From NCBI RefSeq assembly GCF_900130125.1, contig NZ_FQXY01000010.1, positions 372,001-436,000 on the forward strand: a DNA stretch of 64,000 nucleotides, written 5' to 3'. The DNA is from Bacteroides congonensis. Its GTDB lineage: Bacteria > Bacteroidota > Bacteroidia > Bacteroidales > Bacteroidaceae. The notes under the pieces are model-generated. The model made no database searches and was not told the DNA's origin. It saw only the letters and a list, made by a program, of their open reading frames with translations. Numbering within the stretch: position 1 is the stretch's first letter; each line of letters begins with the position of its first letter. The translations under genes and the position numbers were made by a program. Shown in pieces: positions 1 through 64,000 of the stretch.

Positions 1-683
1 ATTCCTTGAGAAGCCTCAGCGACTTCAAAGGACGGGTACTGGAATCTCATTTCGAAGGAATGTTGCTTGATTTCAACAATCACGAACTGGCTGTTCAGTT
101 TATTGGCAAGTTCAACGCTTCCAATCTATTGGCTGTGTTCGGAGCGGCGGTTCTGCTGGGTAAGAAGGAAGAAGAGGTGCTTGTCGCCCTTAGCACACTT
201 CATCCGGTAGCAGGGCGTTTCGATGCTGTCCGCTCACCGAAGGGTGTTACGGCGATTGTGGATTATGCACATACACCGGACGCGCTTATCAATGTGCTGA
301 ATGCCATACACGGAGTACTCGAAGGAAAAGGAAAGGTTATCACTGTGGTAGGTGCAGGCGGCAACCGTGATAAGGGCAAACGTCCCATCATGGCGAAAGA
401 AGCTGCCAAAGCCAGTGACCGTGTCATCATCACTTCGGATAATCCCCGTTTTGAAGAGCCGCAGGATATTATCAATGATATGCTGGCAGGACTCGACGCC
501 GAGGATATGAAGAAAACACTAAGCATTGCCGACCGTAAGGAAGCAATCCGCACGGCTTGCATGCTGGCAGAAAAAGGAGACGTAATACTCGTTGCCGGAA
601 AAGGACACGAGAATTACCAGGAGATAAAAGGAGTGAAACATCACTTCGACGACAAGGAAGTACTCAAAGAGGTATTCCAATAA
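1..683 (+). CDS. murE: MurE, UDP-MurNAc-tripeptide ligase (3' part only)
   Basis: C-terminal part of the cytoplasmic ATP-dependent ligase that adds the third amino acid to UDP-MurNAc-L-Ala-D-Glu. The reading frame is open from the left edge, so the N-terminal and most of the central ATPase domain lie outside the window. Visible are the end of the Mur ligase middle domain ([10 protein letters not shown]) and the C-terminal domain with the substrate-selecting motif DNPRFEEP. In this family DNPR goes with meso-diaminopimelate, whereas lysine-adding enzymes usually differ at the Arg, so meso-DAP peptidoglycan is inferred. The end of the protein (AGKGHENYQ) is typical. It is the first visible gene of the mur/fts cluster and is followed after 54 bases by mraY. 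Confidence 0.96.
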
Positions 684-696
684 CGTCGCCTGCATA

Positions 697-735
697 GTAA
701 ATTGTAAATAGTAAATTGTAAAATAGTAAATTTCA
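697..735 (+). repeat. Short A/T-rich direct repeats between murE and mraY
   Basis: The word TAGTAAATTGTAAA occurs in overlapping near copies three times just before mraY. A related string (TAGTAAACTGTAAATAATTAAATTGTAAA) precedes ftsA near 8309-8338. They look like slippage or a degraded intergenic repeat. No function can be read from them. Confidence 0.55.
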
Positions 736-737
736 TC

Positions 738-2006
738 ATGCTATATTATCTGTTCGAATGGCTGCATAAGCTCAATTTTCCAGGAGCGGGAATGTTTGGT
801 TACACCTCATTCCGTGCTTTGATGGCTGTTATCCTCGCGCTACTTATTTCAAGTATCTGGGGAGATAAATTTATCAACCTGCTAAAGAAAAAGCAAATCA
901 CGGAAACACAGCGTGATGCCAAAATCGACCCGTTCGGAGTCAACAAGGTAGGTGTGCCAAGCATGGGCGGTGTCATTATTATTGTAGCCATTCTCATCCC
1001 CTGCCTTTTACTGGGTAAGTTGGGCAACATATATATGATATTGATGCTGATAACCACCGTATGGCTGGGCTCACTCGGATTCGCTGACGATTATATCAAA
1101 ATCTTCAAGAAAGATAAGGAAGGATTGCACGGCAAATTCAAGATTATCGGACAGGTCGGTTTAGGCTTAATCGTCGGACTTACTTTGTATTTAAGCCCGG
1201 ACGTGGTAATCCGCGAGAACATCGAAGTGCATACTCCGGGACAGGAGATGGAAGTGATACATGGAACGAATGACTTGAAATCGACTCAAACCACCATTCC
1301 TTTCTTCAAGAGCAACAACCTCGACTATGCCGACCTGGTTTCTTTCATGGGCGAACACGCACAGGCAGCCGGTTGGGTATTGTTTGTCATTATCACAATC
1401 ATCGTAGTTGCCGCCGTATCAAACGGCGCTAACCTGAATGACGGTATGGACGGAATGGCCGCGGGAAACTCTGCCATTATCGGTGCCACACTAGGTATAT
1501 TGGCCTATGTGTCGTCGCACATCGAATTTGCAAGTTATCTAAACATCATGTATATCCCGGGCTCGGAAGAGCTGGTAATCTATATCTGTGCCTTTATCGG
1601 TGCCATGATTGGTTTCCTTTGGTACAACGCTTACCCGGCGCAAGTATTCATGGGCGACACCGGTAGCCTGACAATCGGCGGTATCATCGCCGTATTTGCC
1701 ATTATCATCCACAAAGAGTTGCTGATACCGATTCTTTGCGGTGTATTTCTCGTAGAAAACCTGTCGGTTATCCTGCAACGGGCTTACTATAAGGCAGGAA
1801 AACGGAAAGGAGTGAAACAACGGCTATTCAAACGAACACCGATTCACGACCATTTCCGTACTTCCATGAGCCTGATAGAACCGGGCTGCACTGTGAAGTT
1901 CACGAAGCCCGACCAGTTATTCCACGAATCAAAAATTACCATCCGCTTCTGGATTGTAACTATTGTGTTGGCAGCTATAACAATTATAACATTAAAGATA
2001 AGATAG
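738..2006 (+). CDS. mraY: MraY, phospho-MurNAc-pentapeptide transferase
   Basis: Polytopic inner-membrane enzyme that transfers phospho-MurNAc-pentapeptide from UDP to undecaprenyl phosphate, making lipid I. The 422-residue product has about ten hydrophobic segments. It carries the family's catalytic signatures: the double Asp DDYIK at residues 117-118, NGANLNDGMDG near 230-240, and FMGDTGSL in the later cytoplasmic loop. It is longer than the roughly 360 residues usual in Proteobacteria. The extra length is a hydrophilic stretch around residues 155-200, between membrane segments, which I believe is common in Bacteroidota. It lies between murE and murD in the usual cluster order, with the downstream gap filled by a palindromic repeat. 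Confidence 0.97.
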   Translation: MLYYLFEWLHKLNFPGAGMFGYTSFRALMAVILALLISSIWGDKFINLLKKKQITETQRDAKIDPFGVNKVGVPSMGGVIIIVAILIPCLLLGKLGNIYMILMLITTVWLGSLGFADDYIKIFKKDKEGLHGKFKIIGQVGLGLIVGLTLYLSPDVVIRENIEVHTPGQEMEVIHGTNDLKSTQTTIPFFKSNNLDYADLVSFMGEHAQAAGWVLFVIITIIVVAAVSNGANLNDGMDGMAAGNSAIIGATLGILAYVSSHIEFASYLNIMYIPGSEELVIYICAFIGAMIGFLWYNAYPAQVFMGDTGSLTIGGIIAVFAIIIHKELLIPILCGVFLVENLSVILQRAYYKAGKRKGVKQRLFKRTPIHDHFRTSMSLIEPGCTVKFTKPDQLFHESKITIRFWIVTIVLAAITIITLKIR

Positions 2007-2008
2007 GA

Positions 2009-2092
2009 TTAAGGCACGGATTACACGGATTAACGCGGTTTTAGCTGCGCAATCTCTTAAAACCGTGAAATCCGCGTAATCCGTGCCTAATT
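2009..2092. repeat. REP-like imperfect palindrome between mraY and murD
   Basis: Two arms of about 36 bases (2009-2044 and 2056-2092) are near-perfect reverse complements, both containing GGCACGGATTAC and CGGTTTTA, with an 11-base loop. The transcript would fold into a long hairpin, but no T-run follows, so it is not an obvious terminator. A half copy with the same core (ACGTAATCCGTGCCT) sits before murC at 6088-6102. This suggests a dispersed extragenic palindrome family. Confidence 0.75.
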
Positions 2093-2189
2093 AAAATATA
2101 GAGAGTATTAACCCGATTATTAACTTTTAAAGGATGTGCACAACTAATAAGCAATTCAGCATATTGAAAAGAAGAGCACATTATTGTAG

Positions 2190-3524
2190 ATGAAAAGAAT
2201 AGTAATTTTAGGAGCTGGCGAAAGCGGCGCAGGTGCAGCCGTACTCGCCAAAGTCAAAGGATTTGAGACATTTGTTTCGGATATGTCCGCCATCAAGGAC
2301 AAGTATAAGGAACTTCTCGACAGCCATAATATTGCCTGGGAAGAAGGACACCATACCGAAGAACTCATTCTGAATGCCGACGAGGTTATCAAAAGCCCCG
2401 GTATCCCGAATGACGCCCCACTCATCCTTAAACTGAAAGCTCAAGGTACTCCGGTTATATCAGAGATTGAGTTTGCCGGACGCTATACGGATGCCAAAAT
2501 GATTTGTATCACCGGTTCCAACGGGAAGACGACTACGACATCCCTGATTTACCATATCTTCAAGAGTGCAGACCTGAATGTAGGTTTGGCAGGCAATATC
2601 GGTAAGAGCCTCGCTTTGCAGGTAGCCGAAGAACATCATGACTATTATATTATTGAACTGAGTTCATTCCAGTTGGATAATATGTATAACTTCCGTGCGA
2701 ACATCGCCGTATTGATGAACATCACTCCCGACCACCTCGACCGTTACGACCACTGTATGCAGAATTATATCGACGCCAAATTCCGCATCACTCAGAATCA
2801 GACACCGGACGATGCCTTTATCTTCTGGAATGATGACCCGATTATCAAAAACGAACTCGCAAAGCATGGTCTGAAAGCACACCTGTATCCTTTCGCCGCA
2901 GTGAAAGAGGACGGAGCTATCGCCTACGTTGAAGACCACGAAGTGAAAATCAACGAACCGATTGCCTTCAACATGGAACAGGAAGAACTGGCCTTGACAG
3001 GACAACATAACTTATACAACTCTCTGGCAGCCGGTATTTCAGCCAACCTGGCCGGTATCACCAAAGAGAACATCCGCAAAGCCCTCTCCGACTTCAAAGG
3101 AGTGGAGCACCGCCTGGAAAAAGTGGCGCGTGTCCGCGGAATTGATTTCATCAACGACTCGAAAGCCACGAACGTCAACTCCTGCTGGTATGCCCTGCAA
3201 AGCATGACTACCAAAACGGTTTTGATTCTTGGCGGAAAAGATAAAGGAAACGATTATACGGAAATCGAAGACCTGGTACGTGAGAAATGTTCGGCTCTCG
3301 TATATATGGGACTGCACAACGAGAAACTCCACGAGTTCTTCGACCGCCTCGGCCTGCCCGTAGCAGACGTGCAAACCGGGATGAAGGATGCCGTAGAAGC
3401 AGCCTACAAACTGGCGAAGAAAGGTGAAACCGTATTATTAAGCCCTTGCTGCGCTTCCTTCGACCTCTTCAAGAGTTACGAGGATCGTGGCGACCAGTTC
3501 AAGCAATGCGTGAGAGAACTTTAG
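2190..3524 (+). CDS. murD: MurD, UDP-MurNAc-L-alanine:D-glutamate ligase
   Basis: Cytoplasmic ATP-dependent ligase that adds D-glutamate to UDP-MurNAc-L-Ala. The 444-residue protein has the three Mur domains. An N-terminal Rossmann-like domain binds UDP (ILGAGESGAGAAVLA at residues 5-19). The central ATPase domain has the P-loop ITGSNGKTTTTS near residue 107 and the DHLDRY segment. The C-terminal domain contains the family motif NDSKATN. Length is normal for the family. The ATG at 2190 is chosen because the Rossmann strand begins directly after it. ftsW follows after 37 bases. Confidence 0.97.
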   Translation: MKRIVILGAGESGAGAAVLAKVKGFETFVSDMSAIKDKYKELLDSHNIAWEEGHHTEELILNADEVIKSPGIPNDAPLILKLKAQGTPVISEIEFAGRYTDAKMICITGSNGKTTTTSLIYHIFKSADLNVGLAGNIGKSLALQVAEEHHDYYIIELSSFQLDNMYNFRANIAVLMNITPDHLDRYDHCMQNYIDAKFRITQNQTPDDAFIFWNDDPIIKNELAKHGLKAHLYPFAAVKEDGAIAYVEDHEVKINEPIAFNMEQEELALTGQHNLYNSLAAGISANLAGITKENIRKALSDFKGVEHRLEKVARVRGIDFINDSKATNVNSCWYALQSMTTKTVLILGGKDKGNDYTEIEDLVREKCSALVYMGLHNEKLHEFFDRLGLPVADVQTGMKDAVEAAYKLAKKGETVLLSPCCASFDLFKSYEDRGDQFKQCVREL

Positions 3525-3561
3525 ATAACGTTTAACGGATTAGTAATTAGAGAGTAACGAA

Positions 3562-4887
3562 GTGGATTTATTAAAGAACATATTCAAAGGCGACAAGGTA
3601 ATCTGGATTATCTTCCTCTGTCTCTGCCTCATCTCGATTGTCGAGGTGTTCTCGGCAGCATCGACGCTGACTTACAAAAGCGGCGACCATTGGGGGCCGA
3701 TTACGCAACACTCTATCATCCTCATGGTAGGTGCCGTAGTAGTGGTATTTCTGCACAATGTACCCTACAAATGGTTCCAGGTATTTCCAGTCTTCCTATA
3801 CCCGATTTCCCTGGTGCTGCTGGCGTTCGTCACATTGATGGGTATCATCACAGGCGACCGTGTCAACGGAGCCGCCCGTTGGATGACTTTCATGGGATTG
3901 CAGTTCCAGCCTTCGGAACTGGCAAAGATGGCTGTTATCATTGCCGTCTCCTTCATCCTGTCCAAGCGGCAGGACGAATATGGAGCCAACCCGAACGCCT
4001 TTAAATATATCATGATTCTCACCGGACTCGTCTTTCTGCTCATCGCACCGGAGAACCTTTCGACAGCCATGTTGCTATTCGGTGTGGTATGCATGATGAT
4101 GTTCATCGGACGGGTATCTTCCAAAAAGCTGTTCGGAATGTTGGGAATAATGGCACTCCTGGGTGGAGTAGCCGTAGGCATATTAATGGCTATCCCCGCA
4201 AAGACATTACACAGCACTCCCGGTCTTCACCGCTTCGAGACCTGGCAGAACCGCGTTTCCGGTTTCTTCGAGAAAGAAGAAGTGCCTGCCGCCAAATTCG
4301 ATATTGATAAGGACGCACAGATTGCTCATGCCCGTATTGCCGTTGCCACCAGCAATGTAGTCGGCAAAGGCCCGGGTAACTCCGTACAACGCGACTTCCT
4401 GAGCCAGGCATTCTCCGATTTTATCTTCGCCATTGTAATTGAAGAAATGGGACTGATAGGAGGTATATTCGTCGTATTCCTCTATTTATGCCTGCTATAT
4501 CGAGCGGGAAAAATCGCCCAGAAGTGCGAACGCACTTTCCCCGCTTTCCTGGTCATGGGCATTGCGTTACTATTAGTATCACAGGCGATATTGAATATGA
4601 TGGTGGCGGTCGGATTATTCCCCGTCACAGGACAACCGCTGCCATTAGTCAGCAAGGGAGGAACAAGTACATTAATCAACTGCGCTTATATCGGCATGAT
4701 ATTAAGTGTAAGCCGATATACCGCTCACCTGCAAGAACTGAAAGAGCATGACGCACAGGTTCAGTTGCAGATAGCAACAGATGCAGCAGTCAATTCCGAA
4801 GCACAAACTGCCGCCGAACCGACCGCACCGATTCTGAACAGCGATGCCAAGTTCGAAGACGAGAACGATATTAACAAGAACAGTTAA
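3562..4887 (+). CDS. ftsW: FtsW, division-specific lipid II polymerase (SEDS family)
   Basis: Inner-membrane SEDS glycosyltransferase that polymerises lipid II at the septum with its partner class B PBP. The 441 residues hold about ten membrane segments. Family signatures are visible: the NGAARWM stretch before the FQPSE segment, and the late PLPLVSKGGTS motif typical of FtsW/RodA. FtsW is preferred over RodA because it lies between murD and murG. The start is a GTG at 3562, since no in-frame ATG lies nearer the first membrane segment. The last 50 residues form a hydrophilic, Ala/Glu/Asp-rich cytoplasmic tail longer than in many FtsW proteins, possibly a docking site for division partners. 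Confidence 0.95.
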   Translation: MDLLKNIFKGDKVIWIIFLCLCLISIVEVFSAASTLTYKSGDHWGPITQHSIILMVGAVVVVFLHNVPYKWFQVFPVFLYPISLVLLAFVTLMGIITGDRVNGAARWMTFMGLQFQPSELAKMAVIIAVSFILSKRQDEYGANPNAFKYIMILTGLVFLLIAPENLSTAMLLFGVVCMMMFIGRVSSKKLFGMLGIMALLGGVAVGILMAIPAKTLHSTPGLHRFETWQNRVSGFFEKEEVPAAKFDIDKDAQIAHARIAVATSNVVGKGPGNSVQRDFLSQAFSDFIFAIVIEEMGLIGGIFVVFLYLCLLYRAGKIAQKCERTFPAFLVMGIALLLVSQAILNMMVAVGLFPVTGQPLPLVSKGGTSTLINCAYIGMILSVSRYTAHLQELKEHDAQVQLQIATDAAVNSEAQTAAEPTAPILNSDAKFEDENDINKNS

Positions 4888-4937
4888 CGGACGGAGGTGC
4901 ATCGGTAAGGATGAACAACGGATAGAAAGAAAGGATT

Positions 4938-6059
4938 ATGATGGAAAAAGAACTTAGAATTATTATTAGCGGTGGGGGCACAGGAGGACATATCTTTCCT
5001 GCTGTCTCCATTGCGAACGCTATAATGGAACTGCGTCCCGACGCAAAAATACTCTTTGTAGGCGCAGAAGGACGTATGGAGATGCAACGGGTTCCCGATG
5101 CAGGCTATCAGATTATCGGTCTGCCGATAGCCGGCTTCGACCGCAAGCATTTATGGAAAAACGTATCGGTGGTAATCAAGCTGATACGCAGCCAGTGGAA
5201 AGCTCGCAAAGTTATCAAGAACTTCCGTCCGCAAGTAACGGTAGGGGTAGGCGGTTACGCCAGTGGGCCGACCTTAAAGACTGCCGGAATGATGGGTGTC
5301 CCTACTCTGATACAAGAGCAAAATTCATATGCCGGAGTAACCAATAAGCTACTGGCACAGAAAGCAAAAGCTATTTGCGTGGCTTATGACGGGATGGAAA
5401 AGTTCTTCCCTGCGGATAAAATCATTATGACAGGCAATCCGGTGCGGCAGAATCTGACAAAAGAGATGCCGTCCAAAGAAGACGCGTTGCGTTCTTTCAA
5501 TCTGCAACCGGATAAGAAAACAATCCTCATCGTAGGCGGCAGCTTGGGAGCACGCACCATTAACAATACGCTGACAGCCGGATTAACGGCTATCAAAGAG
5601 AACAGTGACGTGCAGTTCATCTGGCAAACAGGAAAATACTATTATCCGCAAGTGACCGAAGCCGTGAAAGCGGCAGGAGAACTTCCGAACCTGTACGTGA
5701 CGGATTTCATCAAAGACATGGCAGCCGCTTATGCCGCCGCCGACCTCGTTATCTCCCGTGCGGGAGCAGGGTCAATCTCCGAGTTCTGCCTTTTGCATAA
5801 ACCTGTTGTCTTAGTTCCTTCGCCCAATGTGGCGGAAGACCATCAGACTAAAAATGCATTAGCACTGGTAAACAAGCAGGCAGCCATCTACGTCAAAGAC
5901 AGCGAAGCGGAAAGCATCTTGATGGATATAGCCCTGTCCACCGTCAACAACGAGCAGAAACTAAAAGAACTAAGTGAAAATATCGCCAAGTTAGCCTTAC
6001 CCGATTCAGCGAGAATCATCGCCCAAGAGGTAATAAAGCTGGCAGAAGCAAAGAGCTAA
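4938..6059 (+). CDS. murG: MurG, lipid II synthase (GlcNAc transferase)
   Basis: Peripheral membrane GT28-family transferase that adds GlcNAc from UDP-GlcNAc to lipid I, giving lipid II. The 373-residue protein has the two-Rossmann GT-B layout. The N-terminal glycine-rich loop GGGTGGHIFPA binds acceptor phosphate. The donor domain has GGSLGARTIN and RAGAGSISE, and a Gln/Lys-rich DHQTKNA segment. Two ATG codons stand in tandem at 4938 and 4941 and either may be used. The preceding gap of 50 bases contains a purine-rich stretch that can serve for ribosome binding. Confidence 0.97.
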   Translation: MMEKELRIIISGGGTGGHIFPAVSIANAIMELRPDAKILFVGAEGRMEMQRVPDAGYQIIGLPIAGFDRKHLWKNVSVVIKLIRSQWKARKVIKNFRPQVTVGVGGYASGPTLKTAGMMGVPTLIQEQNSYAGVTNKLLAQKAKAICVAYDGMEKFFPADKIIMTGNPVRQNLTKEMPSKEDALRSFNLQPDKKTILIVGGSLGARTINNTLTAGLTAIKENSDVQFIWQTGKYYYPQVTEAVKAAGELPNLYVTDFIKDMAAAYAAADLVISRAGAGSISEFCLLHKPVVLVPSPNVAEDHQTKNALALVNKQAAIYVKDSEAESILMDIALSTVNNEQKLKELSENIAKLALPDSARIIAQEVIKLAEAKS

Positions 6060-6132
6060 TTAAATATATATCCAGGCATAGTTTCCACGTAATCCGTGCC
6101 TGAAATTGATACAAATACTAAAGATAAAAGAA

Positions 6133-7509
6133 ATGAATATCGAAACAATAAAATCAGTCTACTTCGTTGGTGCCGGCGGCATCGGTATGAGTGCGCTTGT
6201 GCGCTACTTCCTCTTCAAAGGAAAAGTAGTAGCAGGATACGACCGCACCCCTACTCCATTGACTGAAACACTAATCGCCGAAGGCGCACAAATACATTAC
6301 GAAGAAAACGTCGACCTGATTCCGGAAGCCTGTAAAGACAAGGAAAGTACCCTCGTCATATTCACTCCCGCCGTTCCGCAGGAACACGAAGAATTAGTCT
6401 ATTTCCGCAACAACGGATTCGAAATACAGAAACGCGCCCAAGTATTGGGAACGATTACCCATTCGAGTAAAGGCTTATGTGTGGCAGGTACTCATGGCAA
6501 GACTACCACTTCTACCATGACAGCCCACCTGTTTCACCAGTCACACGTGGAATGTACCGCCTTCCTCGGAGGAATCTCGAAGAATTACGGAACCAACCTG
6601 CTGCTTTCCCAGGAAAGCCCTTATACGGTAATCGAAGCAGACGAGTTCGACCGCTCTTTTCACTGGTTGTCCCCATTTATGTCCGTCATTACCTCGACAG
6701 ACCCGGATCACCTCGACATCTACGGAACAGCGGAAGCCTACCTGGAAAGTTTCGAGCACTACACCACCCTTATCCAACCGGGTGGCGCACTGATTATCCG
6801 CAAAGGCATCTCCCTGCAACCGAAAGTACAGCCCGGCGTACGTGTCTATACCTATTCACGTGACGAAGGAGACTTCCACGCAGAGAACATCCGCATCGGT
6901 AACGGAGAAATATTCATTGACTTTGTAACACCGGACACCCGTATTAATGACATCCAACTGGGAGTTCCGGTAAGCATCAACATAGAGAATGGCGTAGCTG
7001 CCATGGCACTGGCGTACCTGAACGGAGTGACTGCCGAGGAGATTAAAAGAGGAATGGCCAGTTTCCGAGGAGTAGACCGCCGGTTCGATTTCAAAATCAA
7101 GAACGACCGTATCGTCTTCCTAAGCGACTACGCACACCACCCCTCTGAAATCAAACAGAGCGTGCTTTCTATGCGTGAGCTTTACAAAGACAAGAAAATC
7201 ACAGCCGTCTTCCAGCCGCATCTTTACACCCGCACGCGTGACTTCTATCAGGACTTTGCCGACAGCCTCTCACTGCTCGATGAAGTAATCCTTGTAGACA
7301 TCTACCCGGCACGCGAAGCACCTATTCCCGGCGTCACCAGTCAGTTAATCTATGACAATCTACGCCCCGGCATCGAAAAAAGTATGTGCAAAAAGGAAGA
7401 TATACTGAACATTCTGAAAGATAAAAACATTGAAGTATTAATAACATTGGGAGCCGGAGACATCGACAACTATGTCCCCGAAATTTGTAAAATCCTCGAA
7501 AACCGATAA
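6133..7509 (+). CDS. murC: MurC, UDP-MurNAc:L-alanine ligase
   Basis: Cytoplasmic ATP-dependent ligase that starts the stem peptide by joining L-Ala to UDP-MurNAc. Domain signs run in order: N-terminal dinucleotide-like loop VGAGGIGMSALV, P-loop GTHGKTTTST, EADEFDRSF, and the C-terminal DYAHHPSEI. The frame is open back to a TTG at 6106, but ATG 6133 is preferred because its product (MNIETIKSVYFVGAGG) starts at the usual distance from the first glycine loop and follows AAAAG. The stop is 5 bases before ftsQ, suggesting translational coupling. Confidence 0.96.
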   Translation: MNIETIKSVYFVGAGGIGMSALVRYFLFKGKVVAGYDRTPTPLTETLIAEGAQIHYEENVDLIPEACKDKESTLVIFTPAVPQEHEELVYFRNNGFEIQKRAQVLGTITHSSKGLCVAGTHGKTTTSTMTAHLFHQSHVECTAFLGGISKNYGTNLLLSQESPYTVIEADEFDRSFHWLSPFMSVITSTDPDHLDIYGTAEAYLESFEHYTTLIQPGGALIIRKGISLQPKVQPGVRVYTYSRDEGDFHAENIRIGNGEIFIDFVTPDTRINDIQLGVPVSINIENGVAAMALAYLNGVTAEEIKRGMASFRGVDRRFDFKIKNDRIVFLSDYAHHPSEIKQSVLSMRELYKDKKITAVFQPHLYTRTRDFYQDFADSLSLLDEVILVDIYPAREAPIPGVTSQLIYDNLRPGIEKSMCKKEDILNILKDKNIEVLITLGAGDIDNYVPEICKILENR

Positions 7510-7514
7510 AGCTT

Positions 7515-8252
7515 ATGGTAAAGAGAATCCTTCTGTCCATCGTCATGCTGGTGCTTATAGCCTACCTCGTCGTAGCTGTCAGCGCCTTCAACCGCAAGCC
7601 TGCCGACCAGACCTGCCGTGACCTGGAATTAGTCATCAAGGATACCGCTTACGCCGGCTTCATCACCAAGGACGAACTGAAAGGTATCCTTGAGAAGAAA
7701 GGCATCTACCCTATCGGGAAAAAGATGGAGCGCATCTCCACCAAGTCGTTGGAACGGGAGCTAAGCAAGCATCCGTTGATTGATGAAGCAGAATGTTACA
7801 AGACCCCAAGCGGCAAAGTCTGCGTGGAGGTGACACAGCGTATCCCTATCCTGCGGGTGATGAGTGCCAACGGCGAGAATTACTATCTCGACAACAAAGG
7901 AACGGTCATGCCGCCGGAGGCAAAATGCGTCGCACACCGGGTAATTGTCACCGGAAACGTAGAAAAGTCGTTTGCAATGAAGGATTTATATAAGTTTGGT
8001 GTATTTTTGCATAACAATAAGTTTTGGGATGCCCAGATAGAACAAATTCACGTGCTGTCCGACCGCAGTATCGAATTAGTGCCGCGTGTAGGCGACCACC
8101 TTATCTATCTAGGCAAACTGGAAAACTTTGAAAACAAACTGGCACGCCTGAAAGAATTCTATAAGAAAGGACTCAACCAGGTAGGCTGGAACAAGTATTC
8201 ACGCATCAACCTCGAGTTCAGTAACCAGATTATCTGTACGAAAAGAGAATGA
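7515..8252 (+). CDS. ftsQ: FtsQ/DivIB-type cell division protein
   Basis: Single-pass inner-membrane division protein that links early and late divisome parts. The 245-residue product has one N-terminal membrane segment (residues about 4-24, very short cytoplasmic tail). A periplasmic POTRA-like region follows (roughly 35-105, GFITKDELKGILEKKG then HPLIDEAECYKTPSGKVCVEV), then the FtsQ beta domain with the YLDNKGTVMP segment. Sequence conservation in this family is low, so the call also rests on position between murC and ftsA, which is the standard order. Confidence 0.92.
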   Translation: MVKRILLSIVMLVLIAYLVVAVSAFNRKPADQTCRDLELVIKDTAYAGFITKDELKGILEKKGIYPIGKKMERISTKSLERELSKHPLIDEAECYKTPSGKVCVEVTQRIPILRVMSANGENYYLDNKGTVMPPEAKCVAHRVIVTGNVEKSFAMKDLYKFGVFLHNNKFWDAQIEQIHVLSDRSIELVPRVGDHLIYLGKLENFENKLARLKEFYKKGLNQVGWNKYSRINLEFSNQIICTKRE

Positions 8253-8344
8253 TGGGGAACAGGTTGTGAGTAATGAGTGATGAGTTATGAATGACAAGTC
8301 TCTCTAAATAGTAAACTGTAAATAATTAAATTGTAAATAAAGAG

Positions 8345-9799
8345 ATGGCAACAACAGAATTTATCGCCGCTATTGAACTTGGTTCATCGAAGATAACCGG
8401 TGTGGCCGGAAGAAAGAACAGTGACGGAAGTATGCAGGTATTGGCATATGCCCAGGAAGACTCTTCTACGTTCATCCGTAAAGGAGTAATCTTTAACCTG
8501 GACAAGACGGCACAAAGCCTTACTTCTATCATCAACAGACTGGAAGGTGAGTTGAAAAACTCAATTGCCAAAGTATATGTAGGCATCGGCGGACAGTCAC
8601 TCCGCACAGTCCGCAACGTAGTAAGTCGCGACCTGGAAGATGAAGCCATCATATCAGAAGAGCTCGTAAGTGCTATCGGTGACGAGAATATCGCCATTCC
8701 GGTAGTCGATATGGATATACTGGACGTAGCGCCACAGGAATATAAGGTAGGCAATAACCTGCAAGCCAATCCGGTCGGACTGGTAGGCAGCCATATCGAA
8801 GGCCGTTTCCTCAATATCGTTGCCCGCGCTTCCGTACGGAAGAACCTGGAACACTGTTTCCAGCAGGCTAAAATCGACATTGCCGACCAACTGATCGCTC
8901 CACTCGTTACAGCCAACGCCGTACTGACGGAAAGCGAACGCCGTTCGGGTTGCGCACTCATCGACCTCGGCGCAGACACGACCACCATCTCTGTTTACAA
9001 GAACAACATTCTCCGCTTCCTGACCGTACTGCCGCTAGGTGGCAACAGCATCACGCGCGACATCACCACCCTGCAAATGGAGGAAGAAGAAGCCGAACGC
9101 CTGAAGAAAGCCTATGGTGACGCCCTCTACGAGGAAGACCCTGAACAAGAAGAAGCTACCTGCAAACTGGACGACGACAGCCGTACCATCAAGGTAGCCG
9201 ACCTCAACAATATCATCGAAGCCCGTGCCGAAGAAATCATCGCCAACGTATGGAACCAGGTACAGCTATCCGGCTTTGATGACAAACTGCTGGCAGGAAT
9301 CATCCTGACGGGAGGAGCCGCCAACCTGAAAAATATCGAAGAAATGCTGCGCAAACGTAGTAAAGTAGAGAAAATACGGATGGCGAAACTTCCCCGCAAC
9401 ACAGTTCATGCCCCAAGCAATATCCTGAAAAAAGACGGTTCGCAAAACACCCTGTTCGGACTTCTGTTTGAAGGAAACCAAAACTGCTGCCTGACAGAAA
9501 CCGCTCCGCAGCCTACTCCCACTCCGATGAGTTCCAGACCTGAACCGGCGGAAGTCCACAAAACGGCAGATATGTTTGAGGACGACCAGGAACTGAAAGA
9601 GCAAGCCCGCATCGCCCGACTCAAAAAAGAGGAGGAAGAACGGGAAGCGAAGATAGCAGCCAAAGAAGCGGAAAAGCTTCGCAAGCAGAAGGAGAAAGAA
9701 GAGAAAGAAAGACGGAAACGGGAAGCTGGCCCGAGCTGGATTCAGCGCAAGATTGACTCGCTGACGAAAGAAATCTTCTCCGACGACGATATGAAGTAA
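8345..9799 (+). CDS. ftsA: FtsA, actin-like membrane anchor of FtsZ
   Basis: Cytoplasmic actin-fold ATPase that tethers FtsZ filaments to the membrane. The N-terminal phosphate loop (AIELGSSKITGVAG), the second phosphate/adenosine segments (CALIDLGADTTTISVY, GIILTGGAANLKNIEE) and the 1C subdomain are all present. At 484 residues it is longer than the usual 420. The added part, about residues 385-470, is a highly charged Lys/Glu coiled-coil-like helix. It leads into an amphipathic end (WIQRKIDSLTKEIF) that is likely the membrane-targeting helix. The 92-base gap from ftsQ contains short repeated words rather than a recognisable promoter. Confidence 0.95.
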   Translation: MATTEFIAAIELGSSKITGVAGRKNSDGSMQVLAYAQEDSSTFIRKGVIFNLDKTAQSLTSIINRLEGELKNSIAKVYVGIGGQSLRTVRNVVSRDLEDEAIISEELVSAIGDENIAIPVVDMDILDVAPQEYKVGNNLQANPVGLVGSHIEGRFLNIVARASVRKNLEHCFQQAKIDIADQLIAPLVTANAVLTESERRSGCALIDLGADTTTISVYKNNILRFLTVLPLGGNSITRDITTLQMEEEEAERLKKAYGDALYEEDPEQEEATCKLDDDSRTIKVADLNNIIEARAEEIIANVWNQVQLSGFDDKLLAGIILTGGAANLKNIEEMLRKRSKVEKIRMAKLPRNTVHAPSNILKKDGSQNTLFGLLFEGNQNCCLTETAPQPTPTPMSSRPEPAEVHKTADMFEDDQELKEQARIARLKKEEEEREAKIAAKEAEKLRKQKEKEEKERRKREAGPSWIQRKIDSLTKEIFSDDDMK

Positions 9800-9846
9800 G
9801 TGATTAGTGTTTTAGTGATTAGTGATAAATAAAAATAGATTAGGAT

Positions 9847-11157
9847 ATGGACGAGATAGTACAATTCGATTTCCCGACAGATTCACCGAAAATCATCAAA
9901 GTGATTGGTGTAGGTGGTGGTGGTGGTAACGCTGTAAACCACATGTACCGGGAAGGTATCCATGATGTAACGTTCGTTCTTTGCAACACGGACAACCAGG
10001 CACTGGCCGAATCACCCGTCCCGGTGAAACTGCAACTGGGCCGTAGCATCACCCAAGGGCTTGGAGCCGGCAACCGTCCCGAACGGGCACGCGACGCCGC
10101 CGAAGAAAGCATAGAAGATATCAAAAGCCAACTGAACGACGGCACCAAGATGGTATTCATCACCGCCGGAATGGGAGGAGGAACCGGAACCGGAGCCGCC
10201 CCTGTCATTGCCCGCATCGCGAAGGAAATGGATATCCTGACTGTCGGTATCGTCACCATCCCCTTTATCTTCGAAGGAGAGAAGAAAATCATCCAGGCAC
10301 TGGACGGCGTGGAACGCATCGCCCAGCATGTTGACGCCCTGTTGGTTATCAACAACGAACGCCTGCGCGAAATATATGCCGACCTTACCTTTATGAACGC
10401 CTTCGGCAAAGCCGATGATACCCTCTCGATTGCCGCCAAGAGCATTGCCGAAATTATCACCATGCGTGGTACGGTCAACCTGGACTTTGCCGATGTCAAG
10501 ACCATCCTGAAAGATGGTGGCGTAGCCATCATGAGTACCGGATTCGGCGAAGGAGAAAACCGTGTCACCAAGGCCATAGACGATGCCCTGCACTCTCCGT
10601 TGCTCAATAATAATGATATCTTCAACGCCAAGAAGGTAATGCTGAACGTATCTTTCTGCCCGTCATCGGAACTGATGATGGAAGAAATGAACGAGATACA
10701 TGAGTTCATGAGCAAATTCCGCGAAGGTGTAGAAGTTATTTGGGGTGTTGCTATCGACAACTCGCTGGATACAAAGGTGAAAATTACCGTATTGGCAACC
10801 GGATTCGGTGTGGAAGACGTTCCCGGAATGGACACGCTGCACGCTGCACGCAGTCAGGAAGAGGAAGAACGCCAGTTGCAACTGGAAGAGGAAAAAGAAA
10901 AGAACAAAGAGCGTATCCGCAAGGCATATGGCGAAAGTGCCAGCAACATCGGAAGCAAGAGTCTCCGCAAACGCCGCCACATCTATCTCTTCAACACGGA
11001 AGATTTGGACAACGACGACATCATCGCTATGGTAGAGGACTCTCCTACGTATATGCGTGACAAGACGACTCTGACTAAGATTCGCACGAAAGCGGCTCTT
11101 GAAGAGGAAGTAGCGACAGAAGAAGCAACAGATGACAACGGAGTCATCACTTTCTGA
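9847..11157 (+). CDS. ftsZ: FtsZ, tubulin-like division GTPase
   Basis: Forms the cytoplasmic Z-ring. The tubulin signature GGGTGTG lies at residues 110-116, after the N-terminal loop GVGGGGGNAVNHM. The T7 synergy loop (NLDFADVK) follows the helix H7 region. The GTPase body ends near residue 320. The rest is a linker rich in Glu, Lys and Arg with a coiled-coil look, ending in a short hydrophobic tail (NGVITF). The 436-residue length is above the approximately 380 of model species because of this tail. A long open frame on the opposite strand here is a codon-bias shadow. Confidence 0.98.
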   Translation: MDEIVQFDFPTDSPKIIKVIGVGGGGGNAVNHMYREGIHDVTFVLCNTDNQALAESPVPVKLQLGRSITQGLGAGNRPERARDAAEESIEDIKSQLNDGTKMVFITAGMGGGTGTGAAPVIARIAKEMDILTVGIVTIPFIFEGEKKIIQALDGVERIAQHVDALLVINNERLREIYADLTFMNAFGKADDTLSIAAKSIAEIITMRGTVNLDFADVKTILKDGGVAIMSTGFGEGENRVTKAIDDALHSPLLNNNDIFNAKKVMLNVSFCPSSELMMEEMNEIHEFMSKFREGVEVIWGVAIDNSLDTKVKITVLATGFGVEDVPGMDTLHAARSQEEEERQLQLEEEKEKNKERIRKAYGESASNIGSKSLRKRRHIYLFNTEDLDNDDIIAMVEDSPTYMRDKTTLTKIRTKAALEEEVATEEATDDNGVITF

Positions 11158-11194
11158 TAACTTATAACATATAAACATCATAACATATAAAGAT

Positions 11195-11644
11195 ATGGAT
11201 TTATTCGACCAAGTCAGCGAAGACATTAAAACCGCAATGAAGGCAAAAGACAAAGTAGCCTTGGAAACTTTGAGAAATATAAAGAAGTTTTTCCTGGAAG
11301 CCAAGACCGCTCCGGGAGCTAACGATACACTGACAAATGACGCAGCCCTCAAGATTATCCAGAAATTAGTGAAACAAGGAAAAGATTCTGCCGAAATCTA
11401 TATCGGACAGGGACGCCAGGATTTGGCTGACATAGAATTGGGTCAGGTAGCCGTTATGGAAAAATTCTTGCCGAAACAAATGTCTGCCGAAGAACTGGAA
11501 GCTGCATTGAAGGAAATCATCGCCGAGGTAGGTGCTACCAGCGGTAAGGATATGGGTAAAGTGATGGGAGTTGCTTCTAAAAAATTGGCAGGACTTGCAG
11601 AAGGACGTGCTATTTCCGCAAAAGTGAAAGAACTTTTGGGATAA
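11195..11644 (+). CDS. GatB/YqeY-domain protein
   Basis: Small cytoplasmic protein of 149 residues matching the YqeY family, which resembles the tail domain of the tRNA-amidotransferase subunit GatB. Visible family traits are LFDQVSEDIKTAMKAKDK at the start, a central helix bundle, FLPKQMSAEELE, and the C-terminal GKVMGVASKKLAG. The cellular role is unclear; an RNA- or tRNA-linked function is only inferred from the domain. It follows ftsZ after 37 bases and is the last gene before the terminator, so it is probably read with the division cluster. Confidence 0.9.
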   Translation: MDLFDQVSEDIKTAMKAKDKVALETLRNIKKFFLEAKTAPGANDTLTNDAALKIIQKLVKQGKDSAEIYIGQGRQDLADIELGQVAVMEKFLPKQMSAEELEAALKEIIAEVGATSGKDMGKVMGVASKKLAGLAEGRAISAKVKELLG

Positions 11645-11738
11645 TCCCCATTCTCTACACATAGTTTTTTATCTGCCATCTGCGACATTTTCGTTTTTAT
11701 ATATTTATAATCAGCCAGTTATAGCGTTGCAGATACCC

Positions 11739-11795
11739 GTTGCAGCTATGTTACAGATTCTTTTATCTGCAACATAGCTGCAACAGTCTTTTTAT
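11739..11795 (+). terminator. Rho-independent terminator after the division cluster
   Basis: Arms 11739-11758 and 11765-11784 pair over 20 bases with one mismatch (GTTGCAGCTATGTT against AACATAGCTGCAAC) around a 6-base loop. GTCTTTTTA follows. The T-run is on the + side only, so it ends transcription from ftsZ/yqeY. A third partial copy of GTTGCAGAT lies just upstream at 11724. Confidence 0.85.
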
Positions 11796-11884
11796 AGTCT
11801 GAAACAGTTGATTCTCCCTATACTTCCAAATCGAAAAGCCAATACATAAAACATCATTTCGCAGTAGAAAAACCATCGTTTCCA

Positions 11885-13366
11885 TTATTTCATACTAAAT
11901 GTATTGAAGGAGTGTGCTTTTAAAGTTACATCTAAAAACTTATCACCCAACTTCACTGTTAAATTCTTCGGCTCGTCATTGAAATTGGCAGCTACAACCA
12001 AATATCTTTTCTCCGGTGTAAGGAATATAACAACAGGCAGTTTATCTTCACCTTTTGCTTTATATTGTAATACTTTAGTTCCCGAAACCACCTTGTTGCT
12101 GAAATGTTTTACTGCATAATACTCTGGAGTATAAGTAACAGAAGCAGTCTTTGAATCTACACGAATCAATGCATTCTGTTTCCAGCCCCAGCCACTTGTC
12201 CCTGCATCACACAAGATAGCATTCCAGAAAGTATATTCCTCACAGCCATTTCCTAAATAATGACTGATTAGGTTGAAAGTATGTTCGGCAGCTTTCCAAT
12301 CGAATGTACCGGAACCACATTCACTTTCAGTCTGCATATATTTATAATTAGGATACTTTTTACGGATTTCAGGGAGAATTTGTCCACCCCACCATTGGAA
12401 ACCGACACCTTCGACAGCATCTTTCATGCGGGGATCAGAAAGAACTTTTTCTACCAGTTCAATACGGTTTGTATTGAGCGTACCCAAATAAACTTGAACA
12501 TCAGGATGCAGTTTCTTTATTGTCGGCGCAAAATATTCCACGTTGAAACGAATAATACCTTCTGGAGTCCATGCACAAGCCGGATAGATGGAATAAGCCC
12601 ACGGCTCATTCTGAAACATTACACGGGAAATAGTAACTCCTTCTTCCTGATAAGCAGATACGAATTTACAGAAGTAATTGGCATAGGCCTGCAAATAACG
12701 AGTATCTTGAATAAAATAGTCATTGACAGCTACCTGCTTGGGATAAAATGTCTTATCTACATTATCAGCTCCTTCATAAAGAGCTATTTCATGCTTAACC
12801 GGCAATTGGTTCACTTCGGCCTTGCTCCTCACAGAATAGTAATGATTGACTTTCATCCAAGAAGGAGGTGACCAAGGAGAAGCCCAAAAAGTCATATCAG
12901 AGTTAATACGTTGAACTCTCTTTATATAGGGTATCAATGTTGTTTTATCACGGTTAATATTGAAATATTTCAATCGGAAATCACCCGGCACCTCATCACA
13001 ACTGTACCAGTTACGAGCATAGTCATTAGCATTCATAGGAATACGTCCCATGGAAAAGCGCAAATCTCCATCAGGAGAAAACAAGTTGTTTAAAACAGCA
13101 TCTTGTTCTTTAAGAGGCAACATATTGAGAGCATCCCAACCTAATTCATTAAAACAAGTTCCCCACTTCTTGAATATCTGGATATTTTCAGTACCATCTA
13201 CTGACAATAAAGGGATATTTTGACTATCTGCCTGTAATCTGATTTTAGCTTCTTTCCAAACATTATTATCTGTACTGCTAATCCAGATAAAAGATTGAGC
13301 ATATATGCTGGAAAAAAACGCTAAAAGAGTTCCCAGTGTACATAATTTCTTTAAATTCATTTTCAT
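11885..13366 (-). CDS. GH30-family glycoside hydrolase
   Basis: Exported retaining glycosidase of the GH30 (glucosylceramidase-like) family. A signal peptide ends near FFSSIYAQS. The (beta/alpha)8 barrel has the acid/base Glu in FQNEPW (residue 254 counting from 13366) and the nucleophile Glu in MQTESECG (residue 347). A C-terminal beta domain follows. GH30 members cut beta-1,6-glucan, beta-glucosyl, beta-xylosyl or fucosyl links, and the sequence alone does not settle which. ATG 13366 is chosen because the frame upstream opens only from TTG and would spoil the signal peptide. It is the last gene of the leftward utilization operon, 51 bases after the sulfatase. Confidence 0.85.
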   Translation of the reverse strand: MKMNLKKLCTLGTLLAFFSSIYAQSFIWISSTDNNVWKEAKIRLQADSQNIPLLSVDGTENIQIFKKWGTCFNELGWDALNMLPLKEQDAVLNNLFSPDGDLRFSMGRIPMNANDYARNWYSCDEVPGDFRLKYFNINRDKTTLIPYIKRVQRINSDMTFWASPWSPPSWMKVNHYYSVRSKAEVNQLPVKHEIALYEGADNVDKTFYPKQVAVNDYFIQDTRYLQAYANYFCKFVSAYQEEGVTISRVMFQNEPWAYSIYPACAWTPEGIIRFNVEYFAPTIKKLHPDVQVYLGTLNTNRIELVEKVLSDPRMKDAVEGVGFQWWGGQILPEIRKKYPNYKYMQTESECGSGTFDWKAAEHTFNLISHYLGNGCEEYTFWNAILCDAGTSGWGWKQNALIRVDSKTASVTYTPEYYAVKHFSNKVVSGTKVLQYKAKGEDKLPVVIFLTPEKRYLVVAANFNDEPKNLTVKLGDKFLDVTLKAHSFNTFSMK

Positions 13367-13417
13367 TAGTATTTTGTTAAGTAATAATTCAAAGCAGGTT
13401 AATGACAATTTATCGAT

Positions 13418-14968
13418 TTAATAAGTTATCCTATTAGGAAATTTTTGTTCCTTACCCCAACTGTCCTCCGACACCTTCAACCAGTTGCCAAGTTCCTTTT
13501 TCAATAGCTTAGCTTGTTTTGCCGGAATCTTTTCCATCTTCAGAGAATGCATTTGGTAGGGATCTTTCAAATTATCAAAAAGCTGATAATTTCCATCTTT
13601 TGTCACCAAATACGAATAACGGCCGGTACGAACACCCTTTTCTTTCTGCTGATAAAAGAATTGAGAGACAGGCTTTTTTACATTCTTATATTTACCAGTA
13701 AGAATGCCTTGCGAATAATCTTTTCCCTTCACTGTTTCGGGTAGTTTGTCTCCAAGATTCATCATACCCAACAAAGTCGGCATAATGTCTATAGCCCCTA
13801 ACATCAGATCGTCCACTCCCGGTTTCAGCTTACCAGGATAACGTATAAAGAACGGAATAGAGAACGATTCATTATAAATCACACTCTTCGCCATACGTCC
13901 GTGACTGCCCATCATTTCTCCATGATCAGCGGTAAATATCAGAATTGTGTTCTCTGTCAAACCTTCTTCATCCAAAACCTTCAATACACGACCTATTTCG
14001 TCGTCCACACTCTTCACTAAAGAGAAATAAATTTTAGCTTGAAATGTCAGTTGTTCCAGGTTTCTCACCTGTGTCCCCTCTCCAAACTTCACATTGGGAC
14101 GAAGCAAGACTTCTTTCGGTTTCAAATTCTTGTAATATTGGTTAAACACCTCTTCCTTGCAATCTGTAAGCCTATGATAAGGTGTGTGAGGCGGATTCAT
14201 ACTCCAAAACAAACTAAAAGGTTTAGATGGGTCCCGTTCCTCTTGTCTATTTCGCAGATAGCTTATTACTACATCTGCTTCTACTTCCGGAGTAAACCGA
14301 CGATAACGAAATGGTTCACCATCCTTCTGTCCACCCACCAGTTCCGGACGATTGGAATAGGCTGTAGCGTTAAAATGACTATCTTTCAACTGCTGGAACC
14401 AATATTTATTACTCTTGCGCCCTCTTCCTTCAGGAATATAGGTATCGTATGGGTATACACAATGCCCACCGGGCGCTTTGTTTGTACCCACGTAGTTATT
14501 TTCCTTATCAAACAAAGCTTCTGTACGATGCCAATGCGTTTTTCCTACATAAGCCGTTTCATAACCGGCTGTCGCAAGCACATCTGTGAAACAAACCAAA
14601 CTATCGGGAATACCATTCTGATTATTCACATGACAGTTACCCGGCACCCCATTCTTCTCCGGAAATGCACCCGTCATCAGCATGGCACGATGAGGACTAC
14701 TCAACGGGCAAGTACTGCACGCCCGATTAAAAACAACACTCTGTTTGGCCAACCTGTCCAAGTTAGGAGTATGAACCGGATCACCTACCGTACTCAGAAC
14801 ATTGCGATATGCCGGATCGCTCCATAAACTCAATGCGTTCAACCGATATTGATCCGAGAAAATATAGACTAGGTTCGGTCGTTGCTCCTGTCCAAGAAGC
14901 TGTGTACACGTTCCTGCAAAAAGAGTTACAGGAAGTCCCCAAATAAGTTTGTGCAAAATTCGTTTCAT
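13418..14968 (-). CDS. Arylsulfatase-type (S1) sulfatase
   Basis: Exported formylglycine-dependent sulfatase that removes sulfate from a sugar. A signal peptide covers about residues 1-27. The first metal-binding Asp is in IFSDQYR. The active-site signature reads PLSSPHRAMLMTG at residues 88-100. The residue to be converted is Ser90, so an anaerobic maturase (anSME) encoded elsewhere is needed. His occupies the spot where the classic signature has Ser/Thr/Ala before Arg. The late motif FTADHGEMMGSHG carries further metal ligands. At 516 residues it is full length. It lies between a SusD gene and GH30, so its substrate is probably an imported or surface-cut sulfated glycan. Confidence 0.92.
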   Translation of the reverse strand: MKRILHKLIWGLPVTLFAGTCTQLLGQEQRPNLVYIFSDQYRLNALSLWSDPAYRNVLSTVGDPVHTPNLDRLAKQSVVFNRACSTCPLSSPHRAMLMTGAFPEKNGVPGNCHVNNQNGIPDSLVCFTDVLATAGYETAYVGKTHWHRTEALFDKENNYVGTNKAPGGHCVYPYDTYIPEGRGRKSNKYWFQQLKDSHFNATAYSNRPELVGGQKDGEPFRYRRFTPEVEADVVISYLRNRQEERDPSKPFSLFWSMNPPHTPYHRLTDCKEEVFNQYYKNLKPKEVLLRPNVKFGEGTQVRNLEQLTFQAKIYFSLVKSVDDEIGRVLKVLDEEGLTENTILIFTADHGEMMGSHGRMAKSVIYNESFSIPFFIRYPGKLKPGVDDLMLGAIDIMPTLLGMMNLGDKLPETVKGKDYSQGILTGKYKNVKKPVSQFFYQQKEKGVRTGRYSYLVTKDGNYQLFDNLKDPYQMHSLKMEKIPAKQAKLLKKELGNWLKVSEDSWGKEQKFPNRITY

Positions 14969-15044
14969 TTCTATTTTAATTTAAACAAAGACTATTTATA
15001 CATTACTTCTTCTGACTTAAACGAACTCGACGAGCTATAAACTA

Positions 15045-15091
15045 ATAACACAGCACCTATGCCCTATAAAAGTAACATAAGGCTGTGTTAT
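15045..15091 (-). promoter_or_regulatory. Intra-operon stem-loop between susD and sulfatase genes
   Basis: Arms 15045-15054 (ATAACACAGC) and 15082-15091 (GCTGTGTTAT) pair perfectly, and the pairing continues inward as CCTATG/CATAAG. On the minus strand it lies between the SusD stop and the sulfatase start and lacks a T-run. An mRNA-stabilising or processing hairpin that sets relative expression is more likely than a full terminator. Confidence 0.6.
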
Positions 15092-15103
15092 ATACAAAAA
15101 CCA

Positions 15104-16786
15104 TTACCAACCCGGATTCTGTCCCAAATTAGGATTTTTGTATTTCTCCGTATTGGAAATCGGATAGAAATACAAGTTGTCCGTCATGTTTCTGGTTTCC
15201 ATCAGGAACTTGGAATATTCAAACTTACCAGCTTCGCCCTTAATAACTTTCACACCATAAATATCAGCAGTCTTATCCAAATCTTTCCAACGACGCACAT
15301 CCCAAAAACGATGTCCTTCAAAAGCTAATTCCACCCGTCGTTCGTTCTTCAGACGTTCTATGAAATCAGCTTTTCCCATACCTGCAGGATAAGGAGGCAT
15401 TTCTACCTTACCACGCGCACGCACTTTATTCACTGCTTCGCGGGCAGTCATAGGATAATCTGCATCCGCATAATCAGGATTTCCAAAAGCATTTATCATT
15501 GCTTCCGCATAATTCAGCAATATTTCAGCATAACGGAACAATACCCAGTTATGTTGCGCTTTAGTAGTCGTGGAACCTGACACAAAACTGATATTGGGAT
15601 TAAGATACTTGTACAGATAATACCCTGTAGTAGTAGCGTTAGTCAAAGGAAGACCATTAGCACCGCCTTCCCATATCTGAAGAGGTGCACCACACCAATT
15701 CATATTATTGTAAGCCACAGTTCTTGCCAGACGTGGGTCACGGTTACTGTAAGGATTGGCTGCCATAGTAGGATCGTTCCAGTCAAATTTGGAACCGTCT
15801 TTCATCTCAAAAGCATCCACCAAGTTCTGTGTGGGACAAGTAGAAGTTTTTCCACCCTCTACTCCCATGGGGAAGTTGGCTTTCTCAAAATCTCCCGTTT
15901 CACCTATACCACGGGCTAAAATCACTTCGGCACATGTGTTGTTCACTTTACGAAACTGAGCTGTAAGATCATCCACTAGCTCATAACCCAACTCAGAAAC
16001 ATTACCGATGATCTCATAAGCAGCGGATGCAGCTTTTTTCCATTTTCCGGCATTATCTTCCGAATAGAGAGGACTTGCCATATAAAGCGTAACTCTAGAC
16101 TTCAATGCCAAGGCTGCCCCCCGAGTGATACGACCAATATCTTTACTAGCAAAACCTTCCGTATAAGTAATAGGCAATTTGCCTTCCGCTGTAATTTCTG
16201 TAAGCTCTTTTATAATGAAGTCCGCTACTAAATCACAACTTTCACGTTCCAAGCTGTTCACCTCGTCCTGAGTGAGCACTGTAGTAACCAACGGCACATC
16301 ATGATAACGCTTAATTAATTCAAAATAATAAAACGCACGAAGAAAGCGTACTTCATAAGGAAAGTTATTAAATTCCTTCATCATATCCTTATACTTCTCT
16401 GCATTTTCCCAGTCCTCAAAAGTCTGTCCTTCAGCCTCCTTCAGATAAAGGTTGGCAGCACGAATGGCTGTATAGTATTCACTCCAGACATCATCTACCA
16501 ATCGATTTGCTGACCAAGTGCCGTTTACAAAATAATGGATAGCTGAAGACTTGTATACATGTACGGCATCGTCTGTTGCCGCATCCTGCATAGCGCCTTC
16601 TGTATTACAAAAATCTTGAGGCAAATAACTGTAAATATTAGTCACCATCTTCTTGGAGCGTTCAAAGCTCGTAAAGATGTTTTCCTTTTGATAGTCGTTT
16701 GACTCATCGCAGTCCATGAAGTCACATCCGCTCAATATGCAGACCGACATAAGTAATGCTATATGTTTCAATTTCATAAGTTTCAT
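15104..16786 (-). CDS. SusD/RagB-like glycan-binding lipoprotein (second pair)
   Basis: Outer-membrane surface lipoprotein that caps its SusC partner and captures glycan. The lipobox is ILSGC with Cys21 when read from ATG 16786. That start is chosen because it is 13 bases after the SusC stop; an upstream in-frame start would overlap SusC and bury the signal peptide. SusD traits are FLRAFYYFELIKRYHDVPLVT near residue 140, the RNERRVELAFEGHRFWDVRRWKD-type segment near the end, and the terminal NPGW that usually closes these proteins. It is paired with the SusC at 16800-19562. Confidence 0.93.
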   Translation of the reverse strand: MKLMKLKHIALLMSVCILSGCDFMDCDESNDYQKENIFTSFERSKKMVTNIYSYLPQDFCNTEGAMQDAATDDAVHVYKSSAIHYFVNGTWSANRLVDDVWSEYYTAIRAANLYLKEAEGQTFEDWENAEKYKDMMKEFNNFPYEVRFLRAFYYFELIKRYHDVPLVTTVLTQDEVNSLERESCDLVADFIIKELTEITAEGKLPITYTEGFASKDIGRITRGAALALKSRVTLYMASPLYSEDNAGKWKKAASAAYEIIGNVSELGYELVDDLTAQFRKVNNTCAEVILARGIGETGDFEKANFPMGVEGGKTSTCPTQNLVDAFEMKDGSKFDWNDPTMAANPYSNRDPRLARTVAYNNMNWCGAPLQIWEGGANGLPLTNATTTGYYLYKYLNPNISFVSGSTTTKAQHNWVLFRYAEILLNYAEAMINAFGNPDYADADYPMTAREAVNKVRARGKVEMPPYPAGMGKADFIERLKNERRVELAFEGHRFWDVRRWKDLDKTADIYGVKVIKGEAGKFEYSKFLMETRNMTDNLYFYPISNTEKYKNPNLGQNPGW

Positions 16787-16799
16787 TCCGCTTAAATTA

Positions 16800-19562
16800 T
16801 TAGAAACGTAAATTAACGCCAAATGTATATTGAGTCATCAACGGATGACCGGTACCTGTCATTTCAGGATCTATCACACCATCCATTTTATCAATGCTGA
16901 ACAAATCGTGTCCACGGGCAAACAGTCTCATATGGTTCACACCGGGTAACTTATTTACCCACTTTTGCGGTAAATCATAATACACTTCCAATGTACGTAA
17001 CTTCAGGTATGAGGCGTCAGCTACCCACAAAGAATTGGTATTATAGTTGTTCTTGGAACCATTATAAGTGAGACGCGGATACTTGCCATCGGGATTACTT
17101 TCCGTCCAACGATTATCATAATAATATTGAGAAACAGTATTATTGTTTACCAGAGGACGATAGATACTGCGTGTATCAAGCATCTGACTATAATTGGCAA
17201 CCCCTTGGAATAAGGCTGTAAATCCTAATCCTTTGTATTCGGCTCCAAGACTGAAACCGTAATAAATCTCAGGACAAACTTTATTATATCCTAATGCTAC
17301 CTGATCATATTCATCAATTACTTTATCACCGTTCTGATCCTTGAATTTCAAGTCACCGGGACGTACTTCATCCAGTATCTGTTTCACTTCACGATTTTCA
17401 ATATCATCCCAACTCTGATAAATCCCCTCCACTTCATAACCAAAATATTGGTTTACAGAATGTCCGGTACGTTTCAAATAATCATACGGACGATACACCT
17501 CATTCATCTCCTTAATCTTATTACGATTGAAACTGAATTGCCCGCTTAACTGATAAGTAACATTTCCTATTTTATCATTCCAATTAGCTGCAACTTCCAC
17601 GCCGTAGCTATTCACAATACCACTGTTTATATCAGGAGCTGCAATACCTAATACAGAGGAAAGAGCGCCATCTCCATCTACTAAAATATCTGTACGATGA
17701 TCATAATAACCATCTATTGATAAAGAAAGACGATTCCATGCCATAAAATCAATACCTGCATTCAACTTATGTGATTTTTCATAAGTTAACCCATCTACAG
17801 CAAGACGAGCCTCTTTCATACCGCTGATGGAAGCCGGTGTTTCACCAAAATAATAACTTCCACCACCACTATATGAACCACGGAAAAGTTGTACACCATA
17901 GTCAGCGCGCCCTGCAATACCATACGAAGCACGAAGTTTCAACATATTCAGCCAGTCAGCTTTAAAAACATTTTCTTCTGAAAGAATCCAACCTGCACCT
18001 ACCGAAGGAAAAATTCCCCATCGATCATCCGGTTCGAGAATACTGGACGCAGAACCTGCCAAAGAGAAATCAAGCAAGTAACGGTTCTTATAAGTATAAT
18101 GAATTTGCCCCACAATATCCATAAAGGCTCTGCCTGCATTCTGCCCACGCTTCATCAGCTTGTCCATACTATAAAACACAGTAGCGTTCAACTTATGATC
18201 AGCCTTCCAAGTACGATCATAATTCAACTGTGCATTGATAGTCAGACGGCGAACCACATCCTTGATACTGCTACTAAAGTCTAAAGCAGTTTCTTCAGTC
18301 AAATTCTTATAAGAATTTTTTTCACCGTCCCAACCCATAATAGCTTGTTCGGTTGCATATTTATGCTGGTTGCGTTCCCAATATCGTGCCTCGTTGTCAA
18401 AACCTAGACGTGCAGTAGCAAACAAACCTTTAGTAATGAAACTCAAGTCCTGTACAAAGTTTATGTCGGCATAGAGATTACGAGTTTGCCCACGTTCATA
18501 ACCAGTATCAGAAATCATAGCTATCGGGTTACTACCATAAATTGAAGTTGCACCCCATCGGCCACCAGAAGTCTTGATAGGCATAGCCCCCGATGGAACT
18601 TTGTACAACATATCAAATATGTCAGCGGTAGTAGTATAAGGACGATTGTCCTCCGCAAAGTTACCACGCATATTAAGCTGCAATTTAGTGGTATTTCCCA
18701 ACTTGATGTCGAGATTGGTCATGAAGTTCAGTTTAGAATACTTAAACTGCGTAGAATATCCTTCATTTTCCTCTGTGGGTTGTAAGATACCTTTATCATT
18801 CAAGTAATTCAACTGGGTAAAATACTGTACGACATCACCACCTCCACGAAGAGAAAAATTCACATTATTACCGAAACTATGGTTTCGAAGCGCTTCGTCC
18901 ACCCAATCCACATTAGGATAAAACTCCGGATAAGTCTGGTCGCGGAAAGCATCCAACTCACGCTGATTGTAACGAGATGTCGTGACGCCGTCATTTCTCA
19001 AGCCTTCATTCATAGACTGAGCATAAGTATAACCATCCACAAATTCCGGTAAACGACGTGGTGTACCCATCTTAAACTCGTAATCGAACGTAATGACAGG
19101 TTTCCCTGCACAACCACGCTTGGTAGTGATAAGAATCACACCGTTAGCGCCACGTACACCATAAAGCGCCAGTGAAGTGGCATCTTTCAGTACACTGACG
19201 GACTCGATATCTTGCACAGCAAGATTATCAATACTACGTTCATAACCATCAATCAATATCAACGGACTCTTACCATTGGTAGTCCCTACACCACGTACAT
19301 AGAGTGTAGCACCGTTTTCCCATTCATTCCCTCCATTCTGCAAAACCTGAAGGCCGGGAATTAATCCAAACAAAGCGTTGGAAGCTACCGTACTGGTACG
19401 GTGACTCAGTTCATCAGCCGTAGCCATGCCACCAGAAGTAGTCGCTTCTTTCTTGCTGAACGAGATACCCCGTCCATAATGCTGTATGCTGTCTGCTACC
19501 TGAGCTGCCGCAATGGAAGAACACAGCAGCCCTGTAATGATTAGCTTTATACTTTTTTCCAT
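16800..19562 (-). CDS. SusC/RagA-like TonB-dependent transporter (second pair)
   Basis: Outer-membrane barrel that imports glycan fragments using TonB energy. After the signal peptide (cut near IAAAQ) comes the plug with LYVRGVGTTNGKSPLILIDGYER and the SusC hallmark LYGVRGANGVILITTKRG. A 22-strand-type barrel then runs to the terminal aromatic NLRF. At 920 residues it is shorter than its neighbour because it lacks the usual N-terminal carboxypeptidase-regulatory-like domain: only about 30 residues separate the signal peptide from the plug. It lies directly upstream of its SusD, 38 bases after the first SusD. Confidence 0.94.
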   Translation of the reverse strand: MEKSIKLIITGLLCSSIAAAQVADSIQHYGRGISFSKKEATTSGGMATADELSHRTSTVASNALFGLIPGLQVLQNGGNEWENGATLYVRGVGTTNGKSPLILIDGYERSIDNLAVQDIESVSVLKDATSLALYGVRGANGVILITTKRGCAGKPVITFDYEFKMGTPRRLPEFVDGYTYAQSMNEGLRNDGVTTSRYNQRELDAFRDQTYPEFYPNVDWVDEALRNHSFGNNVNFSLRGGGDVVQYFTQLNYLNDKGILQPTEENEGYSTQFKYSKLNFMTNLDIKLGNTTKLQLNMRGNFAEDNRPYTTTADIFDMLYKVPSGAMPIKTSGGRWGATSIYGSNPIAMISDTGYERGQTRNLYADINFVQDLSFITKGLFATARLGFDNEARYWERNQHKYATEQAIMGWDGEKNSYKNLTEETALDFSSSIKDVVRRLTINAQLNYDRTWKADHKLNATVFYSMDKLMKRGQNAGRAFMDIVGQIHYTYKNRYLLDFSLAGSASSILEPDDRWGIFPSVGAGWILSEENVFKADWLNMLKLRASYGIAGRADYGVQLFRGSYSGGGSYYFGETPASISGMKEARLAVDGLTYEKSHKLNAGIDFMAWNRLSLSIDGYYDHRTDILVDGDGALSSVLGIAAPDINSGIVNSYGVEVAANWNDKIGNVTYQLSGQFSFNRNKIKEMNEVYRPYDYLKRTGHSVNQYFGYEVEGIYQSWDDIENREVKQILDEVRPGDLKFKDQNGDKVIDEYDQVALGYNKVCPEIYYGFSLGAEYKGLGFTALFQGVANYSQMLDTRSIYRPLVNNNTVSQYYYDNRWTESNPDGKYPRLTYNGSKNNYNTNSLWVADASYLKLRTLEVYYDLPQKWVNKLPGVNHMRLFARGHDLFSIDKMDGVIDPEMTGTGHPLMTQYTFGVNLRF

Positions 19563-19600
19563 AAGGATAGTATGATTACTTTATTCAATAATAAATTATG

Positions 19601-21433
19601 TTATTCCCAACCAGGATTTTGAACCAATCCGTAACCTTTGTTCACCTCTTTGGGAGGGAATGCGCTCAAATACCACTTGGGAGAGAAGCCACCGGCTTTC
19701 TGCCAAGCCCTTTCTTTCAATTGCGGGAACTCAAACAGATATTCTCCTGTTTTCTTATGCTTATAGAAATAAAGACCATGCAAATGTTTAGTAAAATCCG
19801 TCTCACGTTTCCAACGAATAAGGTCATAGAAACGAACTTCCTCAAAGCCAAATTCACAGGCACGTTCACGAAGTACCGCTTCACGGAATTCTTTTTTGCC
19901 CAATCCTGTCTTCAGATCACCCAAACCCACACGATTCCTCACCGCATTGATGTAAGAATAAGCCTCCCCGGTACGGTTACATTCATTCAATGCTTCAGCA
20001 TACGACAAATAGACCTCAGCTAAACGTAGTAACGGCCACTGAATGACACGCCCACTCCACTCCCCTTGACGGTCGAGTAAAAACTTACGTGCTGTCAGAC
20101 CGTTAGTGGTTAATCCTTTATCATCCAAACTGACACTTTTATTATTATAATGTTCGCCTTTCGGATAATTTGTCTTATCTTTTGAATATTGCCGATATAT
20201 AGCAGCCACACCGCTACCGAACTTGTCACCATCCAACAGAATGGTTTCGCACAAACGAGGATCACGATTTATAAACGGATTTTTAGCATGCTCTTGGTTA
20301 TTCCAGTCAAAATCGCTTCCATCTGCCATAGGGAACATATCGAAGTACTCCTTAGTAACTCCCCAAGCACCCCAACGTGCACTTTGCATGATACCACCGA
20401 TTTTGTTGGTCTTATAATGGCGACGTACCGAAATCAATGATTCGGTCGTACCTCGTGTATAATAAGCGTCACGGAATGCCATACGCAGCTCTCCGGCTTT
20501 TACCAAATCGTAGAAACCTTCCTTATTCAATGCCCTAAAAAAGTCTTCGCCTGCTTTTGCGGCATCTTCCCAACGCTTTTGTTCATATCCACCAAACCAA
20601 GTCATCAGTTTTTCGGAAGCTTCACCTTCATAATAAGGCATCTCGTTATTAAATAACGGACTTGCAGCAAACAAAAGAACACGTACTTTCAATCCCATAG
20701 CGGAAGCACGGGTCAGGCGACCACTCCAGTTGTCAGATTCTTCTTCAGTAACATTCCAAGGAAGTTCTTTACAATCAATAGCTTCATCCAACAATCTCAC
20801 AATAAAATTCACAGTCTCCTGCAAAGTGGCACGGGCAGGAAATCCCAAACCATCTTCTGCAGAAATAGCTCGATCCACAATAGGCAGACCACCAAAATGA
20901 CGAAGCATTTCGGCATATTGAGTAGCAATCACAATTTTAGCTTCCGCTTTCAAACGTAACTTCTCAGCATCTTCCATATCAGGCACACGGTCCACATTCT
21001 CTATAAACACCCAAGCCATGCGGATACTTTTCCAACTATTACGCCGGGTAAAACCGTATTTGGTACCTCCGTCTCCATCCGACGCCTCTTCCGAACCAGC
21101 ATTGTAAGCACCACTATAATAAGCTTTATTAGGGCCATCCCAAGTCAAAGCTGAATTACACAAATCCGTCAAGTCTTCCTGAATGCCGAACCACATATTG
21201 GTGGAGTAACCATAACTGTTACTTGCCCAAAATGCATATGGCAAATTACCGTAACTATTCCACAGCACCCGACGCGCATATACCGCTGTAGAAAAGATGG
21301 TATCAATGGTAACATCCGAACTAGGCGGTTTCTGGAGAAATTTCTCACCCAGCGCAAAGTCCTCACATGATATTGTGGTAATCAATAAAGCCCCCAACAT
21401 CAATCCTTGAAAATATCTTGTAAGTGATTTCAT
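19601..21433 (-). CDS. SusD/RagB-like glycan-binding lipoprotein (first pair)
   Basis: Surface lipoprotein partner of the SusC at 21450-24614. The signal peptide ends at ITTISC with Cys23. The 610-residue chain is long for SusD. It keeps the family's TPR-like helices (YAEMLRHFGGLPIVDRAI near 185), the DFDWNNQEHAKNPFINRDPRL segment, the ERACEFGFEEVRFYDLIRWKR region and a terminal NPGWE. Two different SusC/SusD pairs in one operon suggest two oligosaccharide types or sizes from one polymer are imported. Confidence 0.93.
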   Translation of the reverse strand: MKSLTRYFQGLMLGALLITTISCEDFALGEKFLQKPPSSDVTIDTIFSTAVYARRVLWNSYGNLPYAFWASNSYGYSTNMWFGIQEDLTDLCNSALTWDGPNKAYYSGAYNAGSEEASDGDGGTKYGFTRRNSWKSIRMAWVFIENVDRVPDMEDAEKLRLKAEAKIVIATQYAEMLRHFGGLPIVDRAISAEDGLGFPARATLQETVNFIVRLLDEAIDCKELPWNVTEEESDNWSGRLTRASAMGLKVRVLLFAASPLFNNEMPYYEGEASEKLMTWFGGYEQKRWEDAAKAGEDFFRALNKEGFYDLVKAGELRMAFRDAYYTRGTTESLISVRRHYKTNKIGGIMQSARWGAWGVTKEYFDMFPMADGSDFDWNNQEHAKNPFINRDPRLCETILLDGDKFGSGVAAIYRQYSKDKTNYPKGEHYNNKSVSLDDKGLTTNGLTARKFLLDRQGEWSGRVIQWPLLRLAEVYLSYAEALNECNRTGEAYSYINAVRNRVGLGDLKTGLGKKEFREAVLRERACEFGFEEVRFYDLIRWKRETDFTKHLHGLYFYKHKKTGEYLFEFPQLKERAWQKAGGFSPKWYLSAFPPKEVNKGYGLVQNPGWE

Positions 21434-21449
21434 ATTATTCTATTTTTTA

Positions 21450-24400
21450 TTAAAAACCTACTTTCACACCAAAGTTGATAACCATCACCAATGGATAATT
21501 AGCTCTTGCAGCAGATTTCGACTCCGGGTCTATCACATCCAATTTATCGAATGTAAGCAAGTTATAACCGGTAGCATATACACGCAAACTACCTAAATGC
21601 ATCCTGTTCAAAACTTTCTTTGGGAAACTGTAACCCACTTCCACGTTTTTCAGGCGTAAGTAAGAAGCATCACGCAACCATAAATCAGAGTCATAGTAGT
21701 TATTACTTCTGTTTACGAAGGAAATTGCGGGATATTTAGCTGCATCCCCCTTTTGTGTCCAAGTATCGGTAACAAAATATCTCATCAGTGAACGTTGGTT
21801 AGTCTGCCCGAAAGGATAACGGAAAACGTCGTCCAACATACGCGAAGTCTTGGCAGCACCCGCCCAAGTCATACTAACGTCAAATCCCTTGTAAGAGATA
21901 CCATAGTTTATACCATATGACAACTGCGGATAATTAGTATTACCGATAGCCGTAATATCATTCTGGTCTATCTTCTTGTCACCATTCAAGTCCATATACA
22001 TAACATCACCAGGTTTGGGAGTAATGCCATGGTCAGGAATACCTCCATGTCCCTCGGTAGCATATCGTTCCACATCCTCCTCAGAAAAGTATCCTGCAAA
22101 CTTACGACCAAAATGCTGACCGACAGATTTACCGGTACGTTGCATATAAGCATATGGATAAGTCACCTCGTCCATATAAATAATCTTGTTTTTGGTACGC
22201 GAGATATTAAAGCCGATATGATATCCCAGTTTGTTAATCTTATCTCTCCAGTTCACATTGATTTCATATCCTTTATTATCTACCTTACCAATATTAGCGG
22301 TAGGAAGTGTCACAGCCAAATAACCGGGATCAGTTCCACGAGAAGTCAGGATATCACGGCGGTGTTCGATGAAGTAGTCAAAATTCACCTTTAATTTGCT
22401 ATTAAAGAAATAAGCGTCAACACCATAATTCTGTTTAGCAGCCGTTTCCCAGGTCACATTAGGATTTCCTTTCTTTGCCTCGTTGGCGCCCGTAGTAATA
22501 GAACTGCCACTACCGAAATAGAAACCACCATTGGAAGCGTTATATACGTCCGGCAGGTAGAGGAAACGAGAGTTATCGCTCACACGGTCATTACCTACAA
22601 TACCATAAGATGCACGCACTTTCAGGTAGTCCATAAACGATTTTAGCGGCTTCATAAAATTCTCTTCTGATATTACCCATCCCGCAGAGAAAGCAGGGAA
22701 CAAACCGAAGCGTTTGCCCGAGGCAAAGTTCTCCGAACCGTTATATCCCATATTTACATCAAACATATAACGGGTATTATAGTCATAAGTAGCACGTCCC
22801 ACCAAACCTATATAACTTCTCGGAATTGACAAAAATGCCGAAGGTCCGTTAGGATAATAAGTAATGGATTGATTATACATTACAAGTCCCGAAACATGGT
22901 GTTTACCGAAGTCACGTTTATAGTTCAAGGCAGCTTCCACATACCAGTCCTTACCACGACCAATAGATTCTTCATACCCCAATATGTTTTCTTCATCCAC
23001 GCGGCGAAGCAGTACCGATCCGTCAGATTGTATCAACGGCTCGTAATGAGGAGTTTTACCACGCCTTTGTTTAGTGAGAGATACGGAACTATTATAAGCC
23101 CCTTTCACATGAGCTTTCAAACCTTTGGTAATAAAGTCCAACTTCTGTTCTAACAAGAAATCGAAATTCAGCGTATTACCATAGGTCACATCATAACCTC
23201 GTCCGTAATAAGTGTACATGGCATCGCGCATATCACCAAAAGAACTAGAAATATTACGTGCATCGGCCCACACCCATTTTCCATCTACGATACCCGAACC
23301 GGAAAACGGAACAGCCCAATAAATACCACGAAAAATAGTTTCAATACTAGACAGCCCCGATTCTCCATCCACTCCCGGAGTGTGTTTGTCATTGACACGT
23401 CCACCTACATTCACACGGAGCTGTGTAGTCTTTGTCAAATCCACATCCAAATTCAGACGATAATTGTAGCGATTGTAGCTGTAATTGTCATCATAATCTT
23501 TTTGATAACAATTAAAGAGTCCGTCTTGAGTAAACACACCGAGTGACGCAAAATAGCGCACTCTCTGCGAACCGCCCGAAATGGTCAAGTTATGTTGCGT
23601 TTGCAAGGCTGTATTACGTACCAAATAATCCATCCAGTCCATATCCGGATAAGCTAACGGATTACTCTGAGTACGAAACCCTTCAATAGCTTCCGGTTTG
23701 AACGCCAGCTGGGCTTCGGTATATCCGTCGTGAAGCTGGGCGTTATTATATGCCGTGGCATATTCATAGCTATTAGCAAAATCAGGTAAGCGAGTAGGTG
23801 CCTGTAAGGCAAATGAAGTAGAGAAGCTAACTTTCGCTTTCCCTTCCTGCCCACGTTTGGTCGTCACCAAAATTACACCATTAGCACCACGTACTCCAAA
23901 CACAGCCGTTGCAGAAGCATCTTTCAATACCGTAATATCTTCCACTTCATTAGGATCGAGTTGGAAGAAACTGCGTTCTACTCCATCCACCAAAAACAAC
24001 GGCTGAGACATGGATTCGTTCAATGACCCCACACCACGTACATATACTGTGGGATCGTCACTACCCGGCTGACCGGAAGTCTGGATGGCAGACAAACCCG
24101 GCATTTTACCAGCCAATGCATTACCAATACTTGATACCGGACTTTTCAATACATCTTTTGTCGTAATAGACGACATTGCTCCTGTCACTGTCACTTTCTT
24201 GGTAGCACCATAAGCCACTACCTGTACTTCCTGTAACTCTTGAACATTTTCATTCAGTTCGATTTTTAAGGCGGATTCTCCGGTATACTTTATTTCTTTA
24301 TCCTTATATCCCATATAAGATATAACGATAGTAGCGCCTATCGGAACTTCCAGTTTAAAATTACCATCCACATCAGTAATAACCCCGCTGGTAGTTCCCT

Positions 24401-24614
24401 TTACAATTACACTGGCACCAATTACCGGACCATGACTATCAGTCACTGTTCCAGTAACCATTCTGCAATTCTGCTGCACAATAGGACTTGCAACAGAAGC
24501 CTCTCCCAACACACTATTTCCTATAGGGAAAGCCATTTGTCCGAATGACAAAAACGTCGCCAATAGCCATACCTGCTTCTGAGGTATTTTCATTGGAAAG
24601 AAGAAGTTTTCCAT
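21450..24614 (-). CDS. SusC/RagA-like TonB-dependent transporter (first pair)
   Basis: Outer-membrane importer of 1054 residues. An N-terminal signal is followed by a carboxypeptidase-D-regulatory-like domain (MVTGTVTDSHGPVIGASVIV, about residues 52-130) and the plug with VYVRGVGSLNESMSQPLFLVDG and VFGVRGANGVILVTTKRG. The barrel runs to the end (VINFGVKVGF). The chosen ATG at 24614 has a second in-frame ATG at 24593 which also gives a good signal peptide. It is 16 bases upstream of its SusD. Upstream lies a TAATTTTG box at 24680-24673, so this gene probably has its own promoter apart from GH88. Confidence 0.95.
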   Translation of the reverse strand: MENFFFPMKIPQKQVWLLATFLSFGQMAFPIGNSVLGEASVASPIVQQNCRMVTGTVTDSHGPVIGASVIVKGTTSGVITDVDGNFKLEVPIGATIVISYMGYKDKEIKYTGESALKIELNENVQELQEVQVVAYGATKKVTVTGAMSSITTKDVLKSPVSSIGNALAGKMPGLSAIQTSGQPGSDDPTVYVRGVGSLNESMSQPLFLVDGVERSFFQLDPNEVEDITVLKDASATAVFGVRGANGVILVTTKRGQEGKAKVSFSTSFALQAPTRLPDFANSYEYATAYNNAQLHDGYTEAQLAFKPEAIEGFRTQSNPLAYPDMDWMDYLVRNTALQTQHNLTISGGSQRVRYFASLGVFTQDGLFNCYQKDYDDNYSYNRYNYRLNLDVDLTKTTQLRVNVGGRVNDKHTPGVDGESGLSSIETIFRGIYWAVPFSGSGIVDGKWVWADARNISSSFGDMRDAMYTYYGRGYDVTYGNTLNFDFLLEQKLDFITKGLKAHVKGAYNSSVSLTKQRRGKTPHYEPLIQSDGSVLLRRVDEENILGYEESIGRGKDWYVEAALNYKRDFGKHHVSGLVMYNQSITYYPNGPSAFLSIPRSYIGLVGRATYDYNTRYMFDVNMGYNGSENFASGKRFGLFPAFSAGWVISEENFMKPLKSFMDYLKVRASYGIVGNDRVSDNSRFLYLPDVYNASNGGFYFGSGSSITTGANEAKKGNPNVTWETAAKQNYGVDAYFFNSKLKVNFDYFIEHRRDILTSRGTDPGYLAVTLPTANIGKVDNKGYEINVNWRDKINKLGYHIGFNISRTKNKIIYMDEVTYPYAYMQRTGKSVGQHFGRKFAGYFSEEDVERYATEGHGGIPDHGITPKPGDVMYMDLNGDKKIDQNDITAIGNTNYPQLSYGINYGISYKGFDVSMTWAGAAKTSRMLDDVFRYPFGQTNQRSLMRYFVTDTWTQKGDAAKYPAISFVNRSNNYYDSDLWLRDASYLRLKNVEVGYSFPKKVLNRMHLGSLRVYATGYNLLTFDKLDVIDPESKSAARANYPLVMVINFGVKVGF

Positions 24615-24958
24615 CTTTTTTAAATTTAAGTATTATAAAATATATTATCAAAAAGGTTCTATCTATAATTCACAAAATTAAATAGTTTTTAGATATTAAA
24701 ATCCATTTATTATTCAGAAGAAGGTAGCATATTATACACAACTAAAAATAAGGTATTTATGTACAAAAATGCCCCATAAACGAACAATAGCGCCCCATAT
24801 TACAGCAGGTGTTCTCCCCAATCAAGCATGCAGGGCTATAGCTATTTTGTAGCAAATCCACAACGTGCCTCCCAGTTCTCGGTGTTTTGCACAAAGAAAA
24901 CGCATCTCTAGTATTACGAAGAAAGGTTAAAATGTGTTTTCATAATTAGATATATTCA
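24615..24958 (-). promoter_or_regulatory. Regulatory gap upstream of the first SusC gene
   Basis: No gene is seen in these 344 bases. On the minus strand TAATTTTG (24680-24673) matches the Bacteroides -7 box, 59 bases before the SusC start, with no good -33 box, as expected for an activator-dependent promoter. Upstream of it, GCCCCATA occurs twice on the + strand (24771-24778 and 24792-24799), exactly 21 bases apart. That is two helical turns and fits a dimeric activator site for the hybrid two-component regulator; the operator role is inference. Confidence 0.5.
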
Positions 24959-26173
24959 CTATTTTCCCCAATCCCTTTTACGTCTTAAAGCCTCCAGATA
25001 ATAATAGTCAGCATAACTCAAAGGAACGTCTATTTCAGCGCAATCTGGGAAACTACCTACGGAATGCATCAATAGAAAATAATGGTTTTCACCAATTTCT
25101 GCACGATAAGTGGGAGAAGACAGAGTTTTCATTATCTTATCTGCTGTTTCCTTATATTCCTTATTATTTGAGAAGACACTTAGCTCATACAGCGCCGAAG
25201 CTGTAATAGCGGCCGCTGACACATCCCTCAGTTCTTTGGGAATATTCAACGCATCAAAGTCCCAGTAAGGTATCAAATCTTCAGGAAGATTTGAATTGGT
25301 AAATATAAACTCATATATTTTCTTAGCCTGATTTAAATATGCCGGACGATGTGTATACCGATAACACATAGTATAGCCATAAATAGCCCAAGCCTGCCCT
25401 CGTGCCCATGCCGAATCATCTGAATATCCTTGCGCCGTACAACGTTTAAGCACTTCTCCTGTTTCCGGATTGTAATCTACCACATGATACGAACTTCCAT
25501 CTTCCCGAAAATGGTTCTTCAAGGTTTTATCAGCATGTGAAACGGCAATATTATAATAGGTAGAGTCACCGGACAACCGGGTAGCTTCAAACAAAAGTTC
25601 CAGATTCATCAAATTATCAATAATCACTGGACATTTCCATCCCATCTTTAACGGGCGTCCTTTGTCAGCATTCCAAGACTGAATGATATCCGCATTCGGA
25701 CGAAAACGTGTAGACAAAGATTTGGCAGCCTGTACCACGACCGACGTATATTCCTCCTTACCACCTAAGCGCAAACCATTGAGGAAACTACAACCTATAA
25801 TAAAGCCAATATCATGATGCGAAGTATTATATTGTTCTTTATATAGGTATTCGGTGCATTTCTCTGCTTTCTGCTTCCAATATTCATTACCAGTGAGATT
25901 ATACAAATACCAAAGACTTCCCGGGAAGAAGCCAAGAGTCCAATCCCAGCCACGACGTGCATACACCATATCGCCCTTAGCGTTCACGGTACGAGGAATT
26001 AAGATTTTATCGTTCTTTTCAAGAGCATCCATCTGCAAACTATATTGAATAGCGGCATGCTCAATGTTCGTTGAAATAAAATCTTTCTGTCCTTTAACTC
26101 CCACACAAGCAAACATTGAAAAGAGAAAAAGACCAATACACGTACGAACTAAAATATTACTTTTCATAATCAA
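24959..26173 (-). CDS. GH88 unsaturated glucuronyl hydrolase
   Basis: Removes the 4,5-unsaturated uronic acid that polysaccharide lyases leave on oligosaccharide ends, by hydration of the double bond. The 404-residue (alpha/alpha)6 barrel is of normal length. The two Asp residues matching the catalytic pair of the family are D121 in HHDIGF and D186 in IIDNLMN; RRGWDWTLGFFPG shapes the cleft. A signal peptide covers about residues 1-27, so the enzyme is likely periplasmic. It is divergent from the regulator at 26420. Its presence implies that a lyase acts upstream, yet none is encoded here. Confidence 0.93.
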   Translation of the reverse strand: MIMKSNILVRTCIGLFLFSMFACVGVKGQKDFISTNIEHAAIQYSLQMDALEKNDKILIPRTVNAKGDMVYARRGWDWTLGFFPGSLWYLYNLTGNEYWKQKAEKCTEYLYKEQYNTSHHDIGFIIGCSFLNGLRLGGKEEYTSVVVQAAKSLSTRFRPNADIIQSWNADKGRPLKMGWKCPVIIDNLMNLELLFEATRLSGDSTYYNIAVSHADKTLKNHFREDGSSYHVVDYNPETGEVLKRCTAQGYSDDSAWARGQAWAIYGYTMCYRYTHRPAYLNQAKKIYEFIFTNSNLPEDLIPYWDFDALNIPKELRDVSAAAITASALYELSVFSNNKEYKETADKIMKTLSSPTYRAEIGENHYFLLMHSVGSFPDCAEIDVPLSYADYYYLEALRRKRDWGK

Positions 26174-26216
26174 TCAACATTTCATTAACTTGCTAACTAT
26201 GCCAAACAAAAGTAAA

Positions 26217-26224
26217 GAATAAAA
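26217..26224 (-). promoter_or_regulatory. Candidate -7 box for the GH88 gene
   Basis: Read on the minus strand this is TACTTTTG, a match to TAnnTTTG, 44 bases upstream of the GH88 ATG. No clear TTTG lies 19-21 bases further upstream, consistent with activator dependence. Confidence 0.5.
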
Positions 26225-26375
26225 CAATATTAGAAGGGCGGTATATATACACGAAAGGAATTCTAAACATACAAAATAAGTCCAATCTGAAAAAATGAAC
26301 AAAAATAACATATAAATTGGATAATAAAACACCCAACAACACAACATCACACTTTCCCCCTCACGACAAAAAAGC

Positions 26376-26383
26376 TATATTTG
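26376..26383 (+). promoter_or_regulatory. Candidate -7 box for the hybrid regulator gene
   Basis: TATATTTG matches TAnnTTTG. TTTC at 26353-26356, 19 bases upstream, is one base off the -33 TTTG. The box lies 37 bases before the regulator ATG. Confidence 0.6.
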
Positions 26384-26419
26384 CAAATCTTAATATAATG
26401 ATTACTATACCTAAAGATT

Positions 26420-29400
26420 ATGAGAAACAAAATCTTTTTAATCTGCTACTTCCTATGTGTACACATACTTACATGTAGTACACAAAGCATATCTTTCCGA
26501 CATTTGACTACCGATAATGGTTTATCACACAACTCCATTATTTCTATATATCAGGATGAACGAGGATTTATGTGGTTCGGTACACGAAATGGAGTCAGTT
26601 TATATAATGGAAAATATTTCAAGATTTATCAAAAGGAGAAAAACAACTCAAATAGTATTTTATACAATGATATTTATCACATCACAGGAGATCAAAACGG
26701 ACACGTCTATATCATGACTAACAGAGGGATTTCCGCTTATGACATAGAAAAAGGGCAATTTACTCCTATCATAAAGAAAAGCACACGGGCAGAATTCTTT
26801 TCTAAACATCTATACGTTGCCACTTCAAACCAAATATTCAAGTACGATGGAATAAAATTCGATTTGTTCTATAAGATGACTCAAAATACTAGCGTTATTC
26901 AAAGATTATACGTATATAACGACTCTGTCTTCATAGGAACCAATAAAGGACTTTATATACTCGACCCACAAAAGGCACTAACCCAACCTATCAAAGAAGG
27001 AAATATCTCCGATATCATCAGAGATTCTTCCGGTTACTATTGGATAACGACCAAATCAGGACACGGAGTGTACTGCATACAAGGCAAACAGATAAACAAT
27101 TTCTTGTATGAAGCGGATGATCCTTCCACCATCAGTTCCAACTATACACACAGGTGTTGCGAAGACAAACAAGGGAATATATGGATAGGAACTTTCAACG
27201 GACTTAACAAGTATGACAAACAAACCAAAAAGTTCACCCGTTACGAGAAAAAAGAAAATAGCAAAAGCTTGAGCAACTCTTCTATTTGGGGGTTACATTG
27301 CGACTTACAAGGAACCATTTGGGTAGGAACATACTCCGGTGGAATCAACTATTTCAATCCACAGAAGCAAATTTATCGTGAGTATCAGGCTTCTTCCAAG
27401 GAAAAAGAAGGTTTAAGTTCCCCTATCGTTAAACGTATGACTGAGGATGATGAGGGGAATTTATGGATAGGTACAGAGAGAGGGGGAATTAATAAATACA
27501 TCCCGACTACCCAAACCTATCAATGGTATACAAATAAAAACACTCCCAACAATTATACAGGAAATATAAGAGCAATCTACTACGACTCCATACAAAAAGT
27601 AGTGTGGACCGGTATTCATTTGGAAGGACTTAACAAATTGGATTTAAAAACCGGCCGTTCTACCAATTATAAATATAAGAAAGGTGATAGAACATCTATT
27701 CCATCCAATCTTATTGAAGATATTTTACCCTATCAAGAACAATTAATTTTAGCAACTAACAACGGAATCGGTCTATTCAATCCTGCAACCGGAACATGTA
27801 AACCATTGTTCCACGATGAAGTGGCACTCAACAATACTATATCCACCTTTGGATTAACCCTCGACCACAAAGGTATTTTATGGATAACCAATAATAACAA
27901 TGGAGCCTGCGCTTATAACTTCAATACTCAAAAGCTGTCAATATACAAACATAAAAGCGCCAATGAACACAGCATCAGCAGTAACAGCGTCAATTCCATC
28001 TACGAAGACAGTCAAAACAGGTTATGGTTTTGCACTAATGAAAATGGACTGGATTTATACCGTAGAGAAACGGACGACTTCGAAAACTTTGATATGAGCA
28101 AAAACGGCCTGGCAAGCAATATTATTTACAACATTTGTGAATTATCCCCAAATAGGCTACTTGTAACCACCGACAAGGGGTTCTCCATATTAGACTATCA
28201 ACAAAAAAAATTCAAAAATTATGAAGAACTCCCATTAAGCTGTATTAACGAGAATGCACTTTACAAAAACAAAAAAGGAGAAATTTTCATTGGAGGAACC
28301 ACTGGAATTATTTCGTTCTTTGAGAAAGAACTTGAAGAGTCTCCTCGTTCTTACCGTATATATCCATTCCGACTTATCGTGAACGGAAAAGACATCAATG
28401 TAGGAGATAAAGACAGCATATTGACTAGAGACATAACTTATTCTCCAAAAATCACTCTTAAATCTAATCAAAATATATTTAGTATTGAGTATACCACAAC
28501 AGACTATATACCTTTCAATAAAGATAAAATCATATACCGTTTGGAAGGTTTCTCTAATACATGGAACAGTCTGGAACAAAATGTTATTACATACACCAAC
28601 TTAAACCCTGGTAAATATACATTAGTTGTCAAAGCCAAAGATATCAATGAAAGCCTGGTTCCACCAAGCAGATTGCAGATAGAGATCTTACCTCCTTTCT
28701 ATCGTACGATATGGGCATACCTAGTATATCTCATATGTATTGTAGGTATTGCATATTACCTTATACGCGCCTATCATCACCGGATCCAGCTACAAGAATC
28801 GCTGAAGTATGAAAAAAAGCATGCTGAAGATATCGAAAAACTCAACCAAGCCAAATTACGCTTCTTCACCAACATTTCACATGAGTTCCGCACCCCTCTT
28901 ACACTCATCATCGGACAAATGGAAATGTTATTACAGATACGTTCCTTCGCTCCCAATGTCTATAACAAAATACTGGGAGTGTACAAGAGTTGTTTACAGC
29001 TGAGGGAGCTTATCACCGAATTACTTGACTTTCGCAAGCAGGAACAAGGTTACATGACTATCAAGGTTAGCGAACACAATATTGTGGACTTCGTATATGA
29101 ACATTATCTACTCTTTCAGGAATATGCAGTACAACGCCAGATTACTTTCAACTTCGAAAAGAGTAGTGATACCATCAATTTATGGTACGATGCCAAGCAG
29201 ATGCAAAAAGTGATAAACAATCTTATCTCCAACGCCTTTAAACACACAAAAGCGGGAGGAATAATTTCCATATCTGTCCGGAAAAGAAATCAGGAAGTCC
29301 TCATTGACGTAACAGACAATGGTTCGGGAATAGCAGCCAAAGACATCAACAATATCTTTACTCGTTTCTATCAAACGGAACAGTTGGATTCTCTGTTCTA

Positions 29401-30478
29401 TGTAGGTACCGGTATCGGTCTTTCGCTTTCCAAAGGTATAGTCGAACTGCATCATGGAAGTATTGAAGTTTCCAGCGAATTGGGAGAAGGGACCACTTTC
29501 TGCATACATCTGAAAACAGGAAATGAGCACTTCACATCCGAACAGTTCTGTGAAACAAAAGATACATTTGCATTTAATGAAATTAACGAGTTAAATGCAG
29601 AGTTCCAGCAGTCTTTATTATTTGAACAAACGACTTCAAACAACGATAGCCGACTAAAGGAAAGAGAATATAAAATTCTTATTGTAGAAGATAATGATTC
29701 ATTAAAAGAAATGATATCTAAAATATTCGAAGAGTTCTATATTGTCATTACCGCCTCCAATGGCAAGGAAGGACTGGAGAAAGTACGATCCGAAAATCCC
29801 AATATCGTGCTCAGCGACATCATTATGCCGGAGATGTCCGGTACGGAACTTTGCCAAGCCATTAAAGCCGATTTTGATACCTGCCATATACCCGTAGTTC
29901 TACTCACAGCCAAAACTGCCATCGAACATAATCTGGAAGGATTAAGAATGGGAGCGGATGATTATATTACCAAACCATTTAACATCAACATCTTGTTGTC
30001 CCGCTGTAACAATCTGGTCAATAACCGAATCATGCTACAAGAAAAGTTCAGCAAACTGCCGCAAGAAAACATACAAATCCTGACCAACAATGTGATGGAC
30101 AAGAAATTCATGGATAAAGTGATGGAAATTATCGAGCAGGAGATGGAGAATGGAGATTTCAATGTAGATATGCTGGCAACGCAAATGAGTATTTCGCGTA
30201 CAAAGCTTTTCTCCAAGTTAAAAGCCATCACAGGACAGACACCTGCTGATTTCATTATGACCCTCCGCCTGAAACGTGCAGCATTCTTACTGAAGAACAA
30301 CATGGAACTGAATATTGCGGAAATATCAGACCAGGTCGGTTTCAATGTACCCAAATATTTTAGTAAATGCTTCAAGGAAAGATATCACATCACCCCACAA
30401 ACTTACCGGAAAGGCGATATCCCCCTCTCCGAAAATGAGGAAACAACCAATAATGTTGATTCCAAAATGCAAAATTAA
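26420..30478 (+). CDS. Hybrid two-component system sensor/regulator (HTCS)
   Basis: One 1352-residue chain joins glycan sensing to transcription control. A signal peptide comes first. The periplasmic sensor is a two-propeller array of repeats of the type GNIWIGTFNGLNKYD (about residues 25-690), then a Y_Y_Y domain (about 695-760). One membrane segment (about 765-785) leads to a HisKA domain with His821 in NISHEFRTPL. The ATPase domain has NLISNAFKHT and DNGSGIA. A receiver domain has the phosphoacceptor Asp1133 in VLSDIIMPEM. An AraC-type helix-turn-helix closes the chain (RTKLFSKLKAITGQTP onward). It is divergent from the GH88/SusC/sulfatase operon and very probably activates it. Confidence 0.96.
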   Translation: MRNKIFLICYFLCVHILTCSTQSISFRHLTTDNGLSHNSIISIYQDERGFMWFGTRNGVSLYNGKYFKIYQKEKNNSNSILYNDIYHITGDQNGHVYIMTNRGISAYDIEKGQFTPIIKKSTRAEFFSKHLYVATSNQIFKYDGIKFDLFYKMTQNTSVIQRLYVYNDSVFIGTNKGLYILDPQKALTQPIKEGNISDIIRDSSGYYWITTKSGHGVYCIQGKQINNFLYEADDPSTISSNYTHRCCEDKQGNIWIGTFNGLNKYDKQTKKFTRYEKKENSKSLSNSSIWGLHCDLQGTIWVGTYSGGINYFNPQKQIYREYQASSKEKEGLSSPIVKRMTEDDEGNLWIGTERGGINKYIPTTQTYQWYTNKNTPNNYTGNIRAIYYDSIQKVVWTGIHLEGLNKLDLKTGRSTNYKYKKGDRTSIPSNLIEDILPYQEQLILATNNGIGLFNPATGTCKPLFHDEVALNNTISTFGLTLDHKGILWITNNNNGACAYNFNTQKLSIYKHKSANEHSISSNSVNSIYEDSQNRLWFCTNENGLDLYRRETDDFENFDMSKNGLASNIIYNICELSPNRLLVTTDKGFSILDYQQKKFKNYEELPLSCINENALYKNKKGEIFIGGTTGIISFFEKELEESPRSYRIYPFRLIVNGKDINVGDKDSILTRDITYSPKITLKSNQNIFSIEYTTTDYIPFNKDKIIYRLEGFSNTWNSLEQNVITYTNLNPGKYTLVVKAKDINESLVPPSRLQIEILPPFYRTIWAYLVYLICIVGIAYYLIRAYHHRIQLQESLKYEKKHAEDIEKLNQAKLRFFTNISHEFRTPLTLIIGQMEMLLQIRSFAPNVYNKILGVYKSCLQLRELITELLDFRKQEQGYMTIKVSEHNIVDFVYEHYLLFQEYAVQRQITFNFEKSSDTINLWYDAKQMQKVINNLISNAFKHTKAGGIISISVRKRNQEVLIDVTDNGSGIAAKDINNIFTRFYQTEQLDSLFYVGTGIGLSLSKGIVELHHGSIEVSSELGEGTTFCIHLKTGNEHFTSEQFCETKDTFAFNEINELNAEFQQSLLFEQTTSNNDSRLKEREYKILIVEDNDSLKEMISKIFEEFYIVITASNGKEGLEKVRSENPNIVLSDIIMPEMSGTELCQAIKADFDTCHIPVVLLTAKTAIEHNLEGLRMGADDYITKPFNINILLSRCNNLVNNRIMLQEKFSKLPQENIQILTNNVMDKKFMDKVMEIIEQEMENGDFNVDMLATQMSISRTKLFSKLKAITGQTPADFIMTLRLKRAAFLLKNNMELNIAEISDQVGFNVPKYFSKCFKERYHITPQTYRKGDIPLSENEETTNNVDSKMQN

Positions 30479-30505
30479 AATTATCTAATACAATTCTGGC
30501 AATGT

Positions 30506-31234
30506 TTAATCAAACAATTCCTTCAGTACTTCCAGTGATTTTAAAGCCGGGAAGTCCGGCAAATGCAAGCTATAATAATCATTTATAGTCGTCAGGCAGC
30601 GGGTGCGTTCCGCACGGCTCATGCCGAAAAGATGCATCGTCTCATAATTCATACGCATCAATTGGCGAAGACGCCCGGCCTCATCGGGCTTGATATAAGA
30701 TGAATGTAACTGAGGCCGAATCGAAGTGAAACAGGCATTCAGCAAGTCAAAATAGTCACCGGTATGATAGTCCTCGAGATTGGGATAAAGCCCCAAAAAG
30801 CGGGAAAGCCTCATCAGAAAGACCAGATGGAAATTGGCAAAACCTTCGCTGCACTCGTCCAGCCAGATAATAGAATGTTGCAGATAGGCAAACAATGGAC
30901 GGTTCTCCGCCTCTTCACGGACAGCCCGATAAAGAAATTCAGCCAAGAAAAGTGCCATCGCAGACTTGTACGGGTCATAAGGAATGGACGAAAAAGGATA
31001 AAAAGATTTCGCTTCCTTCACACGATAGAGAGTCGTGTTCGGTCTGTAATCCGCTTCAAATTCAATAAAAGACAACGGCTGGAATAGGACGGACTTCACT
31101 GCCGCCTTTCGCGAACGGGGTACTGCGACAAGAAAAGAAGCCCTTCCGGACAATTCCGTGTACATATCTACAATGATAGACGTATCATTATATTTTAACG
31201 TATGTAGAACTATTCCTTTCGTTTTTTGCAACAT
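30506..31234 (-). CDS. recO: RecO, DNA repair protein
   Basis: Cytoplasmic partner of RecR/RecF that loads RecA on gapped DNA. The 242-residue protein has the N-terminal OB fold ([22 protein letters not shown]) and a helical C-terminal region ([21 protein letters not shown]). The latter lacks the four zinc-binding Cys of some RecO proteins, as is usual in Bacteroidota. It is a housekeeping gene placed between the utilization locus and the fimbrial locus, convergent with the hybrid regulator gene. Confidence 0.9.
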
Positions 31235-31329
31235 AGCAAACTATCTCATTATCAATCCGGAACAAAATTACAAAAAAAATGCAAGGTAATCGATGACTTT
31301 TCATAAGCATTAACAACCTAAAAAACAAC

Positions 31330-31337
31330 TACTTTTG
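31330..31337 (+). promoter_or_regulatory. Candidate -7 box for the recombinase gene
   Basis: TACTTTTG matches TAnnTTTG, 39 bases before ATG 31377. Because the frame of the recombinase is open back to 31335, the box also argues that the upstream in-frame codon is not the start. Confidence 0.55.
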
Positions 31338-31376
31338 TTATTCACCTTGAATAATAAAGTAAAAATAAACAAGCTT

Positions 31377-32336
31377 ATGAAACAAAAAAGTAACAGAAAT
31401 GGATTTACCGTATGTGCCCAGGCGTACTTACGGAAGCTACAAGAAGAAGGGCGCTATTCAACGGCGCATGTGTATAAGAACGCCGTCCTCTCATTCACGA
31501 AGTTCTGCAATACGCCGGGTATATCATTTGCACAAATCACCCGTGACAGTCTGAGACGATACGGCCAACACCTTCAAGAATATGGGCTACGGCCGAATAC
31601 AGTCTCTACTTATATGCGTATGTTGCGCAGCATTTACAACCGTGGCGTGGAAGCAGGTATCGCCCGCTTTATTCCCCATTTATTTCGTGACGTGTACACA
31701 GGGGTGGATGTACGACAGAAGAAAGCATTGCCGCCTGAAGAGCTGCATACGCTCCTTTACAAGACTCCCCAGTCCGAACATCTGGGCCGCACACAAGCCA
31801 TCGCACGATTGATGTTCCAGTTTTGCGGCATGCCGTTCTCGGACTTCGCTCATATCGAAAAATCAGCGTTGGAACAAAACGTCCTCAGATACAACCGTGT
31901 AAAGACAGGAACGCCCATGAGTCTTGAAATACTGGATATGTCGAAAAAGGAAATGAACAGGTTGCGCAACAACCAGTCGTCAAGAGAAAATTGCCCTGAT
32001 TATCTTTTCAATATCCTGAAAGGTGACAAGCAACGAAAAGATGAAGGTGTTTATAAAGAATACCAATCAGCACTCCGTCGGTTCAATAATCAACTGAAAA
32101 GCCTGTCGAGAGAATTGCGCCTAAAATCACCCGTCACCTCATATACTATACGACACTCCTGGGCAACAAACGCAAAGTATCAGGGAATTTCCATCGAGAT
32201 GATTAGTGAATCACTGGGACACAAATCAATCAAGACTACACAGACCTATTTGAAAGGCTTCGGATTAAAGGAAAGGACAGAAGCCAACAAATTGAATTGT
32301 TATTACATAGAATCTTATAAGAGAAGCAACCATTAA
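31377..32336 (+). CDS. Tyrosine recombinase, probable invertase of the fimbrial switch
   Basis: Site-specific recombinase of the tyrosine (phage-integrase) type with 319 residues from ATG 31377. The N-terminal SAM-like DNA-binding domain covers about residues 10-110. The catalytic domain shows the Lys strand (RYNRVKTG), the second Arg in TIRHSWAT, His in SLGHKS, and the nucleophile in TTQTYL. The place of the first catalytic Arg, usually written RGM in Bacteroides relatives, reads FCGMPF here (Cys150, codon TGC at 31824-31826). Either this subfamily differs or the enzyme is impaired. It lies beside a pair of perfect 23-base inverted repeats, so local inversion is its likely job. Confidence 0.88.
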   Translation: MKQKSNRNGFTVCAQAYLRKLQEEGRYSTAHVYKNAVLSFTKFCNTPGISFAQITRDSLRRYGQHLQEYGLRPNTVSTYMRMLRSIYNRGVEAGIARFIPHLFRDVYTGVDVRQKKALPPEELHTLLYKTPQSEHLGRTQAIARLMFQFCGMPFSDFAHIEKSALEQNVLRYNRVKTGTPMSLEILDMSKKEMNRLRNNQSSRENCPDYLFNILKGDKQRKDEGVYKEYQSALRRFNNQLKSLSRELRLKSPVTSYTIRHSWATNAKYQGISIEMISESLGHKSIKTTQTYLKGFGLKERTEANKLNCYYIESYKRSNH

Positions 32337-32370
32337 TTCACAATAACCTAAAAACAAGCACTTTATCCCA

Positions 32371-32393
32371 TCTGTTACTTCTTAGGTAACGGA
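32371..32393 (+). repeat. Left inverted repeat of the fimbrial switch (IRL)
   Basis: 23-base arm starting TCTGTTACTTC and ending GGTAACGGA, identical to the reverse complement of 32645-32667. Within the arm, GTTAC and GTAAC face each other 7 bases apart, the layout of a tyrosine-recombinase core site (two half-sites around a crossover region). Confidence 0.93.
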
Positions 32394-32644
32394 TATAAAT
32401 ATGGCACAAAGATATATAAAAAGAATCTCACATTCCAAATAAATCATATCTTATTTTATTCTTTTTCTTTGAATAAATAAAATAACAGGCAAGAACACGA
32501 AGCAGATTTCTTTCATGTTCCAACTATTTATTGCCGTCTATCAGACTAATTTTCGTCCGAAAGCATTCAAGTACATTTTATTTATAAAAGACCGCTGTCT
32601 TTTTCCTGTTTTTTCCCCGTATACATCTGTCATGATAATAAAAT
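32394..32644. promoter_or_regulatory. Invertible promoter segment, sequenced in the OFF orientation
   Basis: This 251-base segment lies between the two inverted repeats. On its minus strand TTTG (32439-32436) and TATCTTTG (32414-32407) are separated by 21 bases, a full Bacteroides promoter pointing left, away from the fimbrial genes. I find no TAnnTTTG on the + strand of the segment. Inversion would place the -7 box at 32624-32631 facing right, with a start site near 32637 and a leader of about 50 bases to the ATG at 32687. Gene-free; A/T-rich. Confidence 0.85.
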
Positions 32645-32667
32645 TCCGTTACCTAAGAAGTAACAGA
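32645..32667 (-). repeat. Right inverted repeat of the fimbrial switch (IRR)
   Basis: 23-base arm, reverse complement of 32371-32393 without a mismatch. It ends 19 bases before the first fimbrial-operon ATG, so a rightward transcript from an inverted promoter would carry it in the leader. Confidence 0.93.
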
Positions 32668-32686
32668 CACACATAAACAAAAAGTT

Positions 32687-33358
32687 ATGACACACAAACC
32701 CGATAATATCAAATATCCATGTCTGTCCGCCAACAGCAGACGGAGACATACGACAAGCATGAGACATAGACTGACCACGCTCGTCTTTGTAGTGTGCATT
32801 ATGCCTGTATCGAATCTCTGCGGACAAAACATAGCCGTCAAAAGCAATCTGCTTTATGACCTCACCACCTCACTCAATTTAGGCGGAGAAATACGTTGTG
32901 ATGACACACATACTTTCAGCCTTTCCATCAATTACAATCCGTGGAACTTCAGCGACAACAAGAAGATGAAGCATTTCCTCGTGCAACCGGAATACCGTAA
33001 ATGGTTCAACGAAGCATTCACAGGAAGTTTTATCGGCTTACAGCTTCATTATGCCTTGTTCAATTTCGGCGGAATGCTTCCCTGGGGATTCGGAGACGGA
33101 AAGATGCTGGGTGTAGAGAACAGACAAATCGCCAATAACCGATATCAAGGCAATCTGGCGGGATTCGGCATTTCCTACGGTTACCAGTGGATGATTAGCC
33201 CGCAATGGAACCTGGAAGCGGGAATCGCTCTGGGATATGCCCACCTCAATTACAAACGCTACGGACGCTCCGCAGGCGCACCCCTGATAGAAAAATCAAA
33301 TTGCAACTACTGGGGTCCTACGCAAATAGGAATATCAGTCGTGTACTTCATCCAATAA
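32687..33358 (+). CDS. DUF3575 outer-membrane-type protein, copy 1
   Basis: Predicted exported beta-barrel-like protein of the DUF3575 family, found in Bacteroides fimbrial loci. After a signal segment (LTTLVFVVCIMPVSNLCGQ) the mature part starts with the family motif AVKSNLLYDLTTSLNLG. Paired aromatic strands follow, and the end WGPTQIGISVVYFIQ is typical. ATG 32687 gives a long hydrophilic leader. An internal ATG at 32759 (MRHRLTT) would give a normal signal peptide and may be the real start. It is first in the fimbrial operon just after the switch. Biochemical function is unknown; a role in fimbrial assembly is inferred from context. Confidence 0.82.
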   Translation: MTHKPDNIKYPCLSANSRRRHTTSMRHRLTTLVFVVCIMPVSNLCGQNIAVKSNLLYDLTTSLNLGGEIRCDDTHTFSLSINYNPWNFSDNKKMKHFLVQPEYRKWFNEAFTGSFIGLQLHYALFNFGGMLPWGFGDGKMLGVENRQIANNRYQGNLAGFGISYGYQWMISPQWNLEAGIALGYAHLNYKRYGRSAGAPLIEKSNCNYWGPTQIGISVVYFIQ

Positions 33359-33384
33359 ATAATCCAATTTAATAAACGCATCAA

Positions 33385-34434
33385 ATGAAAACGAAAACAT
33401 TCATCTTGCTCGGCCTATTGATATGTAATCTGCTTCCGGCACAGAACGTCAAGCTGGATATCAAGCCCCATTTCCTGGGAGTACGGGCAGACTCATTACT
33501 CCTTTCGATGGACATATCGGTAGAAATCGAGGATATGAACCCGAAGAATGCCGTCATACTGACACCTGTCCTGACCGGACAAGACCACAGAATACTATTA
33601 CCGGCCATCCAACTGAACGGCAAGCAGAAGCAGAAATTATATTTGCGCAACCAGATACTGCGCAAGAAGAAGGGCAGTAAAGCAGACGACACTGACTATC
33701 TTGTAGCCGGTATCGACGACAGCCATTCACGCACCATCAATTACCGCACCGCATTGCCGGCAGAAAACTGGATGAACGACGCCACGCTCTATTTGAGGAG
33801 AACGATTGTCAGACCCGAAGGCGAACAGACGCTGAAAGATACGCTAATCATCGCACCGCAATATGCAGTGCTTCCGCCGGAAATGGGCAATACAGCTATT
33901 CAGGAAGTCTCCTCTGCGGCAACAGCAGACAACAGCACAACTCCTTCTGCTGCCCCGACAGGCAAAAAACCAAGGTATAAAGGTTCGTATGTCTCACCGT
34001 CATCGGATGATGTGGATATCCGCAATCAGAAAGAGTTGAACTTCAATCTCGAGGAAGCCAAGATTATGGCTGACATCAATCCGCAGATGTTATCGCTCCG
34101 CGAACTGTATACGGTAGCCTTATCATATGCGGATAATAAGGCGAAGTTTTATCAGATTATCAATATCAGCGTGAAACTGTATCCTGTACACCCCGTTGCC
34201 AACCTCAATGCGGCGGCTGCTGCCATTGAGCAGGGAGATACGAAATCCGCAAGCAAGTTTCTTTCCATGGCATTGCACGAGGGACTTGCCTACAAGAGTT
34301 GCCGGGGGGTATATGAGCTGATGACCGGAAACACATACGAAGGCATCCGCATACTGAAAGCCGCCAAGGCGGAAGGTTCTGAGGAAGCTGCATACAATCT
34401 GAATGTTTTTTTTGAAAATAATAAACGGCATTAA
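33385..34434 (+). CDS. DUF3868-type protein lacking the OmpA domain, copy 1
   Basis: Exported 349-residue protein. The N-terminal part (about residues 20-165, NVKLDIKPHFLGVRADSLLLSMDI) matches the DUF3868 layout seen in 35238-36671. The C-terminal part (about 225-345) aligns with the helical TPR-like end of that same gene product (LSLRELYTVAL, HPVANLNAAAAAIEQGDTKSA). Between them, where the other copy has an OmpA-like peptidoglycan-binding domain, stands only a short Ala/Ser/Pro linker. It therefore looks like an internally deleted paralogue. It follows DUF3575 copy 1 after 26 bases. Function is unknown. Confidence 0.8.
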   Translation: MKTKTFILLGLLICNLLPAQNVKLDIKPHFLGVRADSLLLSMDISVEIEDMNPKNAVILTPVLTGQDHRILLPAIQLNGKQKQKLYLRNQILRKKKGSKADDTDYLVAGIDDSHSRTINYRTALPAENWMNDATLYLRRTIVRPEGEQTLKDTLIIAPQYAVLPPEMGNTAIQEVSSAATADNSTTPSAAPTGKKPRYKGSYVSPSSDDVDIRNQKELNFNLEEAKIMADINPQMLSLRELYTVALSYADNKAKFYQIINISVKLYPVHPVANLNAAAAAIEQGDTKSASKFLSMALHEGLAYKSCRGVYELMTGNTYEGIRILKAAKAEGSEEAAYNLNVFFENNKRH

Positions 34435-34446
34435 CTGGTAGATACA

Positions 34447-35010
34447 ATGAGATATATTTTACTCCTGTTCCTATTATTGGGTTGTCTTGACGGTTACGCA
34501 CAGAAAGTAGCCGTCAGACTCAACACGCTTCCCGCCATTGACGGAGCTTTCGGAGCCGGAGTCTCTTATGCCATAGGGAATAAAAGCACCGTCGAACTGG
34601 CAGGAAGCCTGCGACCATGGAAACGGAGCGAGATGTACGTGAACCGTTATTGGGTGATTCAACCCGAATACAAATATTGGACTTGCCAGAAGTTTAACGG
34701 CCTGTTCTGGGGAGTTTATCTCAATGGAGCGCAATTCAATGTCGGTGGGAAAAAGCTGCCTTTCGGTATATTCTCTGACCTGAAGAAGTACCGGTATGAA
34801 GGGTGGCTTATAGGGGGCGGCATTAGTTGCGGCTACCATTGGATGCTGAACGATCATTGGAATGTGGAAACGAGCTTGGGAGTGGGATACGATTATATTC
34901 ATTATAAACAATACAACTGCGTCAGGAAATGTGCCGGAGTACGTAACAAAGGACATCATCATTACATAGGGCCTACCAAAGCCTCAATAAGTTTAGTTTA
35001 TCTATTTTAA
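34447..35010 (+). CDS. DUF3575 outer-membrane-type protein, copy 2
   Basis: 187 residues with a clear signal peptide (LLLFLLLGCLDGYAQ). The barrel-like pattern matches copy 1: AVRLNTLPAIDGAFGAGVSY, RPWKRSEMYVNRYWVIQPEYKYW, a central GVYLNGAQFNVGG, and the end YIGPTKASISLVYLF. Copy 1 has the same blocks in the same order. It begins 12 bases after DUF3868 copy 1. Paralogy with 32687-33358 indicates duplication of a two-gene module. Function is unknown beyond its fixed place in fimbrial operons. Confidence 0.83.
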   Translation: MRYILLLFLLLGCLDGYAQKVAVRLNTLPAIDGAFGAGVSYAIGNKSTVELAGSLRPWKRSEMYVNRYWVIQPEYKYWTCQKFNGLFWGVYLNGAQFNVGGKKLPFGIFSDLKKYRYEGWLIGGGISCGYHWMLNDHWNVETSLGVGYDYIHYKQYNCVRKCAGVRNKGHHHYIGPTKASISLVYLF

Positions 35011-35022
35011 GAAGAAAAAGGT

Positions 35023-35214
35023 ATGAAAAGTTTATGGAAAGTTTGGTTTTCGAAAAGAAGGAACATATACGTCCAGATAGCACGCAAGCACCACTCCACT
35101 CCCTGGAGAGTATATCACTTGGGGCACGGTGGCGTGAGTAAGAGTAATAAGGATATAAAGATATTGGAAGAATTACAACAAAACGGAGTAATCTCCCAAA
35201 TCTATCCCTGGTGA
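35023..35214 (+). CDS. Small basic protein of the fimbrial operon
   Basis: 63 codons with a strong A/G-rich ribosome site (GAAGAAAAAGG) just before ATG 35023. The product is basic (many Lys/Arg/His in residues 1-30), has no signal peptide or membrane segment, and begins MKSLWKVWFSKRRNIYVQI. It lies in the 227-base gap between DUF3575 copy 2 and the DUF3868/OmpA gene and ends 23 bases before that gene's ATG, so it is likely translated in the operon. I do not recognise the family. It could be a regulator or assembly factor, or a remnant. Confidence 0.6.
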   Translation: MKSLWKVWFSKRRNIYVQIARKHHSTPWRVYHLGHGGVSKSNKDIKILEELQQNGVISQIYPW

Positions 35215-35237
35215 TATTCTCACACAGAAATGAAGAA

Positions 35238-36671
35238 ATGCAGATTATTACGACAATGAAGACAGGAGGAATTTTTATTATCGCAGTCATTTTATCCCTT
35301 TCGATACAAGCCCAAAGGGCCGTAACGGAAGAGAGGGGGACTGTTCGCACAACTACTTCCAGTCTGTACAAGGCAGGGAAAGAGTTGGTGGTTTCTATTT
35401 CGATGGATATCACCCGCGACCTCTCTCCCAATGAATCAGTGGTGCTGGTTCCCGTTGTCAGTGACAGTCTGGAACACCGGTTGGAACTGCCACCCATATA
35501 TATCAACAGCCGGAAACAGCACATCGTATTCCTGCGGGAGACAGGCAGGAAAGATAAGGCAGCCCGGGCATTGCAAAGGAAAAACGGGGATAAGCAAACG
35601 ATGCATTATCTGCAATCCGTCCCATTCGAGCAATGGATGAACCAAGCTACGCTCACACTGGTAGAGAAGAGTTGCGGTTGCGGCATTCCCGGTACGGAAG
35701 ATTTCACCTGTATTGCCCGCCTGCATCCGCAATCAACGCCCGTTCCGCAACTTGCTTTCCTGACTCCGCAAGTTGAAACGTCTAAAATCAGGACGGAAAA
35801 AGGGTCGGCATTCATTGACTTTCCGGTGAATGTGACCGCTATTCATAAAGAATTCAGCAATAATGCGGCAGAGTTGGATAAAATCATCGAAACGATCAAC
35901 ACCATCAAAGGAGACAGCAACGTAAGCATCACACACATCAACATTCATGGGTATGCGTCGCCCGACGGCCCTTTCCGGATAAATGAGCGGCTGGCCCGCG
36001 AACGTACCCGTGCATTGAAGGAATATGTAGCCCGACTATATACTTTCGACAACACATACATACACACCAATTATACGCCCGAAGACTGGGAAGGCTTTGA
36101 AGCCCTTCTGGGCGACACAGTTTTTCAGGACAAGGAAGCTATCATGAAAATCGTAACAAGCAACATTCATCCCGACCGTAAAGAAGGTTTGATAAAGTCG
36201 AAGTTTCCGGCATTCTACCGTTTTGTGTTGAAACACTGGTTTGTCATACTAAGACATTCCGATTATACCATCGAATATTATGTCCGCCCCTTTACGGTGG
36301 AAGAATCTCAAAAGATATTCGATACGAATCCCAAGAACTTGAGCCTGGAAGAGATGTTCCGCCTTGCGCTCACGCATACACCGGGAAGTGAAACATACAA
36401 CAGGATATTTATGACTGCCGTACAACTGTTTCCCGATAATCCGACGGCCAACCTGAATGCCGCCTGCATAGCGTTGACGCAAAAAGACACCAAGGCTGCG
36501 GCAGGGTTTCTCGAAAAAGCCCTGCCAGTGCCGGAGACGACGCTGGCCAAAGGAGTCCTATACTTCCTTCAGACCGACTATGAAGAAGCGGAAAAGCTAT
36601 TCAGGCAAGCTAAGGACGCCGGATTGTCACAAGCGGAGGATAATTTAAAACAAGTTTTAGAACTCAAATAA
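35238..36671 (+). CDS. DUF3868/OmpA-like protein of the fimbrial operon
   Basis: Exported protein of 477 residues from ATG 35238 (another ATG at 35256 also precedes the signal segment FIIAVILSLSIQAQ). Three parts are seen. DUF3868 covers about residues 18-175. An OmpA-C-like domain (about 205-320) has ITHINIHGYASPDGP and NERLARERTRALKEYV, the peptidoglycan-binding type. A helical TPR-like end (about 355-475) closes the chain. The frame is open back to GTG 35211, overlapping the small gene before it, but ATG 35238 follows a GAAGAA site. It probably anchors the assembly machinery to the cell wall. It precedes the fimbrillin gene by 26 bases. Confidence 0.85.
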   Translation: MQIITTMKTGGIFIIAVILSLSIQAQRAVTEERGTVRTTTSSLYKAGKELVVSISMDITRDLSPNESVVLVPVVSDSLEHRLELPPIYINSRKQHIVFLRETGRKDKAARALQRKNGDKQTMHYLQSVPFEQWMNQATLTLVEKSCGCGIPGTEDFTCIARLHPQSTPVPQLAFLTPQVETSKIRTEKGSAFIDFPVNVTAIHKEFSNNAAELDKIIETINTIKGDSNVSITHINIHGYASPDGPFRINERLARERTRALKEYVARLYTFDNTYIHTNYTPEDWEGFEALLGDTVFQDKEAIMKIVTSNIHPDRKEGLIKSKFPAFYRFVLKHWFVILRHSDYTIEYYVRPFTVEESQKIFDTNPKNLSLEEMFRLALTHTPGSETYNRIFMTAVQLFPDNPTANLNAACIALTQKDTKAAAGFLEKALPVPETTLAKGVLYFLQTDYEEAEKLFRQAKDAGLSQAEDNLKQVLELK

Positions 36672-36697
36672 ATATTCAATTAAAACTCAAAGTAAAA

Positions 36698-38191
36698 ATG
36701 AAAAGATTCACAAAGTTAGTGCCCCTGCTCTTATTTGCAGCAGTCACACAGTACAGTTGCATCAATGATGCGGATGTAGCCTTTTCCGATGAAACTCATG
36801 CGGATTCCAATGGCAACCTTGCCCTGTTCTTTGAAATCCCCAATGCAAACGGCACCCGTAGCGCCGAATCATCGGGCATAACCGAAACAGGTTCAAAAGA
36901 GGAGTATGCAGTAAAAAGCCTGACAATCTATCTGTTCGACTCAACCACCAAAACTCTTAAAGACCAGCAGGAACTGAAGAATATCCAACAGATTAAAGCG
37001 GACTTAGAAGAGATAAAGTACACTGCCGACAAGATTACCGTGAATCCGGGCACCTACAATATCTTCGCCATTGCCAACGGAAAGGCCGTCACCGGAGATA
37101 TCAGCACGCAGGATGCTTTCCTGAATGCTGTCGACGGCATTACATACAGCGAAGGAAAGATTCCAAGCGTACCTGCAAGTGGATTCGTAATGACAAACCG
37201 CGGTGCGGCCAATCTGAACGTGGAAGTAAAGAAGCCGACTGATTCCGACAAGGTGACCAGTGTATCTATCGGCCTGGAACGTGCTGTTGCCAAAATTGAA
37301 CTGACACAAAAACAGGAAACTTTCCCATTGAAAGACCCTGCCGGAAAGGTTTATTGCACCATCAAGCTCAACAACTTCAGAATGTTGAATCTGGCAACAC
37401 AGTTCTATACCTTCCGTCACACCGCCGTTCTGAATGATTTCCAGGAACCCGGCTCATACACAAATGAGAACTTCGGTGACATCAACGACAACAACGGTTA
37501 TGCAATCGACCCCTATTTCTTCAAGAAAACAGTGGAAGGCGCCAAAGATTTCACCAATGCCGACGGATTCTTTGCACAGGCATTAGTAGATCTGGATATC
37601 AACGACAGCAATTGGGCAGGCATGGCACAAGCGGGTAGCTGGTCACATGTCTACTGTCTGGAGAACTGTATGTTCGTCAATGCACAATTAAATGCATACA
37701 GCACAGGAGTGATGTTTAAAGCGAACATGGACATTGCCACCGACCGCGTTTTCGATGAAAACGGTGACAACATAAGCAATCCTTCCAACTGGCCGTCCAA
37801 GATGTTCTACTTCAATTACAATTTCTACACCAGTGTAGACGCTATCCGCAAACAGGTTCTGAATAATCTTCCGGAAGACATCACTGACGATTCGGCTACG
37901 GAAATCCTTGCCGAATACAGCATCAAACGTTTCCAGAAGACGGAAAATTACTCATGCTACTACAACTACTGGATCAAGCACGAAGATAACAACTCTACAG
38001 AAATGGGTGTAATGGAATTCGGCATCGTCCGCAATAATATCTATCGTCTGTCTATCAGCAAAGTAGCGGGACTCGGCAGCGGAGAACCTTACATCGAACC
38101 GGAACAACCGGACGAATACAAAGCCGAACTGGATATCAATATCAATGTTTTTCCATGGGCCGTACGTAATCAAGATGTAGAACTTGAATAA
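36698..38191 (+). CDS. Mfa1-like major fimbrillin
   Basis: Structural subunit of a type V (FimA/Mfa1-type) fimbria, exported as a lipoprotein and matured at the surface. The lipobox ends at QYSC (Cys21). The N-terminal half has the FimA fold pattern (VKSLTIYLFDSTTKTL, NPGTYNIFAIANG, VSIGLERAVAKIEL). The C-terminal half has the typical Mfa1 end (MEFGIVRNNIYRLSISKVAGLG, then a Pro/Glu stretch and a terminal strand NINVFPWAV). An Arg at residue 54 (NGTRSAE) could be the processing site that exposes the groove for donor-strand exchange; that is inference from the Porphyromonas model. 497 residues, normal for the family. Confidence 0.9.
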   Translation: MKRFTKLVPLLLFAAVTQYSCINDADVAFSDETHADSNGNLALFFEIPNANGTRSAESSGITETGSKEEYAVKSLTIYLFDSTTKTLKDQQELKNIQQIKADLEEIKYTADKITVNPGTYNIFAIANGKAVTGDISTQDAFLNAVDGITYSEGKIPSVPASGFVMTNRGAANLNVEVKKPTDSDKVTSVSIGLERAVAKIELTQKQETFPLKDPAGKVYCTIKLNNFRMLNLATQFYTFRHTAVLNDFQEPGSYTNENFGDINDNNGYAIDPYFFKKTVEGAKDFTNADGFFAQALVDLDINDSNWAGMAQAGSWSHVYCLENCMFVNAQLNAYSTGVMFKANMDIATDRVFDENGDNISNPSNWPSKMFYFNYNFYTSVDAIRKQVLNNLPEDITDDSATEILAEYSIKRFQKTENYSCYYNYWIKHEDNNSTEMGVMEFGIVRNNIYRLSISKVAGLGSGEPYIEPEQPDEYKAELDININVFPWAVRNQDVELE

Positions 38192-38224
38192 GCAGTCCGG
38201 CCGTCTGAACTAAAATCAATCTAA

Positions 38225-39202
38225 ATGCGTTCATTTCTACTACATATTATTTGCGTTGTCGCGCTGTTCTCGTCCTGTGACTGGGTGAACGATGACTTGT
38301 CAGACTGTCCGACAGGAACCTGGCTGAAAATCTCGTACACCTACAACATCCTGAACGTGGACGCCGCGCCTACGCAAGTAGGCGACATCACCATTCTTGC
38401 CTTCGACAAGAACGACAAGTATGTGGACCGACTGGACGTAGACAGTATAACATTACATCAAAGCTACTGCATGGTAAGAGTGCCGTTTCCCGCCGGGACT
38501 TATCACCTGCTCATATGGGGAGGAGCATCCGACTATCCGTACCAGCTCCCAAATCTCAAAGCTGAACGGACGGAACGGAAATCCCTGAACATATCGCTGG
38601 CATGTGACGAGAAGAACCAGTCCGACAGGAAACTAAACGCGCTCTTTCACAGTAGCCTTGAAAATATTACTATCAGTGAGGAATATCAGGTCGTCACCGC
38701 CGAACTGGTTAAAAACACGAATTATTTCTCGTGTATCCTTCAGGATGAAGACAATCTCCCCCTGCAACAGGAGGACTTCGCCTTCACTTTGGAATCCGCC
38801 AACGGCGTAATAGACTATACAAATACTCCTGTCGACGCGACTCCGGTCTGTTATCTGCCGTATCGGCAGGAAGTGTCTGTAATGTCCGGACAGATTCCCG
38901 TCATCCATGCCAGATTAAATACACTGCGCATCATGAAGGGAGACGATACGACATTGTCAATAAAGCATATACCCAGCGGACAGGTGATCCTGCGCCTGCC
39001 ACTCACCCAATATTTATTGTTATCAAAAATCTATCCCGATAATATAGGTGATATAGGCGACCAGGAATATCTTGACCGGCAGGATTCTTACACTCTCCTG
39101 TTCTTCATCAAGTCGTCAACTACGGGAATCCCGCGGATATGTCCGAAAATGAAAGTAAACGGGTGGAGTATACGGCTGAATGATTCCGAACTGGAGTCGT
39201 AA
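38225..39202 (+). CDS. Mfa2/FimB-like fimbrial anchor lipoprotein
   Basis: 325-residue lipoprotein (Cys18 in LFSSCDW) of the FimB/Mfa2 family. It starts with the family's Cys-rich segment LSDCPTGTWLKISYTYN, followed by the strand GDITILAFDKNDKYVD, and has two beta-sandwich domains. In Porphyromonas such proteins anchor the fimbria to the outer membrane and set its length. It lies 33 bases after the fimbrillin and is the last gene before a terminator. No extra tip genes (mfa3-5 type) are seen, so the organelle would be of minimal composition. Confidence 0.88.
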   Translation: MRSFLLHIICVVALFSSCDWVNDDLSDCPTGTWLKISYTYNILNVDAAPTQVGDITILAFDKNDKYVDRLDVDSITLHQSYCMVRVPFPAGTYHLLIWGGASDYPYQLPNLKAERTERKSLNISLACDEKNQSDRKLNALFHSSLENITISEEYQVVTAELVKNTNYFSCILQDEDNLPLQQEDFAFTLESANGVIDYTNTPVDATPVCYLPYRQEVSVMSGQIPVIHARLNTLRIMKGDDTTLSIKHIPSGQVILRLPLTQYLLLSKIYPDNIGDIGDQEYLDRQDSYTLLFFIKSSTTGIPRICPKMKVNGWSIRLNDSELES

Positions 39203-39328
39203 AGAGACTGATAAATAAGTTTATATACAATATACTGGTGAGATGTATAAAGAAAGGCTGCTGTGAAGTACCCGAGCGGGCTTTCGCCCTCTCGCATATA
39301 ATGTTTCCCACTATATGCAAAATGCCCG

Positions 39329-39383
39329 ATAAAACGGCATAACCCTTGAGAAGCCGTTTTATTGTTTGTTTGTTTTGTTTGTG
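39329..39383 (+). terminator. Terminator of the fimbrial operon
   Basis: ATAAAACGGC (39329-39338) and GCCGTTTTAT (39353-39362) form a perfect 10-base stem with a 14-base loop, followed by a T-rich tract (TGTTTGTTTGTTTTGTTT). A weaker hairpin (GAGCGGGC/GCCCTCTC) precedes it near 39273-39292. Confidence 0.82.
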
Positions 39384-39449
39384 TTAAGTGCATTCTTTCC
39401 GAGCGAGGAAAGGGTGCACTACTCGTTTATGGATAATCGGGATGCTTGT

Positions 39450-39512
39450 TCATCTTTTACCATAGTTTATTCATCTTTTACCGTAGCTTGTTCACCTTTT
39501 ATCATGAAATCT
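39450..39512. repeat. Three tandem 21-base repeats at the 3' end of the PagL-like gene
   Basis: TCATCTTTTACC-type units start at 39450, 39471 and 39492, exactly 21 bases apart. The third unit contains the stop codon and last codons of the minus-strand gene. Because 21 is a multiple of three, each unit repeats an in-frame TGA on the minus strand, so expansion or contraction leaves the protein end nearly unchanged. Confidence 0.75.
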
Positions 39513-40685
39513 ATATCCTATCCCTAACATCAGATTATTAGGGTCTTTGAACTTGCTCAACTGGTACCCTACATGCAGAAACAAATGGCGCGTGACGTAA
39601 GTCTTGAGAGCCAGAATCTGATAGAAACCGTTCGTATCATCCCCACGGCATATCAGGTTTCGTCCAATTCCGGCATTGATTGAGAAAATCGGCATCACCA
39701 GTTCCGCCCGAAGGGACAACCCCACCGCAAATTGCTCGCGGAAAGGAGGACGATGGAACTTTATATCGTTCATATAGCTTCCTTCCAGTTTATAGTCCTT
39801 GATATTGGCACTCTCGTCATACTGCGCATCTACAGAAAGTCCCGCCCGGAAATAGTTATTGAAATTATACATCGGAGCAAAATTGAGCCCCACGATACCA
39901 AACGAACCGGGTACCAGACTCGGCACATTGTCTTTAACGAATCCCCTTTTGCGGGTAGCACCATATATCACCAAATCATAACTGACGTGCGGCTTTATGA
40001 ATAACCGTTCAGGAGCTATCGCTCCGGACGCATCATCCGTATCGCCAAAGGTGCGTACAATGCCTACTCTCCCACCGATAATATTGATTCCCCCATTGGG
40101 ATAATGAGTATTTCCATTGGAGAAATGCGTTAAGTCCACCCCTGCCGCCAACTTCCATTGCGGATGAAACTGCCAGTTCAAAAGAAGCCCCAAATTGATA
40201 TATGCATTAATTTTAGAACCGATAACCTCATTCTGCGGATTGTATTGTTCATCATATTTCTTCCAACCGAAAGAAGCTCCGAAGTTCCATTCATAATCGA
40301 ACGACAGACGGGACGAAAGCCGTACTATGGGCGCCCCTTGAAAGGCATATACCGTCACCGGATTTCCTAACTCGGCAGGACAGTAAAAAGTATTATACGA
40401 AACACCGATCCCCTGATAGGCATGAGGATACATTCTGCCCAATCGGGAATCTTTACCAAACTGGAAAGCATACTTCAGATGCAGGGAGAGCGATTGTTCG
40501 ATGATTTTCTGCTGCAAATTATCTCCTTCGAGAAAACTGTTTGTCGGAACAACATAGCCCGGACGGACGTCCAAGCCAATCCCATGCTTCCCGACTATCT
40601 GCGCTCCTGATTTCCCGCCAACTGCCAGAAACGCCAGCAGGCAAACAATAGACAATAACCGTCCTATATTCATATTTCCAGTCAT
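39492..40685 (-). CDS. Acyloxyacyl hydrolase / PagL-like lipid A deacylase
   Basis: Predicted outer-membrane barrel enzyme that removes a fatty acid from lipid A. The 397-residue chain has a signal peptide (cut after GKSGAQ) and alternating beta strands. The PagL catalytic pattern is seen as DLTHFSNGNTHYPNGGINI: His187 and Ser189 fit the active pair, followed by the conserved Pro-Asn-Gly. It is longer than Pseudomonas PagL (about 170 residues) because of an added C-terminal half, as in Bacteroides homologues. Its start overlaps the upstream lipoprotein stop by 4 bases (ATGA), so the two are coupled. Confidence 0.8.
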   Translation of the reverse strand: MTGNMNIGRLLSIVCLLAFLAVGGKSGAQIVGKHGIGLDVRPGYVVPTNSFLEGDNLQQKIIEQSLSLHLKYAFQFGKDSRLGRMYPHAYQGIGVSYNTFYCPAELGNPVTVYAFQGAPIVRLSSRLSFDYEWNFGASFGWKKYDEQYNPQNEVIGSKINAYINLGLLLNWQFHPQWKLAAGVDLTHFSNGNTHYPNGGINIIGGRVGIVRTFGDTDDASGAIAPERLFIKPHVSYDLVIYGATRKRGFVKDNVPSLVPGSFGIVGLNFAPMYNFNNYFRAGLSVDAQYDESANIKDYKLEGSYMNDIKFHRPPFREQFAVGLSLRAELVMPIFSINAGIGRNLICRGDDTNGFYQILALKTYVTRHLFLHVGYQLSKFKDPNNLMLGIGYRFHDKR

Positions 40686-41623
40686 TTGAGATCCTTCTGT
40701 TCTATTTCATATTTTCCGGGCATTTTACTTTGTAACATGCCGGTGATACTCCGTTGCCTTCCTGTCTTCGGATGAACGGCATAGAGAGTATATCTCGTTT
40801 CAAACCATTCATAATCCATCCATAGAGTAATACGCTGAGTAGTATAGGCCGGGATAGGAACTTCTATCGGATCCGTATTGGGGAGAGACAGTGTTTGCTG
40901 TATGGAAGAATATTGTGCTTGCGTACCATTCAGTCCCAAATATCCGCCTTTCATATCGGGTATTTCTACTGTCAAATTGCCTTCTCCCAAAAGTTGAAAA
41001 GCCCCGGGCATCTCGCTTTTGAATATTACTTCATAGCGAGCATTCTCGTATGGGGATAAGAGATAGGGATAAGGAATATCCCAACCATTAGATTGCACAA
41101 AGCTCCTTTGTTTCTCTGTTTTCTTTGCGTAAGAATACGCATCCAAAGAGTAAGTGATATGATCGAACACATACCTGTCCGACGGCGAAATATCAACATA
41201 TATTTCCTGAAACTCATATTCGTTGCTCGCTATGATTTCGAATCGAAAGTGAGTGGAGCGGGCATTCTCATCCACTGTTATCTTCAGCTCTTTGGGATTA
41301 CTGCGATCGACAGTGAAACCAATCAATTCTTCATTACAAACAATCTTTCCCAATCCTTTCAGATAAGGAAATTGCTCTATTGTTATCAACTGACCATCCA
41401 CATCATAGATTTCATATGAATAAGAAAAGTTTTCTTCATAAGTATATATCTGCAAATAATCCCAATTGGAAGACGCAAACCGGATTACCGCGACATCACC
41501 GTTTCCATCCAAAATCAGTTCGGAATCAGAAGACCGGAAATCGTCAACAAATACATCCCCGTTGCAACTATAAAATACCAATAGAATAAGAAGATATGCC
41601 GTTAAGTCTATGCACTTTTTCAT
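40682..41623 (-). CDS. Lipoprotein of unknown function upstream of the PagL-like gene
   Basis: 313-residue lipoprotein with Cys20 (LLVFYSCNGDVFVDDF); acidic residues after the Cys suggest export to the surface. The mature part is beta-rich without a family I can name. The pattern of short strands with charged loops fits immunoglobulin-like or BACON-type domains (NVEIPDM-like strand in the middle, YTTQRITLWMDYEW near the end). It overlaps the following PagL-like gene by 4 bases. A good -7 box lies upstream at 41662-41655. Its function may be tied to outer-membrane lipid modification; that is inference from coupling only. Confidence 0.7.
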   Translation of the reverse strand: MKKCIDLTAYLLILLVFYSCNGDVFVDDFRSSDSELILDGNGDVAVIRFASSNWDYLQIYTYEENFSYSYEIYDVDGQLITIEQFPYLKGLGKIVCNEELIGFTVDRSNPKELKITVDENARSTHFRFEIIASNEYEFQEIYVDISPSDRYVFDHITYSLDAYSYAKKTEKQRSFVQSNGWDIPYPYLLSPYENARYEVIFKSEMPGAFQLLGEGNLTVEIPDMKGGYLGLNGTQAQYSSIQQTLSLPNTDPIEVPIPAYTTQRITLWMDYEWFETRYTLYAVHPKTGRQRSITGMLQSKMPGKYEIEQKDLK

Positions 41624-41654
41624 GCCATTGTCCTTTTGTCGTTTTCGTTGGGGA

Positions 41655-41662
41655 CAAAAGTA
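41655..41662 (-). promoter_or_regulatory. Candidate -7 box for the lipoprotein/PagL operon
   Basis: TACTTTTG on the minus strand, 32 bases upstream of the lipoprotein ATG at 41623. No clear -33 element was found. Confidence 0.5.
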
Positions 41663-41804
41663 GTATATAAATTTTAAAACTCAGCACCTTGTATTCAATT
41701 AATATTCAAATCTAATAAAAGAATTTCTTCTAAATAAAATTTGATTAAGCAACACCATATAGAAAAAAAGACTACTTTTACAACGAACTAATAAACACAA
41801 ACTA

Positions 41805-41946
41805 ATGAAAAAGCTTATCTATATACTGTTCATATCTACATTTCTGCTATCAGGATGATTGTGATACCATATTCAAGACTGATTATGGAAACATAGCATA
41901 TTACACCCAAGAAATGACCATGTTATATAATATAACGAAAAAATAA
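41805..41946 (+). pseudogene. Frameshifted lipoprotein gene remnant
   Basis: ATG 41805 gives MKKLIYILFISTFLLSG then a stop (41856-41858). A shift of one frame at that point restores a lipobox Cys (41860-41862) and continues CDTIFKTDYGNIAYY to a stop at 41944-41946. The leader is a perfect lipoprotein signal broken exactly at the lipobox, and the rest is only 28 codons. It is best read as a decayed gene ahead of the intact lipoprotein at 41954. Confidence 0.6.
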
Positions 41947-41953
41947 TAGAAAT

Positions 41954-42703
41954 ATGAGATTTGCTAATTTTTTACTTATCACATCATTATTTATAGTCTC
42001 GTATGGTTGTTCCAAGGAAGAACCATACGAACCGGAAAAGAAATCGATTTCCATATGGGAAGGAGAAACGTCACATATTAGTATCAAAACTGACTTAACC
42101 CACTGCAACTGTACACTACAGTCTGAAGATCAAGAAATTGCAACTGCAACTATTGATAAAACAGGTATCTGCATCACTACACACAAAAGTGGAAGTACCA
42201 TGATACGGCTTCTGGATAATGATAAAATATTATGTGAGATATTCGTATATGTAAAATATTTCAGCAGCCCGGAAATCATAGATTGGGGGATTCCATTAAA
42301 AGAAGGTAGCCCTGGATATCCGGGAATAACTATAAAAGCAATAGACCTAAGAATCCCCCCGGAAATAGAAAAAGAATTGCGAGAAGAAAGTGAACCTTTT
42401 ATTGGCGCAACTTATACATTTAATCAGGATACGAGAAAGTTCACAATAAAAACGATTTCAGACATATCTTATGAAGGATTATACGAATGGAACCTTACTT
42501 CTTTAACCTTAATGCATGACGGAAAAAAAGAAAAATATGGTTTCAAATTTGTAACTGGAATGTCACACGGATATATCATAGAAGCTGATAAAACAGAAAA
42601 ATATCAACGACGATATCCTGATGCCGGTATCACAGAAGTAAAGGTTAATCATGTTTGGAAGAATAATGGAATAATTCCACCAGGAGGAATTATTTTTGAT
42701 TGA
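41954..42703 (+). CDS. Lipoprotein of unknown function
   Basis: 249 residues with a lipoprotein signal (LFIVSYGC, Cys19) and acidic residues after it (SKEEPYEPE), the pattern associated with surface export in Bacteroides. The first mature domain (about residues 30-105) has the strand pattern and TATIDKTGICITTHKSGSTMIRL turn of bacterial Ig-like (Big2-type) domains. The second half (about 110-249) is a strand-rich region I do not recognise. Codon use is more A/T-rich than in the division cluster. It stands between gene remnants, so it may belong to a recently acquired or decaying block. Confidence 0.65.
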   Translation: MRFANFLLITSLFIVSYGCSKEEPYEPEKKSISIWEGETSHISIKTDLTHCNCTLQSEDQEIATATIDKTGICITTHKSGSTMIRLLDNDKILCEIFVYVKYFSSPEIIDWGIPLKEGSPGYPGITIKAIDLRIPPEIEKELREESEPFIGATYTFNQDTRKFTIKTISDISYEGLYEWNLTSLTLMHDGKKEKYGFKFVTGMSHGYIIEADKTEKYQRRYPDAGITEVKVNHVWKNNGIIPPGGIIFD

Positions 42704-42713
42704 TTGCAATAAA

Positions 42714-42761
42714 ATGAAACTGTTACTATTAACATCTTGTATACTTGTAACCAAGTATTAA
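42714..42761 (+). pseudogene. Possible leader remnant of another lipoprotein
   Basis: A 15-codon frame starting MKLLLLTSCILV resembles a lipoprotein signal (LTSC) cut off by a stop 11 bases after the previous gene. It has no continuation in any frame that I can see. Could also be chance. Confidence 0.3.
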
Positions 42762-42813
42762 AACTAAGACAAGGTAAATAGTAAACATAAAATTAAGTAA
42801 ATAAAAAAGTATT

Positions 42814-43114
42814 ATGAGAAAAATCAGTTACAGCCAGTCCTGAAACAAGAGCGAACGGAGTAACTTTGGGTATAAAAAGCCAATATCGACTTAATGCTTC
42901 GGGACAAACAAGAACATTATCTGATGAAAACTCTCCCTTAATTTATGAAATAGAAATGAATGATGGTTTGGAAAATGGTAAAATCATTGTTTCTGGTGAT
43001 AAAAGATTTCCGGAAGTATTAGCATATATGCCTTCATTCAATAAATGCAAGTTCTGTTTTAGCGAAACGGAGCTTGCATTTCATTTAAACAGAGCCTCTG
43101 TTTCGCCAGAATAG
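42814..43114 (+). pseudogene. Remnant of a C10 (SpeB-like) peptidase propeptide
   Basis: ATG 42814 runs into a stop after ten codons. The neighbouring frame reads SPETRANGVTLGIKSQYRL and on through SPLIYEIEMNDG to GKIIVSGDKRFPEVLAYMPSFN, stopping at 43112-43114. The block IYEI...IIVSGDKR.PEVLAY fits the propeptide (Spi-type) region of streptopain/C10 cysteine peptidases, which Bacteroides species carry beside lipoproteins. No mature peptidase domain follows in any frame, and the last 25 codons do not fit the family. The signal peptide is mostly missing too. I infer a deletion-decayed gene. Confidence 0.55.
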
Positions 43115-43123
43115 AGGCTCTGT
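43089..43123. terminator. Stem-loop after the C10 remnant
   Basis: ACAGAGCCTCT (43089-43099) and AGAGGCTCTGT (43113-43123) pair over 11 bases around a 13-base loop. CCTGTTC follows instead of a T-run, so termination is uncertain. Confidence 0.45.
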
Positions 43124-43452
43124 CCTGTTCAGCCCACCTGCCGATGACTTTAAGCCCACAGATAAACAACCCTAAGCCCATGTGCCACCCACTTTTGCCC
43201 ACGTGATGAATCTATATCCCCCGCTTGGTGAGCATCGACAGGATTAGATTCGGATAATTGGATATTTGAGTCATCAGTGTATCAGATGGATTGGCTTAAA
43301 TCAGTACAGGTTTTGAATCTTTTCTATTCTGTTTAACTTATTTCAGTACGTTGTGCTTTAATGTGGGTTCCCTGTCTATGTTGTTTAGGGAAACATAAGT
43401 TATGAAGTAAGGAAGTGTTAGTTATCTTGCCTTTATCCTTGCGTTAGGCTGC
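43124..43452. other. Gene-free stretch
   Basis: No coding frame, RNA gene or promoter is supported here. The left part repeats the word AAGCCCA or TGCCCAC several times (43151-43203). The rest is plain A/T-rich spacer. Confidence 0.5.
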
Positions 43453-43606
43453 CGGTATTCTTCCATTAGATTACCGGTATTGTTATCTCACCACGGCCGT
43501 GGTAACTATTCGTCACGGCCATGGTAGGTTCTCTTCACAGCCGTGGTAGGAATTTGTCACAGCCGTGACGAATTAGTGATATCGGTAATCTAACGAAAGG
43601 ATACCG
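43453..43606. repeat. 154-base element with 28-base inverted ends and four 22-base repeats
   Basis: The ends 43453-43480 and 43579-43606 are reverse complements at 24 of 28 positions (both contain TTAGATTACCG). Inside, a CACRGCCRTGGTA-type core starts at 43492, 43514, 43536 and 43558, exactly 22 bases apart. The first core with its flank (CCACGGCCGTGG) is a 12-base palindrome. It resembles a non-coding miniature mobile element or extragenic palindrome. It is not CRISPR, as repeat and spacer are not separable. Confidence 0.7.
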
Positions 43607-43660
43607 AAGAGATAACGTTAATATCCCGTTAGTATATCCTATGTTTTATAGGGGGATGGG

Positions 43661-43705
43661 ATGATAATACCCTGAGAGCAAAAGTTACTCTCAGGGTGCT
43701 ATCAT
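43661..43705. repeat. Large hairpin upstream of the AAA-ATPase gene
   Basis: Arms 43661-43678 and 43688-43705 pair at 16 of 18 positions (core ACCCTGAGAG/CTCTCAGGGT) with a 9-base loop. No T-run follows. It may end stray transcription or be part of the same repeat-rich block. Confidence 0.6.
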
Positions 43706-43904
43706 GACCTGCTCTCATAGCTGAAGCTACGATGAATAAAGGATTTGAAGAAATTTATGAGGGTATGAGGGTAAATCGTGAAAACTTTTGTTTGGAGTGC
43801 GTGTTTAGTTCTGAAATCGAATTAGCTCATATCAACACGGTAAAGCAACAGAATAAAGAACAAGAATAAACATCTCATTAATTGCCGAATCGAAGAAAAT
43901 AAGC

Positions 43905-43912
43905 TATTTTTG
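43905..43912 (+). promoter_or_regulatory. Candidate -7 box for the AAA-ATPase gene
   Basis: TATTTTTG matches TAnnTTTG, 26 bases before the ATG. ATTG at 43881-43884, 20 bases upstream, is one base from the -33 TTTG. Confidence 0.6.
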
Positions 43913-43938
43913 TTCTCAACTATAAAAATAGAGCGGTT

Positions 43939-45678
43939 ATGGATGCAGCAATAAAGAAAATACCTTATGGGATGACGAACTTCGAGTCTATTATCAGTGA
44001 TAACTATTACTATGTAGACAAGACACATTATATTGCCTTAGTAGAAGACACAAGTCGTTTTTTCTTCTTCGTCCGTCCCCGCCGTTTCGGGAAAAGCCTT
44101 TTTCTGAACATGCTCGGCATTTACTATGATATCAACAAGCAAGATAAGTTCGAAGAAATCTTTGGCGGGCTATATATAGGCAAGCACCCTACACCCAACC
44201 GGAATAAATATTTAGTGCTAAAACTCAATTTTAGCAGCGTAGCCACTACCTTGGAACAGCTGGAACAGAAATTTAATGCCTATTGCAAGATGGTCATGCG
44301 TGCCTTTGCTAAAGATAACAGTCACTTATTAGGCGAAGATATAGTGGAAGAACTTGAAAAATATGACACTGCAGATGAAGTATTAGGATTCTTATGCCTA
44401 TCCGCTCAAAACAAAAGGCTGAAAATGTATCTCATCCTCGACGAATACGATAACTTTGCTAACAACATTCTGGTGGATTACGGCAACGAACGTTACCACA
44501 GCATCACTCATGGCAACGGCTTTTTCCGAGGATTTCTGAAAGTAGTGAAAGACTATTCAAACTCTGTAATCGAACGTATTTTCCTCACCGGTGTCAGCCC
44601 TGTAACAATGGATGACCTCACCAGTGGATTCAACATAGCGGATAATTACAGTAGCAACTCTGTGTTCAATAACATAATAGGTTTCAATGAATACGAAGTA
44701 CGCACTCTAATAGATTACTACAAAAGCAGAACAGAATTACCGCATACCACGGATGAATTAATAGGAATCATGAAACCATGGTACGACAATTACTGCTTCT
44801 CTACAAAGTCACTGGATGAACCGTCTATGTACAACTCGGATATGGTGCTCTATTTCATGAACCGCTATTTGCTGAACAAGCATATTCCCGACAATATGCT
44901 TGATGCAAATATCCGTACGGACTACAATAAGTTACGCCATCTTATCCACGTTGACAAGACTTTTGGAGAAAACGCAAGTGTCGTTCAAGAGATAGTAGAA
45001 AATGGCTCTACCACTGGAATTATTGCTGATAGTTTCCCTGCTGAAGACATTGTCAAGCCTAGGAACTTCAAGAGCCTGCTTTATTATTATGGCATGCTCA
45101 CCATCAGTGGAATGGAAATGGGCGAGCCTGTGTTAAGCGTTCCCAACTGGGCAGTACGTGAGCAACTTTACGGTTATATGGCGGACATCTATAAAGATAC
45201 TGCTAACCTTTATCTTGAAATAGATAAATTGATAGATCTCATGAAACGAATGGCATATAAAGGAGAATGGGAAAATTATTTCAGATACATTGCCGACCGC
45301 CTGAACGGCCAGAGCAGTATCCGAGACTTTATAGAGGGGGAAGCTTATGTAAAGACCTTCATTTTATCATATCTGGGACTGACACACTATTATATCGCCC
45401 GCCCCGAATACGAAAGCAACAAAGGATACGCGGATATTTTTCTACAGCCCCGCTTGCTGCAACTTCCCGACATGGCGTACAGTTACTGTATCGAAGTAAA
45501 ATATGCCAAACGTGATGCCGCCGATATGGAAATAGAGAAATTGACAGTCGATGCCAAAACACAACTGAAACAGTATGCAGCAAGTGAATGGATTCTGCAA
45601 GATAAGGGAACCACAGAATTGAAGAGTATCGTTTTAGTGTTTAAAGGCTGGAAACTGGTAAAAGTAGAAGAAGCATGA
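43939..45678 (+). CDS. AAA-ATPase-like protein with PD-(D/E)XK nuclease-fold end (DUF1703 type)
   Basis: 579-residue cytoplasmic protein of the abundant Bacteroides AAA-ATPase_like/DUF1703 group. It starts with the family opening KKIPYGMTNFESI and YYVDKT. The nucleotide loop is RPRRFGKSL with Lys52, and a Walker-B-like string LILDEYDNF follows. The C-terminal third has the nuclease-fold pattern: Asp499 in GYADIF and Glu519-x-Lys521 in CIEVKYAKR. These genes are often present in many copies per genome. Their role is unsettled, with defence or mobile-element links proposed. It stands alone with its own promoter, in a repeat-rich area. Confidence 0.88.
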   Translation: MDAAIKKIPYGMTNFESIISDNYYYVDKTHYIALVEDTSRFFFFVRPRRFGKSLFLNMLGIYYDINKQDKFEEIFGGLYIGKHPTPNRNKYLVLKLNFSSVATTLEQLEQKFNAYCKMVMRAFAKDNSHLLGEDIVEELEKYDTADEVLGFLCLSAQNKRLKMYLILDEYDNFANNILVDYGNERYHSITHGNGFFRGFLKVVKDYSNSVIERIFLTGVSPVTMDDLTSGFNIADNYSSNSVFNNIIGFNEYEVRTLIDYYKSRTELPHTTDELIGIMKPWYDNYCFSTKSLDEPSMYNSDMVLYFMNRYLLNKHIPDNMLDANIRTDYNKLRHLIHVDKTFGENASVVQEIVENGSTTGIIADSFPAEDIVKPRNFKSLLYYYGMLTISGMEMGEPVLSVPNWAVREQLYGYMADIYKDTANLYLEIDKLIDLMKRMAYKGEWENYFRYIADRLNGQSSIRDFIEGEAYVKTFILSYLGLTHYYIARPEYESNKGYADIFLQPRLLQLPDMAYSYCIEVKYAKRDAADMEIEKLTVDAKTQLKQYAASEWILQDKGTTELKSIVLVFKGWKLVKVEEA

Positions 45679-45710
45679 ACAATATCATGAAGTTTTTTCA
45701 TTCCTTATAT

Positions 45711-45822
45711 ATAATAAGGTATATGTGAAAACATGTCCGTCAGCTTTCTTGCAGAAGAGAGAAAATTTTTCATTCATGAAGAAGGCATTTATTTTATTGA
45801 ATATCAGCATATAATAAGGTAT
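45711..45822 (+). repeat. Direct repeat pair before tRNA-Glu
   Basis: ATAATAAGGTAT occurs at 45711-45722 and 45811-45822, exactly 100 bases apart, each after a TTTTTTCATTC-like string. The first copy is part of a small CCTTA...TAAGG hairpin. It looks like an old partial tandem duplication. No gene is seen in 45679-45868. Confidence 0.5.
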
Positions 45823-45868
45823 CAATAGAAGAAAAGTGAAATTTTCTTCTATTTTTTTTCGCTAATTG

Positions 45869-45899
45869 TTTGTCAGTTTAAAAAAAGTTCCTACCTTTG
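45869..45899 (+). promoter_or_regulatory. Consensus Bacteroides promoter for tRNA-Glu and rpsT
   Basis: TTTG at 45869-45872 and TACCTTTG at 45892-45899 are 19 bases apart, an exact match to the Bacteroides -33/-7 pattern. It is 63 bases upstream of the tRNA and probably drives both genes. Confidence 0.85.
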
Positions 45900-45962
45900 C
45901 ATCCGCAATCGAGAAACAAACACTGCTTCAAGAAAGCAAAAGCAGAAATGCAACAATAGGAT

Positions 45963-46034
45963 GGCCCGTTCGTCTATCGGTTAGGACGCAAGATTTTCAT
46001 TCTTGAAAGGGGGGTTCGATTCCCCCACGGGCTA
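45963..46034 (+). tRNA. tRNA-Glu (anticodon TTC)
   Basis: 72-base cloverleaf. The acceptor GGCCCGT pairs with ACGGGCT (one G-U). The anticodon stem CAAGA/TCTTG holds the loop TTTTCAT with anticodon TTC. The T arm is GGGGG/CCCCC around TTCGATT. CCA is not encoded. It is 43 bases before rpsT. Confidence 0.97.
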
Positions 46035-46077
46035 CAAGTTAAAAGAATAAAAGAACTAAAAAAACAGATTAGTCGAG

Positions 46078-46332
46078 ATGGCAAATCATAAATCATCACT
46101 GAAAAGAATCAGACAAGAAGAGACAAGAAGACTTCACAACAGATATTATGGCAAGACCATGAGAAACGCTGTTAGAAAGCTTCGCGCAACTACTGACAAA
46201 GCAGAAGCAGTTGCAATGTATCCGGGCGTTACAAAGATGTTGGATAAGTTAGCTAAAACAAATGTGATTCATAAGAATAAAGCTAGCAATCTGAAATCTA
46301 AGTTGGCTCTTTACATCAACAAGCTCGCTTAA
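46078..46332 (+). CDS. rpsT: Ribosomal protein S20
   Basis: 84-residue basic protein that binds 16S rRNA in the small subunit. It has the family opening [15 protein letters not shown], the [17 protein letters not shown]-like helix and the ending [15 protein letters not shown]. Its length is normal. It is read from the consensus promoter before tRNA-Glu and ends at a clear terminator. Confidence 0.98.
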
Positions 46333-46364
46333 TAACAAGAATTTAACAATTCTACCATAGCATC

Positions 46365-46399
46365 AGGCTGAACTTCAAAAGTTCGGCCTTTCTTGTTTG
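46365..46399 (+). terminator. Rho-independent terminator after rpsT
   Basis: AGGCTGAACT (46365-46374) and AGTTCGGCCT (46380-46389) pair over 10 bases with one G-U and a 5-base loop, followed by TTCTTGTTTGT. Confidence 0.85.
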
Positions 46400-46402
46400 T
46401 AA

Positions 46403-48490
<2,088 letters not shown>

Positions 48491-48537
48491 TTTTAATAGT
48501 ACGTTTTTATAAACCAACCTCACATCTTACAACGAGG

Positions 48538-48582
48538 AAACGCCGACGGCGAAGGAGCATCCTTCAGTCGGCGTTTTTCTTT
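48538..48582 (+). terminator. Rho-independent terminator after gyrB
   Basis: AACGCCGAC (48539-48547) pairs with GTCGGCGTT (48567-48575) around an inner GAAGGA/TCCTTC stem, followed by a T-rich run (GTTTTTCTTTT). It separates gyrB from the convergent regulator gene. Confidence 0.87.
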
Positions 48583-48636
48583 TGCCTATGAGATGAAACG
48601 ATACTAAAGGGAGTGATCCGCCACAATGAATCATCC

Positions 48637-51525
48637 TCAAAAGTGTTGCAGGAAATCTGTCAGGTTGACATCGCGGCTCAACTCCATTTTCTTTCGCAGG
48701 CGATAACGCGCCATCTCCACACTACGGACTGACATATTCAGTAACGGAGCAATATCTTTCGAGCATAAATCCATTTTCAGATAAGCACAAAGCCGCTTGT
48801 CCCCTACTGTCAGTTGCGGGAAACGTTCGCCAAGCCGCTTCAGGTAGTCTTCATAAACCATGTCAAAATTATGTTCAAACTTCTGCCAGTCATCATCATG
48901 CTCTATATTTTCCCGGATATCTTTCTGGACTTTACCTAATAACTTCACCATCTTTGCTTCGTCTTCCCGACCCGATACATAGGTATAGAGCTTGTCCAAG
49001 TCTTCTTTTATCTTAAGCAGGATCTCATTCTTACGGATGAGGTTCATCGTAGAAGTGGCCAAGTCCTGGGATTTGTGCCGCAGATTATATTCCAATGTTT
49101 GATTTTTCAACATGACGATTTCCTGTTCACGCTTGCGGGCGTCTTCTTCAAACCGCAGTTGCTGCTCCCGCATTTCTTCTTCTTTGCGAAACTCCACTTC
49201 TGCTTCCTTCAATCGGGAACGCATCCTGTCAAAACGTATCAAGAGCCATATGAGTGTGACGAACAAGATAAAATAGACGTAATAGGCAGTCGAGCTCAGA
49301 TACCACGGGGGGAGTATTTCAATGTGGTAGGCGGTTTCCGAAACTCCCGGTCTGAACCGGTTCTTGGCACGTACATGAAAGGTGTAATCACCTTGCGGAA
49401 GTTTGGTGTATTCTTTCATATTAATCATTGAATAGGAAGACCATTCCTTATCATAATTTTCGAGGAAATAGCTGTACTCCACAGCATCTTCTTTCTCAAA
49501 TTCGGGCACGACAAATTCGAAACGTAATGAATTATATTTAAATGGCAGTTTTCTTACGGACTGTTGTTCAATAGTACCTCTGGAACCATATATCAGAGAG
49601 TCTTTATTGTTATTGGTCAGATAGACACTCTTTATAAATACATCGTTACCCAGTTTCTTTTCATTGGCACGGACTTTGGCGAGATTAATCCAGGAGAAGC
49701 CATTTTCAGTACTGCACAGAACATGATTCCTGTCAATACAGTTTACATTTTCGAAACCGAATATACGCTTGTCCTGCAGGAAATTCAAGGAGATGGAATC
49801 CAGGGTATAAGTTTGGTCGGGATTCCGGAAAGCAACCGCTTGCATAGTACCGGACATGAAAAACAAGTCACCATAAGGGGATTCGTATAGATGGGCAGCG
49901 GCGGGAAGGGTTGCGAAATACTTATTCAGTTCATCAAACAAGACAGCCTTATTACGGGTAAGGTCGAACTTATAGAATCCGGCATCGGAAGAAAATATGA
50001 TACGGTTTCTAAACTCGTTCACCAAATTGTTACGGCTGGTCGGGAATCCTCTATTTTCGGCAAAATACTCTACATTCAATACCGAGTCCGCCTGTGCATC
50101 CAAGGTTAAACGGAAAAGTCCCTTCATCCAATGGGTCATCCATATCGTACCGTCATTATCCTCGGCAAACATACCGCTCGACTCTTTAAAGCCTTTCAGG
50201 TAATGAGAAAATGTCCAATGCCCGTTACGTTTATGCAAAAAGAAAAGACCATCATAAGAACATCCGAGGATATAATCCGGACGGTTCTTCATACGTTCCA
50301 ATTTCCAGGTTCCATTTACGTGCGGGATACGTTCCGCACGATCACCCGTAATAATAAAAACGCCCCGGTCGTGTCCGCAAAACAATGTATTATCAATCTC
50401 TGTCAGATACCAGACCTGCCCTTTCATGTCTTGTACGGACTTGACCGTTTGTTGCTGATTCGTAAGGGGATAGTCCATATAATAGAGTCCCTGATTTGTA
50501 CCCAGATACAGTTTTTCTTTATAGACCAGCGAGGCATAACCGGAACCGTATAAGTTTTCCGAACCAAATAAAGAAAACTCAGGGGTATTAATGACAACGT
50601 AGTCAATGCCTTTATCCAGGCCCAGCCATAGATTGCCCGAACGGTCGAATCCCACACTTAGTACCGTATTATTCTGCATACCGGAAAATGTGTTCACATG
50701 CAGCGTGGAATTATCAGACAAGTTCTTTACGAAAAGCCCGTTTGCCACCGTCCCGAAAGCTATCGACTTGCCATCCGTAGCCGCGCAGAACACTTGATTC
50801 TGTTTTATAAAAGGATCAATATCCAATGACCAAGGTTCTAAATGTTTTCCGTCATACAGATATACTCCGTGAAAATCAGTAACAAACAGCATTTTGTTCT
50901 TTTCATAAGGTAAAATGGCACAAACTTTTTTACCGATAAGCTCATCGGTATAAGGCAGGGACATAAATGAATTTCCGGTCAGAATCATCGGCCCTTCCTC
51001 GCGATTCGACACTAAAAGGGAATTATGCACCACTGCGGAGCAATCTATTTTGTGATTGAAATGATAAGTCTGGACGGTATCCGCATTGTACTTATATACA
51101 TCCCGGTTGCTCTGCAAATAGAATGAGTGCTCAATCTTATAAATTTTCCATATTTCGGAAATGTCTTTTATTGAATCAAACGCCTGCATAAGAGATTGAT
51201 AAACAACTCCCCCGGCATTATCCAACTGATAATAACCGAACTCGTTGAATGCTCCGGCATACAAACGTCTGGATTCGGCATCATAAAACACTGAACGTAC
51301 ATTGGTATAGTTGGCTATGGGATAGGTTGCCCAATCCTTACCATCAAATTCCAACACGCCATTGTTATTGGCAAAGTAAATACAACCACCCGGATTCTGC
51401 ACAATATCCCAATTCTGCGTACCGGATTTATAATGCGTCTTACTAAAATTGCGCACAATCGGATAGATGGAATAGGCGGAATTATGGACAAATAAAAGTG
51501 ATAGAATTAATAAGAACGTTCTCAT
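48637..51525 (-). CDS. Membrane-spanning propeller sensor with LuxR-type DNA-binding end
   Basis: 962-residue one-piece regulator. A signal peptide (about 1-19) is followed by a periplasmic beta-propeller (about 25-650, repeats of the type GNLWLGLDKGIDYV). A Y_Y_Y domain (about 660-735) and one membrane segment (about 742-764) come next. Then there is a long charged coiled coil and a LuxR-type helix-turn-helix (about 895-955, LCSKDIAPLLNMSVRSVEMARYRLRKKM). There is no histidine kinase, receiver or AraC domain, so signalling must pass straight through the membrane, unlike the hybrid regulator of the first locus. It is divergent from the beta-glucan SusC gene and presumably controls it. Confidence 0.9.
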   Translation of the reverse strand: MRTFLLILSLLFVHNSAYSIYPIVRNFSKTHYKSGTQNWDIVQNPGGCIYFANNNGVLEFDGKDWATYPIANYTNVRSVFYDAESRRLYAGAFNEFGYYQLDNAGGVVYQSLMQAFDSIKDISEIWKIYKIEHSFYLQSNRDVYKYNADTVQTYHFNHKIDCSAVVHNSLLVSNREEGPMILTGNSFMSLPYTDELIGKKVCAILPYEKNKMLFVTDFHGVYLYDGKHLEPWSLDIDPFIKQNQVFCAATDGKSIAFGTVANGLFVKNLSDNSTLHVNTFSGMQNNTVLSVGFDRSGNLWLGLDKGIDYVVINTPEFSLFGSENLYGSGYASLVYKEKLYLGTNQGLYYMDYPLTNQQQTVKSVQDMKGQVWYLTEIDNTLFCGHDRGVFIITGDRAERIPHVNGTWKLERMKNRPDYILGCSYDGLFFLHKRNGHWTFSHYLKGFKESSGMFAEDNDGTIWMTHWMKGLFRLTLDAQADSVLNVEYFAENRGFPTSRNNLVNEFRNRIIFSSDAGFYKFDLTRNKAVLFDELNKYFATLPAAAHLYESPYGDLFFMSGTMQAVAFRNPDQTYTLDSISLNFLQDKRIFGFENVNCIDRNHVLCSTENGFSWINLAKVRANEKKLGNDVFIKSVYLTNNNKDSLIYGSRGTIEQQSVRKLPFKYNSLRFEFVVPEFEKEDAVEYSYFLENYDKEWSSYSMINMKEYTKLPQGDYTFHVRAKNRFRPGVSETAYHIEILPPWYLSSTAYYVYFILFVTLIWLLIRFDRMRSRLKEAEVEFRKEEEMREQQLRFEEDARKREQEIVMLKNQTLEYNLRHKSQDLATSTMNLIRKNEILLKIKEDLDKLYTYVSGREDEAKMVKLLGKVQKDIRENIEHDDDWQKFEHNFDMVYEDYLKRLGERFPQLTVGDKRLCAYLKMDLCSKDIAPLLNMSVRSVEMARYRLRKKMELSRDVNLTDFLQHF

Positions 51526-51840
51526 AGTATTACTCTTTAATGGCTGATTCGTTTTAAACCCTCGGTTGATTACAAAGATAAGGAAATTGTTGGGTTGTAG
51601 GGTTAATCTAACAGAACATTTTTAATTCATATAGTTAGTACATTTTATCATAATTACTGATTTTCAACAACTTATATATTTTATGTTGAGTTTTTATAGA
51701 ATTAATAATTGGACAATGTTGAGTTCTTGTGAAACAAATTACGAAGTATTCAGGAGCGAATGCCCATATCTTTGCAACGTCGGAACAAGATAGGGAATTG
51801 ATTCCGGACATAAAATTGAGTTACACTTAAAATTAATACC
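51526..51840. promoter_or_regulatory. Divergent control region of the beta-glucan locus
   Basis: Gene-free. On the minus strand TATCTTTG (51580-51573) is a -7 box for the regulator. On the + strand TATCTTTG (51767-51774) is a -7 box for SusC, without a -33 partner. Upstream of it the direct repeat ATGTTGAGTTYTT occurs at 51683-51695 and 51716-51728, 33 bases apart (three helical turns). This is a candidate binding site for the LuxR-type regulator; that role is inference. Confidence 0.55.
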
Positions 51841-54800
51841 ATGAAAAGAGTTATTCTTATTTTTTGCAGCGTGCTGCTAGGACAAATCTCTTTCGCCCAA
51901 GCCCTTCGGGTCACTGGTCAGGTCACTTCCGCAGAAGACGGATTCTCACTGCCGGGCGTTACAGTTTCAGTAAAAGGTACTACTAATGAAGGAACCATTA
52001 CGGACATGGATGGTAATTACTCCATCAATGTGAGTAAAGGAAAGACTTTAGTATTCACGTATGTAGGATGCAAAAAGCATGAAGCCACAGTACAAAAAGC
52101 CGGCGCAATGAATATAGTATTGCAACCGGATGCGCAGATGCTGGATGAAGTAGTAGCTATCGGCTACGGTACGATGAAGAAAAGCGACCTCACAGGTTCG
52201 GTTGCTTCCGTAAAAGCCGACCAACTACAAAAGACTCCCGCCGCCGGACTGGATCAGGCTTTGCAGGGACGTGCCGCCGGTGTCACGGTCAACGCCAACT
52301 CCGGCCAACCGGGTGCTGCCGCCGAAGTACGTATCCGTGGTATCGGTACGGTAAACAACAGCGCACCTATCTATGTGGTAGACGGAGTGATTGTAGATAA
52401 TATCACCTATCTGAGTCCGAGTGATATTGAATCCACTGAAATATTGAAAGATGCCTCAGCCACAGCTATCTACGGTTCGCGTGGTGCAAACGGTGTGATC
52501 CTAGTTACAACCAAGAAAGGCGGAAAAGACGGAAAAGCTGTCGTTTCACTGAATGTATATGCAGGTGTACAGAACCGTTGGAACAAACTGGACTTGATGG
52601 GAAGCCAGGAATTTGCCGAGACATTAATCAATATGAATAATGTAAAATCAGAAATGAACTTTTACGAAAAGAATGGCTTCAATAAATGGTTACGCGCCTA
52701 TCGTCTGGGAGATTCAGAATACTATCCTACCAAACTCGACTATTCCACAATCGAAACAGACTGGCAGGACGAAGTATTCCAAAAGAACGCACTTGTGCAG
52801 AACTATCATGTATCCGTAGACGGTGGAAATGAGAAAAGCAGTTACTCCATCAGTGGAAGTTACTTCACACAAGAAGGTACTATTATGGGGTCGGATTATG
52901 CCAGAGTTACTTTGCGCGCCAATTCCTCTCATCAGGTAAAAAGCTGGTTAAAAATTGGCGAGAACCTCTCGTTCATGAGTTCACATGGGCGCAATGCAAT
53001 GAATAATAATAGTAGTCCCGGTGCATCAGTGCTTTCGGCAGCTATTGCCATGGCTCCTTGGGATCCGACTCATTATCCAGATGGAAGTGTCAACAAAAAC
53101 GGAAAAGATCTGAGTGGTCAGATCAGTGCTGCTTCTAACTTCAAGAATGTGGTTAATCCATATTCAATGGTCTATACATCTGAACCGTCAGACAAGACAG
53201 AGCGTTGGGTAGGCGACCTTTATCTGGAACTGACTCCAATCAAGGGGCTCACTTTCCGTTCTGATGTCAGCCTTGATTTAACAAACACACGTTCGAAACT
53301 GTATAAGAGCAAATATGAGTACTCCAGTTACGACAAGGCTGAAAAGAACTTCATATCAAGCAGTATGGCACGATATTCGAATATAGGTGTCGAAAACACA
53401 CTGACTTATACCAAAGATATCAAGAAACACAGTTTCTCTGCCATGGTGGGTCAGACAATGGAAGAATACAACTACTATAGCATTGGTGGTGCCGGCTCTT
53501 CAATCCTGAATCCGAAAGAAACAAACTGGTATTTGTCTCAGGCAACCGAAGACCAGACAAAAGCTTCCGACTCTGCCAGCCGTTCTCGAAGATTCTCAAT
53601 GTTGGGTCGCTTGCATTACTCTTACAACAGCCGTTACTTGATCACAGTAAACTTTCGTGCAGATGCTTCCAGTAAATTCCCGGAAAACTTATGGGGATAC
53701 TTTCCATCAACGGCCTTGGCATGGAGAATCAGTGAGGAAAATTGGATGAAAGATATTACCTGGCTTGATAATCTGAAGGTACGTGTCGGCTGGGGACGCA
53801 TCGGCAATGATAAAATCGGTGATGACAGTTTTATTCTTAAAATGATGAATACGGGACCTACTTTCGTTGATTATGTACTAGGGAGAGAGCAGGCTCTTGC
53901 CAACGGCGCAACTATCTTAACCTACGTAAACAGCGGTGGAAAATGGGAAACTACGGAACAATGGAATGCCGGCGTAGACTTCGGATTATTCAACAATAAA
54001 CTCTCCGGTACAGTCGATTTATTCCTTCGTGATACAAAAGAAATGCTGTTAGGAGTAAAAGCTCCGGCACATGTAGGTAACCGCTATGATGCCACTGCAA
54101 ACGTAGGCACTGTAAGAAACAAAGGTATTGAAATATCACTTAATCACCAGAATCGAATTGGACAGGTAAACTACTCTGTAGCCGGTAACGTCTCATTTAT
54201 CAACAATAAACTGACCGCCCTAAACGGTGGAGAGAAAGTGTATGGTGACCGTACAATCAGCGATGAAGGACTGCCACTATATACATTCTGGGGATATCAA
54301 TATGAAGGAATCTACCGAACCGACCAGGAAGCTCTGGATCACTTATATTCATATAAAGATGAGCCCAACTCTATCAGTTACCATGCTGGAGATGCCCGCT
54401 ACAAAGACTTGAACGGAGACGGTAAAATTGACAATGATGATAAAACCGACTTAGGCAACCCGTTCCCCTGGCTGACTTACGGATTGAACCTCGGAGCAGA
54501 CTGGAAAGGTATTGATTTGCAACTCTTCTTCCAGGGAGTATATGGCAACAAAATATTCAATGCTGTAAGACTCCGGACAGAAGGAACCGGAAATGAAGCG
54601 ACACTGAGCACAACGATGCGCAATGTATGGTCTAAATCAAACCCGGAAGGTGACATTCCGAATCCTTACGGAAGCTCGACCAACAAAGAAAATAGCAGCC
54701 GCCTCATCGAGAACGGAGCTTACTTACGACTGAAAAATCTGCAAATCGGTTATACACTACCCACGGCAATAGTCAGAAAGGTAGGACTCAGCAGATGTCG

Positions 54801-54936
54801 TATTTACCTATCTGCTAACAATCTATTCACAGTTACCCCGTACACCGGATACGACCCGGAAGTTGGTGGTGGTGTAGATTATGGTAACTACCCGCAGTCC
54901 AGAACCTTTATGTTAGGCGCAAATATTAACTTCTAA
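51841..54936 (+). CDS. SusC-like TonB-dependent transporter of the beta-glucan locus
   Basis: 1031-residue outer-membrane importer. The signal peptide ends at QISFAQ. A carboxypeptidase-regulatory-like domain follows (about residues 24-100, VTGQVTSAEDGFSLPGVTV), then the TonB-box-like region, the plug (VRIRGIGTVNNSAPIYVVDG and IYGSRGANGVILVTTKKG) and the barrel to the terminal GANINF. The next gene encodes its SusD partner after 12 bases. The substrate is inferred from GH16, GH128 and GH3 downstream: beta-1,3-glucan oligosaccharides of the laminarin kind. Confidence 0.95.
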   Translation: MKRVILIFCSVLLGQISFAQALRVTGQVTSAEDGFSLPGVTVSVKGTTNEGTITDMDGNYSINVSKGKTLVFTYVGCKKHEATVQKAGAMNIVLQPDAQMLDEVVAIGYGTMKKSDLTGSVASVKADQLQKTPAAGLDQALQGRAAGVTVNANSGQPGAAAEVRIRGIGTVNNSAPIYVVDGVIVDNITYLSPSDIESTEILKDASATAIYGSRGANGVILVTTKKGGKDGKAVVSLNVYAGVQNRWNKLDLMGSQEFAETLINMNNVKSEMNFYEKNGFNKWLRAYRLGDSEYYPTKLDYSTIETDWQDEVFQKNALVQNYHVSVDGGNEKSSYSISGSYFTQEGTIMGSDYARVTLRANSSHQVKSWLKIGENLSFMSSHGRNAMNNNSSPGASVLSAAIAMAPWDPTHYPDGSVNKNGKDLSGQISAASNFKNVVNPYSMVYTSEPSDKTERWVGDLYLELTPIKGLTFRSDVSLDLTNTRSKLYKSKYEYSSYDKAEKNFISSSMARYSNIGVENTLTYTKDIKKHSFSAMVGQTMEEYNYYSIGGAGSSILNPKETNWYLSQATEDQTKASDSASRSRRFSMLGRLHYSYNSRYLITVNFRADASSKFPENLWGYFPSTALAWRISEENWMKDITWLDNLKVRVGWGRIGNDKIGDDSFILKMMNTGPTFVDYVLGREQALANGATILTYVNSGGKWETTEQWNAGVDFGLFNNKLSGTVDLFLRDTKEMLLGVKAPAHVGNRYDATANVGTVRNKGIEISLNHQNRIGQVNYSVAGNVSFINNKLTALNGGEKVYGDRTISDEGLPLYTFWGYQYEGIYRTDQEALDHLYSYKDEPNSISYHAGDARYKDLNGDGKIDNDDKTDLGNPFPWLTYGLNLGADWKGIDLQLFFQGVYGNKIFNAVRLRTEGTGNEATLSTTMRNVWSKSNPEGDIPNPYGSSTNKENSSRLIENGAYLRLKNLQIGYTLPTAIVRKVGLSRCRIYLSANNLFTVTPYTGYDPEVGGGVDYGNYPQSRTFMLGANINF

Positions 54937-54948
54937 TATCGACGAAAA

Positions 54949-56523
54949 ATGAGAAAATATATCTACATCAGCATATTATGCCTTTCAGCAGGGCTGACTT
55001 CCTGCAATGACTGGCTGACAGAAGAAGGTCCAATGGTTACCAAATCTGAAGACTTCTTTACCAACGAAGAAACAGCGGTACAATCAGTCAATGCTGCTTA
55101 CGTACCTCTCATGTGGGAATACAATAACACCTATTACCCCGAATGGTTCATTGGCGACGTAGTATCGGATGATGCCCTGAAAGGCGGACAAAACCTGTCG
55201 GATATGGCTGACGTCTATGACCTTGAGAACTTCAAGACCATTTCCAACAACGGATTACTCTTAGATTATTACCGCGCCCAATATCAAGGAGTAGCACGAT
55301 GCAATTTAGCAATCGAAGAAATCCCCAGAATGGAAGTGGATGAAAAATTCACAGAAAAACTACGTGACAGATTGGTTGGGGAGGCAAAGTTCCTGCGTGC
55401 CATGTACTATTTTCGCCTTGTACGAATGTTCGGCGGAGTCCCTAAAGTAGATTACGTAATCTATAGCAGCGAAAAGTGGAAACAGCCACGCGCCACCAAA
55501 GAGGAAATTTACGACCTGATCACTAAAGACCTTCTTGCCGCAGAACCTGTACTCTGGAAAAAGAGTGAATATGAAGATGCTGATTTAGGCCGCGCAACCA
55601 AAGGAGCCGCACAAGCTATGCTGTTGAAAGTCTATCTATACATGCATAATTATACTGAGGCTAAGAAATGGGGAGAGTTCATCAAACTCCAGGCAGAAGC
55701 CGGTGAATATAGATTATGCGAACAATACGCAGACAATTTCACACTGGAAGGAGAAAACGGTCCGGAATCCGTATTTGAAATTCAATATATGGATGAACCG
55801 ACTTCCGACTTTGGTGAAGGAAACGGATTTACCCGCGGAACATTCACTACGATTCTGACACGTTCACGTTCTACTGCATTCGGTACTTCCGGATGGGGAT
55901 TCAACAAGCCGACACAGAATCTTTATAATGAATTTGAAAATGGTGACCCGCGCCGTGATATTTCCATCTTAAATCCGACAGATGCACAAATTACGACTCC
56001 AACAGAAGAAATTTATCTAGGCAGCAGATACGTAAGCCGGAAATATACATTGATGGACGAAAACAACCGATATGCTTCATTATCACATACGACTCGCTCT
56101 CCCATCAACAATAAAGTGATCAGATATGCCGACGTATTATTGATGTATGCCGAAGCATGTTGTGAAACCAACGATTTACCTTCCGCCAAGAGTGCACTCA
56201 ATGCAGTCCGCCAGAGGGCTCGCGGAAATACCCCAAACATACTCCCGGACTTTCCTTATGGCAGTTACAATGACAACAATAAGGAGGACTTAATAAAAGC
56301 CATTCGCCATGAACGCCGGGTAGAACTGGCCATGGAAGGTCACCGCTGGTTCGATCTCTGCCGCTGGGGAATTGCCAAATCCACAATGGATGCTTATAAA
56401 GCGGGTGAGAGTGCAGAAGCCAAGGCCGAAATGGGTGACTTCATTGAAGGAAAACATGAATTATTCCCTATTCCGCAAGAAGAAGTCAATTTAGGAGGAT
56501 TAACGCAAAACTCCGGATACTAA
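54949..56523 (+). CDS. SusD-like glycan-binding lipoprotein of the beta-glucan locus
   Basis: 524-residue surface lipoprotein (lipobox GLTSC, Cys19). Family traits are the N-terminal EEGPMVTKSEDFFTNEE region, AKFLRAMYYFRLVRMFGGVP, the APPA-type late segment IKAIRHERRVELAMEGHRWFDL and the closing LTQNSGY. It caps the SusC transporter and binds glucan. Confidence 0.95.
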   Translation: MRKYIYISILCLSAGLTSCNDWLTEEGPMVTKSEDFFTNEETAVQSVNAAYVPLMWEYNNTYYPEWFIGDVVSDDALKGGQNLSDMADVYDLENFKTISNNGLLLDYYRAQYQGVARCNLAIEEIPRMEVDEKFTEKLRDRLVGEAKFLRAMYYFRLVRMFGGVPKVDYVIYSSEKWKQPRATKEEIYDLITKDLLAAEPVLWKKSEYEDADLGRATKGAAQAMLLKVYLYMHNYTEAKKWGEFIKLQAEAGEYRLCEQYADNFTLEGENGPESVFEIQYMDEPTSDFGEGNGFTRGTFTTILTRSRSTAFGTSGWGFNKPTQNLYNEFENGDPRRDISILNPTDAQITTPTEEIYLGSRYVSRKYTLMDENNRYASLSHTTRSPINNKVIRYADVLLMYAEACCETNDLPSAKSALNAVRQRARGNTPNILPDFPYGSYNDNNKEDLIKAIRHERRVELAMEGHRWFDLCRWGIAKSTMDAYKAGESAEAKAEMGDFIEGKHELFPIPQEEVNLGGLTQNSGY

Positions 56524-56572
56524 AAAACAATATTATAAAAACTTTATTGTCTAATTTAATACTTTAATTATC

Positions 56573-57421
56573 ATGAAAAAGAAGAATTTAATGCTGTTAT
56601 TTATCAGCGCATTATTAATGGGATTTACATTTGCAGGTTGTGGTGGTAGCGATGATGACGGAGAACCCAAGAAACCGGATACTGAAACACCGGGAGGAGA
56701 TGACGGAAATGGTGGAGATGATGATGAAGATCTGAGTGGTATCGTCGACCCAAGTGGCTCTTTGGAAGGAAGCAACTATTATGTTATCCAACTGGACGAA
56801 ACATGTGCAAAGAAGATAAAAGGTAAAGTGATAGCCGAATTCTATGCAAACGGCGTTGACGGAGAAACAGAAGAAGAGGCAGCTAAAACAAGACATCTCT
56901 ATGTGTGGGATAACACATATGAAGCAGGAACACCTCAAGGTCCGAACTGCTACGGCCTGGTTCAAGGTTGGACGAGTCTCGTAGTGACCAGTGTAGGTTG
57001 GTCAGGCGCAGGATATAGTGTGCCGGCATACTGCAAGGACGATTTACTCAAAATGATGGAAATAGGTAAAGAACCCGAAAAATATTTCCTACACATTTCT
57101 GTAAAAACGAAACAAGCCGGTAAGTCTCACCTTCTTTTGCTTAATTTCGGAAGCAATAATACAGGAAAAGTTGCTATAGGGAATGCACCGTTCGTAGATG
57201 GCGACACATTCCAGCCCTATGCTCCTATCACTACTGATGGCGAATGGAACGAACTTAATATCCCTATCACAGAGTTTATGAAACCAGCAGCAGGCGGACT
57301 TGATTATTTAAACAAAAGCGACATAGAAACCAAAGGTACAAATGTTCTTAGCTTCTTGAGCGGAGGAGTAGCCGGTACTACCTTTGACTTTGACGCAGTC
57401 TTCATTTATAAGAAAAAATAA
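56573..57421 (+). CDS. Probable surface glycan-binding protein (SGBP)
   Basis: 282-residue lipoprotein (Cys23 in FTFAGC) with a Gly/Asp-rich acidic run right after the Cys, typical of surface-exported Bacteroides lipoproteins. An approximately 30-residue Asp/Glu/Pro/Gly linker leads to one beta-sandwich-like domain (about 65-282) ending in TFDFDAVFIYKKK. There are no catalytic motifs. Its place directly after SusD, ahead of GH16, is the usual slot for a non-catalytic glycan-binding protein. Binding of beta-1,3-glucan is inferred from context, not from motif. Confidence 0.72.
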   Translation: MKKKNLMLLFISALLMGFTFAGCGGSDDDGEPKKPDTETPGGDDGNGGDDDEDLSGIVDPSGSLEGSNYYVIQLDETCAKKIKGKVIAEFYANGVDGETEEEAAKTRHLYVWDNTYEAGTPQGPNCYGLVQGWTSLVVTSVGWSGAGYSVPAYCKDDLLKMMEIGKEPEKYFLHISVKTKQAGKSHLLLLNFGSNNTGKVAIGNAPFVDGDTFQPYAPITTDGEWNELNIPITEFMKPAAGGLDYLNKSDIETKGTNVLSFLSGGVAGTTFDFDAVFIYKKK

Positions 57422-57456
57422 TCGAAAGAATAGCAAGCTCAACAGGTATTAGTCCC

Positions 57457-57508
57457 ATTAGTCTCCACCTCTTTTTGCTCTCTCTGAGAACCCATGGTGG
57501 AGACTAAT
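57457..57508 (+). promoter_or_regulatory. Intra-operon stem-loop between SGBP and GH16 genes
   Basis: ATTAGTCTCCACC (57457-57469) and GGTGGAGACTAAT (57496-57508) pair perfectly over 13 bases with a 26-base loop. No long T-run follows. It probably protects the abundant susCD/SGBP part of the mRNA or causes partial termination before the enzyme genes. Confidence 0.65.
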
Positions 57509-57533
57509 TACTCCTCAAAATTAAATTTATAGC

Positions 57534-58481
57534 ATGAAAGCAAAAAACAACTGTATGTTTACACTCGCCATAGCGCTCGCATTTGCATTCGTAAGCTGTT
57601 CGGAAACAGATGACCCCGGAACAGAAGAACCTAAAACTCCTACGGAAGAAGCAGATGAGACAGGTTCGGGAGAAGTAGATGGTTATGCATTAGTATGGCA
57701 GGACTTATTCAACCAATCCCCGCTTAATCAGGATAACTGGAAGATTGAAATAAACGGAAACGGTAACGGCAATGCCGAACTACAATATTATCGTGCCGAA
57801 AATATAAGCATAGGCAAAGAACCGGACAGCCAAAAGAGTTGTCTGATTATAACTGCCAAAAAAGAAAGTTATGAAGGTCGCTCTTTCACCTCAGGTCGTT
57901 TGAATACAGATGGCAAGCATAAGTTTACTTATGGTAAGATAGAAGCCAGCATCAAACTACCTAAAACAGCGAATGGTCTTTGGCCTGCTTTCTGGATGTT
58001 AGGCGCAGACTATGCGACAAACGGATGGCCTCGCTGCGGAGAGATAGACATCTTAGAAATGGGGCATACTGACGGAATAAAGGGTAATAAAACCGAAAAA
58101 TACTTCAATGGCGCCTGCCACTGGGGATATTATGAAGGAGCAGGATACCCCAATTATGCAAAAGCCTGTACAGCTCCTTACAGTTTGCAAGATGGCAAAT
58201 TCCACTTATATACATTAATTTGGGACGAGAATGCTATAAAAATGTATCTTGATCTAGATAAAAATCCAGATGTAACACCTTATTATGAAATGGCTATTAC
58301 GGATAGGTCTACAGACAAATCACCGGGAAACTACTTCCATAAAGACTGTTTCATACTCTTCAATCTCGCCGTAGGAGGATATTTCACCGGTATATTGAAT
58401 CCTGCCCAAATAACGGCATTGCCTGATGAGGAAGCCAAAATGTATGTAGACTTTGTCAAGGTCTATCAGAAAAATAAATAA
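57534..58481 (+). CDS. GH16 endo-beta-glucanase (laminarinase type)
   Basis: 315-residue lipoprotein (Cys22 in FAFVSC) with acidic residues after it, so probably on the cell surface. The GH16 jelly roll covers about residues 48-315. The catalytic motif is GEIDILEMG, with nucleophile Glu170, Asp172 and acid/base Glu175. The loop before it (GLWPAFWMLG) and the ending VDFVKVYQK are typical. The extra residue in the ExDxxE motif places it with laminarinase-like GH16 enzymes rather than kappa-carrageenases or lichenases. It probably makes the first cuts in beta-1,3- or mixed-linkage glucan. Confidence 0.92.
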   Translation: MKAKNNCMFTLAIALAFAFVSCSETDDPGTEEPKTPTEEADETGSGEVDGYALVWQDLFNQSPLNQDNWKIEINGNGNGNAELQYYRAENISIGKEPDSQKSCLIITAKKESYEGRSFTSGRLNTDGKHKFTYGKIEASIKLPKTANGLWPAFWMLGADYATNGWPRCGEIDILEMGHTDGIKGNKTEKYFNGACHWGYYEGAGYPNYAKACTAPYSLQDGKFHLYTLIWDENAIKMYLDLDKNPDVTPYYEMAITDRSTDKSPGNYFHKDCFILFNLAVGGYFTGILNPAQITALPDEEAKMYVDFVKVYQKNK

Positions 58482-58502
58482 ATCGACTCAACCATTCAAG
58501 CC

Positions 58503-59834
58503 ATGAAAAAGATATTCTATTCACTCATATTATCCACACTGATGTTCGGAGCCTGTTCCGCTTCGGATGACGGAGTTCCTCAAACACCTGAAGACCCCGA
58601 CGGGACACAGGATCCGCAGGAAGAGCCAGTCACCTACACCGGTATACAGAAACGTAGTGTAAAACGTGGAGTCAGCTATAGTTTCCAGCTCCCCAAAGAA
58701 GACACGCAAATGTTGGGAAGCGCCATATCCTGGGCTTACAACTGGGGGACAGAGATTTCTTCCGATTTAAGCACCGAGTTCGGCAAGCAACAAATCGACT
58801 ATTGCCCAATGTCATGGAATGCCAATCCAGACATCGCTCCCAAGATTCGCAGGTACGTCAACGCACACCCGGAATGTAAATATCTGCTTGCATACAATGA
58901 GCCTAATCTGACAGACCAGGCAAGAATGACACCCCAGGAAGCTGCCGCACAATGGCCTGCACTGCGTGCATTAGCTTCTGAACTAAACCTGAAGCTCATA
59001 TCTCCGGCTATGAACTACGGAACATTGCCGGATTATAGTGACCCGATCAAATGGTTGGACGAGTTTTTCAGCAACGTTCCCCTCAGTGATGTAGACGGTA
59101 TAGCTATCCATTGTTACATGGAAAGCCCTTCTTCTCTTATCAACTATGTAAGCATGTTCAAAAAATATGGAAAACCTATTTGGTTAACAGAATTCTGTGC
59201 ATGGCCCAGTAGTAATAAGATTAGCATATCAAGCCAGATGAACTATATGAGCGAGACTCTTCATTATCTTGAATCTGATCCTGACGTATTCCGCTATGCC
59301 TGGTTCATCCCAAGAGGTATTGGACCGACCGACCCAGGTACCGGTACAACCAGCAACAGCTTATTACCAAGTAAGCCCAATGCATTGACTGAGCTTGGAA
59401 CAGTGTTTGTGAACATGTCCTCTCTGGATAAAACAGCTTATTACAGTAAGAATCAAGTTATTCCCGCCGAACACTACAGTTCAATAAACACAGTTGAGAA
59501 TTTAACATCAGCCAGCGCACACCTGCGTCCTACAACCGATATCTCGGGCATATTGGATGTTTATGATTTGAAACAGGAACAATGGCTGGAATATCAACTG
59601 GATGCTCCTAAAGCCGGAACTTACCAGTTGGATATCCGTTATACCAGTTTCAGAGATAACAAGGTTGAGATAACTATAGACAAAGGTACGGCAGCAACAC
59701 TAGACCTGCCTAATGTAGACAGCAAATGGACTACTGTCACTACCAACATCCAACTAAAAGCAGGTAAGCAAACGTTACGTATAAAAGTCACTACAGGCAA
59801 TATTGCATTAAATTGGTTGCATTTCAAAGACTAA
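58503..59834 (+). CDS. GH128 endo-beta-1,3-glucanase with C-terminal CBM6-like module
   Basis: 443-residue lipoprotein (Cys18, then ASDDG). The catalytic part (about residues 55-300) has the small TIM-barrel pattern of GH128: KRGVSYSF, ISWAYNWG, acid/base Glu133 in YNEPN, and nucleophile Glu230 in WLTEFCAWP. A beta-sandwich module follows (about 315-443) with YDLKQEQWLEYQL, GTYQLDIRYTS and the ending ALNWLHFKD, which fits carbohydrate-binding family 6. GH128 members cut beta-1,3-glucan, including fungal types. Together with GH16 this gives the locus two different endo-enzymes. It is 21 bases after GH16. Confidence 0.88.
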   Translation: MKKIFYSLILSTLMFGACSASDDGVPQTPEDPDGTQDPQEEPVTYTGIQKRSVKRGVSYSFQLPKEDTQMLGSAISWAYNWGTEISSDLSTEFGKQQIDYCPMSWNANPDIAPKIRRYVNAHPECKYLLAYNEPNLTDQARMTPQEAAAQWPALRALASELNLKLISPAMNYGTLPDYSDPIKWLDEFFSNVPLSDVDGIAIHCYMESPSSLINYVSMFKKYGKPIWLTEFCAWPSSNKISISSQMNYMSETLHYLESDPDVFRYAWFIPRGIGPTDPGTGTTSNSLLPSKPNALTELGTVFVNMSSLDKTAYYSKNQVIPAEHYSSINTVENLTSASAHLRPTTDISGILDVYDLKQEQWLEYQLDAPKAGTYQLDIRYTSFRDNKVEITIDKGTAATLDLPNVDSKWTTVTTNIQLKAGKQTLRIKVTTGNIALNWLHFKD

Positions 59835-59867
59835 GTCCAATAACAATAGGTATAAATATAAAAGAAA

Positions 59868-62105
59868 ATGAATACATTAAAGAAAGCCACCGTCTACGGT
59901 CTGACCGTATTTAGCCTTCTTGCCTGCAAACCGGGGCAAGACAGTACGGAACAGAAGATAGATGCTCTACTCTCTAAGATGACTCTGAAAGAGAAAATCG
60001 GTCAGATGAACCAGTTAACAGGACTCGGGCTGGCCGAAGATATGCAAGACGCCATTCGGAACGGCGAAATCGGTTCTATCCTTAATGAATTGGATTTAGC
60101 GACCACCAATAAACTTCAGCATATTGCCGTGGAAGAAAGCCGTCTGGGTATTCCGCTTATTTTTGCCCGAGATGTCATTCATGGTTTCAAGACTATCTTC
60201 CCCATTCCATTGGGGCAAGCAGCAAGCTGGAATCCGCAAGTAGCTGAGAACGGCGCGCGTGTCGCAGCCTTGGAAGCCAGTTCAGTAGGTATCCGCTGGA
60301 CATTCGCTCCCATGATTGACATCAGCCGGGATCCGCGCTGGGGACGTATTGCCGAATCATGCGGGGAAGACCCTTATCTGACTACTGTAATGGGAAATGC
60401 AATGATTAAAGGATTTCAGGGAGACACTCTCTCCTCACCTACCAGCATAGCTGCGTGTGCCAAACATTTTGCAGCCTATGGGGCCAGCGAATCCGGTAAA
60501 GACTACAACACCACCTGGATACCGGAGCTACAACTCCGCGAACTTTATCTTCCCCCTTTCAAAGCAGCCGTAGATGCCGGGGCAGCTACTTTCATGTGTT
60601 CTTTCAATGACATCAACGGAGTGCCTTCTTCCGGCAGCACCTTCCTGAATCGCCAGATTCTACGCGACGAGTGGAAATACGACGGTTTGTTAGTCAGCGA
60701 CTGGGGTTCCATCCAACAAATGATTCCTCACGGTTTCTGTGCCGACCTGAAAGAAGCAGGCGAGAAAGCCGCCATTGCCGGAGTTGATATGGACATGATG
60801 AGTTATGCTTATATCAATCATCTGGAAGAACTTATAAAAGAAAAAAAGGTGGATGAGAAACTTATCGACGAATCAGTACGCAATATTCTTCGATTGAAAT
60901 TCCGACTGGGGTTATTTGATAATCCATATATCAAGGAAGGTGCCCCCTCAGCCTTTTATCTGGATTCTTCTTTACAGCAGGCTAAAGAAGCAGCCATTGA
61001 AAGCGCTGTCTTATTGAAGAATAACCTGCAGACCTTACCACTGAATTCTTCGATCAAATCGGTAGCAGTAGTAGGACCACTGGCAGACGCGCCTGCCGAC
61101 CAGATAGGAACCTGGTGTTTCGACGCAGAGCCCGAACATTGTGTCACACCACTGACAGCGATACAACAGGAATGTGAAAATAAGATCCGCGTAATTGCCG
61201 AACCGGGATTAACATACAGCCGGGATAAGAGTGAAGCCGGAATAGCCAAAGCCGTAGCCGCGGCCTGCCAAGCAGATGTCATCCTGTTCTTTGCAGGAGA
61301 AGAAGCCGTATTATCGGGCGAAGCCCGTTGCCGTGCGGATATCAGTTTACCCGGAAAACAAACGGAAATGCTCAGGGCATTGAAGGCTACTGGAAAACCG
61401 GTTGTATTGGTAATTATGGCAGGAAGACCATTAACTATCCCCGAGGAAGTAGACATGGCAGATGCCGTATTATATACTTTCCACGGTGGAACGATGGCAG
61501 GACCGGCTATCTCTGATTTACTGTTCGGCAAAGCTGTTCCTTCCGGTAAACTGCCGGTAACTCTCCCGCGTATGGTCGGACAGGTGCCTATCTATTATGC
61601 ACATAAGAATACAGGCAGACCGGCATCAAATATCACATTGATAGATGATATTGAAGTAGGTGCCAAACAGACATCTATCGGTTTTACCAGTTACCATCTG
61701 GATGCCGGGGACGGTCCTTTGTTCCCATTCGGATACGGACTTTCCTATACTACCTTTACATATGGAGACTGTCAGCTTTCTGCCGGCAATATAAAACAGG
61801 GCGATGTATTAACCGTTGCCTGCGATGTTACTAATAATGGTTCATACGACGCACAGGAAGTAGTGCAGTTATATATCCGTGATAAAGTCGGTTCATTGGT
61901 TCGCCCCGTGAAAGAACTGAAAGGATTCAAGAAAGTGATGATTAAAGCCGGAGAGACACAAAAGGTTGAGTTCACCCTTACTACTGATGATCTGGCCTAT
62001 TGGAATGATGATATGCAACGACGTACAGAAATCGGTGACTTCACCGTATGGATAGCTACCGACAGTCAGTCCGGCGTGGGTGCAGACTTCAAACTGATCA
62101 ACTAG
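59868..62105 (+). CDS. GH3 beta-glucosidase
   Basis: 745-residue exo-acting glycosidase with a lipoprotein-like signal (LLACKPG, Cys20). It lacks the strong acidic run seen in GH16 and GH128, so a periplasmic place is more likely. The N-terminal barrel holds RIAESCGEDPYLT, KHFAAYGASESGKDYN and the nucleophile Asp278 in LLVSDWGS. The second domain and the fibronectin-like end (FPFGYGLSYTTF, VVQLYIRDKVGS) are complete. It would release glucose from imported oligosaccharides, the last step of the locus. Confidence 0.94.
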   Translation: MNTLKKATVYGLTVFSLLACKPGQDSTEQKIDALLSKMTLKEKIGQMNQLTGLGLAEDMQDAIRNGEIGSILNELDLATTNKLQHIAVEESRLGIPLIFARDVIHGFKTIFPIPLGQAASWNPQVAENGARVAALEASSVGIRWTFAPMIDISRDPRWGRIAESCGEDPYLTTVMGNAMIKGFQGDTLSSPTSIAACAKHFAAYGASESGKDYNTTWIPELQLRELYLPPFKAAVDAGAATFMCSFNDINGVPSSGSTFLNRQILRDEWKYDGLLVSDWGSIQQMIPHGFCADLKEAGEKAAIAGVDMDMMSYAYINHLEELIKEKKVDEKLIDESVRNILRLKFRLGLFDNPYIKEGAPSAFYLDSSLQQAKEAAIESAVLLKNNLQTLPLNSSIKSVAVVGPLADAPADQIGTWCFDAEPEHCVTPLTAIQQECENKIRVIAEPGLTYSRDKSEAGIAKAVAAACQADVILFFAGEEAVLSGEARCRADISLPGKQTEMLRALKATGKPVVLVIMAGRPLTIPEEVDMADAVLYTFHGGTMAGPAISDLLFGKAVPSGKLPVTLPRMVGQVPIYYAHKNTGRPASNITLIDDIEVGAKQTSIGFTSYHLDAGDGPLFPFGYGLSYTTFTYGDCQLSAGNIKQGDVLTVACDVTNNGSYDAQEVVQLYIRDKVGSLVRPVKELKGFKKVMIKAGETQKVEFTLTTDDLAYWNDDMQRRTEIGDFTVWIATDSQSGVGADFKLIN

Positions 62106-62142
62106 TCATTTGATTAAAACTTACATTTTATTCATCTAAAAG

Positions 62143-62186
62143 AATGCCGGTCTGAAAGATTCACCTTCCAGTACCGGCATTTTTGT
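62143..62186 (+). terminator. Rho-independent terminator after the GH3 gene
   Basis: ATGCCGGT (62144-62151) and ACCGGCAT (62173-62180) form the stem, followed by TTTTTGT. It ends the beta-glucan operon. Confidence 0.83.
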
Positions 62187-62277
62187 ATCTATGTCCATCT
62201 CTTAATAAAACCTAACAACAGAATCAATTTCCGGGCAAAATGACTATCTTGCATAAAAACCAAATACAACAGCAACT

Positions 62278-62484
62278 ATGAAATTGAAGACTACGATTCC
62301 TAACCCGCTACTTGCAAAAATGAGATTGTTTCTTATTGTCCTGACTTCCTGCGTTATCGTCACCTGCATTTTCCTGATTATCATTCATCCGGAAGCGTGG
62401 ATCGCTCCATCCTGCGGAATAGTAATAGCCCTGTGTATATTGCTGTATCAGGTATATTGTATCCGTAAGAGACGAAAATCCTAG
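62278..62484 (+). CDS. Small membrane protein of unknown function
   Basis: 68 residues with two hydrophobic segments (about 17-37 and 43-60) and a basic tail (CIRKRRKS), so both ends are probably in the cytoplasm. I do not recognise a family. ATG 62278 has an A-rich leader. The stop codon shares bases with the stop of the convergent DUF3109 gene (CTAG at 62481-62484). It could be a real small gene or a chance frame; the good hydrophobic pattern favours the first. Confidence 0.55.
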   Translation: MKLKTTIPNPLLAKMRLFLIVLTSCVIVTCIFLIIIHPEAWIAPSCGIVIALCILLYQVYCIRKRRKS

Positions 62485-63062
62485 ATGAGATGTTGTTTCT
62501 TCAGTTCTTCGGCAACAACTTCCAGTTCTTTGTACCATTCTTCACCGAATTTACGGATTAAAGGCTCTTTCAGGAATTGATATACAGGAAGATTCTCTTT
62601 TCTCCCCAGTAAAACTGCTGCCTTACATACGTCCCAACGATGATAATTCACCGCTTTATAAGGCCCGTAATCTCCGATTCGGATGGGATAAAGATGGCAG
62701 GACACCGGTTTATAAAAATCTGTTTTACCTTCCCGATATGCTTTTTCAATAGCACAATAGCAGCATCCTTTTTCATCATAACAGGTAAAGACGCAGTCCT
62801 TATTATTTACAATTGAGGTTACTAAATCACCCTCCTCGTCTGTATATACCACTCCTTGCTTCTCTATGATCGCACGAGCTTCGGGTGCCAGTTCATCCCA
62901 AATAACAGGCAACACTTCTTCCAGTTTCTCCACTTCATCCAGTTCAACAGGCGCACCCGCATCACCCTCAATGCAACACTCTCCTTTACAAGCATCAAGG
63001 TTACAAAGAAACTTTTCCTGAAAGACATCAAGAGACACTACTACATCACCAATCTGTATCAT
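62481..63062 (-). CDS. DUF3109 cysteine-rich protein
   Basis: 193-residue cytoplasmic protein of the DUF3109 family, widespread in Bacteroidota. The Cys clusters DACKGECCIEGDAG, CVFTCYDEKGCCYC and the PVSCHLYPIRIGDYG motif resemble metal- or iron-sulfur-binding YkgJ-type proteins. The reaction is unknown. It lies downstream of gpmI on the same strand but behind a terminator, so it is probably transcribed on its own. Its end overlaps the small membrane protein gene. Confidence 0.85.
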   Translation of the reverse strand: MIQIGDVVVSLDVFQEKFLCNLDACKGECCIEGDAGAPVELDEVEKLEEVLPVIWDELAPEARAIIEKQGVVYTDEEGDLVTSIVNNKDCVFTCYDEKGCCYCAIEKAYREGKTDFYKPVSCHLYPIRIGDYGPYKAVNYHRWDVCKAAVLLGRKENLPVYQFLKEPLIRKFGEEWYKELEVVAEELKKQHLI

Positions 63063-63081
63063 ACTAAAAACTTATGTGAGA

Positions 63082-63109
63082 CAAAAAGGGCGGAGTAGTA
63101 CTCCGCCCT
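63082..63109 (-). terminator. Rho-independent terminator of gpmI
   Basis: AGGGCGGAGT and ACTCCGCCCT (63087-63096 and 63100-63109) pair around a 3-base loop. On the minus strand TTTTTGT follows, so it ends gpmI transcription before the DUF3109 gene. Confidence 0.83.
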
Positions 63110-63129
63110 CCCGATTATAGAAATCCAAA

Positions 63130-64000
63130 TTACTTAATCAAAACGTTTCCGTCCATTTCAGCCGGAACTTCCAGACCCATAATCTTCAAGATAGTCGGAG
63201 CAACGTCAGCCAAACGACCGTTTTCTACTTTCGCAGCCTTGTTCTCTGTTACGTAAATACAAGGAACAGGGTTCATAGAGTGAGCGGTGTTCGGAGTACC
63301 GTCTTCGTTCAAAGCACGGTCGGCATTACCATGGTCAGCAATGATGATTGCTTCGTAATCCTGTGCTTTGGCAGCTTCGATTACATCCTTCACGCAAGCG
63401 TCTACAGCGATAACTGCTTTCTCGATAGCTTCGTAAATGCCGGTATGGCCTACCATGTCACCGTTGGCGAAGTTCACTACAATGAAATCGTATTTGTTTT
63501 CGTTGATGGCAGCTACCAGTTTATCTTTCACTTCGTAAGCGCTCATTTCCGGTTTCAAGTCATAAGTAGCCACTTTCGGAGATGGAACGAGGATACGGTC
63601 TTCCTTGTCAAACGGAGTTTCACGTCCACCGTTGAGGAAGAATGTCACATGGGCATACTTCTCCGTTTCAGCGATATGAAGCTGGCTCTTGCCATTGGCA
63701 GCAAGATATTCGCCTAATGTGTTGGATACATTTTCTTTATCAAACAGGATATGAACACCCTTGAAAGAAGCGTCATACGGAGTCATACAGTAATATTGCA
63801 GACCTGGGATTGTATGCATGCCTGCTTCCGGCATATCCTGCTGAGTCAGTACGACAGTCAACTCTTTTGCACGGTCGTTACGGTAATTGAAGAAGATTAC
63901 CACATCGCCTTCCTTGATTGTTCCGTCAACGTTTGCATTTACAATCGGCTTGATAAATTCGTCTGTCACGCCTTCATCATAAGATTCCTGCATTGCCTGA
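63130..64000 (-). CDS. gpmI: Cofactor-independent phosphoglycerate mutase (3' part only)
   Basis: Glycolytic enzyme interconverting 3- and 2-phosphoglycerate without 2,3-bisphosphoglycerate, with two metal ions. The frame runs off the right edge, so the N-terminal part with the active-site Ser is missing here. Visible are the phosphotransferase insert ([13 protein letters not shown]), [13 protein letters not shown], the metal-binding DHGNAD and the ending MDGNVLI. About 290 of the usual 505 residues are in the window. Confidence 0.95.

Follow-up and report, generated by a model that had tools for sequence, protein, structure and literature searches.

A probable promoter-inversion switch at a fimbrial operon of Bacteroides congonensis shares its site core with presumed capsule switches

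Introduction

In Escherichia coli the promoter of a fimbrial operon lies on the element fimS and is flipped by two recombinases, FimB and FimE. For Bacteroides fragilis, Weinacht reportedly described in 2004 a locus of phase-variable aggregation and of an outer surface protein. Mpi of B. fragilis inverts 13 regions and Tsr19 inverts local as well as distant promoters (PMC4747536). Inversions affect capsule, surface protein, EPS and SusCD genes, and one protein encoded at the phase-variable aggregation locus of B. fragilis has a match to a fimbrial N-terminus (PMC12632263). Groups of invertons have been linked to groups of invertases, and the two may have evolved together (PMC11892184); the invertons of B. 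thetaiotaomicron have been mapped (PMC10994844).

Here we describe a locus from B. congonensis within a stretch of 64,000 nucleotides (contig NZ_FQXY01000010.1, positions 372,001–436,000; henceforth the window). The closest described systems are found at Bacteroides capsule (CPS) loci whose first gene is UpxY-like: their invertible promoters have the same 17-bp site core, a similar segment length and promoter position and an adjacent convergent recombinase, and the ATG likewise follows the 16-base site after 23–25 nt; four such modules are present in the same genome. The fimbrial module differs from them by its DUF3575/DUF3868/Mfa operon, which has no NusG-like first gene, and by a hairpin of its own in the segment. 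The Mpi and Tsr systems of B. fragilis are alike in the tyrosine recombinase, the invertible promoters, the surface structures concerned and the −7 box TAnnTTTG. As in fimS, a tyrosine recombinase would flip the promoter before a fimbrial operon. However, the pilus type and the promoter class differ, and one recombinase is found here whereas two stand beside the switch in E. coli.

The switch belongs to a well-known kind. What the present analysis adds is the site core common with capsule switches, a nine-to-one excess of the OFF orientation, a dyad at a fixed position and a recombinase that lacks the box I arginine. We are highly confident that the fimbrial locus is a phase-variation switch of the Bacteroides type in which the adjacent recombinase inverts the promoter of the pilus operon. 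Surface fibres could accordingly be switched on and off in this gut Bacteroides, with the segment in the window standing in the off position.

Recombination sites and promoter

The elements of the switch are the following (positions in the window):

31377–32336, plus strand: tyrosine recombinase of 319 aa, the presumed local invertase (PF13102 and PF00589), convergent with the segment
32371–32393, plus strand: left recombination site TCTGTTAC-TTCTTAG-GTAACGGA, a 23-nt perfect inverted repeat whose 17-bp core recurs at four other pairs in the genome
32394–32644, no strand: putative invertible segment of 251 bp; the repeats are seen directly, inversion is observed among sibling modules only
32407–32439, minus strand: promoter TTTG-N21-TATCTTTGT, facing the recombinase (OFF); after inversion at 32599–32631 on the plus strand
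32493–32520, minus strand: dyad GAACACGAA-N10-TTCATGTTC, upstream of the promoter, readable as a hairpin or terminator on the promoter strand
32586–32603, plus strand: hairpin AAAAGAC-CGCT-GTCTTTT, then a T-rich tract on the plus strand; fold z-score −3.4 on the plus and −3.3 on the minus strand
32645–32667, plus strand: right recombination site TCCGTTAC-CTAAGAA-GTAACAGA, a 23-nt perfect inverted repeat, identical in five aligned sequences

The two repeats had been pointed out in an earlier note on this DNA, and their coordinates and 100% complementarity over 23 nt each, with 251 nt between them, are confirmed. They form the longest exact inverted repeat within 1 kb across the whole window, and eight dinucleotide shuffles of the window gave at most 12–14 nt. 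Each repeat is itself dyadic, GTTAC-N7-GTAAC, around an asymmetric middle (CTAAGAA), which is the form one would expect of a tyrosine recombinase site. In an alignment the right repeat is identical in the window, G009, G021, G001 C60 and G059, and differs by one base in L102, the second copy of B. faecis. Arm matches arm perfectly in the window, L088, L092 and L102, with a mismatch of 1 base in L105 (B. faecis) and of 2 bases in L121 (G021).

The promoter is on the minus strand and consists of the −33 box TTTG (32439–32436) and the −7 box TATCTTTG (32414–32407) with a spacer of 21 nt. It is the single match to TTTG-N19-22-TAnnTTTG on both strands between the recombinase stop and the first ATG, where 0.008 would be expected per shuffled segment. 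Hence it points off the operon and this pattern scan finds none that faces the operon, just as the earlier note had it. The −7 box is followed by T and thus fits the published consensus TANNTTTGY (PMC12632263). Among the fimbrial-type segments the conserved columns include CAAAGATATA and CCAAA, that is, the promoter boxes in reverse. A scan for E. coli-type sigma-70 promoters found none, as is expected for the genus; the sole terminator-like match of the E. coli-type scan is the right repeat itself.

Inversion would map 32407–32414 to 32624–32631, the place that had been predicted for the flipped −7 box. If transcription starts about 7 nt downstream of the box, the ATG at 32687 would by simple arithmetic be preceded by about 50 nt of leader, again as predicted.

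The fimbrial operon

Downstream of the right site six genes follow on the plus strand:

32687–33358, plus strand: DUF3575 protein, operon gene 1 (PF12099, E 1e-62), with 19 nt from the 23-bp repeat to the ATG
33385–34434, plus strand: DUF3868 protein (PF12984)
34447–35010, plus strand: second DUF3575 protein (PF12099)
35226–36671, plus strand: DUF3868-like or TPR protein, a weak assignment (PF12984 at 24.7 bits for a cut-off of 27; TPR also below cut-off)
36698–38191, plus strand: Mfa1-family fimbrial major subunit (NF038041 at 220 bits for a cut-off of 130; Fimbrillin_C, P_gingi_FimA)
38225–39202, plus strand: Mfa2-family fimbrial anchor (PF08842, E 4e-73)

Pfam and NCBIfam thus bear out the gene order, with the segment lying between a tyrosine recombinase and a fimbrial operon. 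Judged by its genes for a stalk fimbrillin and an Mfa2-type anchor, the six-gene operon is predicted to be a type V (FimA/Mfa) pilus operon. The first fimbrial gene has orthologs with 73–85% identity in 5 of the 157 other genomes (158 genomes searched), the next match having 53%.

Related modules in the same genome

The assembly from which the window was taken (6.37 Mb, 11 contigs) was searched for further sites. The exact 17-base core GTTACCTAAGAAGTAAC is found at five pairs: that of the window, one on C1, two on C7 and one on C9. Four more pairs have a variant core (CTAGGAA once, CTACAAA three times), and there are two single sites, one of them with two mismatches. Every pair has a recombinase nearby, and the identity to the recombinase in the window is 62–72% at the other same-core pairs and 36–42% at the variant pairs.

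In three of the four other same-core modules (L025, L026 and L028) the first gene encodes a NusG domain (PF02357), which we take to be that of the UpxY proteins of capsule loci; the fourth module, L029, has a similar first gene by three-frame reading. UpxY proteins are named for capsule loci in PMC12632263. We therefore read the four modules, by their gene content, as putative capsule switches. As the pilus operon has the same site core as these four loci of the cell, pili and capsule could be switched by related and possibly cross-acting recombinases.

The recombinases of the variant-core pairs (L030, L031, L032 and L033) retain an arginine in box I. L030 and L033 precede large proteins with a KDYDDD motif that have no Pfam match, and L031 precedes a coiled-coil-like protein. 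TAnnTTTG is absent from three of these four segments, and the dyad pattern described below from all four. A single copy of the site with the 7-bp core CGAAGAA is found at L027:8807-8823 (G000 C7:873806-873822), 22 nt upstream of a gene that resembles the NusG-type first genes. In this 17-kb locus neither a partner site nor a relative of the recombinase was found, and this capsule locus may have lost its switch.

Modules across the genus

For a survey of the genus we searched 158 genomes, one per species, with exact patterns for the site pair, so that a module with any mismatch in either 16-base site is missed. In total 74 modules were found in 19 of the 158 genomes, five of them in the genome of the window. 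The inner spacing is 235–265 in 62 modules (main modules), 205–234 in four, 175–204 in six and 266–295 in two. A convergent recombinase adjoins each of the 74 modules.

The modules are built alike. In the 60 main modules with a readable promoter the −7 box that pairs with a −33 box ends 31–33 bp from the 16-base site, counted from the outer end of the site. The spacer measures 21 throughout except in L135, which has 20; many modules have TTTG as −33 box and others just TTG. Over the 62 main modules 11–50 bp separate the recombinase stop from the 16-base site, and in 48 of them the ATG of a frame of at least 80 codons lies 23–25 nt past this site. The remaining 14 comprise one that is cut by a contig end and operons that start otherwise.

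Behind the modules we find NusG-first capsule loci, pilus operons and a YjbH-type operon, the latter with PF06082 in both first genes of L116 and with L093, L103 and others alike by sequence. In L099 a large surface protein, by our reading, stands behind the module. The 16-base site also adjoins recombinases of just 38–39% identity (L099, L185 and L186), and therefore the core and the recombinase clade are not strictly tied.

In capsule modules such as L131, L133, L119 and others the recombinase side, the segment and the operon side differ in their closest relatives, which looks as though modules had undergone recombination at the sites or close to them. Segment lengths cluster at 235, 243–247, 275–278, 283–291 and 297–298, and some of these groups are about one helical turn apart. 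We make no claim of helical phasing: at 10.5 bp the 19 distinct lengths give a modest score of 0.486, they are not independent values, and over all 74 modules a period of 13 bp (0.632) does equally well as one of 10.5 bp (0.639).

Orientation of the segments

The promoter is readable in 70 of the 74 modules and points toward the recombinase (OFF) in 63 and away from it (ON) in seven; these counts are not independent because the modules are related, some being nearly identical. In the ON copies the promoter is directed toward the operon. Two pairs of orthologs have their segments in opposite orientation. L029, a capsule module in the genome of the window, is ON, and its core is 96.9% identical to that of L111 (G065, OFF) when flipped and 55.4% unflipped, with flanks of 89.0% and 98.4% identity. 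Likewise the cores of L096 (ON) and L115 (OFF) are 95.3% identical flipped and 58.0% unflipped, with flanks of 95.0% and 92.8%; in both comparisons 100 bp on the left and 250 bp on the right were compared unflipped. As the flanks keep their orientation, these sibling orthologs, one of them in the genome of the window, are direct evidence that the module class inverts. The ON/OFF meaning that the earlier note had proposed is supported by these siblings.

The fimbrial-type copies with both repeats are OFF in six of six cases (the window, L088 of B. acidifaciens, L092, L121, and L105 and L102 of B. faecis), and among these six from 158 genomes, one per species, no ON copy was found. The opposite orientation, which the earlier note had suggested to look for elsewhere, was thus met in the sibling modules (7 of 70 ON) but not in the fimbrial module itself, and inversion at this very locus therefore appears probable by analogy. 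The absence of an ON copy among six is unremarkable given seven in 70 overall and gives no positive support. In G059, the sixth genome in which the operon is present, the contig of 16742 bases that holds the operon breaks off precisely where the right repeat has its inner edge, and where mixed orientations would break an assembly; this is suggestive only, because the assembly is 71% complete and fragmented and a coincidence is possible.

One could argue from the six OFF copies, from the arms that have drifted by one or two bases in two of them and from L102, which stands without the operon, that the locus is a former switch now fixed OFF and that the fimbrial operon either is silent or is driven from another place. 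We consider this very improbable, as the window, L088 and L092 have kept perfect repeats and an intact promoter at a synonymous divergence of at least 0.7 and the recombinase has a dN/dS of about 0.06; the contig end in G059 also speaks for a switch that still inverts.

In L102 (L102:1-12288, G001 C38) a fimbrial-type recombinase and segment are found without a fimbrial operon, the next genes looking unrelated; it is perhaps a leftover switch.

The recombinase

The recombinase in the window has the domains Phage_int_SAM_5 (PF13102, E 6e-19) and Phage_integrase (PF00589, E 3e-13). Its dN/dS is 0.062 against L088 and 0.056 against L092, dS being saturated against L121 and L105, and these values point to strong purifying selection.

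For the active site we aligned 66 recombinases, those of the 62 main modules and the four variant-core paralogs of the same genome, and read the canonical catalytic positions ourselves from an alignment to 4a8e. The lysine, the box II arginine, the last histidine and the tyrosine are invariant in all 66. By contrast to the canonical residues, the box I arginine position is proline or serine and the box II histidine position is tyrosine in all 66. Three residues before the canonical arginine position, box I has an arginine in the four variant-core paralogs and in L099, and in the others cysteine (59 of 61) or serine (2 of 61). The arginine of a YxRxKT motif, invariant in 66 of 66, is a candidate substitute for the box I arginine. 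According to PMC8138268 (section 11) the box I arginine is missing in some integrases of the IntCTnDOT group, and in IntCTnDOT another, downstream arginine substitutes for it. With this precedent, and as modules of the same class invert, loss of the box I arginine is compatible with activity.

Since five loci of the genome have one and the same site core, the switch could be real and yet be operated mostly in trans, by one of the paralogous recombinases that belong to the capsule loci. The 62–72% identity of these recombinases to that of the window would fit with this, as would the occurrence of the 16-base site beside recombinases of 38–39% identity and the action of B. fragilis invertases on local and distant regions (PMC4747536). 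Nevertheless, all 74 modules have kept a recombinase of their own, and the purifying selection on the fimbrial recombinase is unexpected if a paralog did the work alone. We thus regard switching mainly in trans as rather unlikely and suggest that the adjacent recombinase is the actor.

We had also considered a half-site at the start of the recombinase gene (31385–31397) as an autoregulatory site; this was dropped, as GTAAC is missing there in L088, L092, L105 and L121.

Dyad and hairpin in the segment

Besides the promoter the segments have a second conserved element. The centre of a dyad GAACATGAA-N-TTCATGTTC lies 113.5–118 bp from the inner edge of the promoter-side 16-base site in 59 of the 60 main segments and at 104.5 in L128 (L099 and L104, with unreadable promoters, are excluded). 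The pattern with at least 7 of 10 pairs occurs at 104–119 in 60/60 segments, where dinucleotide shuffles gave 0.03 per 60 (0.77 anywhere in the segment); this control is somewhat favourable because the pattern was widened after the segments had been viewed. In the 12 modules outside the spacing of 235–265, counted separately, it occurs seven times (7 of the 10 with a readable promoter).

Several features of the dyad distinguish the two strands. In 33 distinct arm pairs the non-Watson–Crick pairs are 35 times C·A on the plus strand of the OFF state, which is G·U on the promoter strand, versus 12 times G·U on the plus strand, with 20 other mismatches; the bias of the wobble pairs to the promoter strand has a one-sided binomial value of 0.0005 from which relatedness was not removed. 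A run of at least five A within 14 nt to the left of the dyad, giving U after the hairpin on the promoter strand, is present in 46/60 segments versus 19/60 for the mirror case. The better fold of this region is that of the promoter strand in 46/60 segments and that of the plus strand in 13/60. A strict terminator search in the 60 segments, against one mononucleotide shuffle each, yielded a small excess (11 versus 5 on the plus and 9 versus 3 on the minus strand).

These features suggest that the dyad is perhaps a terminator on the promoter strand, which in the ON state would stop transcripts from the recombinase gene before they reach the promoter. Alternatively, it may be read as a protein-binding dyad at a fixed distance.

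The hairpin at 32586–32603 has 90.5% of its cells paired in six fimbrial-type segments. Compared with column shuffles, neither the pairing (284 of 500 shuffles as high) nor the covariation (165 of 500) is above chance, and the strict terminator scan did not pick it up. Its assignment as a terminator relies on the folding energy, the conservation and the T-rich tract only, because the pair counts are null and both strands fold alike. On these grounds it might block read-through toward the operon in the OFF state.

Proposed mode of switching

We propose that the 23-bp sites, with two 8-bp half-sites each around the 7-bp asymmetric core CTAAGAA, are bound by the adjacent tyrosine recombinase, which would invert the 251 bp between them; these carry one −33/−7 promoter near one end. 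In the ON state the promoter would point rightward and drive the Mfa-type pilus operon from a start some 50 nt ahead of the DUF3575 gene. When OFF, as in the window, the promoter points leftward and faces the 3′ end of the recombinase gene, and the operon would be left undriven. Whichever way the segment lies, its hairpins may stop transcripts that come from the recombinase gene.

The OFF promoter could also have a job of its own, if an antisense transcript over the recombinase gene lowered the amount of recombinase and so stabilised the OFF state. The geometry would allow it, since the OFF promoter faces the 3′ end of the recombinase gene, and in the 62 main modules the stop of that gene is only 11–50 bp away from the 16-base site. 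Terminator-like elements between promoter and stop occur in just 5/62, each formed by the site's own dyad, but even this is above the 0.45 expected by shuffling. On the antisense strand of the last 300 bp of the gene none was found versus 7.8 expected, although coding sequence is poorly controlled for by mononucleotide shuffling. The 63 OFF versus seven ON modules would fit as well; however, such a bias would equally be expected if few of a cell's several capsule loci were expressed, and the geometry may be inherited and not selected. We therefore think it doubtful that the OFF promoter acts in this way.

Going further, bias and insulation could be built into the module, with an antisense latch in the OFF state and a terminator at a fixed position in the ON state, so that operons for capsule, pili and other surface structures would share one design and one core while each has a recombinase to itself. 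We put this forward as a speculation from sequence comparison, and an improbable one. Neither the fixed dyad nor antisense transcription from OFF promoters was found described in the open-licence literature, of which parts were seen in a search aimed at neither subject alone. The 74 modules constitute a test set for the question why OFF exceeds ON by about nine to one in assemblies and for the role of the conserved dyad upstream of the promoter.

Distant relatives of the recombinase

The genome has further relatives of the recombinase gene. One at G000 C8:294882-295748 is 39% identical to that of the window, and its contig has no such site motif with up to two mismatches. Two distant relatives, at C7:883810-884712 and C7:347059-347949 of G000, have 31% and 30% identity and stop codons inside the match and are likely decayed copies. 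Relatives with 33–66% identity are also found on 12 plasmid records from Bacteroides, Parabacteroides, Phocaeicola and Alistipes.
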